Assembly (NCBI GenBank): GCA_947497315.1 | Contig: CANMFX010000002.1 | Coordinates: forward strand, 248,001-312,000 | Direction: 5' to 3' | DNA from: an uncultured Sphingomonadaceae bacterium | Lineage (GTDB): Bacteria > Pseudomonadota > Alphaproteobacteria > Sphingomonadales > Sphingomonadaceae | DNA: 64,000 nucleotides | Shown here: positions 1 through 64,000 of the stretch, piece after piece | Layout: each line of letters starts with the position of its first letter | Position numbering within the stretch: position 1 is the stretch's first letter | Program-made: the position numbers and the translations under genes | The notes under the pieces: generated by a model | What the model saw: the letters and a program-made list of their open reading frames with translations, nothing else | The model's database searches: none | What the model was told of the DNA's origin: nothing

Positions 1-1
1 C

Positions 2-361
2 GACAGCAAATTGATCAACTATCTGCAAGGCAGCATGGGTTCGCTGGCAAATGAAACCATGCGGGTCTTGTTTCTGGATAATGCCAATCATCTGCTGAAA
101 GATGAGGAACTGGGAACCGGTTCGCCAAATAAGATCATTGTGCCGCCGCGGTCCATATTGAAACGGGCTCTCGAACTGAACGCCTCCGCGATAATTTTGG
201 TGCATAACCATCCCGCTGGCGATCTCAAGCCCAGTCAATCCGATATAAAATTCACCATGCTGATCAAAACTATATGCCGAGAATTGGAAATCAAATTGCA
301 CGATCATATCATTATTGCGGGCAATCAGTGGTCAAGTTTTCGCAAGATGAGGTTGCTATGA
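2..361 (+). CDS. radC: RadC-family JAB/MPN domain protein, C-terminal part (start outside window)
   Basis: The reading frame is open to the left edge, so only the C-terminal ~119 residues are present; RadC proteins are usually ~220 residues. The visible part carries the JAMM metalloprotease-like signature: HNHPAGDLKPSQSD, with the two His, the Ser and the Asp that bind zinc in this fold. Family knowledge: RadC was named for a DNA-repair phenotype that has since been questioned, so its true role is uncertain. The stop overlaps the start of the next gene (ATGA at 358-361), which indicates translational coupling. The missing N-terminal helix-hairpin-helix part cannot be judged. Confidence 0.9.
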   Translation, partial: DSKLINYLQGSMGSLANETMRVLFLDNANHLLKDEELGTGSPNKIIVPPRSILKRALELNASAIILVHNHPAGDLKPSQSDIKFTMLIKTICRELEIKLHDHIIIAGNQWSSFRKMRLL

Positions 362-702
362 CCGATCCCATATTGGATAACCACGTCACCCGGGCCCAAC
401 GGTTTTTGGCTATGCAGCGAGAGAGAAGCCTGTTTTTTTCCAATGACGGTATTTTTGGTGATCCCGCTTGGGAGCTTTTACTCGAAATATATATTGCGAC
501 AGAAAAGCAGGAGTGCATTTCCAGGGAGGAATTGTTCGCTGAACTATCAACCACGCCTGCCATAGCATCGCGCTGGATTTCGGTATTTTTTGACCGTCAA
601 TATGTGACCGATTGTGAAGGGCAGGGAGCTGATAATATCCGCATGACAGACAATGCGAGACAGGCTTGTGTCGCCTATCTCGATTCCGTCATGAATCTTT
701 AG
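358..702 (+). CDS. Small winged-helix DNA-binding protein (MarR-like), coupled to radC
   Basis: A 114-residue protein starting at the ATG that overlaps the radC stop (ATGA). A much longer in-frame ORF exists upstream but lies inside radC and is not credible. The segment from about residue 38 to 90 (AWELLLEIYIAT...ISREELFAELSTTPAIASRWISVF) has the pattern of a winged helix-turn-helix, followed by a wing with Asp/Asn-rich turns and a C-terminal helix. It is clearly similar to the gene at 39518-39997 in this same window, with the same order of a Trp-containing helix, recognition helix and wing. Function is inferred to be transcriptional regulation; the target is unknown. Confidence 0.75.
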   Translation: MTDPILDNHVTRAQRFLAMQRERSLFFSNDGIFGDPAWELLLEIYIATEKQECISREELFAELSTTPAIASRWISVFFDRQYVTDCEGQGADNIRMTDNARQACVAYLDSVMNL

Positions 703-826
703 AACCTGCATATTCACACCTGATGTTTGCGGACAGGAAATCTGACAGGTTTTTCGCCGCGACTTAAGATAGTGCTACAATTGCCGTTACTGACTCTGAA
801 CTTATTTGGTATCAGAGAGAGGCAGC

Positions 827-1138
827 ATGCTCGACACTGGCCCACCCAAGGCATGGTCAAGCTTGGCTAGACTAAAGCTGGCAGCCATTCCCATATTCAT
901 CTTTACATTGTTCCTGCCGGTAAAAGCGGAAGAAGGCAAAGTTCGTAAAGCGGGCGCATCCGCAACAGCCTATGCCAGCGCAAAAATCCATCGGCGGATC
1001 GAGATCCGATCGAGCGGCTATACTGAAGGTGGAAATGACAGGGATGAATGGCTGCAGGACATTAGTCGCCGGGATTGTGATGATGAAACAAGGAAGCGGA
1101 TTAAAAACTGTGTGCTGATGATATATGAGATTCAGTAG
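827..1138 (+). CDS. Small secreted hypothetical protein
   Basis: I place the start at the ATG at 827 because an AGAGAGG ribosome-binding sequence lies just upstream; an in-frame TTG at 806 would add seven residues. The 103-residue product has a signal-peptide-like N-terminus (basic residues, then LAAIPIFIFTLFLPVKA) followed by a short mature part of about 70 residues. The mature part carries two Cys near the C-terminus (RRDC...KNC) that could form a disulphide in the periplasm. I do not recognise a family. It stands alone between the winged-helix gene and a small gene on the other strand. Confidence 0.55.
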   Translation: MLDTGPPKAWSSLARLKLAAIPIFIFTLFLPVKAEEGKVRKAGASATAYASAKIHRRIEIRSSGYTEGGNDRDEWLQDISRRDCDDETRKRIKNCVLMIYEIQ

Positions 1139-1147
1139 AAGCGAAGA

Positions 1148-1315
1148 TTAGGAATTTTCTCCGTTTTGCTCCTCAGCTTCCTGGGCCCGCTCAAGAGCAT
1201 TAATTGCTTCTTCAACTTTTATCGCTGCAATGGAATATCCGTTTTCATCTAGAGCAGAAAGAATTTTTTCGAGCCGCGTCACTAGACTGAGCATGTCGAT
1301 TTCGCGGTTACTCAT
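1148..1315 (-). CDS. Very small hypothetical protein
   Basis: The 55-residue product from the ATG at 1315 begins MSNREIDMLSLV and is mostly predicted amphipathic helix (SLVTRLEKILSAL...IKVEEAINALERAQEAEEQ), ending in an acidic tail. The open frame extends upstream to 1384, but those 23 residues are very basic and unlike the rest, so I prefer the internal start. A GGAAAGG sequence lies about 14 nt upstream of it, rather far. No family recognised; it may be a small cytoplasmic helical protein. Coding status is moderately supported only by composition. Confidence 0.45.
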   Translation of the reverse strand: MSNREIDMLSLVTRLEKILSALDENGYSIAAIKVEEAINALERAQEAEEQNGENS

Positions 1316-1641
1316 GTTGATCGACAGCGCCTTTCCTTGGCGATAAAAATAGTTCTTTTTAAAGACCTGTTTCCTAATTCGCACGAATGCCGAGAAAGGT
1401 TACAGCCGTTAAATCAAAGTCCAATAATCACAACTGGTTGCAGTTTCAACAAAAAATACGGACTTATCACACAGGTGTGTAGTTTGTTAGGATATGTCCC
1501 AAATTGATGCATCATTCTCGCGGATCGCTTACCAGCTGACAAACTTTCGCATATACGCTTTTCCATAACATCACTCATATTGCTGCTTGGGGTTTAATGT
1601 TTCTCTTTGTCACCGTTAACCATGACACGAAAGGGAAATAG
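1316..1641. other. Intergenic region upstream of sthA
   Basis: About 326 bases without a convincing gene, between the divergent starts of the small minus-strand gene and sthA. It must hold the promoters of both. It is AT-richer than its surroundings. I see a ribosome-binding sequence (AAAGGGAAATAG) right before the sthA ATG but no strong terminator, RNA gene or clear operator. Nothing else could be supported. Confidence 0.5.
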
Positions 1642-3063
1642 ATGACCAATTTTGACTATGATTTCGTGGTAATCGGGGGTGGTCCAGCCGGGCGCAGGGC
1701 AGCAATCCAGGCGTCCAAGCTGGGAAAATCAGTTGCCATTGTGGACGATCAAAAGAAGATTGGAGGGGTGTCTGTTCATACAGGGACGTTGCCATCGAAA
1801 ACAATCCGGGAGTCGGTTCTGTCGGTTACCGGATGGCGCGATCAATATTTTAAATCGGGCCGTCAGCGGAACGGTCCAGATGTGACGCGTAAATCCATTG
1901 CTTCACGGTTGTCAACAACCTTGGGTGATGAAGTCGCGGTGATCGACAGTCAACTATCCCGCAATAACATCGAAACGCTGAACGGTCGTGCAAAGTTTAC
2001 CGGCCCTCACAAACTGGCCGTATCGCAGTCGGTTCAGGGAAAGCGGACAAGCTTTTCGGTCACTGCAGAAAAATTTCTGATCGCAGTGGGAACGAAACCG
2101 TTCCGACCAAAGCACATTCCTTTCAATGGCTCTAGCGTTGTTGACAGCGATTCCATTGCTGCAAACATGCCGATGCCAAAATCCATCATTGTTGTTGGCG
2201 GCGGGGTCATCGGGCTTGAATATGCAACCATATTCTCGACGCTGGAAATCCCGGTTACTGTTGTAGAGGCGCGTGAAAATATACTGGAATTTATTGATCG
2301 CGACATCATCTCCAATTTCACTCATCAACTTTCGGAGCGAGGTATCAGCCTTCGTCTAGGCAGGTCGATCAAGAATATCGAACTGGATGAAAATGATAAC
2401 CCGCATGTTGAGCTTGATGACGGTCGGCGGCTTCGTTCGGAAATGTTGCTTTTCACCGCTGGCCGCGTTGGCGCTATAGACAAGCTTGGGCTGGAAAAAA
2501 TTGGAGTGGAAGCTGATGGCCGGGGCCGATTGACGGTAGATGACAAAACGTTGCAAACGTCACAGCCCCATATCTATGCAGCCGGCGACATAATCGGTTT
2601 TCCGGCGCTGGCATCAACATCGATGGAGCAGGGCCGGCTGGCCGCTTGCCATGCATTCAATCATCCAATCCATTGTTCGGAACATAGCTTTCCGCTGGGC
2701 ATCTATTCTATCCCGGAAATCGCCAGTATCGGTCTTTCCGAAGATGAGGCGCGTGCCAAGGGGCTGCAGGTTGAGATCGGCATAGCCCGATTCCAGGAAA
2801 CATCACGCGGACATATATTGGGCGATTGCAAAGGTCTTTTGAAATGCATTTTCGACCTGAACGATCGCAAGCTGTTGGGCGTTCATATTGTCGGTGAAGG
2901 CGCTACGGAATTGATCCATATCGGCCAAGCCGTTCTCAACCTCGACGGTGGCATCGACTATCTGTCCGACACCGTTTTTAATTTTCCAACACTAGCCGAG
3001 GCCTACAAGGTTGCCGCACTGGATGCGTACAACCGGATGCCACAACCAAGATTGAGAGCATGA
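1642..3063 (+). CDS. sthA: Soluble (Si-specific) NAD(P)+ transhydrogenase
   Basis: A 473-residue flavoprotein of the class I pyridine nucleotide-disulphide oxidoreductase fold. The FAD motif GGGPAG is at residues 12-17 and a second dinucleotide motif (VVGGGVIGLEYA) is near 180. Where lipoamide dehydrogenases have the redox Cys pair, this protein has GVSVHTGTLPSKT, and the C-terminal catalytic His-Glu segment reads FNFPTLAEAYK. Loss of the disulphide with retention of the fold is the hallmark of SthA, which moves hydride between NADPH and NAD+ in the cytoplasm and helps dispose of excess NADPH. Length matches the family (~465). An AAAGGG site precedes the ATG. The next gene begins two bases after its stop. 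Confidence 0.93.
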   Translation: MTNFDYDFVVIGGGPAGRRAAIQASKLGKSVAIVDDQKKIGGVSVHTGTLPSKTIRESVLSVTGWRDQYFKSGRQRNGPDVTRKSIASRLSTTLGDEVAVIDSQLSRNNIETLNGRAKFTGPHKLAVSQSVQGKRTSFSVTAEKFLIAVGTKPFRPKHIPFNGSSVVDSDSIAANMPMPKSIIVVGGGVIGLEYATIFSTLEIPVTVVEARENILEFIDRDIISNFTHQLSERGISLRLGRSIKNIELDENDNPHVELDDGRRLRSEMLLFTAGRVGAIDKLGLEKIGVEADGRGRLTVDDKTLQTSQPHIYAAGDIIGFPALASTSMEQGRLAACHAFNHPIHCSEHSFPLGIYSIPEIASIGLSEDEARAKGLQVEIGIARFQETSRGHILGDCKGLLKCIFDLNDRKLLGVHIVGEGATELIHIGQAVLNLDGGIDYLSDTVFNFPTLAEAYKVAALDAYNRMPQPRLRA

Positions 3064-3064
3064 A

Positions 3065-4150
3065 GTGAAACTAGATATCAAAAACATATTAGACAGCTAT
3101 TTCCGCGACAATGATGGCGATGATACGTGCCCGGTTTGTATAGAAGATAATGGCGAGCGGCCACCACTTTACGCCATCGCCAGTTTCATCCGGCAGCATA
3201 ATCTTACGCTGTCTTCCTCCAATCTGGAATTGGCATGGGAGTATATTTGCGGCGGTAACACCAGTCTGAAAAACGAAATTGTGGGTTTGTCTTCTGCGGG
3301 GCGTCTTGACAACGCTGCTGCTCAGGAACTGCATGACAAGCACTTGCGATCAGATATTGGGGTACAGATCGACAAGATCCTTATGGAAGCAATTCAACAT
3401 ATTCGCGCGACGACGCAAACCATTGATGATGGTAATAAAAATGCGATCGAATGCGAGAATAACATGATCGAGCAGGCGGATAGTATCCGGGCACGCTCGG
3501 GCGATGTTGACATTGCCATTCAAAAGCTACTGGATCTATCGAAGTTGATGGTTGAATCGACACGCGAAAACCGGGAGCAGATCACCGAAACAAATAAAAA
3601 GCTGGCCAGTTTGCAGAACGAACTGGAGCAGGCCAGGAACGAAGCCGATGTTGATCAGCTGACCAAACTTCCAAACCGCCGGAAATTTGAACGGACGTTG
3701 GATGAGGTATTGGAAAAGCTGATCCAAGACGGACAGCCATTGGTTTTGGCTTTTGTCGACATTGATCACTTCAAGAAGATAAACGATACTTTCGGTCACG
3801 AATGCGGTGATCGCGTGCTGAAGCTGGTAGCGGATGAACTATCATCTCTTACAAACAGCAAATGCCATACATCTCGCTATGGGGGCGAAGAATTCGCCAT
3901 TATCTTCGAGGATCATGACATTGAAGAGGTTTGCAAGCTGGTGGATGCGTGCCGTGAAGGACTGGCGCGCCGTGAGCTCGTCGATCTGGAGTCCGGTAAT
4001 GCTTTGGGTAAAGTTACCTTCTCTGCAGGTGTGGCGCAGTGTCTGGACTCAGACACAAAGCGTTCGATCCTCAGAAAAGCGGATCTGGCGCTTTATGAAG
4101 CCAAATCTCGAGGTCGTAACAACGTCCTGACATATGCCAATGATCTGTAG
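3065..4150 (+). CDS. Diguanylate cyclase (GGDEF domain)
   Basis: A 361-residue cytoplasmic protein with a GTG start one base after the sthA stop, so it is probably co-transcribed with sthA. Residues 1-185 form an N-terminal region of unknown fold, with a CPVC pair at about 22-25, ending in a long coiled coil (about 155-195). The C-terminal 165 residues are a GGDEF domain with DQLTKLPNRR and an intact active motif GGEEF at 273-277, so c-di-GMP synthesis is expected. The inhibitory I-site (RxxD, five residues before GGEEF) reads NSKC at 264-267, so product inhibition is probably lost. It lies directly upstream of the flagellar locus, and c-di-GMP commonly controls motility, but the link here is only positional. 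Confidence 0.9.
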   Translation: MKLDIKNILDSYFRDNDGDDTCPVCIEDNGERPPLYAIASFIRQHNLTLSSSNLELAWEYICGGNTSLKNEIVGLSSAGRLDNAAAQELHDKHLRSDIGVQIDKILMEAIQHIRATTQTIDDGNKNAIECENNMIEQADSIRARSGDVDIAIQKLLDLSKLMVESTRENREQITETNKKLASLQNELEQARNEADVDQLTKLPNRRKFERTLDEVLEKLIQDGQPLVLAFVDIDHFKKINDTFGHECGDRVLKLVADELSSLTNSKCHTSRYGGEEFAIIFEDHDIEEVCKLVDACREGLARRELVDLESGNALGKVTFSAGVAQCLDSDTKRSILRKADLALYEAKSRGRNNVLTYANDL

Positions 4151-4281
4151 TCTGGTGGAGCTTCGGGACGCAGACATTTCAACTGCGTCTCGGCTTCGCG
4201 GTATTGCCGCCGGGTAATAGCTAGTAGGTCGAAAAGAGCTTTCATGACTCGATCGACATAATACAGGAAATATTTGGGGCA

Positions 4282-4314
4282 GGGGGCCAAGCGTGAAGCT
4301 TGGTCCCCTTTTTT
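4282..4314 (+). terminator. Rho-independent terminator after sthA-GGDEF operon
   Basis: An 11-bp stem (GGGGGCCAAGC pairing with GCTTGGTCCCC, one G-U pair) with a five-base loop is followed by six T. It lies 130 bases after the cyclase stop and should end the sthA-cyclase transcript. Confidence 0.85.
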
Positions 4315-4442
4315 GTTTGCGATGCTGGTTAACGGTAGGGTGTGCAAAGGGCAGAGATGTGCGTGACAGTCACCACAAGATGGTTGCTGGGCAGTGCCCA
4401 GCTCCATGAGTGCAAACGCTTTTAAGAGCCTCTAAACGACGA

Positions 4443-4474
4443 TTGGGTAGAGTGGTACAGACCACTCTACCCAA
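4443..4474. repeat. Perfect 14-bp inverted repeat
   Basis: TTGGGTAGAGTGGT and its exact reverse complement are separated by four bases (ACAG). There is no T-run on either side, so it is not a normal intrinsic terminator. It lies in the gene-free stretch 4151-4686 between the cyclase terminator and the end of motB. It could be a transcript-stabilising hairpin, a remnant of a small mobile repeat, or a protein-binding site. Confidence 0.7.
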
Positions 4475-4608
4475 GCTATAACGCAGACCAGGTGCGCTAC
4501 GTCTATCAAAGTCGCAACCTGCGGGGGCTGAGATGACCTTGAAAGAAAGGTTTTACACTTTCAAAGACTTCTATCCGAAGCTCGAACATGAATATCAATT
4601 CATTTTCA

Positions 4609-4674
4609 GACCAATCTGAGGAGATTGGTCCATTTTATTTCCAAATTGGTTCTAATTGGGCACGCCCATTAGAA
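4609..4674. repeat. Two inverted repeats downstream of motB
   Basis: GACCAATCT-GAGG-AGATTGGTC (4609-4630, perfect 9-bp arms) is followed by a second, one-base-bulged hairpin at 4650-4674 (TTCTAAT...ATTAGAA outer arms, GGGC/GCCC inner). They sit just beyond the motB stop on the minus strand, so they may end or protect the 3' end of the motAB transcript, although neither is followed by a good T-run. Apart from these, the 4318-4686 stretch shows no gene I can support. Confidence 0.5.
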
Positions 4675-4686
4675 ATAATAACCGTT

Positions 4687-5556
4687 TTATTTGGTTTTCA
4701 TCGTTATGGATATCCGCCTATTCCGGTCATCCATAGGCTCTGCCGGATTATAGGGTTCTGTATCGGCCACGCCCTCGATCCGGGCCATGCGGCTCATCGA
4801 GACGCCTCTGCGGACCAATTCCTGCCGAGTGGCTTCTGCCCGAGCTGAAGACAACAGCCAGTTATTCATGCTTTGCCCGCTGGCATAAGGCAGACTGTCA
4901 GTATGCCCTCTGATGATCAGCTCGTTATCGACCGTATCGATGATCTTTGCGACCTCTCCTATGAGCTCTGCCGCTTTGGATTTCAGGTCGTCTGTTGCCA
5001 GCGCAAACATGCTGAAATCAGCTTCATCAATAATATCGATCCGCAGGCCTTCCTTGGTATCCGTAAACCTTACGTTTGACAGAAGTTTCAGGTTCCCCGG
5101 ATCGTTCTTCAACTGCTCACGGATGCGTTTTTCAAATTCCTTTGCGGTTAGGGTTTTTTGTGGGGATTCCGAGCCGCTGTATTTCCCAACAGTATCGGAC
5201 GGATTGTCAGAGGGCGGGCGCGGAATTGCGACCGATTGGTCTCCCACGTTTTTCGCCTTCTTATGAGGATATTTGTCAGGATCAGTGACGGAAGAACCGC
5301 CGAACATGTCTTTACCGCCAGCACTGTCCCGTTTCACCTGGGCGAGCGTTGGTGCGAAATAATCCGCAATACCTTTGCGCTGTTTCTCTTCCGTCGCGCC
5401 AAGCAGCCACATTAACAGAAAGAACGCCATCATAGCCGTCACAAAGTCAGCATAGGCGACTTTCCATGCGCCGCCGTGATGGCCGCCATGACCTTCGACA
5501 AAGACCTTTTTGACAATAATTGGTCGAACCGGTTCCGGTGCTGCTTTCTTGGCCAT
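4687..5556 (-). CDS. motB: Flagellar stator protein MotB
   Basis: A 289-residue inner-membrane protein. The N-terminus is cytoplasmic and His/Gly-rich (EGHGGHHGGAWKVAYADF), then one membrane helix follows (about 38-57) with the proton-carrying Asp at residue 37 (YAD). A periplasmic linker and a C-terminal OmpA-like peptidoglycan-binding domain follow (about 155-285, with IIRGHTDSLPY and NWLLSSARAEATRQ). This is the canonical stator partner of MotA, four bases downstream of it. All key parts are intact, so this pair is the expected torque-generating unit, in contrast to the shorter pair at 15085-16269. Confidence 0.96.
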   Translation of the reverse strand: MAKKAAPEPVRPIIVKKVFVEGHGGHHGGAWKVAYADFVTAMMAFFLLMWLLGATEEKQRKGIADYFAPTLAQVKRDSAGGKDMFGGSSVTDPDKYPHKKAKNVGDQSVAIPRPPSDNPSDTVGKYSGSESPQKTLTAKEFEKRIREQLKNDPGNLKLLSNVRFTDTKEGLRIDIIDEADFSMFALATDDLKSKAAELIGEVAKIIDTVDNELIIRGHTDSLPYASGQSMNNWLLSSARAEATRQELVRRGVSMSRMARIEGVADTEPYNPAEPMDDRNRRISITMKTK

Positions 5557-5559
5557 GGT

Positions 5560-6423
5560 TTATTTTGCCCTTATGGCATCAAATACGTCGGAGAAGCTTG
5601 GCTGGTTTTCATGCTGCAGGCTGGTGCGGGCCGCTTCGATGATCAGCGGCTGTGGATGGCCGTGCAAACTGGCAATGATCAGCTGTTTGGCGACATGATA
5701 AATGCTCGCATCGCTCTCGATGACCGAGCGCGCTCGATTGGCCATCGGGCCGACCAGACCATAAGCCAGCAAAACCCCAAGGAAGGTTCCGACGAGCGCA
5801 GAACCGATCATGCCGCCCAATATGGTCGGTGGTTTGTCGATAGAGCCCATGACTTTGATAATGCCCAAAACAGCGGCAACAATGCCCAGCGCAGGCAAGG
5901 CATCGGCCAGCCCCTGAAGATTATCGGCCGGCGCAATCGCTTCGTGATGATGCGTTTTGATGGCCTGGTCCATGACGTCTTCGACGGCATGGGGGTCGAG
6001 TGTACCGGAAGATACGACGACAAGCCTGAGGCTGTCAGCAATCAGGTGGATCAGTGTGTCGTCCTTCAGCAGTTTTGGATACTCGCTGAATATTGGTGAC
6101 GCTTTGGGATCCTCGATATGCGGTTCCAGAGCAACCGGGCCTTCGCTTTTCAGGATTTTTGTCAGCTTGGAGACCAGCAAGATGCAGTCCATGAAGTCCT
6201 GTTTGACGTAGGTCGGGCCCTTAAAGACTTTTCCAAAGCCGCCCATCAGTGCCTTGAGTTGCGCGCCGCTATTGCCGATGATCAGCGCGCCAACCGCCGC
6301 ACCACCGATAATGCCCATTTCGACTGGCAGGGCGGCGACAACGACGCCCAGGTCACCACCGGACACCAGGAACACGCCAAATACCATGACAAGCAGGACA
6401 ACAATACCAATTCCAGCGAACAT
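5560..6423 (-). CDS. motA: Flagellar stator protein MotA
   Basis: A 287-residue inner-membrane proton-channel subunit with the MotA family layout: two N-terminal membrane helices (about 3-20 and 32-50), a large cytoplasmic loop that contacts FliG, and two C-terminal helices with ALPALGIVAAVLGIIKVMG and GALVGTFLGVLLAYGLVGP. It forms the stator ring with MotB encoded directly downstream. The 129-base gap to flgL upstream could hold a separate promoter, and a weak terminator-like hairpin lies there. I found only an imperfect sigma-54-like sequence in the gap and do not call it. Confidence 0.96.
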   Translation of the reverse strand: MFAGIGIVVLLVMVFGVFLVSGGDLGVVVAALPVEMGIIGGAAVGALIIGNSGAQLKALMGGFGKVFKGPTYVKQDFMDCILLVSKLTKILKSEGPVALEPHIEDPKASPIFSEYPKLLKDDTLIHLIADSLRLVVVSSGTLDPHAVEDVMDQAIKTHHHEAIAPADNLQGLADALPALGIVAAVLGIIKVMGSIDKPPTILGGMIGSALVGTFLGVLLAYGLVGPMANRARSVIESDASIYHVAKQLIIASLHGHPQPLIIEAARTSLQHENQPSFSDVFDAIRAK

Positions 6424-6512
6424 AACGTTATTTCCAATCCACAGGTCCGTTTAAATTTGTCCGCAAGCCCATGGGCAAAGGGACGATCATCATATTGATG
6501 GACGGTCGAAAA

Positions 6513-6528
6513 CCCTTATGGTTAAGGG
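6513..6528 (-). terminator. Weak hairpin with T-run after flgL
   Basis: Read on the minus strand, CCCTTA-ACCA-TAAGGG is followed by TTTTC. The stem is only six base pairs, so it would be a weak or attenuating terminator between flgL and motA. Confidence 0.35.
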
Positions 6529-6552
6529 CGTGATAGTGATGATTTGGGCGGG

Positions 6553-7401
6553 TTAGCCAATAAGCTGAATCAAGGAATTGGTAGCTGTCTGGGCATAGAC
6601 CCGTTGAGCTGCCTCCAAGTTGATCAACAGCGATTGCGCCTGGGATATGGCCTCGGCAATGTCGGTATTTTCAAGCGCCCTGCGCCGCTCCGATGTATTG
6701 ACTCCAGATTCCTGTAGCCTCAAGTCCTGTTCATCGAGCCGATTAATGGTCAGGCCCTGACGACCGAGTAGCGCAGAGAAATGATCGGTCATCGATTTGG
6801 CGCGATCCAGCTGTTCACCGCGTTCTGTCGGCGTTCCGCTGCGAACCGCGTCAATCATGCCAGTCAATATCGTATCCAGGTTTTCGGTTGCCCCGCCGCC
6901 AATATCAACACTGCCGGACACATCATCCCGCGTCGGCGTTGGCGTGACCAGCACATTGGTATCGATACGCATCTGAATGGGGCTGCCCGAGTAGAACAGA
7001 TCACCGCCATAATTGTCTTTAACCTGCGTCAGCTGGTTAAACTGTTCCTGAAAGCTTTCCAGTTCCAGAGCAATTATTTCACGGTCTTGCGGTGCCAGCG
7101 TATCATTGTTGGCCAGCACCATCAGCTCCCGGATACGGGTCGTACCGTTGGACATGGTATCGATGGTCGATTCAGCTTGCTGCGCCAATATGCGTGCACG
7201 GCCAATATTGCTCGACCAGCTGTCCTCGATTGTGGATTGTCTGCTGATGCTGGATATTTCCAGCCAGCTGGAGGGTGCCTCGGACGGCCGGTTGAACTTA
7301 ATGCCCGTCGCAATTGAATCCTGTGTCCGGGCAATCAATTCAGATAGGTCAGCCTGCTTTTGAATGGCATCCGCTGGTCTGGTGCGGTTGATAGATTCCA
7401 T
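6553..7401 (-). CDS. flgL: Flagellar hook-filament junction protein FlgL
   Basis: A 282-residue protein of the flagellin/FlgL fold. The N-terminal helical part (about 1-140, with QSTIEDSWSSNIGRARILAQQAES and TRIRELMVLANNDTL) and the C-terminal helix (NTDIAEAISQAQSLLINLEAAQRVYAQT) match the D0/D1 segments that pack the hook-filament junction. The protein is exported through the flagellar type III system and joins FlgK to the filament. It is the last gene of the flgB-flgL run, 36 bases after flgK. Confidence 0.93.
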   Translation of the reverse strand: MESINRTRPADAIQKQADLSELIARTQDSIATGIKFNRPSEAPSSWLEISSISRQSTIEDSWSSNIGRARILAQQAESTIDTMSNGTTRIRELMVLANNDTLAPQDREIIALELESFQEQFNQLTQVKDNYGGDLFYSGSPIQMRIDTNVLVTPTPTRDDVSGSVDIGGGATENLDTILTGMIDAVRSGTPTERGEQLDRAKSMTDHFSALLGRQGLTINRLDEQDLRLQESGVNTSERRRALENTDIAEAISQAQSLLINLEAAQRVYAQTATNSLIQLIG

Positions 7402-7437
7402 TATATACCCCCTGGGCGCGCCTGGTTCAGCGCCTCA

Positions 7438-8769
7438 TTAAAAAATTGCCAATACGGATTGAACGGTCTCACGAGCGACCTGGATAATCCGGGCCGATGC
7501 CTCATAAGCCTGCTGCAAACGGATAAGATCCGCCGCTTCCCGGTCCAGATCCACGCTGGAAACCCGGTTGCGTGACTCGCGCGTCGCCAGGTCAAAGGCT
7601 GTGGCCGCGTCACTTTCGCTGCGCGCAGACAACAGATTTTGGGCCTGTCCGAGGACAAGTCCCTCATATTGCTGTTCTGTACCGGTCGGTGTGCGTAAGT
7701 CCACAAAGGCCAATATGTTGCCATTGGCCACTCCGGCGGGCGATGCCAGGGCCAGATCATTGGCAGTCAATCCTGTGGTCGAAAGACTTGCAGCAGTGCC
7801 GCCATGCGAAACAATGGCTGCACCAACCGCTCCGGCATCGGTTCGGCCATTGGCCTGCCAGCCGTTAAGTTCATTGGCAAATTGCACAGCCAGCGCATCG
7901 AGGTTGGTTGATACTGCTGCTATGTCGGTTTGCGCTCGGTGGAGGCCGCCCAATGTCCCATTGGTTGGCGGCGGCTGGGTGGCTCCGCCAACCTCAATGT
8001 CAAATGCGCCGCCAGCATTGGCGACGAATGTCACGGGGCTGACGTTATCATAGTCGACCAGGCTCGTGCCGCTGCGCGTAATGTCAACGAGCCCGTTATC
8101 GCCGAAGCTGATCTCGACATCCAGTTTCTCGGTAATCACGGTTAAGGCGGCATCACGCTGGTCCAAAAGAGCCACCTGCTGTGATGTGCCCGGCTCGGTT
8201 GGGCGCAATTTCTCGTTGACCTCGGCAAGCTCGGCCAAGGCCGCATTCAGCTCGGATGTTTCCTGTGCTGCGGCGCCGTTCATCAACGTTGTGGTGGTAG
8301 AAAGATTCGATGCAGTCTGGTTGAACCGGGCTACCGTGTCTTCGATATCGCCCAGAAACTGGCCCCGAAGTGCGGGTTCGAATGGAACGGCGGACAGCTC
8401 TTCGGCACTGCCAAAGAGCTCGGTCAGCTGGCTACCAATATCCGACTGGTTATTGGCCAGCGCGATCTCACCCTGGTCAAGCCATTGCACCATGACTTCG
8501 GTCCTGACGCGGTCGGCACCGGTTTGCCGGGTGGCCGCTTCCAGAAACTGGTCGCTGGCGCGGACAACGCCATTTATGGCGACGCCGCCAACGCCGGTAT
8601 AGTTGGTATATATCGGATTTGTGTTTCCATAGTTGGTGGTGTCACCGACATTTAACGACCGGCGCACATAGTCAGGGTTTTCGGCATTGGCGATGTTGGA
8701 TCCAACCACTTCCAGCGCCCGGCTGTTAACCCGTAGCGCGGAACGTCCGATAGACAGCAGATCAGACAT
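7438..8769 (-). CDS. flgK: Flagellar hook-associated protein FlgK
   Basis: A 443-residue junction protein, shorter than the ~550 residues of enterobacterial FlgK, so the central variable domain is reduced. The N-terminus has the rod/hook family signature (SALRVNSRALEVVGSNIANAENPDYVRR), and the C-terminal helix (DREAADLIRLQQAYEASARIIQVARETVQSVLAIF) is typical. It caps the hook and receives FlgL. Its start overlaps the flgJ stop by eight bases, so translation is probably coupled. Confidence 0.95.
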   Translation of the reverse strand: MSDLLSIGRSALRVNSRALEVVGSNIANAENPDYVRRSLNVGDTTNYGNTNPIYTNYTGVGGVAINGVVRASDQFLEAATRQTGADRVRTEVMVQWLDQGEIALANNQSDIGSQLTELFGSAEELSAVPFEPALRGQFLGDIEDTVARFNQTASNLSTTTTLMNGAAAQETSELNAALAELAEVNEKLRPTEPGTSQQVALLDQRDAALTVITEKLDVEISFGDNGLVDITRSGTSLVDYDNVSPVTFVANAGGAFDIEVGGATQPPPTNGTLGGLHRAQTDIAAVSTNLDALAVQFANELNGWQANGRTDAGAVGAAIVSHGGTAASLSTTGLTANDLALASPAGVANGNILAFVDLRTPTGTEQQYEGLVLGQAQNLLSARSESDAATAFDLATRESRNRVSSVDLDREAADLIRLQQAYEASARIIQVARETVQSVLAIF

Positions 8770-9079
8770 TATTTTTCTCCGATCCGTTATTTTGGACGTG
8801 GCGTGTCAGCAATTCGGCGACGCCGAAAACGCCCTTGTCAGCCATGTTCTTGGCGAGCATGTTATCCTGCATGTCTCGGAATTGTTCCGTGCCCTGACCA
8901 TCAAACAGGCCTTCGCCCAACGAAGCCGTACGCATTGTCGACAGCATTTGGCGGACAAATATCGCTTCGAAATTAGCTGCCATCTCTGCTGTCTCGGTTT
9001 TTGCACCGTTCGCGGCGGGTTTCGTGGCATTTGTTGCCGAACCAGCGAGAGGCTTCCCTGTAGGATTAATAGTGGTCAT
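8762..9079 (-). CDS. flgJ: Rod-binding protein, FlgJ N-terminal domain only
   Basis: A 105-residue protein carrying only the rod-binding half of FlgJ (NFEAIFVRQMLSTMR...GQGTEQFRDMQDNMLAKNMADKGVFGVAELL). The peptidoglycan-hydrolase half found in enterobacterial FlgJ is absent; a separate SLT-type transglycosylase is encoded at 17730-18572 and presumably supplies that activity. The ATG overlaps the flgI stop (ATGA). It acts in the periplasm as rod cap. Confidence 0.92.
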   Translation of the reverse strand: MTTINPTGKPLAGSATNATKPAANGAKTETAEMAANFEAIFVRQMLSTMRTASLGEGLFDGQGTEQFRDMQDNMLAKNMADKGVFGVAELLTRHVQNNGSEKNNV

Positions 9080-10200
9080 ATAATGATCAACTCCGCTTTC
9101 AGGGCCCCCGCCTGTTTCAATCCTTCGAGGATCGCTGTTAGATCAGACGGTGAAACTCCGATGGAATTAATAGTTTCGACAATTTCGGACAAAGAAGCAC
9201 GGCGACCAATTTCAAAGGCCGGGGCACCATCATCTTCCAGTGCTATGTCGCTATTTGGCTCGGTTGTGGTCCGTCCGCGGCTAAACGGGGCAGGTTGCAC
9301 AACCGTCGGATTTTCTTCTACCCGCACGGTCAGTTTTCCGTGCGTCACCGCCGCGGGACCCAAGCGAACTGCTCCGTTGATCACGACGGTTCCAGTCCTC
9401 GCATTTACAATGATACGAGCGCGGGCCTCTGCAGGTTTGACCAGCAAATTTTCGATTTTGCCCATCAGCATCACGCGTTCCTGCGCGCCAACGGGGGCGG
9501 TGATCCGCACGGTGACGGCGTCTGCCGCAATGGCTTGGTCCGTTCCCAATGCTTCATTGATCGCATCCGCCACACGCAGGGAAGTGGTCAGATCGGCATC
9601 GGACAGATTGAAGCTAAGAAAAGGCTCACTTTCGAAACCGGTAGCGACAGTTCTTTCAATGGTTGCGCCGCCTGAAATCCGCCCCACAGAGGGAATGTTG
9701 ACAGTAAGCTGTGACCCATCCGTTGCGGAAATACCCAAACCACCGACGGCGAGGTTACCCTGCGCCATCGCATAGATTTGTTGATCGGCACCATAAAGCG
9801 GCATCAAAATCAATGTACCGCCACGCAGCGATTTGGCTTTGCCCAATGCTGAAACGGTAACATCCATCCGCTGTCCAGGTTTGGCAAAGGCCGGCATTTC
9901 GGCCGTGACCATTACCGCCGCTGCATTTTTGGTAGCGGGATTGACGCCGGGAGGCAGGGCCAGGCCAAAACGGCTGGTCATGCCTTTCACGCCCAACGTC
10001 GCATATTCCAGACTGTCATCGCCGGTCCCCGCAAGTCCGACCACGACGCCATAGCCAACCAGCTGATTGGTTCGAAGGCCGGCAAAATGACCAAGGTCTT
10101 TGATCCGTTCTGCCTGCGCCGGTTGCATCGCAATCAACAGGGTGATTACCAATGCTGCAAACGCATGAATGAAGCGGGTTATTTTAGGAGATAGGGTCAT
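9076..10200 (-). CDS. flgI: Flagellar P-ring protein FlgI
   Basis: A 374-residue periplasmic protein with a signal peptide (about 1-30, ending MQPAQA) and the very conserved FlgI start of the mature chain: ERIKDLGHFAGLRTNQLVGYGVVVGL. The family signatures RMDVTVSALGKAKSLRGGTL and the C-terminal VSPSDLTAILEGLKQAGALKAELIII are intact. It forms the bushing ring in the peptidoglycan layer, assembled with help from FlgA. It sits between flgH and flgJ as in most alphaproteobacteria. Confidence 0.97.
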   Translation of the reverse strand: MTLSPKITRFIHAFAALVITLLIAMQPAQAERIKDLGHFAGLRTNQLVGYGVVVGLAGTGDDSLEYATLGVKGMTSRFGLALPPGVNPATKNAAAVMVTAEMPAFAKPGQRMDVTVSALGKAKSLRGGTLILMPLYGADQQIYAMAQGNLAVGGLGISATDGSQLTVNIPSVGRISGGATIERTVATGFESEPFLSFNLSDADLTTSLRVADAINEALGTDQAIAADAVTVRITAPVGAQERVMLMGKIENLLVKPAEARARIIVNARTGTVVINGAVRLGPAAVTHGKLTVRVEENPTVVQPAPFSRGRTTTEPNSDIALEDDGAPAFEIGRRASLSEIVETINSIGVSPSDLTAILEGLKQAGALKAELIII

Positions 10201-10221
10201 ATTGTCTCGCCTGATCGGGGA

Positions 10222-10911
10222 CTAAAAGGGGGAAATGAAAGAGAAGAATTTTTGGAACCAGCCTTGTTTGCTGGCGGATGCAATTTCGCCGGTGCCGCCG
10301 TAAATAATACGGGCATTGGCTACCTTGGTGGACGGGATAGTATTGTCGGAAGAAATATCTATCGCACGGATGAGGCCGCTAAACTGCGTATGTTCGTCGC
10401 CGCGATTGAGCGATGTCAGTTTTTGACCGCGTACCAGCATCGTGCCGTTGGCATAGCTTTCCGCGACCGTCACGCTAATCCGTCCTTGCAGCGAATTGGA
10501 CTGGGCGGCATTTCCGCTGCCGTTGAAATTTTGTGATCCACTGGATGCGACATCGCTGGGCGAGAATAAAGAGAACAAGCCTGTGGTGGGCGGCGTCAAT
10601 GAAATCCCGCCTGTACGGTCTTTGGATGCACTATTTGATTTGGCTGCTCTGGTATCTTCGACAAGCAGGATGGTGATGATATCACCCTTCCTACTGGCGC
10701 GCATACCGCTGGTTAGAGCAGCATAGCCGGAAGCTTGCTGAAAAATCGCACCATTGGCAGCGGCGGGGGCGGGGGCTGGCAATGGCGGTGCGACTGCGGC
10801 TGCGAAACCCCGCTCCGCATTGGACCCACCGGAGCCCATGCAGCTAATCAGCAGAAAAGGAGCCACAGTAACGGACAGTGCCGTCTTCGAAAAATGGGAT
10901 ATGCGCATCAT
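10222..10911 (-). CDS. flgH: Flagellar L-ring lipoprotein FlgH
   Basis: A 229-residue outer-membrane lipoprotein. The signal peptide ends in a lipobox LISC with the Cys to be acylated at about residue 24. The ring domain contains KGDIITILLVEDTRAAKSNSA, the NFNGSGNA...LQGRISVTVAE segment and LTSLNRGDEHTQFSGLIR, all typical of FlgH. An adjacent Met-Met pair leaves the start ambiguous by one codon. It lies 26 bases after flgG. Confidence 0.95.
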   Translation of the reverse strand: MMRISHFSKTALSVTVAPFLLISCMGSGGSNAERGFAAAVAPPLPAPAPAAANGAIFQQASGYAALTSGMRASRKGDIITILLVEDTRAAKSNSASKDRTGGISLTPPTTGLFSLFSPSDVASSGSQNFNGSGNAAQSNSLQGRISVTVAESYANGTMLVRGQKLTSLNRGDEHTQFSGLIRAIDISSDNTIPSTKVANARIIYGGTGEIASASKQGWFQKFFSFISPF

Positions 10912-10937
10912 GTTAGTGCCTCTTGCTCAAATGGAGG

Positions 10938-11726
10938 TTAAATTTGTTGATTGACGAACTGCAGCATTTCGTCGGTTGCCGAGATCATTTTTGAATTAAC
11001 CTCATAGGCGCGCTGCGTCTCGATCATGTTCACCAGCTCTTCGACGATATTGACGTTGGATTGTTCCAGCGCCCCTTGGCGAATGCTGCCTATCCCTTCG
11101 GTGCCCGCTTCGCCGACTTGGGGCGGACCGCTGGCTGGTGTTTCAATGAGAATATTGTTACCGACGGACATCAGCCCTGACGGATTGGTGAAATTGGCTA
11201 GCTCTATTTGACCAAGCTCGCTTACGTCGGTTTGACCGGCAAGATTTGCCGTGACCGTCCCGTTGTTGCCAATAGTCAAAGAGGTTGCGCCTTGTGGTAC
11301 CTGAATGGCCGGCACCAGCGGCAGACCATCACTTGTGACCATATTCCCCTCAGCGGTCAGGCTGAAGTTACCGGCGCGGGTATAGCCCGTCGTGCCATCG
11401 GGTCTCTCAACCTGAAAAAAGCCGGAGCCCTCAATCGCCATGTCAAGCGCATTTTCGCTGTTTTGTAACGTTCCTTGCGTACTGATCTTGCCAATACCGG
11501 AAAGCTTGACGCCGGTGCCGAGTTGCAAACCACTGGCAAAACGGTTTTGTGCATCCGATGGTGCACCTGGCGTGACAATATTCTGATAGGCAAGCGTCTC
11601 GAAATCCGCACGATCGCGTTTGAAACCCGTGGTGTTCACGTTCGCCAGGTTATTGGCGATGACGCGCATTTTTGTATTTTGCGCATCCAGACCGGTACGC
11701 GCGACTTGCAGGGCTGCATTGGTCAT
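10938..11726 (-). CDS. flgG: Flagellar distal rod protein FlgG
   Basis: A 262-residue axial protein (typical length 260). It has the N-terminal rod signature (ARTGLDAQNTKMRVIANNLANVNTTGFKRDRADFE), the internal DMAIEGSGFFQVERPDGTTGYTRAGNF segment and the C-terminal NVNIVEELVNMIETQRAYEVNSKMISATDEML helix. It builds the distal rod. It follows flgF by 33 bases, in the standard flgF-flgG-flgH order. Confidence 0.97.
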   Translation of the reverse strand: MTNAALQVARTGLDAQNTKMRVIANNLANVNTTGFKRDRADFETLAYQNIVTPGAPSDAQNRFASGLQLGTGVKLSGIGKISTQGTLQNSENALDMAIEGSGFFQVERPDGTTGYTRAGNFSLTAEGNMVTSDGLPLVPAIQVPQGATSLTIGNNGTVTANLAGQTDVSELGQIELANFTNPSGLMSVGNNILIETPASGPPQVGEAGTEGIGSIRQGALEQSNVNIVEELVNMIETQRAYEVNSKMISATDEMLQFVNQQI

Positions 11727-11759
11727 TTCAAAATCTCCTTCGTGCGACTATCGCACCGA

Positions 11760-12506
11760 TTATCCTTGCGGCATGTTCATGATGGCAGAGCTGCTTTCAT
11801 CCAGTTCTTCGGCTGTACGCAGCAGTTTCGCTTGTGTTTCCCATGCGCGGCTGGTCTCAATCATATCGACCAGAGCGGCGGTCATGTTGACGTTGGATTC
11901 CTCCAGAGCGCCAGAGATAACCCGCGCATTGTCATCAACCGGAAGGACACCATCATTCGCGGCGCGGAATAGCGCGTCCGGTCCTTTGGAAATAGCGCTG
12001 CCCGTCATGCTGACAAGCTTGATCCGGTCGAGTTCCTGTGGCTGGGTTGGATCACCACCTTGCGGTACAAAGAACACCGTGCCGTCGGCACCGATATCTA
12101 TGCGCTCCGCTGGAGGCATCGTGATGGGGCCGCCTTCACCAATAACCGGAAAACCGTCACCGGTGACCATGGCGCCGGACGCCGCAATCCGAAAATCGCC
12201 GCGCCGGGAATAGGCTTCCTTGCCATCAGCGGCCTGAACCGCAATCATCGCATCACCTTCCAGGGCAATATCCAGGGAACGGCCGGTTTGGGTAACCGAT
12301 CCGGCGTTCATATCGGCTTGCATATCCCGCTCGACCGCCATTGCACGGCTGTCATGGCCGGGGCCGACCAGATATTTGGCCTCGGCTGACACCATGTCGG
12401 CTTTGAAACCGACAGTATTGGAGTTCGCCATGTTGTTGGCGATGGCCGTCTGCCGGTTCATCAACGATTTCATTGCGTTGATGCTGGTATATGCAAGCTT
12501 ATCCAT
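11760..12506 (-). CDS. flgF: Flagellar proximal rod protein FlgF
   Basis: A 248-residue rod protein closely related to FlgG in layout: an N-terminal helix with NRQTAIANNMANSNTVGFKAD, a central LDIALEGDAMIAVQ...YSRRGDFRI segment and the C-terminal NVNMTAALVDMIETSRAWETQAKLL. The product is exported and forms part of the proximal rod. It has an unremarkable start at the ATG at 12506, 33 bases after flgE. Confidence 0.94.
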   Translation of the reverse strand: MDKLAYTSINAMKSLMNRQTAIANNMANSNTVGFKADMVSAEAKYLVGPGHDSRAMAVERDMQADMNAGSVTQTGRSLDIALEGDAMIAVQAADGKEAYSRRGDFRIAASGAMVTGDGFPVIGEGGPITMPPAERIDIGADGTVFFVPQGGDPTQPQELDRIKLVSMTGSAISKGPDALFRAANDGVLPVDDNARVISGALEESNVNMTAALVDMIETSRAWETQAKLLRTAEELDESSSAIMNMPQG

Positions 12507-12539
12507 AGATTATTCCTGGATTGATATGACCATCAGATC

Positions 12540-13370
12540 CTAGACCTGAAGGTTGATGACCGTCTGGCTGAGGGTGTTGGCGGTCTCGATAGCCTGGGCG
12601 TTGGCCTGGAAATTACGCTGAGCTGAAATCAGTGAGACCAGCTCCTCGGTAATATCCACATTGGCCAGTTCCAGCGAACCGGAGCGAACCTGACCGAGTG
12701 GTCCGTTCGCAGCCTGGTTGACCTGTGCCGGGCCGGAATCTCCGGTCGCGACCCAGTGGGCATCACCAACCGGACGCAGGCCTTCGATAGCGGTAAAGCT
12801 GGCCATGGCCATCGCTCCAAGAGCAATCTGGTTTCCGTTAGAGAAGGTCGCGTTCACAACGCCTTCGCCGTTGATGGAAATATTGGTCAGCAATTCTGTC
12901 GGATCGGCGGGATCGAATTCCGGCACGATGAAATCAAACATGTCCGCGGCGTTGGTTGATGTCGCCACGCCATTGGCATCGACCGGCAGAAGCTGTGCCT
13001 TGGCACCTGTAGTATCGACAACTTCACGATCGACATTGACCGAGAAAGAACCGTTGCGGGTGAAAGACAAACCCTGCCGCGGAGGTTGGCCTCGGACGGA
13101 GAAAAATCCGTCACCGGCAATCGCAAGATCCAGCGTTTTGTCGGTGGCCTGCAATGTGCCTTGCGTAAATTGCTGGGTAATACCGCTCAACCGCACACCT
13201 TGACCGGCAACGGTCTTGGTTGTCTGGGTCGGTGAGGCGGCAAACAGGTCGCCAAATTGTGCGCGGCTCTTCTTAAAGCCGGTCGAACTCGTGTTCGCGA
13301 CGTTGTTTGAAATAACATTCAAATCGGTTTGTGCGGCTTTCAGGCCACTAAGGGATGTAAAGAAAGACAT
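12540..13370 (-). CDS. flgE: Flagellar hook protein FlgE (short form)
   Basis: I place the start at the ATG at 13370 (MSFFTSLSGLKAAQTDLNVISNNVANTSS split as the family N-terminus), preceded by AGGAGAA; the open frame extends to 13454 but the added residues are not flagellar in character. The product is 276 residues, much shorter than the ~400 of enterobacterial FlgE, so one or more outer hook domains are missing. The C-terminal NVDITEELVSLISAQRNFQANAQAIETANTL helix is intact. It polymerises into the hook; length is controlled by FliK at 29553. Confidence 0.93.
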   Translation of the reverse strand: MSFFTSLSGLKAAQTDLNVISNNVANTSSTGFKKSRAQFGDLFAASPTQTTKTVAGQGVRLSGITQQFTQGTLQATDKTLDLAIAGDGFFSVRGQPPRQGLSFTRNGSFSVNVDREVVDTTGAKAQLLPVDANGVATSTNAADMFDFIVPEFDPADPTELLTNISINGEGVVNATFSNGNQIALGAMAMASFTAIEGLRPVGDAHWVATGDSGPAQVNQAANGPLGQVRSGSLELANVDITEELVSLISAQRNFQANAQAIETANTLSQTVINLQV

Positions 13371-13413
13371 TAGTTCTTCTCCTGGTTGAAATCTTTTTGA
13401 GGGACGTTTCCGA

Positions 13414-14082
13414 CTATCCGATGCGCAGCGCTTCCGCTGGCAGGACGTTACCAATCGGGGTTACAAGAATAGGTGGGCCGTTTCCTTCAGACGTCTGCAC
13501 GGATGCAACGGGAACCCATGTCGCGAGATCCGACACAGAGCCACCATTTACGCGCACCCGCAGCCGACCTAAGTCTTGCGGCTGGCCAGCGGCATTCTTG
13601 CTGTCAAAGTTAAACTGGATTGGGCCAGCTTCCTGACTGCCAAGTTCGGCGAACATCACGATCTCACCAGCTTCGTTAAGCAGATCGATGGACAGATTTT
13701 CGCTTGCCTGGTTAAGTTCAAACTCGCCGGTATATTCGCCATCCTTGTTGGCCACCGCAAAATTGCCGGGAACCAGAACGGAATGACCGATCCATTCCTT
13801 GGCATCGGACAGGCGGTTGTTGCCCAACATCGATGCAATGTCGGTCAGCGACTGGTTCATTTCGGAAATGCCGGCAACGCTTGAAAATTGTGCGAGCTGT
13901 GCAACCATCGCCTGGTTATCCAGCGGATCAAAAGGGTCCTGGAACTTGAGCTGTGTCGTCATCAGACGCAGAAAGGATTCCTGACCCAAGCTGTTATCGC
14001 CCTTTGCGTTGGCAGGTTGTGCCTCCGTGAGACCAGCGATATTTGATCTTTTATTTTCAAAAACTTGTGGTGCAATTTCCAT
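13414..14082 (-). CDS. flgD: Hook-cap scaffolding protein FlgD
   Basis: A 222-residue hook-assembly scaffold. It has the N-terminal export and cap motif (LGQESFLRLMTTQLKFQDPFDPLDNQAMVAQLAQFSSVAGISEMN) and a C-terminal tandem fibronectin/tudor-like part containing the FLN-like strand AGPIQFNFDSKNAAGQPQ. The start overlaps the flgC stop by one base (TAATG), so translation is coupled. Its C-terminus lies 43 bases before the flgE start. Confidence 0.94.
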   Translation of the reverse strand: MEIAPQVFENKRSNIAGLTEAQPANAKGDNSLGQESFLRLMTTQLKFQDPFDPLDNQAMVAQLAQFSSVAGISEMNQSLTDIASMLGNNRLSDAKEWIGHSVLVPGNFAVANKDGEYTGEFELNQASENLSIDLLNEAGEIVMFAELGSQEAGPIQFNFDSKNAAGQPQDLGRLRVRVNGGSVSDLATWVPVASVQTSEGNGPPILVTPIGNVLPAEALRIG

Positions 14083-14480
14083 TATTGGTTCCTTACCGTT
14101 TCTAGAATGAGTGATTTTGCGGTCTGTAAAACTTGTACGTTATTCTTATAATTTCGGGCGGTTTCGAGCATGTCGATCATCTCTGCTGTTTCATCGACAG
14201 CCGCTTCCCAGACATAGCCTTCCTTGTCGGCAATCGGGTTGGATGGATCGTACCGCTTTTGTGGTTCGGCATCGGTTTGAACGACGCGTTCGACATCAAT
14301 CGTCGCCATATTATCTTCCATGACGGAACGAAAAACCGGACGCATGGCGCGATAGGCCTCGTCCTTGCTGGCATAATCCGTGCGGGCATTTGCCAGATTG
14401 GAAGCCGTGGTGTTGAGGCGTACCATCTGGGCCGACATGGCCCGGCTGGCGACATCAAATACATTCATGCTACCGCTCAT
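14082..14480 (-). CDS. flgC: Flagellar proximal rod protein FlgC
   Basis: A 132-residue rod subunit (family ~135). The N-terminal segment FDVASRAMSAQMVRLNTTASNLANARTD and the C-terminal AEMIDMLETARNYKNNVQVLQTAKSLILETV are diagnostic. The gene starts two bases after flgB ends and overlaps flgD by one base, so flgB, flgC and flgD form a tightly coupled unit. Confidence 0.95.
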   Translation of the reverse strand: MSGSMNVFDVASRAMSAQMVRLNTTASNLANARTDYASKDEAYRAMRPVFRSVMEDNMATIDVERVVQTDAEPQKRYDPSNPIADKEGYVWEAAVDETAEMIDMLETARNYKNNVQVLQTAKSLILETVRNQ

Positions 14481-14482
14481 TA

Positions 14483-14836
14483 TTATTCCCCTTTCAAGGC
14501 GCGTTTGATCGACGACACCTGTCCATTCAGAAAGGATAGGGTGGTGCGATATTGAATGGCGTTCTCGGCAAACAGGGTCTGCTCCACCGCCAGTTCGACG
14601 GTGTTGCCGTCAAGCGAAGGTTGCAGCGGCACGCGAAAACCGGTGTGATCGCTCATCGCTTTGTCGATGGAGCTGCCTTTTTGTGCCTGCTGCATCGCCC
14701 GATCAAAATCGAGATCCTTTGCCTTATATCCAGGCGTGGATGCATTCGCGATGTTAGAGGCAAGCATGTTCAAACGCTGCGAACGCAATTTTAGCGCCCC
14801 ACCGTTTAATGCTAATACTTGGTCCAAACTCGGCAT
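14483..14836 (-). CDS. flgB: Flagellar proximal rod protein FlgB
   Basis: The start is at the ATG at 14836 (MPSLDQVLALNGGALKLR), with AGGA ten bases upstream; the open frame runs to 15031 but those 65 extra residues overlap the promoter below and are not FlgB-like. The 117-residue product has the rod signature RSQRLNMLASNIANASTPGYKAKDLDF. It is the first gene of the minus-strand flgBCDEFGHIJKL run and lies about 78 bases from the predicted transcription start of a sigma-54 promoter. Confidence 0.93.
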   Translation of the reverse strand: MPSLDQVLALNGGALKLRSQRLNMLASNIANASTPGYKAKDLDFDRAMQQAQKGSSIDKAMSDHTGFRVPLQPSLDGNTVELAVEQTLFAENAIQYRTTLSFLNGQVSSIKRALKGE

Positions 14837-14925
14837 CGAAACAAAATCCTGTCTTAACTGTGCGGCCTTTCGACCGTCACTTGGGCATGAGAAACACCGG
14901 GATCGGTAATCTCGAACAGTACTCC

Positions 14926-14940
14926 GCAAAGGGCGTGCCA
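14926..14940 (-). promoter_or_regulatory. Sigma-54 promoter of the flgB operon
   Basis: On the minus strand the sequence reads TGGCACG-CCCT-TTGC, a perfect -24/-12 element with the invariant GG and GC exactly 12 bases apart. It lies upstream of flgB and reads toward it, so the flgBCDEFGHIJKL group is expected to need sigma-54 and an enhancer-binding activator. Confidence 0.88.
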
Positions 14941-15023
14941 GTTTTGGGGCGGCAAGCGATAATTGACGGTTTTTGGGGATTTTATGCCGGTGGCAATCAT
15001 GATATTTTTTAAACACGGCCCGG

Positions 15024-15043
15024 ACCGGCAAGTTTTTGCCGGT
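15024..15043. promoter_or_regulatory. Palindromic enhancer-like site between flgB and the stator-like pair
   Basis: ACCGGCAA-GTTT-TTGCCGGT is a perfect inverted repeat with 8-base arms. It lies about 110-130 bases upstream of the expected flgB transcription start. Its CCGGCA...TGCCGG core resembles the Caulobacter FlbD-binding (ftr) elements as I recall them, so it is a good candidate site for one of the two sigma-54 activators encoded in this locus. It also lies 42 bases upstream of the divergent gene at 15085. Confidence 0.55.
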
Positions 15044-15084
15044 TACCGGAAAAATTTTGCCGCTTTCAGAAAAAGCGCGATCTG

Positions 15085-15780
15085 ATGGATATTATCCTCA
15101 GCAATATCGACCGGTTTTTTGACCCGCTATTGTTCGGCATGGTGCTCGGCAGCGTGTTAATCATGGCCTGGATCCAGAATGGCCGTGCGTCTTTCGCTCT
15201 GGCCTTTGCCGCGCTGCTGAACAGCGGCCGGGATCCTTTTGCAGAAAGCGGAGAGAATGCCACTTTCATGTGTCGCCGCATTGATTTTGTACTGCGGGAA
15301 CAAGGACTTGTCGGGTTGGAAAAGGTGCGTAGCGAAGACGCATTTGTCACTCGTGTGATTGGCGAATTGCTCAGCGCCAAGGATGCCAAAACCTTTGAGG
15401 AGTGGGCCCGGTTACAACAAAGTATAGTCCAAAAGAAGCAAGATATTACCGCAACTTATTGGAGCGCCGCATCTGAAATCGCGCCGGCGATCGGACTGAT
15501 CGGAACGATTCTCGGCCTAATTCAGCTATTTGCGACTGGTATTGATCCAATGAAAATGGGCCCTGCCATGAGCTTCACGCTGCTTACCAGCCTCTATGGG
15601 TTGTTTGTATCCCACATTATCGCTTTTCCCATCTATGTGCGTTTGCATGCCAGGGCAGAGATATTAAACAGCTATCGGGCTGCGGTTGTGCAGCATGCGA
15701 TTGCAATTGCCAAACGGGAACTTGTCATATTGGGCCCGGTTCATTTTTCTCCGGCAAAACCGTTGAAGGCGGCGGGTTGA
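15085..15780 (+). CDS. MotA/TolQ/ExbB-type proton channel protein (non-canonical stator-like)
   Basis: A 231-residue membrane protein that is neither a copy of MotA at 5560 nor a normal TolQ. A membrane helix lies at about 13-32. After a cytoplasmic stretch, two long C-terminal helices (about 127-150 with EIAPAIGLIGTILGLIQLF, and 160-186 with SFTLLTSLYGLFVSHIIAFPIYVRL) match the MotA_TolQ_ExbB channel core. The gene is followed three bases later by a small MotB/TolR-like gene, so the two should form a proton-driven complex in the inner membrane. Both sit between flgB and flgA, inside the flagellar locus. No clear ribosome-binding sequence or sigma-54 site precedes it. Role is inferred only from domains and context. 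Confidence 0.8.
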   Translation: MDIILSNIDRFFDPLLFGMVLGSVLIMAWIQNGRASFALAFAALLNSGRDPFAESGENATFMCRRIDFVLREQGLVGLEKVRSEDAFVTRVIGELLSAKDAKTFEEWARLQQSIVQKKQDITATYWSAASEIAPAIGLIGTILGLIQLFATGIDPMKMGPAMSFTLLTSLYGLFVSHIIAFPIYVRLHARAEILNSYRAAVVQHAIAIAKRELVILGPVHFSPAKPLKAAG

Positions 15781-15783
15781 GCG

Positions 15784-16269
15784 GTGAACGCAGGACGCAC
15801 CACCTTGTCCTTTCTCGATCTGGCGCTGATGTTACTCAGTGCATTTGCCTATGCGCATTTTGTGAATATTGCAGATCCGGAAACGCGTGCGAAATTAGCG
15901 GAGGAAGCAGCTAAAGCCCCCAAGATACTTGGTGCCTATGATTATAAGGCAGATGCGTTTTTTGAAGATAGTAACGCCATGTTGACGGAATTTGCCCGAG
16001 GGGAAATCTCCGAAATCGTTGCTCTCCAGCAGAATCAGTTGCTTACCATATATGTTCCTCCGGTCGCTGAAAGCAGGGAAGGGCAAAGGTTGCGGCAATG
16101 GGAAAAAGTGGCCGCCCGCTCAGCAGCGATTGCGGATGCTTTTGAAAAGGCGGGCCAGGACGGTGAGATGATAATATTGAAAATGCCGGATAAGCTGGTG
16201 TCCAAGGCCAAAGAGAAACAGGATATCAGACTGGTATTTCTGCCGCCGGGAAGCCCTGTTTCAGAATAA
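15784..16269 (+). CDS. MotB/TolR-like protein with degenerate periplasmic domain
   Basis: A 161-residue protein with a GTG start. After a very short N-terminus there is one membrane helix (about 9-26) with an Asp at residue 12 (SFLDLALMLLSAF), the position of the proton-carrying Asp in MotB, TolR and ExbD. The periplasmic part has no intact OmpA-like domain: the region around LRQWEKVAARSAAIADAFEKAG (about 107-128) faintly recalls the MotB helix with NW...SARAEA, but the GHTDS-type strand is missing. It is the obvious partner of the channel protein just upstream. It may be an accessory stator or a torque-independent energiser; peptidoglycan anchoring is doubtful. Confidence 0.7.
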   Translation: MNAGRTTLSFLDLALMLLSAFAYAHFVNIADPETRAKLAEEAAKAPKILGAYDYKADAFFEDSNAMLTEFARGEISEIVALQQNQLLTIYVPPVAESREGQRLRQWEKVAARSAAIADAFEKAGQDGEMIILKMPDKLVSKAKEKQDIRLVFLPPGSPVSE

Positions 16270-16290
16270 GGACATGGCGGACTGCTAAAT

Positions 16291-16305
16291 TGGCATGAAA
16301 CCTGC
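16291..16305 (+). promoter_or_regulatory. Sigma-54 promoter of flgA
   Basis: TGGCATG-AAAC-CTGC has the GG and GC 12 bases apart and ends 36 bases before the flgA start. The only deviation from the usual -12 motif is CTGC for TTGC. Confidence 0.75.
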
Positions 16306-16341
16306 TTTGTTTTTCCCGAACAGAGTGCACAGGAAAAAATC

Positions 16342-16839
16342 ATGCCCCATTTTCGTCTAGCCATTCCCCTATTGTCCGTTTTTGCAATGGGCGCGGCCTC
16401 GTCCTTTGAAGATACAGATCATCTGGATCGTCAGGTGGCGGTATATCTTAATGCAGATATTGGTGATGCCGGAGGCGCCCGTGCTCCAATAGATAAAAAG
16501 CTGCGATTGAAGCGTTGCCCAAATCGCGTCCGCTTTTCAGAAACCAATAACAGCGCCGTCATGGTCAGCTGCCCTGATCTTGGATGGAGGGTGTTTGTGC
16601 CCCTGTGGCGCGGACAGGGACGTGCAGCTGCTCAAAACAACCGCGCAGAGGAATTTGCTGTCCGCAGGAACCAGCCGTTAAATCTTGTGGTCAGGCGGCC
16701 CAGTTTTAGCATTAGCTACAAAGTGGTGGCGCAGAAAAACGGAAGAATAGGGGATTACATTCCCGTTCGCTCCAGCCGCAAATCCAAAATATTGATGGCC
16801 CGTGTGTCCGGAGCAGGTGAAGTGGAGCTGGCTCAATAA
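16342..16839 (+). CDS. flgA: P-ring assembly chaperone FlgA
   Basis: A 165-residue periplasmic protein with a signal peptide (LAIPLLSVFAMGAASS). The middle contains the SAF-domain-like FlgA pattern CPNRVRFSETNNSAVMVSCPD-GWRVFVPL, with a likely Cys pair. The C-terminal part shows RNQPLNLVVRRPSFSIS and the GRIGDYIPVRSSRKSKILMARVSGAGEV ending seen in the family. It helps FlgI polymerise into the P ring. Its own sigma-54 promoter and AGGAAA ribosome-binding sequence are visible. It is separated from flgI here by the whole flg arm. Confidence 0.85.
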   Translation: MPHFRLAIPLLSVFAMGAASSFEDTDHLDRQVAVYLNADIGDAGGARAPIDKKLRLKRCPNRVRFSETNNSAVMVSCPDLGWRVFVPLWRGQGRAAAQNNRAEEFAVRRNQPLNLVVRRPSFSISYKVVAQKNGRIGDYIPVRSSRKSKILMARVSGAGEVELAQ

Positions 16840-16855
16840 TTTTTTGTATAAAGAT

Positions 16856-16882
16856 ATTAATTTTTTCACAACGTGCCGTAAA
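16856..16882 (+). promoter_or_regulatory. Sigma-28 (FliA) promoter of flgM-flgN
   Basis: TTAA at 16857-16860, 14 bases, then GCCGTAAA at 16875-16882. The extended block AACGTGCCGTAAAT recurs upstream of fliD, and fliC has GCCGTTAA. Start of transcription would be about 70 bases before flgM. Confidence 0.7.
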
Positions 16883-16960
16883 TTGTTATGAAAGAAGTTG
16901 TCGGTGTTTCGACTGAGATGAAAAAGATCAATAAGTTGAACACATTAAGGATGAATTGAA

Positions 16961-17251
16961 ATGAAACCTGTTGAAAGCTACTCAGCGATTAATACGCGCC
17001 TTGATCGGCCAGTATTGCAAGAAGGTGCCACAACGAAACTTGGTGCTGGCGCAGATTCCGGTCAGGCAAAAGAAGCGCCGTCAATCACCACCACGGCTTC
17101 AATACTGGCTGCACAAACGCCGCCATTTGATGCTCAGAAAGTGGCCGACGTGCGTCAGAAAATTGCGTCCGGAATTTACAGTGTGGATACTGCCGCACTG
17201 GCTCAAAAGATGCTCGACATGGGCGTATTCGGAGTGGAAACGACCAAATGA
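16961..17251 (+). CDS. flgM: Anti-sigma-28 factor FlgM
   Basis: A 96-residue protein whose C-terminal half (KVADVRQKIASGIYSVDTAALAQKMLDMG, about 61-89) is the FlgM sigma-binding helix pair; the N-terminal half is Ser/Thr/Ala-rich and probably disordered, as in FlgM. It binds FliA (20708) in the cytoplasm until it is secreted through the completed hook-basal body. A sigma-28 promoter lies upstream, so it is probably controlled by its own target. Its stop overlaps the next gene (ATGA). Confidence 0.85.
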   Translation: MKPVESYSAINTRLDRPVLQEGATTKLGAGADSGQAKEAPSITTTASILAAQTPPFDAQKVADVRQKIASGIYSVDTAALAQKMLDMGVFGVETTK

Positions 17252-17556
17252 AACAGATGGTAGAATCTTTTCGCCACTCTCAGGATATGCTTTTCTCGGC
17301 TCTTGAAGGCCATGACAGTGATGCGATTTTTCAAGCCAGTAAACAATTGGGTGAAGCGGCAGCGCAATTGGGGGCAATTGAACCCCAGAATATTGACCGC
17401 AGCCTGGAGCCAATGATGACCGAGGCGGATCAATTGATCCAGGCTTCGATTTATCGGCTGCGTTTCTTGCGTGACCATAGTTCTACGCGCCTGCAACTTC
17501 TGGCCGGCTTTCGGGACAGTCAGGCCAACACCTATTCCGGCGCTGGACGGAGCTGA
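17248..17556 (+). CDS. FlgN-like export chaperone
   Basis: A 102-residue, mainly helical protein translated from an ATG that overlaps the flgM stop. Size, predicted helices (MVESFRHSQDMLFSALEGHDSDAIFQASKQLGEAAAQL and QLIQASIYRLRFLRDHSSTRLQLLAGF) and the position right after flgM fit FlgN, the chaperone of FlgK and FlgL. Direct sequence similarity is weak, so the assignment rests mostly on context. Confidence 0.65.
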   Translation: MKQMVESFRHSQDMLFSALEGHDSDAIFQASKQLGEAAAQLGAIEPQNIDRSLEPMMTEADQLIQASIYRLRFLRDHSSTRLQLLAGFRDSQANTYSGAGRS

Positions 17557-17682
17557 TAGGCCCAAACGCCATCACATTAAAATCTTTGAATATATGAAAG
17601 CTCACGCGGTTCCGCGACGGGTGAGTGTTGTGCAAAATGCACATGTCCGGATGCAGTAGAAAAATCCCAAAAAATAGTAACT

Positions 17683-17697
17683 TGGCATGATCATTGC
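17683..17697 (+). promoter_or_regulatory. Sigma-54 promoter of transglycosylase-flhA-fliA group
   Basis: TGGCATG-ATCA-TTGC, preceded by a T, is a near-perfect -24/-12 element with correct spacing. It ends 32 bases before the start of the transglycosylase gene. The genes downstream (transglycosylase, flhA, fliA) are closely spaced, so this promoter probably brings fliA under sigma-54 control. Confidence 0.85.
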
Positions 17698-17729
17698 TTC
17701 TCTCTTTTGAAGGAGACTTTGATATAGCC

Positions 17730-18572
17730 ATGTCCAATTTATCGATCACCAATCTGCACCAGCAGCGCAATCTGCAAAGCGTCATTGCGCAAAGTGCGCA
17801 GCGGACGGGTGTCGATTTCCAATATCTGGTGGCTCAAGCCCAGCTCGAAAGCGGGATGCGCGCTGATGCTAGGGCAAAAACATCTTCAGCAACCGGTCTT
17901 TACCAGTTTATCGATCAAACCTGGCTTGGCCTGGTCAAGGACAAGGGCGATCAATACGGTCTGGGCTGGGCACAAAATGCCATTTCAAGGCGCCCGAATG
18001 GACAGCTGACAGTTGCCGATAAAGCCCAGAAATACAGCATATTGGCGCTTCGCAACAATCCAGAGATTTCCGCTCATCTGGCGGGAGAGTTCGCAAGAGA
18101 CAATAGCGCCTATCTGCAACAGCAAACGGGTCGCAAGCCGGAATCAGTAGACCTCTATCTAGCGCATTTCCTTGGGCCCGCAGGAGCCGCCAAGTTTCTC
18201 AATCGTATGGATAGCAACCCATCTGCTTCTGCTGCGTCGGTCTTTCCGAAAGCTGCCCGCGCCAATCACAACATATTCTTCGATAAAATGGGGCAAGCCC
18301 GTAGCTTTGAGGCCATTCGAGGACGTTTCGAACAGAAACTGGCTAATGCCGTTGATCTGGTCGGTGGCGGCAAAGGCTTGCCGAGGAACGGAAACATCTT
18401 GCCGCAGTCCGATAATGCCATGCCGACAGTACAACCAGAGGACTATCTGCGGATCGCCCAAGCTCATGTCACAGATGCCAACACCGTTGGCGAAAACCAT
18501 TCAAACTCACCGAAGCCTTTTAGCGAGCCCGCACGTGCCGCCTATCTGATGCTCGCCACCTTGGGGATGTAA
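17730..18572 (+). CDS. Lytic transglycosylase (SLT domain), flagellum-associated
   Basis: The start is the ATG at 17730 (MSNLSITNLHQQRN), with AAGGAG upstream; an in-frame TTG at 17694 overlaps the sigma-54 site and is less likely. The 280-residue product has a goose-lysozyme-like SLT core at about 20-150 (VAQAQLESGMRADARAKTSSATGLYQF, the E of LESGM being the likely catalytic Glu). No signal peptide is evident, which fits export through the flagellar system or another route, as seen for SltF-type enzymes. It probably opens peptidoglycan for the rod, since FlgJ here lacks its hydrolase half. Confidence 0.85.
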   Translation: MSNLSITNLHQQRNLQSVIAQSAQRTGVDFQYLVAQAQLESGMRADARAKTSSATGLYQFIDQTWLGLVKDKGDQYGLGWAQNAISRRPNGQLTVADKAQKYSILALRNNPEISAHLAGEFARDNSAYLQQQTGRKPESVDLYLAHFLGPAGAAKFLNRMDSNPSASAASVFPKAARANHNIFFDKMGQARSFEAIRGRFEQKLANAVDLVGGGKGLPRNGNILPQSDNAMPTVQPEDYLRIAQAHVTDANTVGENHSNSPKPFSEPARAAYLMLATLGM

Positions 18573-18578
18573 ATCATA

Positions 18579-20690
18579 ATGAACCGACAAGCTTTTTCCA
18601 TGGACCGGATGGCCAATAACCTGAAATCCGGTTTGTTACCGATGGCAACCCTGTTGCTAGTCATCTTTCTGGTTTTGCCGCTTCCTACAATCATGCTGGA
18701 TATCGGCTTTATTACCAACATCATGATCTCGCTCGCGATCCTTATGGTCGCATTGAACGCGACCAAACCGCTCGACTTTTCGAGTTTTCCGACCGTGCTG
18801 TTATTTGCGACATTGATGCGCCTCGGCCTTAATGTCGCTTCTACACGGGTTGTATTGGTGCAGGGCCATGAAGGCGGCGATTCTGCAGGGCAGGTCATCG
18901 AAGCCTTTGGCAGCTTGCTACTCGGCGGCAATTATGTGGTCGGGATATTCGTCTTCTCAATCCTGATGATCATTAACCTGATTGTTATCACCAAAGGTGC
19001 GGGCCGGGTGTCCGAAGTATCCGCTCGTTTCACTCTGGATGCCTTGCCCGGTAAACAAATGGCGATTGATGCGGATCTGAACGCCGGATTGATTGCGCCA
19101 GAGGAAGCCAAGGAACGGCGTTCTGAGGTTGCGACCGAAGCGGACTTTTATGGCTCCATGGATGGTGCATCGAAGTTTGTGAAAGGTGATGCAGTTGCCG
19201 GCATATTGATTTTGGCAGTTAATATTATCGGCGGCATTGTTCTTGGTACCGCCGTTCATGGGCTGCCTTTTGCTGAAGCGGCCAGCACCTATTCGATGCT
19301 TGCCATTGGTGATGCCCTGGTTGCACAAGTACCAGCGTTGATCCTGTCCATCGCTGCGGCTGCAATTGTCACACGGGTCGCCTCCAGTAAAAACCTACCG
19401 GACCAGATTACGTCACAATTCGGATCCGGCGGTGCTTGGATACCGGTTGCTGCCATTTTGACCATTTTGGGTGTGCTGCCTGGTATGCCGCATATGATTG
19501 TGCTGCCAGCAGCTGCCGTCGCGGGCGGCTTGGCGTTCTATCTGATCCGTAAACCAAAGCCTGTCGAAGCTCCTCCGGAGCCGGTTCAGGAAAAACAGCC
19601 GGAACAGATTGATTGGGAAGATGTATCGGAAAAAGCGCGGCTTGGAATCGAGATTGGCTATGGTCTCGTCTCGATGGTCGAAGACCGCAAGGGTGCGCCG
19701 CTGATGAAACGCATCACCGGCATCCGTCGTCAGATTTCCAAGGAACTCGGTTTTGTGGTGCCGCTCGTCCGGATCAAGGATGATCTGGAACTGGAACCCA
19801 ATAGCTACCGGATCATGATGGGCGGCATGGTTTTGGGTGAAGGCACCGTCTGGCCCAATGACTTTCTGGCACTGGACGATGGTCATGTAGATGCGGTTAT
19901 CGAGGGGCGTCCCTGTAAAGATCCAACATTTGGCATGGATGCCTTGTGGGTCGGTGCCGACAAAAAGTCACACGCTGTTGCCGAAGGTTATACAGTTGTC
20001 GATGCACCCACAGTTGTCGCAACCCATCTCAACGATGTCGTCCGCCGGAACGCAACGCAGTTGTTCAGTATGGATGAGGCGCAGAAACTACTCGACCTGC
20101 TGAAGGAAACATCGCCGCAACTGGTCGATAGCCTTACACCGCAGCCGCTCTCGCTATTTGCCATCACCGCAATTTGTCGGGAACTGCTGGCAGAGAAAGT
20201 GCCGGTCAAGGACTTTCAGAAAATCTGCCTGGCGATGCTTGAGGCATCGAACCATCATACTGAAACCGAACAGATTGTTGATATGATACGTCAGAAAATC
20301 GGCAACCTGATCGTTCAGACAATGGTCCCGATCAATCTGCCATTGCCGGTGGTGACGCTGGACGCGGAACTGGAAAGTCTGCTCGTTAAAGCGCTGAAGG
20401 TCGGAGAAGACGCAAGTTATCCGGTAGAGCCGCAGCTCGCGCAGCAGCTGGTCGAAGCAGTCGATGAAACAGCGCGCACACTGCCAATGGAAGCGCGGAA
20501 TATCGCTCTCATCACTTCTCCTATCGTGCGGCGCCCCCTTGGCGGGTTGCTGAAGAACCGCTTCCCCGATTTGACGGTGCTTTCTTATCACGAGTTGCCG
20601 GAAGACAAGTCCATCGAAGTACTGGCGAAAATTGGCGTCCCTTCACCTCGGCCTGATGCGCCGCGGGTCGAAGCAAATCAGACATTTTAA
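18579..20690 (+). CDS. flhA: Flagellar export gate protein FlhA
   Basis: A 703-residue inner-membrane protein with about eight N-terminal membrane helices (to about 310) and the FHIPEP signature region (SFPTVLLFATLMRLGLNVASTRVVL and DALPGKQMAIDADLNAGLI). The large cytoplasmic domain (about 350-690) forms the nonameric ring that receives substrate-chaperone complexes; the hallmark PQLVDSLTPQ region is present. It starts seven bases after the transglycosylase stop. Confidence 0.97.
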   Translation: MNRQAFSMDRMANNLKSGLLPMATLLLVIFLVLPLPTIMLDIGFITNIMISLAILMVALNATKPLDFSSFPTVLLFATLMRLGLNVASTRVVLVQGHEGGDSAGQVIEAFGSLLLGGNYVVGIFVFSILMIINLIVITKGAGRVSEVSARFTLDALPGKQMAIDADLNAGLIAPEEAKERRSEVATEADFYGSMDGASKFVKGDAVAGILILAVNIIGGIVLGTAVHGLPFAEAASTYSMLAIGDALVAQVPALILSIAAAAIVTRVASSKNLPDQITSQFGSGGAWIPVAAILTILGVLPGMPHMIVLPAAAVAGGLAFYLIRKPKPVEAPPEPVQEKQPEQIDWEDVSEKARLGIEIGYGLVSMVEDRKGAPLMKRITGIRRQISKELGFVVPLVRIKDDLELEPNSYRIMMGGMVLGEGTVWPNDFLALDDGHVDAVIEGRPCKDPTFGMDALWVGADKKSHAVAEGYTVVDAPTVVATHLNDVVRRNATQLFSMDEAQKLLDLLKETSPQLVDSLTPQPLSLFAITAICRELLAEKVPVKDFQKICLAMLEASNHHTETEQIVDMIRQKIGNLIVQTMVPINLPLPVVTLDAELESLLVKALKVGEDASYPVEPQLAQQLVEAVDETARTLPMEARNIALITSPIVRRPLGGLLKNRFPDLTVLSYHELPEDKSIEVLAKIGVPSPRPDAPRVEANQTF

Positions 20691-20707
20691 TCGAGTGGAA
20701 TGAACTT

Positions 20708-21427
20708 ATGTTTCAATCAAAAATCAAAGCGTCTCAGGCCTACGGGGCCATGCAGATTGACGAGACCAAACTGGTCCAGGATCATCAAGGCCTGGTGACC
20801 AAAATTGCATGGCAGATTAAATCCTTCTCGCCTGATCAGATTGAAGTAGAGGACCTGATCCAGGTCGGTCTTGTGGCAATGGTCGAGGCCGCTTCGAAAT
20901 ATGTAGATCAGGGGCATAATTTCAGCACCTATCTATACGTTCGTGTTCGTGGCGCGATGATCGACTATTTGCGAAACACGTGCAGCCTGCGCCGAAGTGC
21001 GGTTGAGTGGAACAAGAAGCTTCGCCGGATTAGCGATCAGCTTGCTCAGGAAAACGGCCGTGAACCGAATGAGGTTGAACTGGCTGAAGCTATGGGCATG
21101 GACCAGGCGGAATTTCGCAAGAATGCCGATCGCGCCATCGACGTTCACGTTGATTCCCTTGATGAAGTTTATTGCGATTCCAGCAGTTGGTTTACCAACG
21201 ATGATGATGACCAGCACGAGATACTGGAAAAAAGCCAGATGGTCGAACTGCTGTCTGCAAATCTGAAGAAACTGAATGAGCGGGAGCAGCTTGTCCTGAA
21301 CTGCTATTTTATAGAAGAGATGCAGCTTGATGAAATCGGCGCTGTGCTTGACGTATCCTCTGTCCGGGTTTGCCAGATCAAAAAACGTGCCTTGGAAAAA
21401 CTGCAAGCCGCGATGAGTTCAGACTAA
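20708..21427 (+). CDS. fliA: Flagellar sigma factor FliA (sigma-28)
   Basis: A 239-residue sigma factor with region 2 (LVTKIAWQIKSF...EDLIQVGLVAMVEAASKYV, FSTYLYVRVRGAMIDYLR), region 3 (PNEVELAEAMGMDQAEF) and region 4 (LNEREQLVLNCYFIEEMQLDEIGAVLDVSSVRVCQIKKRALEKL). It should recognise the TTAA-N14/15-GCCGTNAA sites seen upstream of fliC, flgM and fliD. It lies 18 bases after flhA and before a terminator shared with fliC. Confidence 0.95.
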   Translation: MFQSKIKASQAYGAMQIDETKLVQDHQGLVTKIAWQIKSFSPDQIEVEDLIQVGLVAMVEAASKYVDQGHNFSTYLYVRVRGAMIDYLRNTCSLRRSAVEWNKKLRRISDQLAQENGREPNEVELAEAMGMDQAEFRKNADRAIDVHVDSLDEVYCDSSSWFTNDDDDQHEILEKSQMVELLSANLKKLNEREQLVLNCYFIEEMQLDEIGAVLDVSSVRVCQIKKRALEKLQAAMSSD

Positions 21428-21468
21428 ACCGGCGCGCTATATTTTTTTTGAATAATTTAGGCAAAGAA

Positions 21469-21497
21469 AAGCCTCCTCCCGTTCGGGGAAGAGGCTT
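21469..21497. terminator. Bidirectional terminator between fliA and fliC
   Basis: AAGCCTCCTCCC pairs with GGGGAAGAGGCTT (one mismatch) around a short GTTC loop. On the plus strand it is followed by CTCTTTAG and on the minus strand by TTCTTTGCC, so it can end both convergent transcripts. Confidence 0.75.
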
Positions 21498-21522
21498 CTC
21501 TTTAGTATTGGTCTGAACGAAC

Positions 21523-22338
21523 TTACCTGATCAGGCTCAATACCGACTGCTGAGACTGGTTAGCCTGTGCGAGCATCGCTGTGGATGCCTGGCTCAGGAT
21601 CTGGTTCTTGGCCAATTCTGTGGTTTCAGCAGAGAAGTCTACATCCACGATACGTGAGCGAGATTCTGTGATGTTGGCCACTCGGTCGGACAAGTTGGAT
21701 ACGGTGGTCTGCAGACGGTTCTGCGAGGCACCCAAGTTAGCCTGTGCGGTTGTGACCGTGTCCAGAGCAGTGTCCAGAGCGGTCAGAGCGGCGGTCGCAC
21801 CAGCTTCGGTGCTGATATCAACCGCGTTGACTGCAAGGGCAGTAGCGTCGACATCGGTCAGAGCGATCGACACTGTCTGACTGGCGTCGCTGCCGGTCTG
21901 AATGCTGATCGATGCGTTGGTGCCGTCCAGCAATGCCACGTCGTTGAAGGTTGTGCGTGATGCCACATCACCAATCTGCCCGATAAGCTGTGTTACCTCA
22001 GCCTGAAGGTTGGTGCGGTCACCGCCAGAAAGCGTGCCGTTGGCAGATTGAACAGACAGTTCACGCATACGTTGCAACATGCTCGTAATTTCGTTCATGC
22101 CGCCTTCTGCGGTCTGGGCGGCAGAAATACCATCATTGGCATTGCGGATAGCCATATTCAGGCCGCGGACTTCAGAGGTCATGCGGGTTGCGATTGCATT
22201 ACCAGCAGCATCGTCAGCTGCAGAGTTGATCCGGCGGCCGGTTGACAGGCGTTCGATAGATTTTGCGAGACCCATTTCAGCTTGGCTAGAAGCGAAGCTG
22301 GCCCGCAGTGACGTTACGTTGGTTCCTATTACAGTCAT
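21523..22338 (-). CDS. fliC: Flagellin
   Basis: A 271-residue flagellin, short for the family, meaning only the D0/D1 core and a small variable part are present. The N-terminus ([35 protein letters not shown]) and C-terminus ([30 protein letters not shown]) are classic. It is the only flagellin gene in the window. A sigma-28 promoter lies upstream at 22417-22443, giving a leader of about 70 bases. Confidence 0.97.
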
Positions 22339-22416
22339 GGTGACTTCCTTTTCACAATTTACTTAACTTGATTGATACTATGGGTCACCTCGTCTGCTGA
22401 AGCGGCCTCAGAGGAG

Positions 22417-22443
22417 TTAACGGCGGACCCCAAAAATAATTAA
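22417..22443 (-). promoter_or_regulatory. Sigma-28 (FliA) promoter of fliC
   Basis: On the minus strand the order is TTAA, exactly 15 bases, then GCCGTTAA. It matches the sites at flgM and fliD in form and lies about 80 bases before the flagellin start. Confidence 0.75.
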
Positions 22444-22453
22444 TCAAAAAAAT

Positions 22454-22525
22454 TGTCGGTTCTCCGACAGGTGCCTCTCAAAGGTGTCTGCTTTCCGACA
22501 GAAATGTCGAAAAACCGACGGTTTT
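22454..22525. promoter_or_regulatory. Cluster of CCGACA/TGTCGG inverted repeats (candidate activator sites)
   Basis: Three inverted repeats lie close together between the divergent fliC and activator genes: TGTCGG-TTCT-CCGACA (22454-22469), CCGACA-GAAA-TGTCGA (22495-22510, flanked by TTT/AAA), and AAAACCG-A-CGGTTTT (22511-22525). They share a CCGAC half-site and start about 40 bases upstream of a sigma-54 promoter, the usual place for enhancer sites. They probably bind one of the two activators encoded nearby. Confidence 0.6.
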
Positions 22526-22563
22526 AGAACAAAAAAAGCTGATTTTCAGCCAATTCCCAAAAC

Positions 22564-22578
22564 TGGCACGCGGATTGC
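22564..22578 (+). promoter_or_regulatory. Sigma-54 promoter of the activator-fliE operon
   Basis: TGGCACG-CGGA-TTGC is a perfect -24/-12 element, 59 bases before the activator start at 22638. The genes that follow are packed closely up to flhB, so this promoter may drive a very long transcript. Confidence 0.9.
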
Positions 22579-22637
22579 GAGGTGTCGGATGAGCACAACA
22601 ACGATCCCGTGTTCAGAGTAAAACGTGAGGGAATGAG

Positions 22638-23909
22638 ATGATCAACAACGCGACAAAATCTAGCCTGGTCTCTAGGTTTCCAGAGCTTGTTGATATGCTC
22701 GAGAGTGTAGAAACTTTCCACTCCGACCACACATTGTCATCTACCACTGCGCAACTACCCCACATTGATGGCGCAGCGAAAAAAGGTGCTAATGGTGGTA
22801 CAAAAGATCCCATCGTAATTTATCGCGATGGGCCATTCCGTTTCGTTCCGGCTACCCTCAGCCAGCCCCCACGCATTGAATTTGGTGAGGCAGACAAAGT
22901 ATTTGGTCTGTCGTGTATCATCGAGTCCATGCGCGGGGGCAAAGGGCCCGCCTTTGCGGACCCGAAATCTGTTGCCTTATATAAATATGCCGCCCGGGTG
23001 GCGAGCAGTGATGCCAATGTCATGATTACCGGCGAAACCGGTACGGGGAAAGAAGGCGTCGCAAGATATATTCACGAACATAGCACGCGCGCTGACAAAC
23101 AGCTTGTCACCATCAACTGCGCAGCGATTACCGAAACAATGATCGAGTCCATTTTATTCGGTCACAAGAAAGGTGCCTTTACAGGCGCCTATGCCAATGC
23201 CGTTGGTCTGTTCAAAGAAGCTGACGGCGGTACGATTTTCCTCGACGAGATTACCGAGATGCCACTGGAAAGCCAGTCAAAGCTTTTGCGCGTTCTGCAA
23301 GAAGGTGAAATTCTTCCCGTCGGCGCAACGCGTCATGAGAAAATTGATGTTCGCGTCATTTGTGCGGCCAACCGCAATTTTGCCGAAGAGGTCAAAGCCG
23401 GAAAATTCCGCGAAGATCTGTACTGGCGTTTGAATGTGATGCCGGTTGAACTGGAACCGCTTGCGGCTCGCCCGGCTGATATTGTTGCAATAGCCACATT
23501 CATGATGATGGACCTTCAAAAAGGTCGCGACAAATTCATCGCATTGTCACCATCCTGCATCGATCGTCTTAAAGCGCATCACTGGCCAGGTAACGTCCGC
23601 GAGCTTGCCAATGTACTACAACGCGCATTGGTCATGTGTGACGGCGATCGTCTTGAGGCCAAAGATCTTATGTTCTCTGGCGAAAGTCTGACAGCCCAAC
23701 CGAAGCAAGATGCCGTGCAACCTGGTAGTTCCGCCCGCTTTGTCCGCGGCCGCGACCTCCACTCCATTTCCAAAAGCGTTGAATATGACGCGATAACCAA
23801 AACGCTCGAACAAACCAACGGTAACCGCCGTGAAGCTGCGAAAGAGCTTGGTATTTCAGAGCGGACGCTACGCTATCGGATGGCCGATATGCGCGCGCTC
23901 GCGGCTTGA
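22638..23909 (+). CDS. Sigma-54 enhancer-binding activator (FlbD/FleQ-like), receiver-less
   Basis: A 423-residue activator. Residues 1-110 form an unrecognised N-terminal region without receiver phosphorylation residues. The AAA+ domain follows with Walker A GETGTGKE (132-139), the sigma-54 contact loop GAFTGA (179-184) and the Walker B region FLDEITEMPL. The C-terminal Fis-type helix-turn-helix is TLEQTNGNRREAAKELGISERTLRYRMADMR. Position between fliC and fliE and its own sigma-54 promoter indicate a flagellar regulator like FlbD of Caulobacter. It probably activates flgB, flgA and flhA-fliA promoters. fliE follows 14 bases after it. Confidence 0.9.
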   Translation: MINNATKSSLVSRFPELVDMLESVETFHSDHTLSSTTAQLPHIDGAAKKGANGGTKDPIVIYRDGPFRFVPATLSQPPRIEFGEADKVFGLSCIIESMRGGKGPAFADPKSVALYKYAARVASSDANVMITGETGTGKEGVARYIHEHSTRADKQLVTINCAAITETMIESILFGHKKGAFTGAYANAVGLFKEADGGTIFLDEITEMPLESQSKLLRVLQEGEILPVGATRHEKIDVRVICAANRNFAEEVKAGKFREDLYWRLNVMPVELEPLAARPADIVAIATFMMMDLQKGRDKFIALSPSCIDRLKAHHWPGNVRELANVLQRALVMCDGDRLEAKDLMFSGESLTAQPKQDAVQPGSSARFVRGRDLHSISKSVEYDAITKTLEQTNGNRREAAKELGISERTLRYRMADMRALAA

Positions 23910-23923
23910 GCAGGAGATAGATT

Positions 23924-24286
23924 ATGTCTTCCGTCAACATGAATAGCCTGATGGCTGCACGCAATGCGATCCTGAACCGCAACAATGCGCTGCAGGACAT
24001 CGCCAGCAAGACAACCAATCTGGCCGGTCCAGGTCAGGTGCGCGAAACCGAACAGGTAAGCGACCCAAAAGGTTTCGCTGCGCAGTTGACCGATGCAATT
24101 CAGGAAGTGAACAAGCTACAGGCCACCGCCAAAGCCGATACGGCTGCTTATCAAATGGGCGAAACCAATGATGTGGCGGCAGTCATGCTGTCCAAACATA
24201 AAGCCTCCATCGGCTTTGAATCCACTTTGCAGGTCCGGAACAAGCTCTTGTCCGCCTACAAAGACATAATGAACATGTCGGTATAA
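23924..24286 (+). CDS. fliE: Flagellar MS-ring-rod junction protein FliE
   Basis: A 120-residue protein (family ~100-110). The C-terminal helices, ending in VAAVMLSKHKASIGFESTLQVRNKLLSAYKDIMNMSV, match the conserved FliE end. An AGGAGA ribosome-binding sequence lies before the ATG. It links the MS ring (FliF) to the rod (FlgB) and is encoded just before fliF, one base apart. Confidence 0.93.
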   Translation: MSSVNMNSLMAARNAILNRNNALQDIASKTTNLAGPGQVRETEQVSDPKGFAAQLTDAIQEVNKLQATAKADTAAYQMGETNDVAAVMLSKHKASIGFESTLQVRNKLLSAYKDIMNMSV

Positions 24287-24287
24287 G

Positions 24288-26039
24288 ATGGCTGAAGAAA
24301 CTTCCATCAACCAGAACCTCACGCCCGTCGCGCCGACGGGCATGAACGCGTCTGGCGTCAGCGGGTTCATGGGCTCAATTCAGTCCTTTGTGCAACAACC
24401 CGCCATTGCGCGGGCCATGCCTTTGATCATATTGTCCGCAGTCCTGGTCGCCGCTCTGTCGGCCTGGCTGGTCTTGCGTGAACCCGCGCAAAGAGACCTG
24501 TTCCGCGGTCTGCCGGACAATGACAAGTCGGCGGTTATGCAAGCGTTGCAAAGCGCCAATATTCCCTATCAGGTTGATGAAACCAGCGGCACTTTGACGG
24601 TTAGCAACGAAGATTATCATGCTGCAAAAATCGAACTGGCAGGGCAGGGACTGCCCCGCACCGCGCCCAGCGGCGACACTGTTATGTCGAGCATGCCCAT
24701 GGGAGCCAGTCGTGCCGTTGAATCTGAAAAGCTGCGCACGGCCCGGGAAATGGATTTGGCGCGATCGATAGAGGCACTGGATAATGTGATCTCGGCGCGG
24801 GTGCATTTGGCTGTCGAGCAGCCAAGTATATTTCTGCGTGATCGAAATGAGCCGGCTGCATCGGTCATTTTGCAATTAAGCGGCGCCACCAAATTGGATG
24901 AGCGCCAGACGACAGCGATATTGAATCTGGTTGCCAGCTCCGTACCGGGTTTGGACGCCTCCAATGTATCGGTCATTGATCAAAATGGCAGATTATTGTC
25001 GAGCCGTGACGATGAAAACTCAAAGAATAATGATACCCAGTTAAAAATCAAAGCGGCGATAGAAGATCGCTATCGTCAGTCTTTGGCGAGCCTTTTGACG
25101 CCGATTGTCGGTCCCGGAAACTTCGTTGCCGAGGTCACCGCCGATGTTAATTTTGACGAAAAACAGGCGACCAGTGAGATTTATCCTGCCGATGGTTCGG
25201 TCCTGCGCTCCGAACAAGGTATGCGTTCGGAAGAACCCGTCGGTGGCCCGCAAGTTGGCGGTATACCTGGAGCACTGGCGAACAGGCCCCCTGCTGCAGC
25301 TGAATTTGAAGATCAACCTGGCGGTGAGGAAGAGCAAGGTGCTCAGCAAACCGAGCCTCGGAAAACCAGTGAGGAATATCAACGTAATTTTGAGTTGGCT
25401 CGTGAAATTGCCATAACAAACCAAGCCACCGGTCAGGTTTCCCGGCTTTCGGTAGCGGTAGCCATTGATGACAAGGCGCTGAAAGATACCAAGTCACCTA
25501 AAGAGATCCAGGAAATTGAAAAACTGGTCAAGGGAACCATTGGCTTCAATGCCGAGCGCGGTGATCAGATCGCCGTATCCGCCCGTCAGTTCCGGCCGGT
25601 AACGGAAAAAGAAGCCGAAGAAGCTTTTTATGAATCCCCCTGGTTTGCGATTATCGCCCGAAATGTGACGGCGCTGGTTGTCTCCTTGCTGATCATATTT
25701 CTCATCGCTCGCCCGATATTGAAAAAATGGCTGAGTGCGGAGAAAAATCTGAAAGCCAATATGGCTGCCAACAGCGCCGCTATTCCTGCCGACCTTATGA
25801 TGCAAAATCGTAGCCTGCCAGGCGCAGCGCCGGCAAATGCTGATGCTCGAGGCAGTGGGGGGCAGGCAGCCCAGATCAATGGTTCACAGGTCACTATCGA
25901 CATGATCCAGGCTGCACCAAGCTATCAGGAACGAGCGTTATTGACGCAGAGTTTTGTCAAACAAAACCCCGATCATGCTGCTCTGGTGGTGAAAGAGCTT
26001 TTGAAAGAATCGGATGAGCTGGAGGAAGCTGATGGCTGA
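24288..26039 (+). CDS. fliF: Flagellar MS-ring protein FliF
   Basis: A 583-residue membrane ring protein. It has a membrane helix near 46-65 and another near 450-468 (WFAIIARNVTALVVSLLIIFLIARP). Between them are the ring-building motifs (NIPYQVDETSGTLTVSNEDYHAAKIELAGQGLPR and VSSARVHL-like ISARVHLAVEQPSIFLRDRNEPAASVILQL). The C-terminal tail (YQERALLTQSFVKQNPDHAALVVKELLKES) is the FliG-binding part. The stop overlaps the fliG start by eight bases. Confidence 0.96.
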   Translation: MAEETSINQNLTPVAPTGMNASGVSGFMGSIQSFVQQPAIARAMPLIILSAVLVAALSAWLVLREPAQRDLFRGLPDNDKSAVMQALQSANIPYQVDETSGTLTVSNEDYHAAKIELAGQGLPRTAPSGDTVMSSMPMGASRAVESEKLRTAREMDLARSIEALDNVISARVHLAVEQPSIFLRDRNEPAASVILQLSGATKLDERQTTAILNLVASSVPGLDASNVSVIDQNGRLLSSRDDENSKNNDTQLKIKAAIEDRYRQSLASLLTPIVGPGNFVAEVTADVNFDEKQATSEIYPADGSVLRSEQGMRSEEPVGGPQVGGIPGALANRPPAAAEFEDQPGGEEEQGAQQTEPRKTSEEYQRNFELAREIAITNQATGQVSRLSVAVAIDDKALKDTKSPKEIQEIEKLVKGTIGFNAERGDQIAVSARQFRPVTEKEAEEAFYESPWFAIIARNVTALVVSLLIIFLIARPILKKWLSAEKNLKANMAANSAAIPADLMMQNRSLPGAAPANADARGSGGQAAQINGSQVTIDMIQAAPSYQERALLTQSFVKQNPDHAALVVKELLKESDELEEADG

Positions 26040-27084
26040 AGCTGCATCTAAGAATGATGAAATAGAAAAAGAAGATGGACAGCAGCTTGAGCTGATTACC
26101 GGACGTCAAACGGCCGCAATTCTCATGCTTTTGTTTGATGATGATGAGGCTGCTAAAATTCTGGAACGCCTCGAACCGCAGGAAGCTGAGCTTCTGGGAG
26201 AGGCGATGTTCAGTGTTGCTGATGTTGATGCCATTCAAATTGACGGGTCGCTCGACCGGTTTTTGCAACTGACCAGAAACCAGACGATGCTGGCCTATAA
26301 ATCGGATGAAAAAGTCGGCCGCGTTTTCCGGCAGGCACTGGGAACACCCCGTGCGGAAACGATGATGAATCGCTTTGCCCCGAAGAGGCCCACCAATATT
26401 GCGGAGCTACTGAAGTGGGTCGAGATTAAAGACCTGGCAGAATTGGTTCAGAACGAACCGCCACAGATTGCTGCGGTCTTGATCTCATTCATGACAGCTG
26501 AAGCAGCAGCGGAAATGTTGCAGTTGGTAGAGCCTGCATTGCAGGAGGAACTGATTTACCGCGTTGCGACCTTAGGACCAGTCAGCGCTCACGCACTGGC
26601 GCAAATTCACGCCCTTCTGGAAAGCAACGGCCCGTCGGCAGAAGAGATCGCGCCACCGATGGAGATTGGCGGTCTGATGGATAGTGCGTCGATTATCAAC
26701 GGCTTGCCCAAGCAGGCCAGTCAGGCGATTTTGAAAGGTGTGGCAAAACGCGACCGCAAGATCGCAAAGCAGATCGAAGACGAGATGTTCGTGTTTGCCG
26801 ACCTGATGAACCTGTCGAAAAAGGATATCGGTACGGTCGTTCGCAAGGTGGATTCTGCCATATTGGTACCTGCTTTGCGCGGCGCTTCCAGCGAACTCAA
26901 AGCGAAAATATTCGATGCTATGTCACAGCGCGCGGCCGAGACCATTCAGGATGAAATGGATGAGTCCCCACCACAACCTATGGAAGCTGTGATCAGTGCA
27001 CAAAAAGGCGTTATCGCTATCGCGAAGCTGATGATCGACAATGGAGAAATCAGCATGTCGACCGGCGGTGCCGATTATGTCTGA
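26032..27084 (+). CDS. fliG: Flagellar motor switch protein FliG
   Basis: The start is the ATG at 26032 (MAEAASKNDEI), within the end of fliF and preceded by GGAGGAAG. The 350-residue product has the N-terminal FliF-binding domain (GRQTAAILMLLFDDDEAAKILERLEPQEAELLGEAM), a middle domain with NEPPQIAAVLISFM (the EHPQ-like motif reads NEPPQ), and a C-terminal torque domain (MFVFADLMNLSKKDIGTVVRKVDSAILVPALRGASSELKAKIFDAMSQRAAETIQDEM). It transmits torque from MotA/MotB. Confidence 0.95.
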   Translation: MAEAASKNDEIEKEDGQQLELITGRQTAAILMLLFDDDEAAKILERLEPQEAELLGEAMFSVADVDAIQIDGSLDRFLQLTRNQTMLAYKSDEKVGRVFRQALGTPRAETMMNRFAPKRPTNIAELLKWVEIKDLAELVQNEPPQIAAVLISFMTAEAAAEMLQLVEPALQEELIYRVATLGPVSAHALAQIHALLESNGPSAEEIAPPMEIGGLMDSASIINGLPKQASQAILKGVAKRDRKIAKQIEDEMFVFADLMNLSKKDIGTVVRKVDSAILVPALRGASSELKAKIFDAMSQRAAETIQDEMDESPPQPMEAVISAQKGVIAIAKLMIDNGEISMSTGGADYV

Positions 27085-27769
27085 TCTGCGTTCCGAACAA
27101 AATCTCCACAGTACGATGGACAATGATGAGGTTGTTCCGCTGTGGCGAATGCCGATAGAACAGAAGGAATTTTCTGCCTGGTCAGGCAGCCTGCCGAAAA
27201 ATACCGGAGCGGGCTCTGACCATCAGTTTCCGAGCTTTGATGGATCGGAAACGGGCATGAACGGCGCGTCCGGCGGCGAGGAAGAAGACATATTTGAAGC
27301 GGCCTATCGCAAAGGCTGGGAAGACGGGCAGGCGGCTTTGGCGGCGGAGCAGGAAGCCAATGATCAGGCTGCTGCCACCTTGGCCGACGCGATCAGTCAT
27401 CTGAATGATCTATATTCGACTGGCAGCTTTTCCCTGATCCTCAACGCGATTGAATCGCTCTTTCGCCGCTGTTCGGAACTTGCCGTGCCAGATCAGGTCT
27501 TGCTTGAGGCCTGGGCAACGCAATTGGCGGACAGAATTGACCAGGATCAAAAGGGTGCAAGCCTGCTTTTGCACCCCGATGATCTGGCATTGCTTGACCA
27601 GGAGAAATGCAAGCTGCCTTTGCGCGCCGACTCATCCATGCTGCGCGGTAACCTGAAACTAAATCACGCCGGTGGCTGGATCGAAAAAGGGTCAGAAGTC
27701 GTACTGGATGAATTGCGCGATCTGATAGATGAATTAAGCGGTCAGCAATCGGAATCCGGTCATGAGTGA
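27077..27769 (+). CDS. fliH: Flagellar export ATPase regulator FliH
   Basis: The start is the ATG at 27077 (MSDLRSEQN), overlapping the fliG stop by eight bases. The 230-residue protein has an acidic, low-complexity N-terminal part with YRKGWEDGQAALAAEQE (the FliH GxxxG-type region) and a C-terminal globular part (GASLLLHPDDLALLDQEK...GGWIEKGSEVVLDEL). It binds the ATPase FliI. Sequence divergence is high, as usual for FliH, but the order fliG-fliH-fliI makes the call firm. Confidence 0.85.
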   Translation: MSDLRSEQNLHSTMDNDEVVPLWRMPIEQKEFSAWSGSLPKNTGAGSDHQFPSFDGSETGMNGASGGEEEDIFEAAYRKGWEDGQAALAAEQEANDQAAATLADAISHLNDLYSTGSFSLILNAIESLFRRCSELAVPDQVLLEAWATQLADRIDQDQKGASLLLHPDDLALLDQEKCKLPLRADSSMLRGNLKLNHAGGWIEKGSEVVLDELRDLIDELSGQQSESGHE

Positions 27770-29120
27770 AACGGCCCAAACGTTCGTGAGCGATCATAAT
27801 AGCGGCAAAGGCATTCGCGGTCTTTTGGCCCGCATTGAACATATCGACAATGAACCGCGTCAGGTCGGCAAGTTATCTGCGCACGACAATGGCATGTTGG
27901 AAGTCACAGGTTTCCCTTATCCTTTGGGATATTCCGGCCGCGTGACAGCGACCGACGGCCGTGAGATTACGGCCGAGGTTGTCGGTTTCAAGGGATCGCG
28001 CACCCTGATGATCCCAATGGTGCAGGATGCACCGCTGCGAAGCGGCAGCCGGGTACTACCCTTTGCCAAATCGAATGAAGCCGCAGTTGGCGATGCACTG
28101 TTCGGCCGGATCATTGGCCCGATGGGAGAGCCCATTGACGGCAAGGGGCCGATATTGGCTACCGAGAGTATCCCGCTATCGGGGCTTGAAGGTAATGTGA
28201 TGCGCCGTGCCAGTGTAACCAAGCCTATCGATATGGGCATAAGGGCATTGAACGGTTTGCTGACATTTGGCCAGGGTCAACGGGTGGCCGTGATTGCCGG
28301 ATCGGGTGTTGGTAAATCAATGCTGATCAATCAGATTTTGGACGGCGTCGTTGCCGACGTTGTGGTTGTTGGCCTGATCGGGGAACGCGGCCGTGAGGTG
28401 AATGACTTCGTGAACCGTCGCAATGAGAAAAAAGATGCAGTACCTACGATCACGGTGGCCGTGCCTGCTGATCACTCGCCTTCCTCGCGATTAAAGGCAG
28501 CCCATCGGGCGACCGCCATCGCCGAACATTTTCGGTCGCAAGGCAAATCTGTTGTGCTGGTTATCGACAGCCTGACACGCGTTGCCCATGCCCAACGTGA
28601 AATCGGTCTGGCTGCCGGAGAACCGCCGACTATGAAAGGTTATCCACCTTCGGCCCTGTCGATGATCCCTCGTCTGATTGAAAGGGCAGGGAATGACAAT
28701 AAGACTGGCGGCTCGATAACCGCCATTTACACCGTTCTTGCTGATGGTGATGATCTTGATGATCCGGTTGTCGACAATGCGCGGGCTATTGCTGACGGCC
28801 ATATAATATTATCTCGCTCGCTGGCGGAGCAGGGCATTTTTCCGGCCATTGATATCGGGAAATCAATCAGCCGGGTCGCGGTGGACATTATCGATGATGC
28901 GCATCATGCGGCGCAAACCCATTTCAAGCGTCTCTGGTCCATCTATGAGGAGAACAGGGATCTGGTTTTAATGGGAGCCTACCAAGCCGGTAATGATCCC
29001 AATATCGACGAAGCACTCGCGCAGTGGCCGATCATGGTGGAGTATCTGAAGCAGAAACCCCGCGAACTTGTGAACTTCCAACAAAGCATCAGTGATCTGT
29101 TTGGTCTGTTCGAGCGATGA
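27762..29120 (+). CDS. fliI: Flagellar export ATPase FliI
   Basis: A 452-residue F1-beta-like ATPase. It has Walker A GSGVGKSM, the ERGREVNDF motif, Walker B VVLVIDSLTR and the AVPADHSPSSRLKAAHRATAIAEHFRSQGK region. It powers or regulates flagellar type III export with FliH and FliJ. The ATG overlaps the fliH stop by eight bases and its stop overlaps fliJ (ATGA). Confidence 0.97.
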   Translation: MSETAQTFVSDHNSGKGIRGLLARIEHIDNEPRQVGKLSAHDNGMLEVTGFPYPLGYSGRVTATDGREITAEVVGFKGSRTLMIPMVQDAPLRSGSRVLPFAKSNEAAVGDALFGRIIGPMGEPIDGKGPILATESIPLSGLEGNVMRRASVTKPIDMGIRALNGLLTFGQGQRVAVIAGSGVGKSMLINQILDGVVADVVVVGLIGERGREVNDFVNRRNEKKDAVPTITVAVPADHSPSSRLKAAHRATAIAEHFRSQGKSVVLVIDSLTRVAHAQREIGLAAGEPPTMKGYPPSALSMIPRLIERAGNDNKTGGSITAIYTVLADGDDLDDPVVDNARAIADGHIILSRSLAEQGIFPAIDIGKSISRVAVDIIDDAHHAAQTHFKRLWSIYEENRDLVLMGAYQAGNDPNIDEALAQWPIMVEYLKQKPRELVNFQQSISDLFGLFER

Positions 29121-29563
29121 AACGGAAAGTGAAGGGGCTGCAGCGCATATTGAAGGTGCGTGATACCCAGAAGAAATTAAAGGAAATGGCGCTTGCAAAA
29201 GCTGGCAATCATTGCGCGGCATTGGAGCATAACGCGGACCGGATCAGAAAACTTCAGATTGATACACTGTCCGATGTTGAGGCGGTTAATGCCGATATGC
29301 TGTCCGCCAGAATGGAACTTTCCGGGCGCCTGGTTGATGCCGAGCGCTCGATAGAAGCGTCTATGGAGAAAGCCCGGCAAGACTTTGCCTATGCAGAGCG
29401 GCAAAACCTTGCCGCCCGGACCACCTATGAGGGCACCGAGAAACTCCTCCATTCCAATCTTCGTAAGGCTCGCAAGGCGGAAATATTCAAAACCGATGTT
29501 CGGAATAACATACTGTATAATATAGGAAATAATAGAAAAAAGGATCGCCGTGATGATGGGTAA
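29117..29563 (+). CDS. fliJ: Flagellar export chaperone FliJ
   Basis: A 148-residue, basic and almost wholly helical protein, consistent with the antiparallel coiled coil of FliJ (RILKVRDTQKKLKEMALAKAGNHC...IRKLQIDTLSDVEAV). Its ATG overlaps the fliI stop. FliJ acts as a central stalk in the FliI ring and an escort for chaperones. Assignment depends on position and predicted structure. Confidence 0.85.
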   Translation: MKRKVKGLQRILKVRDTQKKLKEMALAKAGNHCAALEHNADRIRKLQIDTLSDVEAVNADMLSARMELSGRLVDAERSIEASMEKARQDFAYAERQNLAARTTYEGTEKLLHSNLRKARKAEIFKTDVRNNILYNIGNNRKKDRRDDG

Positions 29564-31220
29564 AATCTTGTCTGAGGCCTCTCAATCCATAATTGGCATG
29601 CTTTCTGCAAAGCCTGTCGACATGGAAACACGCACTGCAAATAACGAGTTTAGCTCCCTTTTGGCCACCGGTGAGGACCGGTCGCGTTCGGCATTGGATA
29701 AAGACGGTGCAGAAACGGCAGAAGACAATGGCGCTGAGCAGTTCTTGGCGCAGTTGATCGGCAATGATGATCAGTCCGTTACACCTGCAGAAAAGCATAA
29801 GATGGTTAAGACCATCATGGCAAAAATTGCAGATGATGACGGTGTCGATGGTGTCGAGGCCGATGCTTCGTTTTCTCCAGACGCTGCTTCGGAAATGCAG
29901 CGTTTCGTGTCGGTTCTTCAACCGTCCTCCGGCGATTCAACACAGATCGGCAAGAGCATATCTGACATTGAACCGAAGCAAGCACCAAATGGTGCCAATG
30001 TGGCGGTCCAGGATATCAAAGAGCAAAACCCTGACGCGAGCATAGATTCCAAACAAGCTCCCATGCTGACAGATAAACAGTTGATCACCCCGGTCGATTT
30101 GCCTGCTCCTGGCCATATCAAAATACCGGCGCAAGAAAACAACAGTCTGGTCAAGGGCGATGCCAAAACTTCTTCCGCGCTCAAGATGGAAAGTGATCCG
30201 GTCGTACAAAGTAAAGTCGCGCTCGACGGTAAAATATTGGTAGAGAGCAAACCGATTTCCGAAAGTGGCGTGAAACCCAACATCTCATCTGCTTCGTCAA
30301 ACAGTTCGGACAAACTCTCACCTGAAATCAGTGCGCAGAAAACCGCTCTGGCGCAGACCACTACAACGGAAACGTCACAAACCACCAACATATCAAAGTC
30401 ACCCGTCCCGGTAGCGCCCTATACTGACTTTGCAGTACGCAATCGCTCAAAAACCAATATTGTGGATGGCAAACGCCCTGCCGCACTTTCCACGCCAGGT
30501 AACATTGGATCGGAGCAACCGGTGTTGGACTCTCTTGATCTGCGGTTGGCCAGCAATCGAAATTTGGCCGGCACCAAATCTGGGCAGGCCCCTGAAATTG
30601 AGGCCCGGGTTTCTAATGCGCCTGCGGATGCTTCGATGAAAATCGAGGCAAAATCGTCTTTCATGGAAATGCAAAAGCTTTCCACTGGGCATGATTTGGA
30701 AACCAGCATTGAATTGTCAGCGCCAGCGTCTGTTGCCCAGCCGACCAGCACTCAAACTGCTACACAAAAGACTGTTGGTTTCGACTGGAACGCGCCGCAA
30801 TTTGCCGAGCGCTTTGCCTCTGAAATCAGTGATATGCGGATCAACGGCGATCTGAAGAAATTTGAGATTAACCCGCGAAATATGGGACGTCTGGAAGTGT
30901 CGTTCGTTTCGCGCGGCGGAGTGGAAGTACTTCAAATTGAAGCAGAAAGCGACGCGGCTCGTGAGGTGATAGTACAGCATAGCCAGGCGATTCAGGATAT
31001 TTTGAAGGCACAGGGGCGGTCTGATCTGACCCTGCGCGTGGATGTACGGGACCATATGTTCGCTGCATCTCAAAATGACAGCATGGATTTCAGTCAACAA
31101 AACGGCGCAGGCGAGCAGGAAGAACATACCGCTTCGTCTTCCCAAAACGGTGGCGCAGCGATGGCGGCCGAGGGTGATATCGATCCACCGGCACCGTCCG
31201 ATAACAGCCGCTACGCCTGA
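29553..31220 (+). CDS. fliK: Hook-length control protein FliK
   Basis: A 555-residue protein, Ser/Thr/Ala/Lys-rich and likely disordered for the first ~400 residues, which fits the molecular ruler. The C-terminal domain (FAERFASEISDMRINGDLKKFEINPRNMGRLEVSFVSRGGVEVLQIEAES...LRVDVRDHMFA) is the FLG_Hook substrate-switch domain with the typical NPxxMGRLEV pattern. Candidate starts are GTG 29550, ATG 29553 and ATG 29556; I take 29553, eight bases after AGGA. It overlaps fliJ by eleven bases. Confidence 0.9.
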   Translation: MMGKILSEASQSIIGMLSAKPVDMETRTANNEFSSLLATGEDRSRSALDKDGAETAEDNGAEQFLAQLIGNDDQSVTPAEKHKMVKTIMAKIADDDGVDGVEADASFSPDAASEMQRFVSVLQPSSGDSTQIGKSISDIEPKQAPNGANVAVQDIKEQNPDASIDSKQAPMLTDKQLITPVDLPAPGHIKIPAQENNSLVKGDAKTSSALKMESDPVVQSKVALDGKILVESKPISESGVKPNISSASSNSSDKLSPEISAQKTALAQTTTTETSQTTNISKSPVPVAPYTDFAVRNRSKTNIVDGKRPAALSTPGNIGSEQPVLDSLDLRLASNRNLAGTKSGQAPEIEARVSNAPADASMKIEAKSSFMEMQKLSTGHDLETSIELSAPASVAQPTSTQTATQKTVGFDWNAPQFAERFASEISDMRINGDLKKFEINPRNMGRLEVSFVSRGGVEVLQIEAESDAAREVIVQHSQAIQDILKAQGRSDLTLRVDVRDHMFAASQNDSMDFSQQNGAGEQEEHTASSSQNGGAAMAAEGDIDPPAPSDNSRYA

Positions 31221-31266
31221 GCCTGAAACAACCCATTAAAACGAATAGAAACTTCAGAGGTCAAAA

Positions 31267-31839
31267 ATGTCAGATACCAATCCGGAAGAAGAAAAGCCCA
31301 AAAAGAAAAAGGGCAAGATGAAAGGCATCATCATTGGGCTTGCTGCAGTTGCTGTTCTCGGCGGCGGCGGCGCGGCTGGGGGATTTTATGTCGCCGGTAC
31401 GATGAACAGTGACGGTGGTGAACCTGAAGATCCGAACAAGCCCAAGATAATTTTGAAAGACGGCACAGCCGTTAGCGAAAGGGAAGCCAAGACCGCAATA
31501 TCGGAACCGAACGATAGTAATTTCAAAATTACTTATCATCAGATCGAGCAGCCGTTTACATCGAACCTCTCCAATTCTGAGAGCTTTGCGCAATTGTCGC
31601 TCGCTATCTCAACCTATTATGACGAGCGTGTCTTTGAGCATGTGACCGAGCATGAGATTGCGATCCGTTCCGCTATCCTGATGGAACTGGGGCAACAAGA
31701 TCCGTTCGAACTGGACACGTCCGAAGGCAAGCGTGAGCTCAAGAAAAAGCTCCGCGATGTCATCAATGCCACCCTGAAAGAAAAGTCGGGATTTGGCGGA
31801 ATTGAGGACGTCTATTTCACCAGCATGGTCATCCAGTAA
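31267..31839 (+). CDS. fliL: Flagellar basal body-associated protein FliL
   Basis: A 190-residue single-pass membrane protein: a Lys-rich cytoplasmic start (EEKPKKKKGKMK), a membrane helix at about 18-37, and a periplasmic stomatin-like domain (SFAQLSLAISTYYDERVFEHVTEHEIAIRSAILMELGQQDPFEL...KKKLRDVINATLKEKSGFGGIEDVYFTSMVIQ). It supports stator function. It is the first gene of the fliLMNOPQR-flhB stretch, 46 bases after fliK. Confidence 0.94.
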   Translation: MSDTNPEEEKPKKKKGKMKGIIIGLAAVAVLGGGGAAGGFYVAGTMNSDGGEPEDPNKPKIILKDGTAVSEREAKTAISEPNDSNFKITYHQIEQPFTSNLSNSESFAQLSLAISTYYDERVFEHVTEHEIAIRSAILMELGQQDPFELDTSEGKRELKKKLRDVINATLKEKSGFGGIEDVYFTSMVIQ

Positions 31840-31861
31840 GATTTTAGAAGGCGATAAACCG

Positions 31862-32776
31862 ATGTCCCAGCCTACCACAGAAAACGCCTCCGCCAGCGCA
31901 GCCACTGACCGCGCGCCAGCCGAGCACAGTCTGCTGAAAAAAGGCGGTCCTGACGATATGCTTTTGACAGTATATCGGAAGGTCGAGAAAAAGTTGGCCA
32001 GCCGGATCAAAGCCCATTTGATGAGCATTGTCAGTTGTGAGCTGGGCGTCGAAATGGCGAGCAGCGACACATTGCAGTTCCCCAAATGGCATGAGGCACT
32101 GGAAGGTGACGCAGTTTATCTGGAATATCATTCCGGTACGTCGGGGCCTCCTATGTGGGTTCGGGTTTCGCGTCTGTTTCTGACCGGTTGTGTCGACTGT
32201 TTTTTTGGCGGGCAATTTGATGGCGAAACCTGCGCAGAAGGAAAGCTTTCGCGGTCCGAAACGGCGATGATTGATCGTCTTGGCAAAGCCATAGCCGATA
32301 GCCTCGCCGAGAGTTGGTCGGTGGTTTATGAAACAACGTTTCGCTATGCCGGATATATTCATGACAAGGACGATCTCGAGATGGATCTCGAAGATCCCAA
32401 TATTCTCGTCAGCTCTGCCCGGATCGCGCTTTCGGGCCATGCGGTGGAAGCCATTGATTTTGCTCAACCGATTGACGGGCTCACGGCTATCGAACCGCAG
32501 CTGCATCGTCCGGTAAGCCGGGAAACGAACGCTATCGACCCGGCATGGCAACGGTCGCTGAAAGAATCCTTCGATCAGGTTTACATGCCTGTTCGCTCCG
32601 TCCTGGCACGTCCGACAATGGACTTGTCAAAACTGTCCCGGCTTGCCGTCGGTGACATATTGCCAGTTTCTCCAACCGATAACGTACCACTGATCGTCGG
32701 TGACCGCGTCTTCGCACGTGGCAGTATCGGCGAACAAAATGGCGGTGTCGCATTCAAAATCAAACAGTTTCTATAG
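31862..32776 (+). CDS. fliM: Flagellar motor switch protein FliM (divergent)
   Basis: The start is the ATG at 31862; a longer frame from 31793 would run through the end of fliL. The 304-residue protein matches FliM over the middle (CheC-like) domain and ends in a FliN-like SpoA domain (SRLAVGDILPVSPTDNVPLIVGDRVFARGSIGEQNGGVAFKI). It lacks the usual N-terminal CheY-binding peptide (LSQxEIDALL): the first 25 residues read MSQPTTENASASAATDRAP and so on, low complexity. So binding of a response regulator to this motor, if it occurs, should use another surface. Confidence 0.88.
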   Translation: MSQPTTENASASAATDRAPAEHSLLKKGGPDDMLLTVYRKVEKKLASRIKAHLMSIVSCELGVEMASSDTLQFPKWHEALEGDAVYLEYHSGTSGPPMWVRVSRLFLTGCVDCFFGGQFDGETCAEGKLSRSETAMIDRLGKAIADSLAESWSVVYETTFRYAGYIHDKDDLEMDLEDPNILVSSARIALSGHAVEAIDFAQPIDGLTAIEPQLHRPVSRETNAIDPAWQRSLKESFDQVYMPVRSVLARPTMDLSKLSRLAVGDILPVSPTDNVPLIVGDRVFARGSIGEQNGGVAFKIKQFL

Positions 32777-32785
32777 GACCAGAAA

Positions 32786-33127
32786 ATGAACGATATGACT
32801 CATGATAGCGAGGCTCTGGGAGCCGCAGAACCGACCGATGTGAATATCAGCCAGCCGCAGGATCACTATGCCTTTCTGGCCGATATCAAGGTTCGCCTGT
32901 CGGTCGAAGTTGGCAGCGTGTCGATGACGGTATCTGACATAATGGACCTGCGTGAAGGGTCAGTTGTCGAGCTCGACCGACAAGTCGATCAGCTGATCGA
33001 CATTAACGTCAATGGTACCCTGGTGGCCCGCGGCGAGGTTGTTCCGGTCAAGAATAAATTCGGCGTAAGGATCGCGGAAATTGTATCGAACGGTATGGCA
33101 CGGGCGCGCGTGGAAAGGCGCACCTGA
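32786..33127 (+). CDS. fliN: Flagellar motor switch protein FliN
   Basis: A 113-residue C-ring protein. The SpoA domain is intact (IKVRLSVEVGSVSMTVSDIMDLREGSVVELDRQVDQLIDINVNGTLVARGEVVPVKNKFGVRIAEIV), with a short disordered N-terminus. It lies nine bases after fliM, and its stop codon shares its last base with the fliO start. Confidence 0.96.
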   Translation: MNDMTHDSEALGAAEPTDVNISQPQDHYAFLADIKVRLSVEVGSVSMTVSDIMDLREGSVVELDRQVDQLIDINVNGTLVARGEVVPVKNKFGVRIAEIVSNGMARARVERRT

Positions 33128-33381
33128 TGACCTTTTACATTGTCAAACTCGCAATCATGCTGCCGCTGATCGGCTTGCTGATTTACGGGACGCTCTGGCT
33201 CTATCGCAAATATCAACCGCAGACGATGATGCGTCAGAAATCAACCAGCCTCAATATCGTCGAAGTGATGCCGATTGGCGTGAACAACAAACTGGCCGTT
33301 GTCGATTTCGAAGGGCGCAAGATACTCCTATCGGTCACCCGCAATGGTGTTGCAAAAGTTGATGAGAAAAATGCAGATTAA
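33127..33381 (+). CDS. fliO: Flagellar biosynthesis protein FliO
   Basis: A small 84-residue protein with one membrane helix (about 5-26) and a short cytoplasmic domain with [34 protein letters not shown], the pattern of FliO (PF04347 type). It helps stabilise FliP during export gate assembly. It starts on the last base of the fliN stop and overlaps the fliP start. Confidence 0.88.
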
Positions 33382-34147
33382 TCTCAAAACCATCTGGATC
33401 ATTGTCGCGATCATCGCATCCGCATTCATTGCGGGTCCGGGCTTCGCACAAGATACTGCGCCAGGTGCCTCGGCTGCCCTGGAACGGGCGCTGGATGATG
33501 TGTCGGGAGACGGGCAACCGTTGAGTACGACATTGCAAATCCTCATCGTCATGGGGTTGCTGACGATATTGCCGTCAATAGTCCTGATGATGACCAGCTT
33601 TACAAGGATCATCATAGTCCTTTCGATCTTGCGTCATGCGCTGGGCCTGCAACAGACACCGCCTAATCAGGTGCTGATCGGCCTGTCCCTGTTCCTCTCG
33701 CTCTTTGTCATGGCGCCCAGCATTGAAAAGATAAACGAACAGGCGATTACGCCCTATTCGGCAGACGAGATCACGTTGACCGAAGCCATTGATCGGTCGG
33801 GCAAGGTCATGCATAAATTTATGGCGAAACAGACGCGCCAAAGCGATCTTCGCCTGTTCATGGATCTTGCCAATGAAGATGGTTTTGAATCGACTGAAGA
33901 TATTCCTTTCTCGATCATGCTGCCTGCCTTTGTCACCAGCGAACTGAAAACCGCTTTTCAGATCGGCTTTCTCATATTCCTGCCTTTCCTGATCATCGAT
34001 CTGGTCGTGGCCGCCGTATTGATGTCGCTCGGTATGATGATGTTGTCACCGGTGATTATATCGATGCCGTTCAAACTGCTACTTTTCGTCCTTGTAGATG
34101 GCTGGGCCCTTACTATGGGCTCTCTAGCGGCCTCGTTTGCGAGTTAG
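33362..34147 (+). CDS. fliP: Flagellar export gate protein FliP
   Basis: I use the ATG at 33362 ([12 protein letters not shown]), though the ATG at 33371 is equally possible; both lie inside the end of fliO. After a cleavable signal (ending GPGFAQ) come four membrane helices and the signature [40 protein letters not shown]. The C-terminal membrane part ends [17 protein letters not shown]. It forms the core of the FliPQR export channel. Confidence 0.95.
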
Positions 34148-34149
34148 CC

Positions 34150-34425
34150 ATGACCGATAATGCAGATTTCTTCGTCGGTATCGCGCAGCAAGCCTTGTGG
34201 GTTACCGCTCTCGCAGCCGCCCCGTTTTTGATCCCCGCTTTGCTGGTCGGACTTGTCCTGGGCATGGTTCAGGCGGCAACATCGGTCAATGAACAAACAC
34301 TGACCTTCGTACCCAAGCTAGTTATTGTTGCCATTGTTGCTGCAATTTTCGGTGGCTCAATTCTTGTTCTGATTGTCGATTTCACGCGCGAAATTTACAC
34401 CAGGATTCCGGATTTACTCTTATGA
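34150..34425 (+). CDS. fliQ: Flagellar export gate protein FliQ
   Basis: A 91-residue protein with two membrane helices (about 16-40 and 52-78) and the conserved GMVQAATSVNEQTLTFVPKL linker. It is two bases after fliP, and its stop overlaps the fliR start (ATGA). Confidence 0.96.
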   Translation: MTDNADFFVGIAQQALWVTALAAAPFLIPALLVGLVLGMVQAATSVNEQTLTFVPKLVIVAIVAAIFGGSILVLIVDFTREIYTRIPDLLL

Positions 34426-35204
34426 TTTTGGCCGGTTTCGCTGATGTTGAAAGCCAGGTCTGGATGTGGATGATGGCGATGATCCGCCCCGGCGCGGCGA
34501 TGGTTGTGACGCCGGTTTTCGGTGCCGCCAATGTACCCGTCCAAATCCGTATCATCCTGGCGTTCATGATCGGAATGGTTGCGACCAACAGTGTAAGCTT
34601 TGACTTGCCGACCGATTCAGCGATCACCCTGAACAACATGATTTTCGTGATGGGCGAAGTGCTACTCGGCCTCGCTATCGGTTTTGCATTACAACTGGGC
34701 TTTGCCAGTGTGCTTATCGCAGGTGAAACAATCAGTAACGCCATGGGCCTTGGCTTTGCCAGCATGGCGGACCCGCAAACAGGGCAATCTACCCCTGTTA
34801 TTGGTCAGTTTTTAATGATCGTGGCGACGCTGTTGCTGCTCGCTATCGATGGCCATTTGATGCTGATCGCGGCGATTGTTGAAAGCTATTCCGCTTTGCC
34901 GCCGGGCTTTGCATTTCTGGGTCCCGAATTGCTGCTGGGCATGGTGAAATTTGGCGGCACATTATTTTCCATGGGGCTGCTCATTGCTCTGCCTGTCGGC
35001 GGCGCGCTCATCCTCATTCAATTTGTTATGGGCTTCCTGGCCCGAACGGCACCAGCGCTTAATCTATTCGCTGTCGGTATTCCGGTCACAATTACAGCTG
35101 GCCTGGTCATGCTGGCAATAACCGCCCCGATCATGGCCGACACGATTGTCCAATCTTTGGGCATGGGCCTCAATCAGGCTGTCTTCATTGCGGGAGGCGG
35201 ATAG
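34422..35204 (+). CDS. fliR: Flagellar export gate protein FliR
   Basis: A 260-residue protein with six membrane helices, typical FliR length. The conserved RPGAAMVVTPVFGAANVPVQIRI, ETISNAMGLGFASMADPQTGQ and FLARTAPALNLFAVGIPV segments are present. It starts inside the fliQ stop and its stop overlaps the GTG start of flhB by one base. Confidence 0.95.
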   Translation: MILAGFADVESQVWMWMMAMIRPGAAMVVTPVFGAANVPVQIRIILAFMIGMVATNSVSFDLPTDSAITLNNMIFVMGEVLLGLAIGFALQLGFASVLIAGETISNAMGLGFASMADPQTGQSTPVIGQFLMIVATLLLLAIDGHLMLIAAIVESYSALPPGFAFLGPELLLGMVKFGGTLFSMGLLIALPVGGALILIQFVMGFLARTAPALNLFAVGIPVTITAGLVMLAITAPIMADTIVQSLGMGLNQAVFIAGGG

Positions 35205-36346
35205 TGGCACAGGAATCCCCAACTGGCGGCGAAAAGACGGAAGCACCAACCCCCAAGAAACTGAAAGACAGCGCCGAGAAAGGTGATGTCCTCAAGTCGC
35301 AGGACCTTGGCGGCGCGATGGTTATTTTCTTTGGCACCGTGGCAGTCGTGATATTTGGCGGTACGCTGTATCAGGCGCTTGCCGATATGCTCGCCAGCGC
35401 GCTGATTTTCGATCATCGTGATGTTGAGATATTCGACATAGAAGGCCGCAGTTTCTCACTCGTCTCCGGTATCGTGCCGGAGTTTATGAGCCTGTTCGCC
35501 ATGTTGCTGGTTGCCGCAATAGCGACACCCGCATTGCTGGGATCACTGGGCTTTCGCTGGTCTGCGATGAAACCCAAACCATCAAAGCTGGATCCGATAA
35601 AGGGGATGGGGAAAATATTCGGAACCAATGGTCTGATGGAGCTTGGCAAATCGATCATGAAAGTCCTGCTGCTTGGAGTGGTCGGCGGGTCCATATTATC
35701 CATGCATTTTGGCGATCTTGCCCAGTTGGGTGTGCAGGATTTGGATATGGCGGTTGCCAGTTACACATCGCTTTTCCTGAAACTGTTGGTTGGTATCACC
35801 GTAAGCCTGATGCTGATCGCAATGATTGATGTGCCAATCCAGTTGTTCCAGCGGACGAAGCGCCTGAAAATGACCAAGCAAGAGGTCAAGGACGAGTATA
35901 AGCAAACCGAAGGTTCACCTGACACCAGGGCTATCCAGCGTCAGCGTCGCAGCGAGATGCTCAGCGATTCAACCCGCAAAGCTGTCGCAGACGCCACCGT
36001 TCTGCTGGTTAATCCAACCCACTTTGCCGTCGCGCTGCGCTATGACCGGGAACAGGATTATGCGCCTGTGGTGCTGGGTAAAGGCTGTGACACGATAGCT
36101 CTGGCCATGCGTGAAATGGCGGCAGAAGTCGGTACGCCGGTTATGGAATATCAGGATTTGACCCGCTCCATCTACTACACATCGGAGGTAGGAGAAACCA
36201 TTGATGATCGCCTCTATGCAGTGGTCGCTGCCATACTGAGCTTCCTCATCCAGCTGGATGAAAAACTGGTCAGCCCTCTCCACAAACCCAAAATCAGCCT
36301 GCCCGAAGACATGCAATATAGTGCCGACGGCAGCAGGATGGCCTGA
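35204..36346 (+). CDS. flhB: Flagellar export switch protein FlhB
   Basis: A 380-residue inner-membrane protein with a GTG start sharing a base with the fliR stop. The N-terminus (EKTEAPTPKKLKDSAEKGDVLKSQDL) and four membrane helices are typical. The autocleavage motif NPTH is at 270-273, so the switch from hook to filament export substrates should work normally. It is the last gene of the long activator-fliE-to-flhB run; fliD follows after 70 bases with its own promoter. Confidence 0.97.
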   Translation: MAQESPTGGEKTEAPTPKKLKDSAEKGDVLKSQDLGGAMVIFFGTVAVVIFGGTLYQALADMLASALIFDHRDVEIFDIEGRSFSLVSGIVPEFMSLFAMLLVAAIATPALLGSLGFRWSAMKPKPSKLDPIKGMGKIFGTNGLMELGKSIMKVLLLGVVGGSILSMHFGDLAQLGVQDLDMAVASYTSLFLKLLVGITVSLMLIAMIDVPIQLFQRTKRLKMTKQEVKDEYKQTEGSPDTRAIQRQRRSEMLSDSTRKAVADATVLLVNPTHFAVALRYDREQDYAPVVLGKGCDTIALAMREMAAEVGTPVMEYQDLTRSIYYTSEVGETIDDRLYAVVAAILSFLIQLDEKLVSPLHKPKISLPEDMQYSADGSRMA

Positions 36347-36367
36347 TCTAAAATGAAAAACCGTATC

Positions 36368-36394
36368 TTAATCGGCCCCGAAACGTGCCGTAAA
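36368..36394 (+). promoter_or_regulatory. Sigma-28 (FliA) promoter of fliD-fliS
   Basis: TTAA, 15 bases, GCCGTAAA. The block AACGTGCCGTAAAT is shared exactly with the flgM promoter. It ends 23 bases before the fliD start. Confidence 0.75.
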
Positions 36395-36416
36395 TCACCA
36401 GGAAGGTGAAAGAATA

Positions 36417-37769
36417 ATGTTTGGTAATGTCATAAACAGTATCGGTGCTGGTTCCGGTATCAATTCCGCCCAATTGGTGTCCGACCTCGTCGCGGCATCA
36501 ACCGGTGTCAAGTTGAGCCAGCTCAATGAACGCAGCCAGCTTAACAGCACGCGGATATCGGCAATGGCCGCCACCGCTTCCGCTCTGACTACCTTTTCCG
36601 ACGCAGTGAAAGAAACCCTCGATGGTCAGGGTTTTGTCGGTGAGCTGATATCCAGCCGCACCGAACTGGCCAACGCAACCGTGCTTGAAGATGCGCGGCC
36701 GGAAGGATTGCCAGCCTCCGTAGAGGTTGTGCAAATAGCCGCTGCCCAGCGTGAAATGACCGATGTTTTTGCCAGCGCTTCTGACCCGATTGGCGAGCGC
36801 ACTCTTACTATTACCAACAGCGGTGGCAGTTTCGATGTTGTCATCGACGATACCAACAACAGTCTGGCCGGTTTGAAAGATGCGATCAATGCCAGCAACA
36901 GCGGCGTTACAGCCTCTATATTGACTGACAATGCCGGGTCTCGTCTGGTATTTGAAGCGCAGGAAGGCGTCGAAAACGCTTTCACGATCGGTCAGAGCGG
37001 GCCTTCAGCAGCCTTGAACCTATCAAATATCGGCGCGGCGGCGGATAGTGTTATCCGGGTTGATGGTATAGAACTGACCAACAGCAGTAATTCGGTTACG
37101 GGTGCTATTCCTGGCGTTCAGCTATCGCTGCTGGCGGCTGAACCCGGCACAGTTTTTTCGATTAGCGGTGATTCAGAACCACTGGATGTCCGCAGTCTCG
37201 TGACGGAATTTGTTACCGCCTATAATGAACTGCGCAGTTCATTGAATGATGCGACCGCGCCCGGTCTGGCTGGTGTAAGCGGCGGTCCGCTGGCTGGTGA
37301 TCGCGGTGCCCGCGAAGTCATCCGACAGCTTAGCCAGCTGACATCAACCCAATTGGCGGATAGCGGTGATTTCCGGACTCTGGCCGATATCGGTGTGCGC
37401 ACCGAAAGCGATGGCACCTTGAGTATCGATAATGTTCGTCTTGATGCGGCGTTGGAACTGGATAGTGGCGGAATTAAATTGATGCTGGAGCCAGTCACCG
37501 TGAGCGATACCAATTTGGGCTTGAGCGGAGCGCTTGATGCAATTTCTTCCCGCTTGCAGGATGAGAATGGCGCTTTGGCACAGGCACAAGAGCGGCTTGA
37601 TGCGATCCGGGAATCTATTGAGGAACGCCGGGTGAAAATCACTGACGAGGGCGATCGCCTGCGTGAACAATTACAAACTACTTTTGCTGGCTTGGAACGG
37701 CAGTTGTCCGTTCTTCGGGCCACGCAATCCTATGTCGAACAACAATTTGCATCTTTTGATGATAACTGA
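36417..37769 (+). CDS. fliD: Flagellar filament cap protein FliD
   Basis: A 450-residue filament cap. The N-terminal part has the family start GINSAQLVSDLVAASTGVKLSQLNERSQ; the middle carries flagellin-hook IN repeats (TLTITNSGGSFDVVIDDTNNSLAGLKDAINASNSGVTASIL); the C-terminal coiled coil is ERLDAIRESIEERRVKITDEGDRLREQLQTTFAGLERQLSVLRATQSYVEQQF. AGGAAGGTG precedes the ATG. It is in a likely sigma-28 operon with fliS. Confidence 0.95.
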   Translation: MFGNVINSIGAGSGINSAQLVSDLVAASTGVKLSQLNERSQLNSTRISAMAATASALTTFSDAVKETLDGQGFVGELISSRTELANATVLEDARPEGLPASVEVVQIAAAQREMTDVFASASDPIGERTLTITNSGGSFDVVIDDTNNSLAGLKDAINASNSGVTASILTDNAGSRLVFEAQEGVENAFTIGQSGPSAALNLSNIGAAADSVIRVDGIELTNSSNSVTGAIPGVQLSLLAAEPGTVFSISGDSEPLDVRSLVTEFVTAYNELRSSLNDATAPGLAGVSGGPLAGDRGAREVIRQLSQLTSTQLADSGDFRTLADIGVRTESDGTLSIDNVRLDAALELDSGGIKLMLEPVTVSDTNLGLSGALDAISSRLQDENGALAQAQERLDAIRESIEERRVKITDEGDRLREQLQTTFAGLERQLSVLRATQSYVEQQFASFDDN

Positions 37770-37788
37770 CGTTAGAAAGAAATAAAGA

Positions 37789-38184
37789 ATGACATTTCAA
37801 TCCAATATTCGCCGTGCATCGAGCTATCAATCGGTTCAGAAGAACAGCCACGTATTGTCGGCCAACCCTTATGATCTGGTGTCGATATTATTCGCTGAAC
37901 TAAGGGATAGCCTGGACGCGATGATCGAAAGTGCAAAGCGCAATGATCATGGAAAAATGTTTGAATTTCGGGCCAAAGCGCTTGGCATTCTAAATGGACT
38001 GGATGAATCGCTGGATTTTGAAGCTGCTGGTGATCTCGCCCAAACGCTACATACCATCTACCGGGAAGCGGGTCGCCGGATTCAGGCGGAAGTTGGTGTC
38101 TCATTTATTGAAAAAGCAGAGTCCGCACGGGAAATGCTGCATGAAATAGAGAAATCATGGTTGGCAATCGCTCCGGGACGATGA
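37789..38184 (+). CDS. fliS: Flagellin export chaperone FliS
   Basis: A 131-residue helical protein with the FliS pattern (SYQSVQKNSHVLSANPYDLVSILFAELRDSLDAMIESAKRND and KALGILNGLDESLDFEAAGDLAQTLHTIYRE). It binds flagellin's C-terminus before export. It is 19 bases after fliD and faces the activator gene on the other strand. Confidence 0.9.
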   Translation: MTFQSNIRRASSYQSVQKNSHVLSANPYDLVSILFAELRDSLDAMIESAKRNDHGKMFEFRAKALGILNGLDESLDFEAAGDLAQTLHTIYREAGRRIQAEVGVSFIEKAESAREMLHEIEKSWLAIAPGR

Positions 38185-38217
38185 GCGTCTGAAGAGACGA
38201 TACCAATAGCGCTGGCG

Positions 38218-39321
38218 CTAAAAACCGGCGGCTAATGCTACGCTATCTTGCAGCTGTTTATCGATACTATGTTTGCGCATCTTGTCGATAAACGTGGTCC
38301 GTTTGATATTGATCGACCGTGCGGCTTTCGAAACAACGCCGTGTGATGCTTCCAAAGCATGCATTATGATGCGGCGCTCTTCATTTTTTAGATGGGCGTT
38401 GAGGTCGATGACGTTGTTTGACTGTGGTGCAGCAAACATCGGAGGGGTGGATGCAAAATCTGCCTCACTGTCTATGCTCGGGGCACTCTCAGCGAACTGA
38501 GGCTGTGCCTCCACTTGCCGGTCATGGATTGCCGGTATGATATCGGATTGGACCAAAGTCGCGATATCATGGGCATGGACCTGCTGGCCGGAAAAGAACA
38601 CTGTGGCGCGTTCAACGACATTGCGTAATTCACGCACGTTGCCTGGCCAATCATAGTTTTGAAGCGCAGCATAGGCATCTGCGGTAAAAATCGGCAGAGG
38701 GTTGCTATCTGATTGATTATTAAGAAAATGTTCTACCAACGCGGGAATATCTTCTGTTCGTTCGCTCAGAGCAGGGACTTCGATGGGTACAACACAAAGC
38801 CGATAGAACAGGTCTTCACGGAAAGATCCGCGTTGAATAGCGGTGCCCAGATTTTTGTGGGTCGCAGCGATCACTCTAACATTGATCGGAATATTCTGGC
38901 TGCCGCCGACACGGTTAACTATCCGCGATTCCAGAACCCGCAGCAATTTAACTTGCATGTTAAGGGGCATGTCGCCGATTTCGTCGAGAAAAATAGTGCC
39001 TTCGTTAGACTGTTCAAACAAACCGACATGCTTGTTGACTGCGCCCGTAAAACTGCCTTTTTCATGGCCGAACAATTCGGATTCAATCAACTGTTCTGGC
39101 AGCGCGCCACAGTTAACTGTTATGTTGGGAGCTGCGGCTCGTTGTGAAATACGGTGGATCGCTTCAGCTACAACTTCCTTACCGCTACCAGAGGGACCGG
39201 TGATCATGATAGAGCTGTTGCAACGACCGGCGAATTTTACCAGCATTCGCAATTGCTGCATTTTGGGACTGCTGCCGATCAGCTTTGATGCTAGGAGCGT
39301 CTCTAAATTTGCGTCACTCAT
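38218..39321 (-). CDS. Second sigma-54 enhancer-binding activator, receiver-less
   Basis: I place the start at the ATG at 39321 (MSDANLETLLASKLIG); the open frame to 39618 has non-typical sequence. The 367-residue product starts almost at once with the AAA+ domain: Walker A GPSGSGKE (42-49), contact loop GSFTGA (89-94, with Ser in place of the usual Ala), Walker B FLDEIGDMPL and WPGNVRELRNVV. A linker rich in Pro/Ser/Gln follows, then a Fis-type helix-turn-helix (HALEASHGVVSKAARSINIKRTTFIDKMRKH). No receiver domain. Location next to fliS suggests a flagellar regulator, possibly acting with or above the activator at 22638. Confidence 0.9.
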   Translation of the reverse strand: MSDANLETLLASKLIGSSPKMQQLRMLVKFAGRCNSSIMITGPSGSGKEVVAEAIHRISQRAAAPNITVNCGALPEQLIESELFGHEKGSFTGAVNKHVGLFEQSNEGTIFLDEIGDMPLNMQVKLLRVLESRIVNRVGGSQNIPINVRVIAATHKNLGTAIQRGSFREDLFYRLCVVPIEVPALSERTEDIPALVEHFLNNQSDSNPLPIFTADAYAALQNYDWPGNVRELRNVVERATVFFSGQQVHAHDIATLVQSDIIPAIHDRQVEAQPQFAESAPSIDSEADFASTPPMFAAPQSNNVIDLNAHLKNEERRIIMHALEASHGVVSKAARSINIKRTTFIDKMRKHSIDKQLQDSVALAAGF

Positions 39322-39372
39322 TAAAACTACCCAGATAACAAACCACAATATCCGGCATCGCCGGGGAGAGGT

Positions 39373-39401
39373 GGTTCGAAGATCCCGCAATCTCCGAACC
39401 G
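39373..39401 (-). promoter_or_regulatory. Hairpin and possible weak sigma-54 site upstream of the second activator
   Basis: GGTTCGAAGAT-CCCGCA-ATCTCCGAACC is an 11-bp inverted repeat with one mismatch (39373-39400). On the minus strand the same segment reads CGGTTCG-GAGA-TTGC (39387-39401), with GG and GC 12 bases apart but a poor -24 block. It could be a promoter, an operator or a leader hairpin. Confidence 0.3.
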
Positions 39402-39517
39402 TCACCTGGTAAAAACGTAAATGAACAAAGATGGTTAAATAGAAGTTAACTGGATCAGACCGCTTTGCAGAAACCAATTTGAAATGGTCACAACCGCTTT
39501 GCTTCTGAGCGGTCAGA

Positions 39518-39997
39518 TCACTTGAAATGAGACAATATGGTGGAGATCTTGTCTTTGCAGGTTTCAGAAGTGGATATGAAGACCATACGATTGTCAGAAG
39601 GATTGGGTGATTTCTCAAGCAGTCCTTCTTCTGCCATCACATTGATGTATCGCATGGCCGTTGTCATGGGTATTCCAGAGCTATGAGCGATTGAAGAGAC
39701 AGTGATCTTCTGGCCCCTGAGATCGCAAATATATGTGTCCAGACACATGTTCCAACAGGAATCGGCGAACAATCCGGAGCCGAGATTAAGCATATCGGCT
39801 TTGAGCCGGCTCCATTTCAACAGTCTTTCCGCACGATGAATCAATTCTGTTGCTGTGATATCGTCAACAGCCGGGTCGAGAATGTCCGTTTCGTTATTTT
39901 CGGAAGATACAACCAGCCCATTCAGCGCTTCGATCTTTTCGGTGGCTTCAGCCAGCGCTGACCTGATCGCGGCGATTTCAACGCTGACTGGGTCCAT
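39518..39997 (-). CDS. Winged-helix DNA-binding protein, paralogue of the gene at 358
   Basis: A 159-residue protein. The N-terminal 35 residues form a probable coiled coil (IAAIRSALAEATEKIEALNGLVV). The rest has a winged-helix pattern: WNMCLDTYICDLRGQKITVSSIAHSSGIPMTTAMRYINVMAEEGLLEKSPNPSDNRMVFISTS. Residue order and size match the 114-residue protein at 358-702, so the two belong to one family, distantly MarR-like. It is divergent in orientation from no close gene and lies just beyond the flagellar locus, so a link to motility is possible but unproven. Confidence 0.75.
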   Translation of the reverse strand: MDPVSVEIAAIRSALAEATEKIEALNGLVVSSENNETDILDPAVDDITATELIHRAERLLKWSRLKADMLNLGSGLFADSCWNMCLDTYICDLRGQKITVSSIAHSSGIPMTTAMRYINVMAEEGLLEKSPNPSDNRMVFISTSETCKDKISTILSHFK

Positions 39998-40163
39998 ATT
40001 TAAAAGCCGTGCCTCATCATAATTCTGCTAACTAACTCAATTTTCAATGAATGGCCATACTGTTACTTGGCATCTTTACATATTGAGACTTCACTCTATA
40101 CGGCCCATTTCTTTGCCTGAGCATGCTGATCAAGTGTAGTGCCGCTTATCACTATTTCTATCG

Positions 40164-41975
40164 CTATCCTTTCAGTAGCTCTACCTGCTCTGCCAATTCC
40201 AGCCACCGCATCTCGGCTTCATCCTTTTCGTCAATGAGAGTGGCGTTTTCTTCCGTAAGCTGTTCGAATTGGTTGAAATTTTTGGTGTACAAGTCGGCGT
40301 CGGATAAAGCTTCGGCGATTTGCTCCATGCGCTTGTCAATTGCTTCGATCCGACCGGGTAGCATGTCATAGTCCCGCTGGTCTTTATAACTCAGCTTCTT
40401 CGCCGGACTGCTTGACTTTGTAGTGGCTTTTGTCGGTGCTGCTTTGCCGGTTTTCCTGGACTTTGATCCGTTGCTATCGGCTTTACGCTTGGCTTCCCAT
40501 TCTGCATAACCGCCTGCGACAATATCTACCCTGCCGCTGCCATCCAGTCCCAAAGTGATGGTAACCGTGCGGTCCAGAAAGTCGCGGTCGTGACTGACCA
40601 GTAATACGGTGCCTTCATAGTCAGCAATCACTTCCTGAAGAAGATCGAGCGTTTCAAGATCAAGGTCATTGGTCGGCTCGTCCAGTACGAGCAAATTTGA
40701 CATACGCGCAAATTCCCGGGCGAGGAGCAGCCGGGACTGCTCGCCGCCTGACAAAGTGCCTACCCTGGCGTCAATGAGGCTGGGCGCGAACAGGAAGTCT
40801 TTAAGATAGCCCTGCACATGTTTTTTATTGCCGCGAACCTCCACCCAGTCACTGCCGTCAGCAAGAACATCACGGACGGTTTTATTACCTTCCAAAAGGC
40901 TGCGTTGCTGGTCAATAACGACACCGTTCAGCGTTTTAGCCAGATCGACTGATCCAGTATCCGGTTCCAGTTCGCCGGTCAGCATCTTGAGCAACGTCGT
41001 CTTCCCGGCTCCGTTGGCGCCAACAATTCCAATCCGGTCTCCCCGCTGAATGCGCAGGGAGAAATCCCGAATGATTGTGCGTTTGGCATCGCCTTCACCA
41101 AAAGCCTTGGAGATATTTTCGGCCATGATGACGGACTTTGTGCGTACATCATCGCTTTGGGCCTTCAGATTTGCCGTTCCGGCCGGACCAATCATGGCTG
41201 CACGTTGCGCCCGCATTTGATATAATTTCTCAAGCCGTCCCTGATTGCGTTTGCGCCTTGCAGTTACGCCGCGCTCCAACCAGCGTGCTTCCAGCTTCAG
41301 CTTTGCGTCAATTTTGCTGGCGGCCTGTGCTTCGTCCGCATGAACTTTTTCCATCCACGCGTCATAGCCACCAAAGCCGACCTCCTGTCGACGGATCGCG
41401 CCGCGATCAAGCCAAATAGTCTGCTTGGTGAGCCGGGTAAGAAAGGTCCGGTCGTGGGAAATCGTGATGAAAGCGCCTTTGTACCGCCGGAGCCAGTCTT
41501 CCAACCAGTCAATCGCGCCAAGATCGAGATGGTTGGTCGGTTCGTCAAGCAATAACAGATCCGGTTCCAAAGCAAGCGCTCGGCAAATCGCTGCCCGTCG
41601 TTTCTCGCCGCCGCTGGCCTTGTCCGCACGGATTGCAAGGTCTGTAGACAGCTGATCGGCGATGGACTGAACTTCATGTTCAGCTGGTCCGGGGCTTCCG
41701 GCGACCGCAAAATCAAGCAGTGTTTCGAATGGAGAGAAATCCGGCTCCTGCTCCAGCATCACGATATTGGTGCCGGGTTGGATCATTCGTTTGCCTTTAT
41801 CCGGCTCAATCTGATCGGCAATCAGCCGCAACAATGTCGTTTTTCCCGCACCGTTGCGACCAATTAACGCCAAACGGTCGCGCGGTCCGACATGCAGATC
41901 GAGGTCACGGAATAACCATCCTTCGCCTTGATGGAGAGATAGGTTTTCATAAGAGAAAATCGGTGGCTGAGACAT
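40164..41975 (-). CDS. uup: ABC-F family ATPase (Uup-like)
   Basis: A 603-residue soluble protein with two ABC ATPase domains: Walker A GRNGAGKTT near 38 with signature SGGEKRR, and Walker A GANGAGKTT near 318 with signature SGGEQSR. There are no membrane segments. A Lys-rich linker and C-terminal coiled coil (about 530-600) identify the Uup branch. Family knowledge: ABC-F proteins act on ribosomes, and Uup also affects transposon excision. Start is the ATG at 41975 without a clear ribosome-binding sequence. Confidence 0.9.
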   Translation of the reverse strand: MSQPPIFSYENLSLHQGEGWLFRDLDLHVGPRDRLALIGRNGAGKTTLLRLIADQIEPDKGKRMIQPGTNIVMLEQEPDFSPFETLLDFAVAGSPGPAEHEVQSIADQLSTDLAIRADKASGGEKRRAAICRALALEPDLLLLDEPTNHLDLGAIDWLEDWLRRYKGAFITISHDRTFLTRLTKQTIWLDRGAIRRQEVGFGGYDAWMEKVHADEAQAASKIDAKLKLEARWLERGVTARRKRNQGRLEKLYQMRAQRAAMIGPAGTANLKAQSDDVRTKSVIMAENISKAFGEGDAKRTIIRDFSLRIQRGDRIGIVGANGAGKTTLLKMLTGELEPDTGSVDLAKTLNGVVIDQQRSLLEGNKTVRDVLADGSDWVEVRGNKKHVQGYLKDFLFAPSLIDARVGTLSGGEQSRLLLAREFARMSNLLVLDEPTNDLDLETLDLLQEVIADYEGTVLLVSHDRDFLDRTVTITLGLDGSGRVDIVAGGYAEWEAKRKADSNGSKSRKTGKAAPTKATTKSSSPAKKLSYKDQRDYDMLPGRIEAIDKRMEQIAEALSDADLYTKNFNQFEQLTEENATLIDEKDEAEMRWLELAEQVELLKG

Positions 41976-42121
41976 TGTCTTTGCGCGTTATAGGCAAGTG
42001 GCGCTTTGCTCAAGTTACGTTTTGGCAAAAGCAGGCTATAAGGAACCAGTTTGTGACTATGGGGTGGTCGCATTTGATGAAAGCAGGGTTCTTAACTTTT
42101 GATTTTCTTGGAAGGAACGAC

Positions 42122-42841
42122 ATGAAGTATCTCGCAATTATCACTTTCGCGGCTGCGATTTTGGGAGGCGGTCAAATGGCTGAAGCCGCCAATGTCCAGA
42201 TTACCGCACAAAATCCCGTGATTGAGCTAACTATATCAGAGCAGGTCGATAGCCGTCCCGATACGGCAACGTTCAGCACCGGAGTGGAAACAAAGGCCCC
42301 CACTGCAACGCAGGCGTTACGTGACAACTCCCGGCAAGCCAGAATGGTGATCGAAAAATTGAAATCACTCGGTGTTGCAGAAGACGACATTCAAACGACG
42401 GGTATTAACCTTAATGCCGATTACCAATATGATCGCGGGGGCAAGGTAAATCGGTTTGTCGGCTATCGTGTTTCCAACCAGGTCCGCGCAAAAGTTCGCA
42501 ATATTGATGATCTGGGCAAGATACTGGACGCGCTTGTCAGTGATGGCGGTGCCACCAATCTCAACGGTCCCTATTTCTCGATTGATGACGACAGTGAGGT
42601 CAAGAAAATGGCCCGGGAGCGTGCCCTTGCCAACGGGAAAAAGCAGGCGGAAAACTATGCAAGGGCCTCTGGATATACCGGCGTGCGGGTGCTTTCTATT
42701 GCTGAAGGATTCAGCAATAATTCTCCTCGCCCTGTGAGTTCGATGCGGATGATGAGTGTCCAGGAAGAATCGGTTCCTGTAGCGCCGGGACAAGTCGGAA
42801 CGACGGTTAGTCTCAATATTACCTATGAAATGATCCGTTAA
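42122..42841 (+). CDS. SIMPL-domain (DUF541) secreted protein
   Basis: The start is the ATG at 42122, preceded by GGAAGGA; the open frame upstream crosses the divergent uup start. The 239-residue product has a signal peptide (LAIITFAAAILGGGQMAEA) and a SIMPL domain: SEQVDSRPDTATFSTGVETKAPTATQAL, LKSLGVAEDDIQTTGINLNADYQYD, ARERALANGKKQAENYARASGYTGVRVLSIAEG. Predicted periplasmic. The biochemical role of this widespread family is poorly known; stress-related roles have been described for some members. Confidence 0.88.
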   Translation: MKYLAIITFAAAILGGGQMAEAANVQITAQNPVIELTISEQVDSRPDTATFSTGVETKAPTATQALRDNSRQARMVIEKLKSLGVAEDDIQTTGINLNADYQYDRGGKVNRFVGYRVSNQVRAKVRNIDDLGKILDALVSDGGATNLNGPYFSIDDDSEVKKMARERALANGKKQAENYARASGYTGVRVLSIAEGFSNNSPRPVSSMRMMSVQEESVPVAPGQVGTTVSLNITYEMIR

Positions 42842-42909
42842 TCATTAAAGATGTGAACTGAACTTGCCGTTCACGTGATGTTAAAAGCAGGAACGTTAAA
42901 ACCCTGATC

Positions 42910-43218
42910 ATGTTCAAGAAACCCATCTTTTCCGCGATAATGGCTTGCGCTGCCTTGGCTGTGACGGCTGTCCCGGTTCAGGCTATGCAACGCGATAACG
43001 AGCAAAAAGCGGCCCGTGCGCAAATGATGGCAGGCAAGGGAAAGTCCCTGCGATCGATTGAAAACAAGGTTCTGCCAAGAATGGCGGGTAGCCAGTATCT
43101 GGGGCCGGAATATGATCCTTCAGCCCAAGTCTATCGATTGAAATTTATCCAGAAAGGTCATGTCATCTTTGTTGATGTCGATGGCCGGACTGGAGCCATT
43201 CTCCGTGAACGCCGCTAA
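42910..43218 (+). CDS. PepSY-domain periplasmic protein
   Basis: A 102-residue protein with a signal peptide (ending VPVQA) and a single PepSY domain toward the C-terminus (GPEYDPSAQVYRLKFIQKGHVIFVDVDGRTGAILRERR). It lies 83 bases upstream of a response regulator-histidine kinase pair, an arrangement often seen where a PepSY protein is a target or input of the two-component system. The short gap upstream holds an inverted repeat GTGAAC...GTTCAC (42853-42874) that could be regulatory. Confidence 0.8.
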   Translation: MFKKPIFSAIMACAALAVTAVPVQAMQRDNEQKAARAQMMAGKGKSLRSIENKVLPRMAGSQYLGPEYDPSAQVYRLKFIQKGHVIFVDVDGRTGAILRERR

Positions 43219-43255
43219 GTCGTTTTCTCTTTATCATTGTGGGATTTAATGATGG

Positions 43256-43271
43256 TGATATAGCTATATCA
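43256..43271. promoter_or_regulatory. Perfect 16-bp palindrome upstream of response regulator
   Basis: TGATATAGCTATATCA is an exact palindrome, 30 bases before the regulator start. It overlaps a plausible -10 region, so it may be an operator, perhaps for autoregulation. Confidence 0.5.
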
Positions 43272-43301
43272 TCTTGAAAACCGGTTTCCTGGAGTAATTC
43301 T

Positions 43302-43967
43302 ATGCGCGTGCTTATTGTCGAAGATGAACCCACTTTGGGACAACAGCTAAAATCGACTCTGGAAAGCAATGGCTATGCAATTGACCTGTCCACAGATGGC
43401 GAAGATGGCCATTTCATGGGCTCTACCGAAGAATATGACGCGGTTATCCTTGATCTGGGCTTGCCGGAGATTGATGGTCTGACGGTACTGGACCGATGGC
43501 GTAGGGAAGAGCGGAATTTTCCGGTACTGGTTTTGACCGCCCGCGACAGCTGGTCGGATAAGGTTGCGGGACTGGATGCAGGGGCCGACGATTATCTCGC
43601 CAAGCCGTTCCAGACCGAAGAGCTAATCGCACGCCTTAGAGCGCTGATACGCCGCGCCTCCGGCAATGCGTCGTCAGAACTCACCGCAGGTGATGTCCGG
43701 CTGGATACGCGTTCCGGCAAGGTGACTTTGAATGGCGGGCCGGTGAAGCTGACCGCGCAGGAATATAAGCTCTTGTCTTATCTGATGCATCACAAAGGCA
43801 AGGTTGTATCCCGAACTGAACTGATTGAGCATATTTACGATCAGGATTTCGATCGTGATTCGAATACGATTGAAGTATTTGTGACCCGTATCCGGAAAAA
43901 ATTGGGTGCCGATGTCATTTCGACAATTCGGGGACTGGGTTACAGTCTAGAGGATCCTGACAGCTGA
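43302..43967 (+). CDS. OmpR/PhoB-family response regulator
   Basis: A 221-residue regulator with a receiver domain (acidic pocket EDE at 7-9, phospho-acceptor Asp at 51 in VILDLGLPEIDG, conserved Thr and Lys in VLTARDS and YLAKPF) and a C-terminal winged helix (LTAQEYKLLSYLMHHKGKVVSRTELIEHIYDQDFDRDSNTIEVFVTRIRKKLG). It resembles PhoP/FeuP-type regulators. Its stop overlaps the probable CTG start of the kinase gene. Confidence 0.94.
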   Translation: MRVLIVEDEPTLGQQLKSTLESNGYAIDLSTDGEDGHFMGSTEEYDAVILDLGLPEIDGLTVLDRWRREERNFPVLVLTARDSWSDKVAGLDAGADDYLAKPFQTEELIARLRALIRRASGNASSELTAGDVRLDTRSGKVTLNGGPVKLTAQEYKLLSYLMHHKGKVVSRTELIEHIYDQDFDRDSNTIEVFVTRIRKKLGADVISTIRGLGYSLEDPDS

Positions 43968-45379
43968 ATGAGACAAGCAAAATAGATCTTCCGATTGATG
44001 AAGCAGATGTCCAGCCGAAACCCCCACTAGGCACGCAAACCACAGGGTCGCTGAGCCGCAGGATGATCGGTATTGCGGCCGCATGGATCATTGTATTGCT
44101 ACTTGGCGGCGGTGTCGCGCTGGACCGGGTGCTCGTCAACGCGGTGACCCGTAATTTTGACAATCAGCTTGAATATGCCCTGACGGCAATGATTGCTTCC
44201 GCAGAAATTGGACCTGACGGTGAGATATTATTCAATCGGCCACTTGGCGAGCAACGGTTTCTGGAACCCAATAGTGGCTCATATTGGCAGATTAGCGGTG
44301 CCGGGCATGATGATTGGGCCTCCCGCTCGCTATGGGACCGAACATTAGAGCAAACAGAACCCCATGAGGATCTGGAGACTCACCTCTATGAAAGTGACCA
44401 GTTCCCTGAGGAACCCTTGCGAATAGCAGAACGAAGCGTAGTTCTTCCCGATTCAGAAGTGAGATGGTCGTTTCAGGTCGCCCAGAGCCGAGATGGGTTG
44501 GACGCTCAGGTCAATGAAATACGGTCGATATTGGTCAACAGCTTCCTGTTACTCGCCCTCGGACTGATTGGCATGGCCGCTTTGCAAACGCTATATGGGC
44601 TCTGGCCGCTGCGAAAAATTCGCAAGGCAATCGGCGAAATGCGAAACGGGCAGCAAAAACGCGTCAGCGAACCGATGCCCAATGAGGTCACACCAATGGT
44701 CGACGAGTTGAACGAGCTGCTCGACCATAATGAAAAACAGGCGGAAGAAGCGCGTCGGCATGCAGGCAATCTGGCTCACGCGCTGAAAACGCCGCTGACC
44801 GTTATCATGAACAGTGCTACGGCCAAGGCCGATGACCTTGCCGACACTGTGATTCGGGAATCAGGCGTGATGCGCCGTCAGGTGGACCACCATCTTGCCC
44901 GTGCCCGCGCGGTTGGTCGCCGGGGCCATGCGCACAGCCGCGCCCGCGTATGGCCCAGCCTGCAGGCGGTCGAAAGAGCTGTTGGAAGGCTCTATAAACA
45001 TGTCCGGATCGATATCGATGGCGACAAGGATGCTGCGGTATCCGTCGAACGTCAGGATTTGGACGAGATGATCGGCAATCTGGTTGAAAATGCTGCAAAA
45101 TATGGCGGTGGCAGTGTTTTTGTGACAGTCGAACCGAATGACGAGTTTGTCGAATTGCTGATCGAGGACGATGGCATGGGCATCCCTGCCGAAGAGCGTC
45201 AACGCATTTTCGATCGCGGTGCGCGTCTGGATACCGGCAAACCGGGTACAGGCCTGGGGCTCGCCATTGTCCGGGATGTTGCGGAAATTTATCATGGCAC
45301 AGTTTCTCTGGAAGAAAGCGAAGACCTTGGTGGTTTGATGGTCAGGCTCTGCTTGCCGAAATCGATGGTAAATCCTTGA
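43964..45379 (+). CDS. Sensor histidine kinase (probable CTG start)
   Basis: The first in-frame ATG (44063) has no usable ribosome-binding sequence. The frame is open back to a CTG at 43964 that overlaps the regulator stop (CTGA) and has AGAGGA nine bases upstream. I therefore propose the CTG start, giving 471 residues with a 33-residue hydrophilic N-terminus; from the ATG it would be 438. Two membrane helices (ATG numbering about 3-20 and 160-178) flank a periplasmic sensor. The H-box NLAHALKTPL has the phospho-acceptor His at about 239, followed by N-box NLVENAAKYGGG and G-boxes DDGMGIP and GTGLGLAI. The layout is PhoQ-like. Confidence 0.88.
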   Translation: MNETSKIDLPIDEADVQPKPPLGTQTTGSLSRRMIGIAAAWIIVLLLGGGVALDRVLVNAVTRNFDNQLEYALTAMIASAEIGPDGEILFNRPLGEQRFLEPNSGSYWQISGAGHDDWASRSLWDRTLEQTEPHEDLETHLYESDQFPEEPLRIAERSVVLPDSEVRWSFQVAQSRDGLDAQVNEIRSILVNSFLLLALGLIGMAALQTLYGLWPLRKIRKAIGEMRNGQQKRVSEPMPNEVTPMVDELNELLDHNEKQAEEARRHAGNLAHALKTPLTVIMNSATAKADDLADTVIRESGVMRRQVDHHLARARAVGRRGHAHSRARVWPSLQAVERAVGRLYKHVRIDIDGDKDAAVSVERQDLDEMIGNLVENAAKYGGGSVFVTVEPNDEFVELLIEDDGMGIPAEERQRIFDRGARLDTGKPGTGLGLAIVRDVAEIYHGTVSLEESEDLGGLMVRLCLPKSMVNP

Positions 45380-45419
45380 TATCAAATCAGTATATTGACG
45401 ATATTCGGGTATTACAACT

Positions 45420-46622
45420 TTGGGGCTAGTCGCACAGAATATTGCAATAATAGGATGCGGACCGGGTGGTCTAGCATCTGCCTTGTTTCTTGCGCGGCAA
45501 GGGCATCAGGTCACCCTGTTTGAGCGTTTTTCTGAACCCAGGCCGCTTGGCTCAGGTTTGCTCATTCAACCTTCTGGACAACAAGTGCTGAACTCATTGG
45601 GCTTGCTGGAGCGCATCCGGCAACTGGCTAGTTCCGTTCACCAGCTGCACGGTATCTCGGTGCATAATGGGCGCCGTGCGCTGGACATGAAATATCAAAA
45701 TGCCCGCCATGCCGTTTCTGCCTTGGGCATTCACCGTGCCAGCCTTTTCGACACCCTGATGCAGGCGGTAAAAGAGGCAGGAATTCCAATTGAAACGTGC
45801 AAGGAACTGGTTGGCGCAACAGATAATGAGTCTGCAATTGAACCGGTTTTTGCAGATGGCATATCGCCCGCGCAATTTGACCTGCTGGTGGATGCCAGCG
45901 GCGCTCGCAGTCCTTTGGCAACCGGACGACTTAGAAAACTCAGCTACGGTGCATTCTGGGCTACGGTCGACATACCTGCCAATCATGAAGTAATGCCCAA
46001 CGCGCTAGACCAGCGTTACTGGCACGCCAGCAAAATGGCAGGAATAATGCCGGTTGGCATCAATCCAGCCACCGGTAATCAGGGGGCAGCGATATTCTGG
46101 TCGGAAAAGCCGGAAAATGCTGCCGGTGTCATGGACGCGGGTATTGAGCAATTCAGGAAGGAATATTGCAAACTCTGGCCGGAAGCCGAACCCTTTATAG
46201 CTCAGATTGGTTCAATGGATGAGCTGACCATGGCCGTTTATGGACATCGTACCGGCCGCTCGCAGACGTCGAAAAGACTATATCATGTTGGCGACAGCTG
46301 GCATTGCACAAGCCCGCAATTGGGGCAGGGGGCCAATATGGCCCTCATCGATGCCAGCGCGCTCGCGACGGCTGTTGAAAACGCGGACAGCATTGATGGC
46401 ATATCGAAACGATATAGCCGGTTGCGGTCGTTTCATATCGAGATTTATCAGTTGCTCAGTGTCATATTCACGCCGCTTTATCAGTCAAATGGCAGATTTT
46501 TGCCTTTTGTCCGGGATCTTGCCATCCACCATTTTGCCCGATGGCCAGTGGTGCGTAGCTTCATAACTCATATTGTGTCCGGTGTTTTGGGCCTGAAGCA
46601 TATCAGGAAAAAGCAAGGCTAG
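45420..46622 (+). CDS. FAD-dependent monooxygenase
   Basis: A 400-residue flavoprotein with a TTG start. It shows the FAD GxGxxG motif (IIGCGPGGLASALFLARQGHQVTLFER), the DG-like motif (LLVDASGARSPL) and the GD motif (YHVGDSWHCTSPQLGQGANMALIDASAL), typical of the PHBH/UbiH-type group A monooxygenases. The substrate is unknown. Neighbours include a polyprenyl diphosphate synthase, so a quinone link is possible but not shown. Its stop overlaps the stop of the convergent chorismate mutase gene. Confidence 0.85.
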   Translation: MGLVAQNIAIIGCGPGGLASALFLARQGHQVTLFERFSEPRPLGSGLLIQPSGQQVLNSLGLLERIRQLASSVHQLHGISVHNGRRALDMKYQNARHAVSALGIHRASLFDTLMQAVKEAGIPIETCKELVGATDNESAIEPVFADGISPAQFDLLVDASGARSPLATGRLRKLSYGAFWATVDIPANHEVMPNALDQRYWHASKMAGIMPVGINPATGNQGAAIFWSEKPENAAGVMDAGIEQFRKEYCKLWPEAEPFIAQIGSMDELTMAVYGHRTGRSQTSKRLYHVGDSWHCTSPQLGQGANMALIDASALATAVENADSIDGISKRYSRLRSFHIEIYQLLSVIFTPLYQSNGRFLPFVRDLAIHHFARWPVVRSFITHIVSGVLGLKHIRKKQG

Positions 46623-46903
46623 GCGGACTCTTCCCGAATCTGCTCATGATGACGGATCACTTCATCGATAATGAAGCGCAAGAACTTTTCGGAGAATTCC
46701 GGATCAAGATCGGCGTCGCTGGCGAGTTGTCGCAGGCGGGCAATTTGTTCCTGTTCGCGGGAAGGATCGGCAGGGGGGAGCTTGTTCTTCGCCTTATATT
46801 CACCAACGGCCTGCGTGACTTTGAACCGTTCTGCCAATATGAACACCAATGCGGCGTCGATATTGTTGATGCTTTGGCGATATTGTTTGAGCTTGTTGTC
46901 CAT
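46619..46903 (-). CDS. Chorismate mutase (AroQ class)
   Basis: The start is the ATG at 46903 (MDNKLKQYRQSINNIDAALVFILAERF); the frame extends to 46966 but without family residues. The 94-residue all-helical product matches the AroQ fold, with the catalytic residues expected in INNIDAALVFILAERFKVTQAVGEYKAKNKLPPADPSREQEQI. It converts chorismate to prephenate for Phe/Tyr synthesis in the cytoplasm. It overlaps the monooxygenase tail to tail by four bases. Confidence 0.9.
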   Translation of the reverse strand: MDNKLKQYRQSINNIDAALVFILAERFKVTQAVGEYKAKNKLPPADPSREQEQIARLRQLASDADLDPEFSEKFLRFIIDEVIRHHEQIREESA

Positions 46904-47032
46904 GAATAGCTGCCTGATTTCCTTAATTGATTCATTGCTTGATAGACTTGCCCGCAAGTTTTGCAAACTTCACCTGTGGATGCTTTGATTTCACTTGCCT
47001 TATCGCCTTTCCCTTGCCACATCGCAGGGAAT

Positions 47033-48046
47033 ATGTCTGCAACAGTGCATCATTTGGGGCGTGAAGCGACCCCGTCCCTAGAACCGCTTATGGCACTGGT
47101 CGCCAGTGACATGAACCAGGTGAACAGCGTGATCCTTGACCGGATGCAGTCTGAAATCCCTTTAATCCCTGAATTGGCAGGCCATTTGATTGCCGGTGGC
47201 GGTAAAAGAATGCGGCCCATGCTGACCCTGGCGGCTGCCAAATTAATTGGTTACGAAGGGGATCGCCATTTCAAATTGGCGGCTGCGGTTGAATTTATCC
47301 ATACAGCTACGTTGCTGCATGACGATGTTGTCGATGGTTCTGACCTGCGGCGCGGCAAAACTACTGCCAATCTGGTTTTTGGCAATCCTGCGACCGTATT
47401 GGTGGGGGACTTTCTGTTCAGTCGATCTTTCGAACTGATGGTGGAAGACGGCTCTTTGAAAGTACTGAAAATTCTATCCAGTGCGTCGGCCATCATTGCA
47501 GAAGGCGAAGTCAATCAACTGACGGCTCAGCGCAAGATTGATACCAGCGAAGACCGTTATCTTGATATTATCGGATCCAAGACAGCGGCACTATTCGCTG
47601 CAGCCAGCCGGATTTCAGGCGTGGTTGCGGAGCGGGGAGAAGAAACTGAGTTGGCACTCGATTCTTACGGTCGCAATTTGGGAATCGCATTTCAGCTGGT
47701 CGATGATGCGATTGATTATTCCTCTGACAGCGAAACTATGGGCAAAGATGCCGGTGATGATTTCCGCGAAGGTAAGGTAACCCTGCCGGTGATTTTGGCT
47801 TATGCCCGCGGGAGTGATGAGGATCGGCAATTCTGGAAAGATGCGATTATCGGGCACAGGGTCTCGGACGATGATCTGGCTTTTGCCACTGGCCTGCTAA
47901 AGAAAACCGGCGCGATTGATGACACGATTTCCCGTGCGCGCCATTATGGACAGCGGGCAATTGACGCTCTGGGTGCTTTCCCGTCAGGTAAGGCAAAAGC
48001 CGCGATGACCGAAGCGGTTGAATTTGCGATTTCACGCGCTTATTGA
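47033..48046 (+). CDS. Long-chain polyprenyl diphosphate synthase (ubiquinone side chain)
   Basis: The start is the ATG at 47033, preceded by AGGGA; the open frame begins at 46961. The 337-residue enzyme has the first Asp-rich motif DDVVD at 97-101 with LHDDVVDGSDLRRGKTTAN, and the second DDAID (LVDDAIDYSSD), as in octaprenyl/decaprenyl diphosphate synthases. It makes the side chain of ubiquinone, most likely Q-10 in this group (inference). An NDUFS4-like gene follows closely. Confidence 0.92.
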   Translation: MSATVHHLGREATPSLEPLMALVASDMNQVNSVILDRMQSEIPLIPELAGHLIAGGGKRMRPMLTLAAAKLIGYEGDRHFKLAAAVEFIHTATLLHDDVVDGSDLRRGKTTANLVFGNPATVLVGDFLFSRSFELMVEDGSLKVLKILSSASAIIAEGEVNQLTAQRKIDTSEDRYLDIIGSKTAALFAAASRISGVVAERGEETELALDSYGRNLGIAFQLVDDAIDYSSDSETMGKDAGDDFREGKVTLPVILAYARGSDEDRQFWKDAIIGHRVSDDDLAFATGLLKKTGAIDDTISRARHYGQRAIDALGAFPSGKAKAAMTEAVEFAISRAY

Positions 48047-48072
48047 GGCGATCATCAGCGAAGGAAAATGTG

Positions 48073-48351
48073 ATGGCCGCACGGATTTACCAGAACCCCA
48101 TGAATGCTATGCAGTCAGGCAAGGCACTGACTGACAAATGGATATTGGAATTTGAGCCGTCCGAAGCACGCAAAGCGGACAAACTGACCGGTTGGGCGGG
48201 ATCTGGCGACACGCAGCGACAAGTGCGGATGAAATTTCCCGATGTTGATGCGGCAAAGGCTTATGCCGACAAATATGGTATATCTTATTCCATCGTGCCT
48301 ACGCCGAATAAGACTTTGAAAATCCAGGCCTATGCGGACAATTTTCGATAG
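48073..48351 (+). CDS. NDUFS4-like accessory subunit of respiratory complex I
   Basis: The start is the ATG at 48073 (AAGGA upstream). The 92-residue product matches the ETC_C1_NDUFA4/NDUFS4 family: RIYQNPMNAMQSGK...WILEFEPSEARKADKLTGWAGSGDTQRQVRMKFPDVDAAKAYADKYGISYSI. In alphaproteobacteria and mitochondria this subunit binds the peripheral arm of NADH dehydrogenase. It is 26 bases after the polyprenyl synthase gene. Confidence 0.93.
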   Translation: MAARIYQNPMNAMQSGKALTDKWILEFEPSEARKADKLTGWAGSGDTQRQVRMKFPDVDAAKAYADKYGISYSIVPTPNKTLKIQAYADNFR

Positions 48352-48360
48352 AGGCTGCTC

Positions 48361-48903
48361 TTATTTCGGTTGAAAAAGTAACAGCAACCTAACATCGATT
48401 GCAGCGCCCTCAGCGCGTTTTTGGTCAATGAAGTCATCAAGTTCTTCAACCGCGATGCGGTGGACAATGATATTCTCACCGTCCACGCCGCCACCCTCGC
48501 CGACTTTGCTAAGGTCATGTGCCCTGAATAGCGAAAAGCTCTCTGATACCATGCCCGGCGATGAATAAAATTCGCCGCAATTTTCCATTGTTCCGGCACG
48601 GTAACCGGTCTCTTCCTCCAACTCTCGAATGGCTGCTACAGACGCGTCCTCATCGCTATTATCATCATGATCACCAACCAGGCCTGCCGGAAGCTCTATG
48701 CAGTTTTTATCCAGTGGCACGCGATATTGCTCGACCAACAGGACATGACCTTCATCGATCGCCAATATGACGGCTGCCCGGATACCGCGACTGCGTGACA
48801 CATATTCCCAGCGGCCCTGTCTTTTGGCTGTTATGAAACGGCCTTCCCACATGGTTTCGACGGGGGTACCGGAATCCGGCGTGTCGGAATTTCCGCTGCT
48901 CAA
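48361..48903 (-). CDS. NUDIX hydrolase (ADP-ribose pyrophosphatase-like)
   Basis: A 180-residue protein. The Nudix box is present around residues 75-100, ending AAIRELEEETGY, with the upstream AGLVGD; the spacing fits the ADP-sugar pyrophosphatase group. The start is a TTG whose last bases overlap the stop of the upstream TPM gene (TTGA). An alternative ATG lies 17 codons in, but conserved sequence appears to begin near it, so the start remains uncertain. Predicted to hydrolyse ADP-ribose or a related dinucleotide. Confidence 0.88.
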   Translation of the reverse strand: MSSGNSDTPDSGTPVETMWEGRFITAKRQGRWEYVSRSRGIRAAVILAIDEGHVLLVEQYRVPLDKNCIELPAGLVGDHDDNSDEDASVAAIRELEEETGYRAGTMENCGEFYSSPGMVSESFSLFRAHDLSKVGEGGGVDGENIIVHRIAVEELDDFIDQKRAEGAAIDVRLLLLFQPK

Positions 48904-49586
48904 ATTTCGATCAACCGATCTGGCAGTTCATTGGGATTTTTGTCAGTCTTGGGAAAATGCTCCTTCAGCACCACGCCGACATGCTTGACGGCCGCTGCCA
49001 TCCCTTCGCCAGGTCTGCCAGCGCGGACTTCATCGATCAGCGCAACCATGGCCTCGCCCCAGACTTCGGGAGAGACTTTTTCCGCAATGGCCTGATCGGC
49101 AACAATTTCTGCACGATGTTCCTTCAGGGAAACGTATATCAATATTCCAGTCAAGCCCATAGTTCTGCGCTCTGCACCTACTTTGAAAAAGTCTATCGCC
49201 CGCTTGCGCACGCGGCGCTGTTTGGTACTTTTCGGCGTTACCAATAGTCGCAGCGGCATCCATGCAAAGAGATAACGCATCACAAGAAACAGGGTGACGC
49301 TGGCAATGAAGAGCACTGCCATTTGCTCGCCCGCGGTGGTGAAATCCTGTTCCCAGCCGCCAAATAGGCCCGTTATTATTGATTGATAAAAGGCCGGAAA
49401 AACAGCGAGCGTCGACAAGAAGAAGAATGTGATACCAATAGCCCATTGCAGCCCGGCATCATGATATTTGTCTGACAGATCGGTCACGATCGTGACAATC
49501 TCTCCGTCAGTGGACTTTTCTGCTTCGCTGACTGCTGCCGTAACAAGCTTGTGATCGGCTTCAGAAAGCTGGTTGACCTTTTTCAT
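48900..49586 (-). CDS. TPM-domain membrane protein
   Basis: A 228-residue protein from the ATG at 49586, six bases after GGGAGG and overlapping the upstream stop (TAATG). It has a TPM (phosphatase-like, TLP18.3/Psb32/MOLO-1) domain in pieces: the first segment (DHKLVTAAVSEAEKSTDGEIVTIVTDLSD), two membrane helices (about 50-75 and 88-112), then the rest (RRTMGLTGILIYVSLKEHRAEIVADQAIAEKVSPEVWGEAMVALIDEVRAG). It is co-encoded with a second TPM protein and LemA. Function not known. Confidence 0.85.
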   Translation of the reverse strand: MKKVNQLSEADHKLVTAAVSEAEKSTDGEIVTIVTDLSDKYHDAGLQWAIGITFFFLSTLAVFPAFYQSIITGLFGGWEQDFTTAGEQMAVLFIASVTLFLVMRYLFAWMPLRLLVTPKSTKQRRVRKRAIDFFKVGAERRTMGLTGILIYVSLKEHRAEIVADQAIAEKVSPEVWGEAMVALIDEVRAGRPGEGMAAAVKHVGVVLKEHFPKTDKNPNELPDRLIEI

Positions 49587-50410
49587 TACCATCCTCCCGA
49601 TGCGCCGCCACCGCCGAAACTGCCGCCACCGCCGCTAAAACCGCCACCGCCAAAGCCGCCGCTGCTAAATCCGCCGCTGGAACTACCCCATCCGCTGGAG
49701 CCGCCACCGCCCCAGATAACAACGGGGCCAGAGCCGCCGCGATAACGCCTGCCGCCACGGGAACCGGATATCGACATTACAATGATAACTATTCCGACGA
49801 TGATCCAGAATATGATCAAACCGCCTTCACCATCATTGGAACGTTCACGTTGTTGAGCCACTGCCTGTGTTGCAAAGGCGCGTGCTTCTTCTTCGGGCAG
49901 TGTGAGCTGCATCGCGATCCGGTCGACGCCAGCCTCAATACCAGCCGGCATGTTGCCGTTTCGAAATTGTGGCAAGATGTCATTCTGAATGATCATGCTG
50001 GACAGCGCATCGGTCATGATGCCTTCCAGCCCGTAACCAACCTCTATGCGGACCTTGCGATCATTGGGTGCGACCAGCAATATGACACCATTGTCTTTTT
50101 CCGTTTCGCCTTCTCCATCCTGCCCGATGCCCCATGTCCGGCCAAGCTGATAGCCATAGTCGGCAATATCATAACCGTCCAAACTGGAAACCGTAGCCAC
50201 AACCAGTTGCCGGGTTGAGTTGACCTCAAGGGCTTCCAGTTTAGCCGTCAGAGACGCCTCCTGCGCCGGATCAAGCAAATCTGCCTGATCGACTACACGT
50301 CCGGTCAATTCAGGGAAGTTTTGGGCCGCCGCAGGCACTGAGACGGCAGTGATGGACAAAATCAAGGCAGCCCAAATTGCTGCGACAATGCTGCGGGGGA
50401 AATATCGCAT
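49586..50410 (-). CDS. TPM-domain secreted protein with Gly-rich tail (YgcG-like)
   Basis: A 274-residue protein with a signal peptide (ending VPAAAQ), a TPM domain (FPELTGRVVDQADLLDPAQEASLTAKLEAL... GVILLVAPNDRKVRIEVGYGLEGIMTDALSSMIIQNDILPQF), one membrane helix near 215-232, and a C-terminal tail made almost only of Gly and Ser with Trp/Phe. The tail is the usual feature of YgcG-type proteins. It lies six bases after the lemA gene. Confidence 0.9.
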   Translation of the reverse strand: MRYFPRSIVAAIWAALILSITAVSVPAAAQNFPELTGRVVDQADLLDPAQEASLTAKLEALEVNSTRQLVVATVSSLDGYDIADYGYQLGRTWGIGQDGEGETEKDNGVILLVAPNDRKVRIEVGYGLEGIMTDALSSMIIQNDILPQFRNGNMPAGIEAGVDRIAMQLTLPEEEARAFATQAVAQQRERSNDGEGGLIIFWIIVGIVIIVMSISGSRGGRRYRGGSGPVVIWGGGGSSGWGSSSGGFSSGGFGGGGFSGGGGSFGGGGASGGW

Positions 50411-50416
50411 TACGGT

Positions 50417-51007
50417 TTAAAACGCTACAGTTGGCGCTTCGTCGGCACCTTCGGTTGTCGCCGTAAATGGCTCCATTGGTTCTGCACCGTGGATGATCTT
50501 GGCGCCGATAATGTCGGGGAAGGTCCGGATGGTCGTATTATATTGCCGGACCGCCTCGTTATAATCCCGGCGGGCCACATTGATGCGGTTTTCTGTACCT
50601 TCAAGCTGGCTTTGCAGAGCCAGAAAATTTTGATTGGATTTGAGGTCAGGATAGGATTCTACAGTTGCCAACAAGCGGCCCAGACCTTGTGAAAGCTGAC
50701 CCTGCGCTGCGGCAAATTCCTGAATTTTTGAAGCATCACCCAAATCATCTGCACTGACCTGGATAGATGTCGCTTTCGCACGTGCTTCCACCACAGCGGT
50801 CAGAGTATCCTGTTCCTGCGCCGCAAAGCCTTTGACCGTTTCCACCAGATTGGGGATCAAATCAGCGCGGCGTTGGTAAGTGCTCTCGACATCGGCCCAT
50901 TTGGCTTTGGCCTGTTCTTCAGCTGTGGGCACACTGTTAATGCCGCAAGCGCTCAGCGCCATTGCCAAAACCGGTACCATCAAAAATTTGCTTAACTTGC
51001 CACGCAT
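50417..51007 (-). CDS. lemA: LemA-family lipoprotein
   Basis: The start is the ATG at 51007, with GGAGAA upstream; the frame extends to 51046. The 196-residue product has a lipoprotein signal ending in LSAC and a LemA domain (WADVESTYQRRADLIPNLVETVKGFAAQEQDTLTAVVEARAKATS...AQGQLSQGLGRLLATVESYPDLKSNQNFLALQSQLEGTENRINVARRDYNEAVRQYNTTIRTFP). It heads a lemA-TPM-TPM-NUDIX operon. Role unknown in bacteria apart from scattered phenotypes. Confidence 0.93.
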   Translation of the reverse strand: MRGKLSKFLMVPVLAMALSACGINSVPTAEEQAKAKWADVESTYQRRADLIPNLVETVKGFAAQEQDTLTAVVEARAKATSIQVSADDLGDASKIQEFAAAQGQLSQGLGRLLATVESYPDLKSNQNFLALQSQLEGTENRINVARRDYNEAVRQYNTTIRTFPDIIGAKIIHGAEPMEPFTATTEGADEAPTVAF

Positions 51008-51150
51008 GTTGATTTTCTCCCACGTTCCAATTGATCGCCTCATCAAATGTAAAAATAGGTACGAAAACAGGCAAATGCAATGACTTCCCTCGACAAATCA
51101 GAGGTATTCGGGCAATTAGCCAACATCTTACGGGGAAGAGGAGTATTGCT

Positions 51151-51570
51151 ATGTTTGCGGAATTTAAAGAGTTTATCCTGAAAGGCAATGTGCTGGATTT
51201 GGCAGTTGCGGTCATCATCGGTGCCGCTTTTGCTACCATCACGACATCACTGACCGAAGATGTCATCATGCCGATTGTTAGCGCGGTTCTTGGTACACCT
51301 GACTTCTCAAAAATGTTCATCCTGCTCGGCACGCCGCCAGCCGAATTGGCCGGCTCAACCGACTATGCGGCGTTGAAAGAAGCGGGTGTTCCGATGCTGG
51401 GTTGGGGTCAGTTCCTGACTGTGGTCATAAATTTCATCATACTGGCTTTCATCATTTTCATGATTGTCCGCTATGCCAACAAAGTGATGGCGAAGAAGGA
51501 AGAAGAAGCTCCTTCTGGCCCAAGTGAAATTGATTTGTTGACCGAAATTCGTGACAACTTGAAAAAATAA
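51151..51570 (+). CDS. mscL: Large-conductance mechanosensitive channel MscL
   Basis: The start is the ATG at 51151 (MFAEFKEFILKGNVLDLAVAV); the open frame begins at 51031. The 139-residue protein has the N-terminal amphipathic helix, TM1 (VLDLAVAVIIGAAFATITTSLTEDVIMP), a periplasmic loop and TM2 (FLTVVINFIILAFIIFMIVRYAN), with the basic then acidic cytoplasmic end. It relieves hypo-osmotic stress. GGGGAAGAGGAG precedes the start. Confidence 0.97.
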   Translation: MFAEFKEFILKGNVLDLAVAVIIGAAFATITTSLTEDVIMPIVSAVLGTPDFSKMFILLGTPPAELAGSTDYAALKEAGVPMLGWGQFLTVVINFIILAFIIFMIVRYANKVMAKKEEEAPSGPSEIDLLTEIRDNLKK

Positions 51571-51601
51571 ACGCTAAATCAGGTGTTTAAGCACGATATC
51601 T

Positions 51602-51637
51602 ATGGGCGTGGATAGCAATATCCGCGCCCATATTTTT
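51602..51637 (+). terminator. Rho-independent terminator of mscL
   Basis: A 13-bp stem (ATGGGCGTGGATA with TATCCGCGCCCAT, one G-U pair) with a GCAA tetraloop is followed by ATTTTT. It lies 32 bases after the mscL stop and just before the ssrA promoter. Confidence 0.9.
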
Positions 51638-51648
51638 GCGGCATTCTC

Positions 51649-51676
51649 TTTTCATTCAGAATTAAGCGCCTATATA
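51649..51676 (+). promoter_or_regulatory. Probable ssrA promoter
   Basis: A TATATA -10 box (51671-51676) with TTTTCA (51649-51654) 16 bases upstream. Transcription would begin near the UUCG-capped hairpin that starts the acceptor piece. Confidence 0.4.
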
Positions 51677-52108
51677 GGGCCTGTCCGCTTCGGCGGACTA
51701 TGGTGATAAATTGTGATGTGCAATAGGCACAACGGACCCGGGGGCAGTACCCGGCGGCTCCACCATTTGGGATGTTTTTGGACATCTTTGTTGATGGGGC
51801 CGAACCAGGATCGACGTGTGTTGAAAAGCATTATTTTTACCCGGCCTGAGTATGCCGTGATTGCTCAAAAACTATAAGTGCAAACGATAACGAAGCACTC
51901 GCAGTAGCGGCTTAAGCCAACGACCTCACGGTTGTAACTTAAGAAGTTAAAGCGCGGTTGGACCCACCGGGCAACAGAAGGGATACCGGCGGTTTGGGGG
52001 TACCGAGCAACAGAAACCCCCACTTTTCAATATGACTTAGTGCCGAGCAACAGTGGCTTACCGCTGGATGGCATTGGATGTGCCGTGATCGAATATCTCG
52101 CAGCACAT
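51677..52108 (+). ncRNA. ssrA: Permuted two-piece tmRNA (ssrA), tag ANDNEALAVAA
   Basis: The gene is circularly permuted, as in most alphaproteobacteria. The acceptor piece comes first: a GTCCGC-TTCG-GCGGAC hairpin (51683-51698), a T-arm CCGGG-GGCAGTA-CCCGG, and a 3' end CGGCTCC-A-CCA ending at 51765. A spacer of about 30 bases follows. The coding piece begins GGGGCCG at 51796 and can pair with CGGCTCC to close the tRNA-like acceptor stem. The tag reading frame, GCA AAC GAT AAC GAA GCA CTC GCA GTA GCG GCT TAA, is at 51880-51915. Three similar pseudoknot-like units with CCGRGCAACAG loops follow (51967, 52003, 52043). tmRNA with SmpB rescues stalled ribosomes. Exact outer ends are approximate. 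Confidence 0.93.
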
Positions 52109-52133
52109 GAAATGTCAGGGAACACGGACTTTC

Positions 52134-52364
52134 TTAGTAATCTGGCCCATAGGCTCTACGATAGTCGATCGCATCCAGCATCTTGGCTCCGGCCATGAAA
52201 ACTGCGCCAGTGCAGGCCAAAAATAACAGCTTTCCACCAAAACCGGGATATTGCATCAGATAATCCTGACCTCTCGCGACGGCGCCAGTCGCCAGTGCAT
52301 AGATGATCAAGAACGCTTCAAACTTGGTTTTGATGATGAACAGTCGTTTGAATTTTTTCCACAT
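52134..52364 (-). CDS. Small two-helix membrane protein, hypothetical
   Basis: The start is taken at the ATG at 52364 (MWKKFKRLFIIKTKFEAFLIIYALATGA), though the frame is open to 52424. The 76-residue product has two hydrophobic helices (about 14-31 and 43-62) and a short C-terminal tail ending AIDYRRAYGPDY. It is convergent with ssrA. I do not recognise the family, but the composition is that of a real inner-membrane protein. Confidence 0.65.
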   Translation of the reverse strand: MWKKFKRLFIIKTKFEAFLIIYALATGAVARGQDYLMQYPGFGGKLLFLACTGAVFMAGAKMLDAIDYRRAYGPDY

Positions 52365-52466
52365 GACAGAGACGCAGCAAGCACCGTGCCAAGCCCAGAA
52401 AAGTGGGAGTTTCGCGATCGCCAATATAGTTAACTGTAAGTTAACTCGACAGTTGAGGCCCGAAAA

Positions 52467-53729
52467 TCAGGTCGCAAGCTCGGTCAGGGCACATGCCTCC
52501 AAAAGCGCTTTTCGCGCATTTTGGATGCTCGCGAGTAGATCGGCATCGGTCAGTTGATCAGGCATGATGGTTTCCGGCCAATATTGTTCGACCACCCCGG
52601 CCATGGCGTCGAGCTTTTCCGGCGTTGCCATGAAACGCTGATCGACAACCTTCGGATCGGCGACAACGCGCAACCGCAAGCAGGCAGGGCCACCGCCATT
52701 GGCCATGGATTGCCGGACATCGACAGGACAGAGTTTGCGGATCGGGCCGTTGCCAGACATCAATTCCTGTAAATAGGACCAAACCGCTTGATTGTCTTTC
52801 GCCTCGGTCGGCAGAATCAGAGCCATACCGCCGTCATTGGGCAGGGTAACCAGCTGTGCGTTGAACAAATAGGATGTGATTGCATCGGCCAAGCTCACCT
52901 TGTCGGCCGGCACAGTGATAATTTCTGCTTGCGGGAACTTGCTTTGTACTTCTGCATAAAAATCATCGCGGTGCTCAAACGCATCTTCATGAGCGAACAG
53001 CACCTGCTCATTGGCAACAGCAACGACATCATTGTGAAAAGCTCCAGCGGCGATGGCCTTGTCTGATTGCTGCGCGAAAATGACCAGGTCGTTTTGCAGC
53101 CCATGTTTCCTTGCCACCGCTTTGCTGGCTTCGACATGCTGGCGAGCGGGGAAGGGGCCGCCGCTCTTGCCATAGATAAATATCTCGATTCCCGCCTCGC
53201 CATGAGACGCGCATAATCGCATGTGGTTGGCTGCGCCTTCGTCCCCAAAAGGAGAAGGAATCGGCCCATGAACAGCAAAATGATCCGGATTGGCAAAAGC
53301 GAGCCGCAGCTGCGCGAGAGTACCCGGCCATTCATGGCTGCGATGCGGCATGGTTTGCAGGTTCGCGACCGTCAAATGGCACCTTCCGTCTTCGCTATCC
53401 TGCGCGGGTGAGACGGTTGCTGCATTGGCTGCCCACATGGATGACGCAGAATAGGCGGCGGCCCGAACATGCGGTTCTGCACTTTCTATCGTTGTACCCA
53501 GTTGATCCAGCCACCCGATATTGGGCCGATCCAGCGGCATGAAAAAGCCCTGTGCCAGCCCGAGATCGATATTATGCCGCATCTTGGCGATACCCTGCAA
53601 GGCGGCTTCACGCGGATAAGATGCCTCTCCAGCATTGGTCGAGGAGGCAATGTTGCCAAGACTGAGTCCGGCATAGTTATGGCTGGGACCAATGAGTCCG
53701 TCGAAATTTATTTCCTGAACTTTTGTCAT
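52467..53729 (-). CDS. astB: N-succinylarginine dihydrolase AstB
   Basis: A 420-residue enzyme of the guanidino-group modifying superfamily. The N-terminus EINFDGLIGPSHNYAGLSLGN and the catalytic Cys (350) in NGGGPACLRLRV are diagnostic, and length fits AstB (~445). It hydrolyses N2-succinylarginine to succinylornithine, ammonia and CO2, the second step of the arginine succinyltransferase pathway. astA lies five bases upstream. Confidence 0.96.
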   Translation of the reverse strand: MTKVQEINFDGLIGPSHNYAGLSLGNIASSTNAGEASYPREAALQGIAKMRHNIDLGLAQGFFMPLDRPNIGWLDQLGTTIESAEPHVRAAAYSASSMWAANAATVSPAQDSEDGRCHLTVANLQTMPHRSHEWPGTLAQLRLAFANPDHFAVHGPIPSPFGDEGAANHMRLCASHGEAGIEIFIYGKSGGPFPARQHVEASKAVARKHGLQNDLVIFAQQSDKAIAAGAFHNDVVAVANEQVLFAHEDAFEHRDDFYAEVQSKFPQAEIITVPADKVSLADAITSYLFNAQLVTLPNDGGMALILPTEAKDNQAVWSYLQELMSGNGPIRKLCPVDVRQSMANGGGPACLRLRVVADPKVVDQRFMATPEKLDAMAGVVEQYWPETIMPDQLTDADLLASIQNARKALLEACALTELAT

Positions 53730-53734
53730 TCTGA

Positions 53735-54754
53735 TTACCTTGGAATATGTCCGATCGTATCGCCGACGGACAGACCCAGACTGGCGGCAGCATCCTCATC
53801 AATCGTCACGCCGCCTTCTGCCTCACCGATAAAAGCGTAGGTGGCCTGAAAATCGTGAAGCCTACCGCAAGAGATAATGGACTTGAGGCCTGATCCCGAA
53901 GCTGTGATGGCCATGATCTTGTCAGACTTTGCATTTTTCACGCTGGTCACATCATCCGTCTTGGCGATCATCGTTGGGCCGCCGTCAAAAATATCGACAT
54001 AGCCGTCATAAGAGAAATTCTCATTCTCCAGCATCCGCATCGCAGCCCGGCCATTGGGGTGAGGGATACCGATAGCAGCGCGCGCCGTTTCGCTAAGCAT
54101 TGCCGTATAGATCGGATGTTTGGGCATCAAGTCGGCAATAAACTGATTGCCATGGATAGCGTTGAAATAGTCCGCTTCCTGAAACCCCATGCCGAAAAAG
54201 CGGCCAGCGAGCCCATCCCAGAAGGGCGAACCGCCTGCTTCGTCAATCACGCCGCGCAATTCTGCAAACAGGCGATCACCAAAGCGCGGGCGGTGCTCCT
54301 TGATGAACAGATAACGGCTGCGTGCCAAGAGCATGCCCAGTCCTCCCGCGCGCTCGCCGGGGTGGAGGAACAGGCCTCCAACTTCGCTGGCGCCTTCCAG
54401 ATCGGTTACCAAAGTCAGCATTTCCGCGCGAAAAGTCCGGTCCAGTTCCTTGCTGGTCTGTGACAAGGTGCTGAGGCGATAGGAATAAAACGGCCAGCTT
54501 TGTCCGACCATGGTGAATAATTGCGATGTCCCGCGCACCGCGCCGGTTTCGACATTTTCGAGCACCATCACAAACAGGTCATTGCCGTGCTCATCCGACG
54601 TCCGATCGAAAGCGCGGGTGGAACGCCCCAGCTTCGCTGTCAGGCTGTCTTTGTCAGCGGGCAGGTTTGTGAACCCGCCGCCGGTCAGCTTTGCCATCTC
54701 GTAAAGATGTTGCAGATCATCGATCCGCGCAGCTCTTATCTTGAAATTCGTCAT
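53735..54754 (-). CDS. astA: Arginine N-succinyltransferase AstA
   Basis: A 339-residue acyltransferase with a GNAT-like fold. The family signatures LMAKLTGGGFTNLPADKDSL-type start (YEMAKLTGGGFTNLPADKDSLTAKL), FLHPGERAGGLGMLLARSRYLF and FWDGLAGRFFGMGFQEADYF are present. It transfers succinyl from succinyl-CoA to arginine, the first step of the pathway. Its ATG overlaps the stop of the hydrolase gene upstream (ATGA), so the three genes form one operon. Confidence 0.96.
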   Translation of the reverse strand: MTNFKIRAARIDDLQHLYEMAKLTGGGFTNLPADKDSLTAKLGRSTRAFDRTSDEHGNDLFVMVLENVETGAVRGTSQLFTMVGQSWPFYSYRLSTLSQTSKELDRTFRAEMLTLVTDLEGASEVGGLFLHPGERAGGLGMLLARSRYLFIKEHRPRFGDRLFAELRGVIDEAGGSPFWDGLAGRFFGMGFQEADYFNAIHGNQFIADLMPKHPIYTAMLSETARAAIGIPHPNGRAAMRMLENENFSYDGYVDIFDGGPTMIAKTDDVTSVKNAKSDKIMAITASGSGLKSIISCGRLHDFQATYAFIGEAEGGVTIDEDAAASLGLSVGDTIGHIPR

Positions 54755-55959
54755 AGTCCCCCTTTGGCGGCAATACGCATGATTGTCAGAGCCGATAACT
54801 GTGTGCGTTCGACAAGGCTGCCCGTGATCAGAAACTCGTCCGCGCTGTGAATAGCGCCGCCGCGGACCCCCATTGTGTCAACAACCGGCACTCCGCAAGC
54901 TGCAATATTGTTCCCGTCACAAACACCACCGGTCCCCCGCCAGTTAATGTCCAGCCCCAGATCCGCGCCGCAGCTTTTGACCAGATGAAACAGCTTTCCC
55001 GCTTGCGGGTCAATCGGCTTAGGCGGACGACCAAAGCTGCCATGACAATGCACATCAAGGTCATGTCCACGGGCGATGATGCCGACCAGATTATCAAGCG
55101 TGCTTTGGGCCTCTTGCTGGTCTGCCAGCGTTTTGGGCCGGAAATTCACCCGTAAAATGGCATGATCGGGAACGGCGTTATTGGGGCCGCCGCCTTCAAT
55201 CTTGGCCGGATTAACACTCAACCCTTCGCGGTGCAGCGCCTTGAGCTGCAAAGCCATATCGGCGGCAGCGACCAGCGCATTGCGACCTTCATCAGGGTTG
55301 CGACCGGCATGGGCGCTTTTGCCTGTAAAAATGATGGAGAAATTACCACTACCGCCGCGTTCGCCGGCCAGAGTGCCATCGGGCAGAGCAGGTTCGTAGG
55401 TGAGGGCGGCGACCTTGCCCCTGGCGCAGCGTTCAATCAGCGCAGAGGAGGAAGCAGAACCCACTTCTTCATCGCTGTTGATCATGATGTCATAGCCGAT
55501 ATGGCTGGCCTGTTCGCTTTGCTCCAGCAATTGCAGCGCACCGAGCATGACCGAAAGACCGCCCTTCATATCCGCGACCCCGGGGCCATTGAGCACGCCA
55601 TCTTCGATCCATTCGAGATTCTGGAAATGGTGATCGGCAGGGAAAACAGTATCCATGTGGCCGGTAAGCAATATCCGCACCGGTGCGTCAGGACGGATAG
55701 AACCATGGAGGTGTTGACCTCGCTGGACCTGATCAACGGAACCGTCGGAGCGTACGGCTTCGACCGGATCTGGATCAACCAGTTTTATGTCCCCAGGCAA
55801 GGCAGAAAAAGCATCTGCCAGCTGGCCAGCAGCGGTTTTCAGGCCATCCAGATTGGTGGTGCCGCTATTGACTCTGGACCAGGTTTCCGTGCGTTGCAGA
55901 AGCGGCAGGCCTTCGGCGATTTCCAGAATAGCGCTTTCGGGAAGAGGATTTGCTTTCAT
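54751..55959 (-). CDS. M20-family metallohydrolase in the ast operon
   Basis: The start is the ATG at 55959 (MKANPLPESAI); the frame extends to 55995. The 402-residue enzyme shows the M20 zinc-binding pattern: GHMDTVF (His, Asp), GPGVADMKGG (Asp), NSDEEVGS (Glu-Glu) and GGAIHSADEF (His), with a dimerisation domain in between (GKSAHAGRNPDEGRNALVAAADMALQL). It is like carboxypeptidase G2/acetylornithine deacetylase. Because it is translationally coupled to astA, and no astE is visible, it may cut N-succinylglutamate or another succinylated intermediate. This is inference. Confidence 0.85.
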   Translation of the reverse strand: MKANPLPESAILEIAEGLPLLQRTETWSRVNSGTTNLDGLKTAAGQLADAFSALPGDIKLVDPDPVEAVRSDGSVDQVQRGQHLHGSIRPDAPVRILLTGHMDTVFPADHHFQNLEWIEDGVLNGPGVADMKGGLSVMLGALQLLEQSEQASHIGYDIMINSDEEVGSASSSALIERCARGKVAALTYEPALPDGTLAGERGGSGNFSIIFTGKSAHAGRNPDEGRNALVAAADMALQLKALHREGLSVNPAKIEGGGPNNAVPDHAILRVNFRPKTLADQQEAQSTLDNLVGIIARGHDLDVHCHGSFGRPPKPIDPQAGKLFHLVKSCGADLGLDINWRGTGGVCDGNNIAACGVPVVDTMGVRGGAIHSADEFLITGSLVERTQLSALTIMRIAAKGGL

Positions 55960-56019
55960 TTGAAACTGATAGCATTTGTAATCAATCGCTGTCACCTTTT
56001 TCCAGCGACAATTGCAGGC

Positions 56020-56523
56020 CTAATATCGGGCGTCTGCAATCAGGTCGTTGACGCCCTGATGAATTTCTTCCCACAGATCGCGCTCCTCCTGCTCCGTATC
56101 CGGGATCGTTTCACCAATGACATGCACTGCCGCATCGACCAACCCGCTGAACCAGTCGGTGTGCACATGCAGTGTTTCCTCATGATGCGGAACGGTACTG
56201 CCGAACATGATGCGGATTTCTTGCGGACTTTCCAGCCAGTTCATCAAGCAGTAGACAACGCTTTCCACCATTTCTGCTTCGAGTTTGACTGTGTTCCCGA
56301 GTCCATGCTCACGGAATGAATCTCGGGCTCCGGGGTGTATGTCATAATATCGTTTCATCACCGGCTCGGTAATATCACCCAGCCTGTCTGCTGCCCTCTC
56401 GAGGCTTGTTTCGAGCAGTGTTATTTTTTCATCCAGAACCATGGGTGAGAATTTCTGGACCATCTTTATGCCATCGGCAAGGATTTGATTTCTGGCATTT
56501 ACAAAAATCGAGTCACACGTCAT
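56020..56523 (-). CDS. Globin-like protein, hypothetical
   Basis: I place the start at the ATG at 56523 ([18 protein letters not shown]), although the frame reads back to 56637. The 167-residue all-helical product has globin-like features: an N-terminal helix ending [10 protein letters not shown], a helix with [17 protein letters not shown], a His-rich [27 protein letters not shown] segment where a proximal haem His would lie, and a last helix [17 protein letters not shown]. Globin fold is inferred from these patterns only. It is divergent from malate synthase. Alternatively it could be a haem-free globin-like sensor. Confidence 0.5.
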
Positions 56524-56616
56524 AGGATGCGACCGATTCCTCCCCGGATTATCTGCTTTAACGCTCAGGCAATGATGTCGGGGGCGTGCTATGTTTTTGA
56601 ACAAGAGGAACCCTTC

Positions 56617-58731
56617 ATGTCCGAATATGTCCGTCAAAACGGTGTCCAGATTTCGTCACTATTGTTTGATTTTATAAACGAACGTGCTCTGGCTGGTACT
56701 GGTGTGGATCAGGATCAGTTCTGGTCCGGTTTTTCTGATCTTCTAACCCGCTTTGCGCCGCGCAATGGTGAACTGCTGGCCAAACGGGAAAAACTGCAAT
56801 CACAGATTGATGACTGGCATATTGCCAACAAGGGCAAACCAATTGATCAGGCGGCCTATCAGGCGTTCCTGAAAGAGATTGGTTATCTTGTGGATGAGCC
56901 GGCACCTTTTGCGATCACAACGAAAAATGTAGATCCGGAAATCGCGACAATGGCGGGGCCGCAACTGGTGGTGCCTTCACTGAACGACCGTTTCGTGCTG
57001 AACGCTGCCAATGCGCGCTGGGGTAGCCTTTATGATGCCTTTTACGGCACAGACGCTCTGGATGCGGCACCGGCCCGGCCCGGCGGCTATGACCCTGTAC
57101 GCGGTGCAGCGGTGATCAAGGCGGCCAAGGCGTTTCTAGATGAGACATTGCCGCTGTCGAACGGTAGCTGGAGTGATCTGGCCAATGTCAAAGAAAACGG
57201 CATCCCGCTGAAAGATCCTTCGCAATGCGTTGGATGGAATGACAATGGATGCCTGTTCAAACATAACGGCCTGCATATTGACGTGATTTTTGATGCAGAT
57301 CACCCGATCGGCAAGGATGATCCAGCGAATATAGCGGACGTCTATCTGGAAGCGGCGCTCACAACGATTATCGACATGGAAGATTCCGTTGCTGCGGTTG
57401 ATGCGGAAGACAAGGTTCTTGCTTATACCAACTGGCTTGGATTGATGCGCGGTGATTTGGCCGCCAAGTTTATGAAAGGCGGCAAGGAGGCCGAGCGCCG
57501 TGCCAACCCGGATCGCGACTATGTCGATCAGGATGGCAATGCTTTCACACTGCCGGGCCGGAGCCTGATGTTTGTCCGCAATGTCGGACATTTGATGACC
57601 AATCCAGCCGTTTTGCTGAGCGACGGGTCTGAAGCGCCCGAGGGCCTGCTCGACGGCGTGTTTACCAGCCTGATTGCGATGCATGACCTGAAAGGCTTGG
57701 GTGAGCTGCGCAACAGCAAGACCGGCTCCATCTATATCGTGAAGCCGAAAATGCATGGGCGGGAGGAATGTGCCTTTACCAATGACCTGTTCGATGCGGT
57801 GGAGGATCTGCTTGGGCTGGCCCGCAACACGATAAAGGTGGGCGTGATGGATGAAGAGCGCCGGACCTCTGCCAACCTTGCGGCCTGCATCGAGGCTGTG
57901 AAAGACCGGATTGTGTTTATTAACACAGGCTTCCTGGACCGTACCGGTGATGAGATTCATACCAGCATGCAGGGTGGCGCCATGGTCGCCAAGGCCGATA
58001 TGAAATCCAGCGACTGGATTCAATCCTATGAAGCGCGCAATGTTGCCATTGGACTGGCTTGCGGCATGTCCGGCAAGGCGCAGATCGGCAAGGGCATGTG
58101 GGCAGCCCCCGACATGATGGCCGATATGATGGAGCAGAAAATCGGTCATCCGATGACCGGTGCAAATACCGCATGGGTGCCAAGCCCAACGGCGGCGACC
58201 TTGCACGCCATTCACTATCACCGGCTGGACGTGTTCGCGCGTCAAAAAGAGGTGGCAAGTGAAGGGATACCGTCACTGGACAAGCTGCTCACTATTCCGC
58301 TGGCAGAGGGGCATAACTGGTCGGCCGAAGAAATTGAACGCGAGCTGGATAATAACGCTCAAGGCATATTGGGCTATGTTGTGCGCTGGGTTGACCAGGG
58401 CATTGGCTGTTCCAAGGTTCCGGATATTCATGATGTGGGTCTGATGGAGGATCGCGCGACCCTCAGGATTTCATCCCAGCATATGGCGAACTGGATGTTG
58501 CATGGTGTCTGTTCCGCAGAACAGGTTGATGCCGCTCTGCTGCGCATGGCGGCGAAGGTCGATGGCCAGAATGCGAACGATCCGTTGTATCAGCCGATGG
58601 CGAATGATCCGGCCGGCAGTCTGGCATTTCAGGCCGCAAGGGACCTGGTGTTCAAGGGCGTCGAGCAGCCAAGCGGTTATACAGAGCCCTTGCTGCACGC
58701 CTATCGCCGGAAACTGAAAGCAGCAAGCTAG
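56617..58731 (+). CDS. glcB: Malate synthase G
   Basis: The start is the ATG at 56617 ([12 protein letters not shown]), preceded by AGAGGAA; the frame opens at 56485. The 704-residue enzyme has the malate synthase G layout with the signature [43 protein letters not shown] and the TIM-barrel segments [19 protein letters not shown] and RGLHGMW-like [23 protein letters not shown]. It condenses glyoxylate and acetyl-CoA to malate. No isocitrate lyase is in the window. Its end overlaps the convergent rsmA stop by four bases. Confidence 0.97.
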
Positions 58732-59570
58732 GCCGACAGAAAGCGGGCCAGCGCGACAAATTCGTCTACGCTGACCGTTTCAGGGCGACGGGCACCGTCA
58801 ATCCCCGCGTCTTTCAGGGCGTCGAGTCCGCCGGGCAGGCCTTTCAGGCTTTGCCGCAGCATCTTGCGGCGCTGGCTGAAAGCGGTCTGAGTCAGTTTGG
58901 CTAACACCTCTGGGTCTACACCGTCAGGCTGTTCTTTTGGTGTCAGATGCACGATCGCCGACATCACCTTCGGCGGCGGCGTGAAGGCTGAGCGGTGGAC
59001 TGACATCGCAAGTTTCGCATCACAGCGCCACTGCGCCAAAATGGAAAGCCGCCCATATGCACTGGAGCCCGCATCGGCGACAATCCGGTCAGCGACTTCC
59101 CGCTGGAACATCAGCGTCAGGGATTGCCAAGCGGGCGGCCACGCAGAACTGGACAGCCATTTTATTAGAAGCGCGGAACCAACATTATAGGGGAGATTGG
59201 ATGCGATGTGAAAAGGTGTGTCGAACAATTGCGACAGGTCAATTTTCAAGGCATCTTCGTTGATAACCTGCAATTGCCCGGGAAAATGATCCGCAAGATC
59301 AGCCAAAGCAGGCAGACATCGTTCATCTCGCTCTACCGCTGTCACGTTTGCGCCCGCCTGCAGCAGCGCTTGTGTCAGTCCGCCGGGACCGGGGCCGACT
59401 TCAAACACCTGGGCGTTTTCCAGATCGCCTGGAACTGCCGCGATGCGTGACAATAGCTGGGTATCAAGCAGGAAATTCTGGCCGAGTGCCTTGTTGGCGG
59501 TCAGGCCATGTTTTTTGATGACCTCCCTCAAAGGAGGCAGGGATGGTGGCTGTGTCGATGAGTGGCTCAA
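58728..59570 (-). CDS. rsmA: 16S rRNA dimethyladenosine transferase RsmA (KsgA)
   Basis: A 280-residue methyltransferase with [26 protein letters not shown] at the N-terminus, SAM motif [12 protein letters not shown] and catalytic [15 protein letters not shown]. It dimethylates two adenosines in 16S rRNA helix 45. The start is a TTG overlapping the pdxA stop (TTGA); no ATG lies near the conserved N-terminus, so TTG is well supported. It ends the lptD-surA-pdxA-rsmA group. Confidence 0.95.
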
Positions 59571-60592
59571 AGGTCGTATTTTTCGCGATTGGAAACGGCG
59601 GTGGCGGCCATCTGGATGGCGGCAATCATCGACCGGGGATCGGCAATTCCTTGACCTGCTATCCCGAATGCAGTGCCATGATCGGGAGAGGTCCGGACGA
59701 TTGGCAAGCCGAGTGTCAAATTCACACCGTCGAAAAAATGTAGTGTTTTCAGAGGTATTAAAGCCTGATCATGATAGGGACACAGAGCTACATCATATCG
59801 TGATCGGGCCTCTTCATGAAACATGGTATCAGCAGGCAAGGGCCCGGACACATCAAAACCTTGCGCCCCAAGCTCCTCAATCGCGGGTTCCATGACCAGT
59901 TTTTCCTCGTCACCCAAATTCCCGTTTTCCCCTGCATGGGGATTAAGTCCAGCGATGGCGATTCGCGGATTCTCTATGCCAAAATTCCTGATCATGGCCT
60001 TATGAGCCGCCTTGGCACGTGCGATGATTAGTGACTTGCTGAGCTGTGAGGGCACATCTTTCAAAGCTATATGTGTTGTCATTGGAACTACGCGCAGCGA
60101 AGGACCGGCCAGCATCATCACTGCATTTTCCCGGGCGATACCGCATCGCTCCGAGACAAACTCGGTTTGCCCCGGATAACGGAATCCGACCTTGTACAAT
60201 TGCGACTTGGAAACCGGTGCAGTGATAACTGCGCCAGCGTCCCCCGATCGCGCCAGACCGCACGCTATTTCCAAAGCATGCAACGCACATTGAGCGCCAT
60301 CCAGAGTGGGGCGCCCCGGCACAGTGGGCTCGCCATTATGTATATGAAAGATTGGCAATGCCGTATCAAATTGATCACTGGCTTCAGCAGGATCGGAAAT
60401 CTTAATAACGGGCGCACCGCAAAGCCCGTTACCATCCGGTTCTTTGAAATCTTCAAAATTCCCCACCGCAAAAAACGGTCTCAAACCAAGGCTTTCCCGT
60501 TCAAGCCAACTTTTACAGATGATTTCGGGCCCTATTCCTGCAGGATCACCGCACGACAGGGCAAAGGGTTTTGTCACCCTCGCATTCCTCAA
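59567..60592 (-). CDS. pdxA: 4-hydroxythreonine-4-phosphate dehydrogenase PdxA
   Basis: A 341-residue pyridoxal-5'-phosphate synthesis enzyme. It shows [15 protein letters not shown] at the start, [31 protein letters not shown] and [43 protein letters not shown], with the metal-binding His residues. The start is a TTG overlapping the surA stop (TTGA); a GTG five codons downstream (60577) is the alternative. Confidence 0.95.
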
Positions 60593-61953
60593 TTATACTC
60601 GATAATGGCGTCACGGCGCAGATCGCGCAGGTAGATTTGCGCGCGTTTGTTGATCCGCTCATTTTCCAGATCCGACATAATCTTGTCAAAAGATGGTGCT
60701 GTTGCGCTTTGCGGATCGTCGCGGCCGCATAGGATTAACACACGTACGCCATCTGTTACGGAACCAAAAGGCTGGCTGGCCTGTCCAATCTGCAGGTTGG
60801 CGATGGTGTTCTGTAGTGGACCAGGCAAGTCCTTCAGACGCACTTGATCATTGTCGACCACCGAGGCTCCGATATTGGCGGCTATTTCATTGGCAGCACC
60901 ACAGCCTTTGATGTTTTGGGTTGCCGTAGCAAATTCTGCTGCACGACTGGTCGCCTGTGCTTCGGTCGTTCCAGGTGGGAAACCGATGGCGAGCTGTTTA
61001 AGGCTTAAGACTGCATTGCGCGGGTCGGCTGTCAGTATTTGACGTTGGTCGATAAGATACAATATCGAGAAGCCGCCGGGAACCTGAACGGGACCAACCA
61101 CCTGGCCAATCTGCATCTGCGCTGCTGCATCCGCCAAAGATTGCGGTAATTGTACGGGGCGGACCCAACCGAGGTCACCACCAGTGACAGCTGTAGAAGC
61201 TTCGGAAAATTGACGCGCATAGGCGACAAAAGAACCGCCCTGACGGATCTGATCCAATATCTGGCGCATGTTGGATGCAACCTGTTCGGCGGCCTCGGGG
61301 GCCGCTGACATATAAATCTCTCCAATGCGATATTCGGTCGTCCCTTTCGATGCATTTAACCGCTCGATAATGGCATTTACCTCTTCATCGCCAACATTGA
61401 TGAAGGGTTGAATATTACGGCGTAGCAAGCGGCTCCATGCGAGCTCGCCTTTGATCTGCTGTTTCAGTGTATTTGTCGAGGAACCTCTCGACCGCAAATA
61501 GTCGTCAAAAGCGTCAATATCCTGCCTGAAATTCTGTTGGGCCACCTGATTGAACGTCTGGTCAATTTCAGCTTGAGAAATGGTTATCTCATTGGCTTCG
61601 GCTTCTTGTATCTGAAGCGTCTCGTCAATCAGGTTCCTGAGCACCTGCAAACGTAGACGATCTTCCTCTTCTTTGGAAACCGAACCTCCATTGGCGGCCA
61701 CGATCAGCGCAAGGCGATGGTTGACATCCGTGCCTGTAATGATGTCCCCGTTCACCAAGGCGGTTGCCCGCCGAACGTTAGGATTGTCTTCGCCAAAAAT
61801 GGTAAGTTGTTCGGGAATATTGAGGCCTGCTTGAGGTACAGCATTGTCCGAAACCGTCTGGCTTGATGACGGGGTCGCAGCTAACAGAGCGACGGTAGCA
61901 GCAATCGCAAAATTTGCATGTCTGCTGGAAAATTGGGTACGCATAAAATTCAT
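60589..61953 (-). CDS. surA: Periplasmic chaperone/peptidyl-prolyl isomerase SurA
   Basis: I take the ATG at 61953 (MNFMRTQFSSRHANFAIAATVALLAATPSSSQ) as the start, giving a 454-residue precursor with a signal peptide; the frame reads back to 62034. The N-terminal SurA domain contains ALVNGDIITGTDVNHRLALI and LRLQVLRNLIDETLQIQEAE. One parvulin domain is visible (YRIGEIYMSAAPEAAEQVASNMRQI...GGDLGWVRPVQLPQSLADA); the second is degenerate. It aids outer-membrane protein folding, including LptD encoded upstream. Confidence 0.9.
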   Translation of the reverse strand: MNFMRTQFSSRHANFAIAATVALLAATPSSSQTVSDNAVPQAGLNIPEQLTIFGEDNPNVRRATALVNGDIITGTDVNHRLALIVAANGGSVSKEEEDRLRLQVLRNLIDETLQIQEAEANEITISQAEIDQTFNQVAQQNFRQDIDAFDDYLRSRGSSTNTLKQQIKGELAWSRLLRRNIQPFINVGDEEVNAIIERLNASKGTTEYRIGEIYMSAAPEAAEQVASNMRQILDQIRQGGSFVAYARQFSEASTAVTGGDLGWVRPVQLPQSLADAAAQMQIGQVVGPVQVPGGFSILYLIDQRQILTADPRNAVLSLKQLAIGFPPGTTEAQATSRAAEFATATQNIKGCGAANEIAANIGASVVDNDQVRLKDLPGPLQNTIANLQIGQASQPFGSVTDGVRVLILCGRDDPQSATAPSFDKIMSDLENERINKRAQIYLRDLRRDAIIEYN

Positions 61954-62052
61954 TTTTCGTTTCTTTTCAAACTCTAAGAACAACTTTAGACCTGCCAATA
62001 TCAAAAAAGGGCTGAACCTAATATGAGCAATCAAATATCATTAACAAACGCC

Positions 62053-64000
62053 TTACACACCCAAATTGCGTAAAGCCAGTCGGAAGAGGAAAGTGCTGCC
62101 GCGCTGGTCATCTCCGGTATCTTCATAATCATAGCGCCAGGTGATGCCAAGGGATAGACAACCGTCATCATAGGCGACGCCGATCCGGTGCCGTACGGGT
62201 TCAAATCCGTCGGCAGAAGACAAGGGGTCTTCCCGCGCATCGGTCAGATCGATGATCGCGGAACCGAATACAGACCAATATCGGTCTATCTGATAACGGC
62301 CGCCGACACGGACCTCTTCACGATCACTAAGATCTTCAATCCCGGCGCCAATATCGCGGTTCAGCCGTAAATAACCGATTTGTGCGTAAGTATCCCGCGT
62401 GCCAACCGTGGCATCAATCTCGTTGCGCCGGACTGCGAGATTGTCTTTATCCAGCCGATATCGATGGGTAAACTTGACGATGTCCTTGAAACGGACTTCC
62501 GTCCGTCCGACGATATCGGAAAACCTTTCTGAAAGGCCAGTTCCGTCGGGAACAATGTTGCTATTATTGGCAAGTCGATAACTTTGACCAACAATGGCAT
62601 CGACGCGTAAATTAGGCCGGTTGAGATTCCATTCCAGACCATAGGTGGCCCGAACGTTATCTTCATAGCGGTCAAAGCCGGGGAACCGGTTGAGCGCAAA
62701 CAAATTTGTATCTTCCAGATCGACCGAACGCGAATCTTCATTGGGAATCGACTGATTTGATATGGCGGGTGTCGCTACAACCTGAAAACGCGGTGTCAGC
62801 GTTTGCGTGCCACCAAAAGCCTGTCCAATAAATGGCCACTTAATGTCAACGGCAGCGGTTACGATACCGCGGGTTTGCCAGCCGGATTCGCCGCGATAAA
62901 TAGCTGTCTCATTGAGCGCGTTATCTTGGCTGTTATAGACGTCGCCGCGCGCAAAGCCGGTCAGGGTTATTTCCTGACCCAGGGTCGTCAGTTTGCGCAA
63001 ATCCCACCGGGCGGATGCAAAGGCGCGCTGTGTGTCCTGACCCTCTGTGCGGCCGATGGCGAGGCTGTTGACCTGAATTTGTGTGCTCCCACCCAATACC
63101 GGTTCGGCAAAGCGCTTGCGATAGTCTACTACGGGCAAAGCGATTGGCACTCGGTTTTGCGGGTCGCCGGCGCGCAAGGTCTGGAACGCCCACCCGGCCA
63201 GTGAAAAATAGCTGCTATCGTCTATCCGTTCGACATTGATGGTCGATCGCAGGCTGTCATCGTCACTGATGTCGTAGCGGCGCAGGAAAGTGCGGTCAGA
63301 GACCAGTCTCGCGGATTGCGAAATCGTCCAGTTCTCATCCAGAATGAAGCGGCCACTGGTTGCAAAATATCCCCTGAAATCTTTCTCTGCGTCTGGCAAT
63401 GGTCCAGACGCTCCGGTGGGGATACGGGATCCGTAAGTGGCGTAACCGGTGAGCTGGAATGCGCCTTTTTCACTCAGATTTCGATATGTTCCGCTGATCA
63501 ACGGAGCAACCTCCGTAAAGACCTGGGTAGTTACAGTCGCGTCTTCATTAGGTGCAAGATTGAAATAATAGGGAATGGAAACCGCAACGCCGTTGGTCGA
63601 ATCAAATCTCAGATTGGGGACCAATATGCCGCTGCGATTTTCGTTGCTGACCGGATGTGACAGGCCAGGCAAGGGAATGACCGGCAGTCCAAATATCTCG
63701 ATCCGCGCTCCGTCATAGCTGACGCGTTTCTTGATCGGGTCATAGCGAACTTTGACGGCTTTGATCTGCCAGCTGGGGTTTTTGGGGCAGCCATCGTCTG
63801 TCGTGACGGCACAGGCAGTATAAGCGGCGCTGTCAAGTGTTAGAGCGCCATCCGCAAACCGTTCTCCCTTTCGGGCGGCAAGCCTGCTGCCATCATCGAG
63901 CACCAGCAATAAATTGTCGACGATTCCGTCTCGCAGACTGTCGGTCAGCACAATGCTGTCGCCATAGGCGGTGTCGCCATCAGGGCTTATCGAACGAATA
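62053..64000 (-). CDS. lptD: LPS-assembly protein LptD, C-terminal ~650 residues (start outside window)
   Basis: The reading frame continues without a stop to the right edge (DTAYGDSIVLTDSLRDGIVDNLLLVLDDGSRLAARKGERF in the last part), so the signal peptide and the N-terminal end of the lipid-binding domain lie outside. The visible part has the OstA-like end, then the LptD barrel domain with FGLPVIPLPGLSHPVSNENRSGILVPNLRFDSTNG and AETRARLTY-like later strands, ending with the aromatic-poor tail LALRNLGV. It inserts lipopolysaccharide (or the organism's glycolipid) into the outer membrane. Sphingomonads often lack LPS, so the native substrate is open. Confidence 0.92.
   Translation of the reverse strand, partial: IRSISPDGDTAYGDSIVLTDSLRDGIVDNLLLVLDDGSRLAARKGERFADGALTLDSAAYTACAVTTDDGCPKNPSWQIKAVKVRYDPIKKRVSYDGARIEIFGLPVIPLPGLSHPVSNENRSGILVPNLRFDSTNGVAVSIPYYFNLAPNEDATVTTQVFTEVAPLISGTYRNLSEKGAFQLTGYATYGSRIPTGASGPLPDAEKDFRGYFATSGRFILDENWTISQSARLVSDRTFLRRYDISDDDSLRSTINVERIDDSSYFSLAGWAFQTLRAGDPQNRVPIALPVVDYRKRFAEPVLGGSTQIQVNSLAIGRTEGQDTQRAFASARWDLRKLTTLGQEITLTGFARGDVYNSQDNALNETAIYRGESGWQTRGIVTAAVDIKWPFIGQAFGGTQTLTPRFQVVATPAISNQSIPNEDSRSVDLEDTNLFALNRFPGFDRYEDNVRATYGLEWNLNRPNLRVDAIVGQSYRLANNSNIVPDGTGLSERFSDIVGRTEVRFKDIVKFTHRYRLDKDNLAVRRNEIDATVGTRDTYAQIGYLRLNRDIGAGIEDLSDREEVRVGGRYQIDRYWSVFGSAIIDLTDAREDPLSSADGFEPVRHRIGVAYDDGCLSLGITWRYDYEDTGDDQRGSTFLFRLALRNLGV

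Follow-up and report, generated by a model that had tools for sequence, protein, structure and literature searches.

A single 5:2 engine is believed to underlie flagellar stators, the Tol and Ton energisers and the gliding motors and, to our knowledge, how one kind of this engine turns into another is not known. The channel subunit of the stators PomA/PomB and MotA/MotB has four membrane helices and its partner carries a GHTD motif; TolQ/TolR and ExbB/ExbD are built from a three-helix channel subunit and a short partner with a membrane Asp. The flagellar cluster examined here contains, in addition to motAB, an extra gene pair, ORF A and ORF B, with features of both layouts. The pair is like the stators in the MotA_ExbB fold of A, to which PomA is nearest by sequence and by structure, in the membrane Asp of B, in having relatives of B with MotB_plug and OmpA domains and in its flagellar locus. 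It differs from them in that TM1 and the GHTD motif are absent, B is short, a rotor-facing Arg is not conserved across the family and the ordinary stator is also present. The superfamily, the three-helix A and the short B with its membrane Asp are common to the pair and to TolQR/ExbBD, but the match to the latter is weak (TolQ 0.014), B folds like OmpA/MotB and there are no tol or ton neighbours. Membership of the TolQR/ExbBD group was rejected, as PomA is nearest by sequence and the neighbours are flgB and flgA. AglRQS and GldLM, as described in the accessible parts of two reports (PMC9389320, PMC9120999), are MotAB-like or 5:2 units for work besides turning a flagellar rotor; they serve here as a functional parallel to the pair and, unlike it, are not flagellar.

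The window, by which we mean the whole stretch of 64,000 nucleotides that was analysed, has this pair at 15085-16269, as confirmed by reading of the ORFs and by Pfam and NCBIfam searches (Table 1). Coordinates and family assignments also uphold what an earlier note, made from the sequence by a model, had placed around it, namely canonical motA-motB at 4687-6423 and flgA after the pair. ORF B has a GTG start, three bases past the stop of ORF A, that is backed by same-genus copies. Downstream of flgA are flgM, flgN, a lytic transglycosylase gene, flhA and fliA, named by position and by reading of their translations. The source genome (nine contigs, 100% complete) has six MotA_ExbB matches, which are a TolQ-type and an ExbB-type gene (with partners, named by reading, and located elsewhere than the pair), two canonical motA and two ORF A genes. 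The second copy of the pair (P0004, P0003) belongs to another flagellar cluster (C1, at about 904-920 kb), in which motB, motA and flgL to flgB are on one strand and A, B, flgA, flgM, flhA and fliA on the other. This copy sits in the same slot, so that each cluster has one canonical stator besides one extra pair.

Table 1. Features of the extra pair, its neighbours and its control region in the window.
Feature	Position	Strand	Evidence or remark
ORF A, channel subunit of PomA/MotA type with three membrane helices (231 aa)	15085..15780	+	Pfam MotA_ExbB 3e-16
ORF B, short subunit of MotB/PomB type with one membrane helix (161 aa)	15784..16269	+	ORF, AlphaFold, Foldseek, hhalign
Asp12 codon of ORF B, presumed ion carrier	15817..15819	+	invariant in 93/93 B proteins
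OmpA-like periplasmic domain of ORF B (residues 50-153), without GHTD	15931..16242	+	AlphaFold secondary structure, Foldseek
flgB, divergent from the pair	14483..14836	-	TIGR01396 over cut-off; start Met of MPSLDQV inferred from translation
flgA, next gene downstream of the pair	16342..16839	+	ChapFlgA 8e-11
Canonical motA, same flagellar cluster	5560..6423	-	TIGR03818 330 bits, cut-off 303.8
Canonical motB, same flagellar cluster	4687..5556	-	MotB_plug 1.1e-19, OmpA 2.7e-12; GHTD in translation
Sigma-54 -24/-12 type box, TGGCACG-N4-TTGC, flgB strand	14926..14940	-	perfect match
Further sigma-54 type box, TGGCACG-N4-TTGC	22564-22578	+	perfect match
Further sigma-54 type box, TGGCACG-N4-TTGC	52377-52391	-	perfect match
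Two palindromes, CGGCAA-N4-TTGCCG, 21 bp apart	15026-15041, 15047-15062		second with one mismatch

When up to two mismatches are allowed, 159 of the 170 loci have a sigma-54 box on the flgB strand no more than 200 bp from A (mean of shuffles 4.9); across the whole window, the total of such matches is not above chance. For A itself there is no clear sigma-54 box (10 of the 170 loci with up to two mismatches, against 2.5 in shuffles), and the flgB|A gap has no clear promoter for A. At least one GGCAA-N2-8-TTGCC sequence occurs in 130 of 155 distinct upstream regions (shuffles 1.8). The palindromes in the window, which we take to resemble Caulobacter FlbD sites, are perhaps the binding site of the sigma-54 activator encoded at 22638-23909. 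Paired CGGCAA-N4-TTGCCG palindromes, 21-24 bp apart, are also found before two other flagellar genes (18368-18383/18389-18404 and 29375-29390/29399-29414).

The pair was found in 108 of 249 sampled Sphingomonadaceae genomes (family in the GTDB sense), beside flgB in 107 and at a contig end in one (G310). A full-length A was counted in 111 genomes, three of which (G152, G190, G188) have a different gene, beside flbD, and were left out; as two loci (L203, L204) hold a diverged A, and L203 also a B, 108 is a lower bound. A is beside and divergent from flgB in 98 genomes by coordinates and in nine more by reading of the locus, and B is the next gene after A, in most cases overlapping it by 4 bases. 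FlgB was matched in 171 of the 249 genomes at E<=0.001, in 151 of them over the cut-off, and all 108 genomes with the pair are included, which bears out the earlier proposal of a second, flagellum-linked energiser. Besides family A, 106 of the 108 have at least one further match at E<=1e-5, the other two (G179, G258) having one match. A scan of named genomes gave 111 relatives, and the best 80, which were kept, are from Sphingomonas, Sphingobium, Blastomonas, Rhizorhabdus, Zymomonas mobilis and its kin, and a few unclassified metagenome bins. The order flgB-A-B-flgA is complete in 76 of these 80 loci, three others lie at a contig edge and in one (L239) A is below the filter. The loci read in this synteny survey, a comparison proposed in the earlier note, sit at flgB/flgA and not at tol or tonB genes. 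Between B and flgA of two clade III loci there is a GGDEF-like gene (named by reading) on the opposite strand (L062:8468-9568 (-), L115:3375-4298 (-)). An order-level search with two B sequences gave matches in 7 of 147 genomes, one of which (G011) has a different MotB-type pair. This genome, from another family of the order, has two tandem MotB-like genes beside a CheZ-like gene (L018:1387-2777 (-), named by reading), the first-listed with GHTN and the second without GHTD.

Twenty-five loci were read from genomes in which no full-length A was listed; in 18 of them flgB and flgA leave no space for the pair, so that the flagellar cluster does not need it; the remaining seven are the two with a diverged A (L203, L204), two with FlgT_N/LPP20 genes (L056, L189) and three without a detected flgA. 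FlgT_N- and LPP20-type proteins surround the motor in Vibrio. The genes of this type, named by Pfam for L056 and by similarity for L189, take up the space between flgB and flgA in one genus that lacks the pair (L056:5144-6600 (-), L189:5331-6902 (+)). Their presence in that slot would fit a periplasm-directed energiser with a Tol/Exb-like layout, in which ion flow works on parts of the basal body, such as the P-ring or rod, during assembly. We consider such an energiser distinctly improbable: the three-helix A with a short B does resemble the ExbBD/TolQR layout, the anchor is eroded and the operon includes flgA, but the sequence is PomA-like and not TolQ/ExbB-like and, as flgB and flgA are neighbours in those 18 loci with no pair between them, ring assembly there does not require it. 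For the specific P-ring or rod role that had been suggested nothing was found in support, flgA being merely the next gene of a longer operon.

In a class-wide sample of 289 genomes, the next relatives of A are four-helix PomA genes, and no flgA or flgB was present within the ~1.5 kb flanks of the 26 best non-family loci; flbD is nearby in 23 of these and a MotB-type gene is downstream in three. These loci lend no support to a spread of the order flgB|A|B|flgA through the wider Alphaproteobacteria. The best class-wide relative of A is the alphaproteobacterial PomA gene between fliN and flbD, which differs in having four helices, other neighbours and, in those 23 loci, no adjacent B. This PomA-type gene next to flbD, in most cases following fliN and lacking an adjacent MotB, is found in 23 of the 26 alphaproteobacterial loci and in three Sphingomonadaceae genomes (for example L102:6160-6819 (-), L103, L104, L162-L187). 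An anti-phage system was rejected, as neither A nor B has a PADLOC match; the PHROGs matches, to A and to the second B, are weak and of unknown function.

The earlier description of A as MotA/TolQ-like holds for its first half, since A belongs to the PomA/MotA family, and not for its second. In the NCBIfam ranking PomA is best (2.2e-23, well below the model cut-off), with TolQ at 0.014 and ExbB at 0.021, and among the sequences of solved structures PomA is first (1.3e-16), MotA next and TolQ at 0.004. The AlphaFold model of A (mean pLDDT 91) has PomA 8brd as its top Foldseek match (3.4e-9), followed by MotA and then by ExbB and TolQ, and begins at the equivalent of TM2; the alignments used for modelling held the window protein with 42 (A) or 53 (B) of 78 named rows. 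TM1 is missing in all 94 family A proteins compared and present in 26 of 26 other alphaproteobacterial PomA, with 5-20 residues ahead of the TM2 column in family A versus 29-50 in these PomA. The cytoplasmic domain is still present. A tree of A was made by a quick method from 85 rows (25 of the 49 in clade I, all 9 in clade II, 18 of the 36 in clade III, three fliN-flbD genes, 26 PomA, two MotA, TolQ and ExbB); clades II and III are joined with a support of 97, and clade I appears as one side of a branch with a support of 16; the tree does not firmly separate the family as a single clade from other PomA. For clade I there is one B fewer (48) than A (49), since one locus (L086) stops at a contig edge.

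Pro134, Thr141, Gly172 and Pro182, in the pore of A, do not vary among the 43 clade I rows or among 26 rows that span the three clades, and Thr168 is kept in at least 90% of clade I rows; the 26 rows (alignment A5) were hand-picked, as were the 27 of alignment A6. Thr141 and Thr168 presumably correspond to threonines that matter for sodium in PomA. At the rotor-facing positions, which we take to be Arg90 and Glu98 in MotA numbering, the Arg is present in 26 of 26 other alphaproteobacterial PomA versus 7 of 49 clade I, 3 of 9 clade II and 16 of 36 clade III proteins. An acid near it is found in 49 of 49 and 9 of 9 proteins of clades I and II; in clade III at least 15 of the 36 proteins have one, counting the 15 with Glu. 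Both charges are present in the A of the window itself, as Arg71 and Glu79, and with the acid present throughout clades I and II contact with the rotor is possible.

Neither Pfam nor NCBIfam gave a match to ORF B at E<=1. The membrane Asp, which had been expected to be conserved, is invariant (93 of 93 B proteins); a pattern for it matched 76 of 78 named loci, and the misses, seemingly L235, where the Asp comes after residue 45, and L268, which has a Thr within the motif, both carry the Asp. In the AlphaFold model (mean pLDDT 85, 54-row alignment) the order of periplasmic strands and helices is that of an OmpA-like fold. Foldseek gave 88 matches to it at E<=0.001 (best E 3.8e-6, query TM-scores about 0.5), the best 50 of which are OmpA-type, YfiB, MotB, PomB and similar domains. 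With the fold present in the model, a plain loss of the OmpA domain from the window's B was rejected, and the idea of a B without an intact anchor stands for the missing GHTD motif but not for the fold.

Across the family, GHxD is present in 0 of 48 clade I, 1 of 9 clade II and 0 of 36 clade III B proteins. At E<=0.01, Pfam OmpA matches all 53 clade I relatives, 8 of the ten proteins in the clade II set, which includes the second copy P0003, and none of the 36 in clade III; for MotB_plug the counts are 47 of 53, 8 of 10 and 0 of 36, respectively. The window's B alone has neither, unlike its clade I relatives. The Pfam search of 54 B proteins listed OmpA and MotB_plug and no ExbD family. By hhalign, clade I B aligns with MotB at a probability of 96 (E 2.6e-9), in agreement with the descent from a MotB-type protein proposed earlier, and clade III with clade II at 96.5; clade III has a probability of 11.6 against MotB and, weakly, 45 against clade I. 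Traced through these sequences, the peptidoglycan-binding domain of B decays stepwise from clade I to clade II to clade III. Among the 110 distinct B proteins (of 126) in which the clade I ligand residues were counted, 75 have Asp at the position of the GHTD Asp, which is Ser or Gly in the window's genus, and all 110 have the partner Arg, positions that we take to be those binding diaminopimelate in OmpA. Peptidoglycan binding is possible in clade I, in which the OmpA fold is retained and 75 of the 110 proteins still have the ligand Asp. The linker of B is about 21 residues in the AlphaFold model; a TolR linker of >25 residues is stated, in the accessible part of PMC4646322, to suffice for reaching the wall, and with the two lengths this close linker length by itself does not decide whether B reaches peptidoglycan.

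These features bear on whether the pair is a true second torque stator, with A touching FliG and B gripping peptidoglycan through a divergent OmpA domain, that provides a second gear or has another ion preference. This is unlikely in our view, given that TM1 is lost throughout, the rotor-facing Arg is scattered, GHTD is absent from clades I and III, clade III has no recognisable OmpA domain and the canonical motAB is also present; pointing towards it are PomA as the nearest solved structure, the retained cytoplasmic domain, the acid at the Glu98 place together with the window's Arg71, the Pfam OmpA domains of all 53 clade I relatives and the conservation of Thr141 and Thr168. The dN/dS ratios, 0.020 (A) and 0.092 (B), are taken from L037 and L039 alone, two same-genus copies with unsaturated dS, most other same-genus dS being saturated or undefined. 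Together with the recurrence of the gene order in 107 of 108 genomes, they mark the pair as more than a chance arrangement. A decaying stator relic without function is very improbable in the light of these values, of the membrane Asp in every B and of an internal stop in only one genome (G207) among the family A matches listed, although the losses of anchor and TM1, the faster evolution of B than of A and the absence of the pair from some flagellated genera would be expected of one.

Judged from sequence, the pair is very probably dedicated to the flagellum and of PomAB descent. The strict link to the flagellum, the conserved ion channel and the decay of the anchor, all of them established, as are the homology to PomA and MotB and the loss of TM1, by comparison of sequences, are best explained by an auxiliary flagellar 5:2 ion-driven rotary unit, descended from PomAB, that relies less and less on peptidoglycan. 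As stated, this explanation seems to us slightly the better side of an even bet. Counted in its support were gene order, the copy in each flagellar cluster, the Asp, the pore residues, TM1 loss, the OmpA gradient, Arg loss and dN/dS, and counted against it Arg71/Glu79 in the window, the OmpA fold of clade I, the linker length of B and absence from some flagellated genera (18 of 25 loci). As four-helix A and GHTD, two defining features of a stator, are both missing, the pair is not filed as a stator despite its PomA/PomB lineage by sequence, although it may function as one. A preserved ion channel with a worn cell-wall anchor suggests a role probably other than ordinary propulsion, and an accessory role at the motor has, we estimate, an even chance of being correct.

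In the auxiliary unit envisaged, five A would surround two B and ion flow past Asp12 would turn A around B, as in other 5:2 motors. The short linker and decayed ligand loop of B suggest that its pair of domains would be gripped less by peptidoglycan than by a partner that is flagellar or lies near the membrane. The unit would then act next to canonical MotAB in the basal body, as an accessory and not as the main torque source, by recruiting, activating or braking MotAB or by carrying out small periplasmic work. Tentatively, one basal body might have two 5:2 units, a wall-anchored MotAB that turns the rotor and a second, off the wall, that turns against or pushes a part of the basal body, and the family would then be a stator becoming an energiser of Tol/Exb layout.

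The open-licence literature searched, including the accessible parts of PMC9389320, PMC9120999, PMC6347639, PMC9797736, PMC4646322 and PMC10954123, yielded no description of the extra pair. In the part of PMC9797736 available, Zymomonas genes beside flgL are named motA1 and motB1, a naming that hints that the annotators knew of a second pair. Within this literature, a variant in the flagellar cluster, beside ordinary motAB and with surviving intermediates, appears to be new. Many flagellated sphingomonads, Zymomonas mobilis included, carry in their flagellar gene cluster an unexplained second ion-driven unit, a stator-type pair that keeps its ion channel while its anchor decays and a helix is lost, and a lineage in which the intermediates survive bears on how one 5:2 engine is converted into another.
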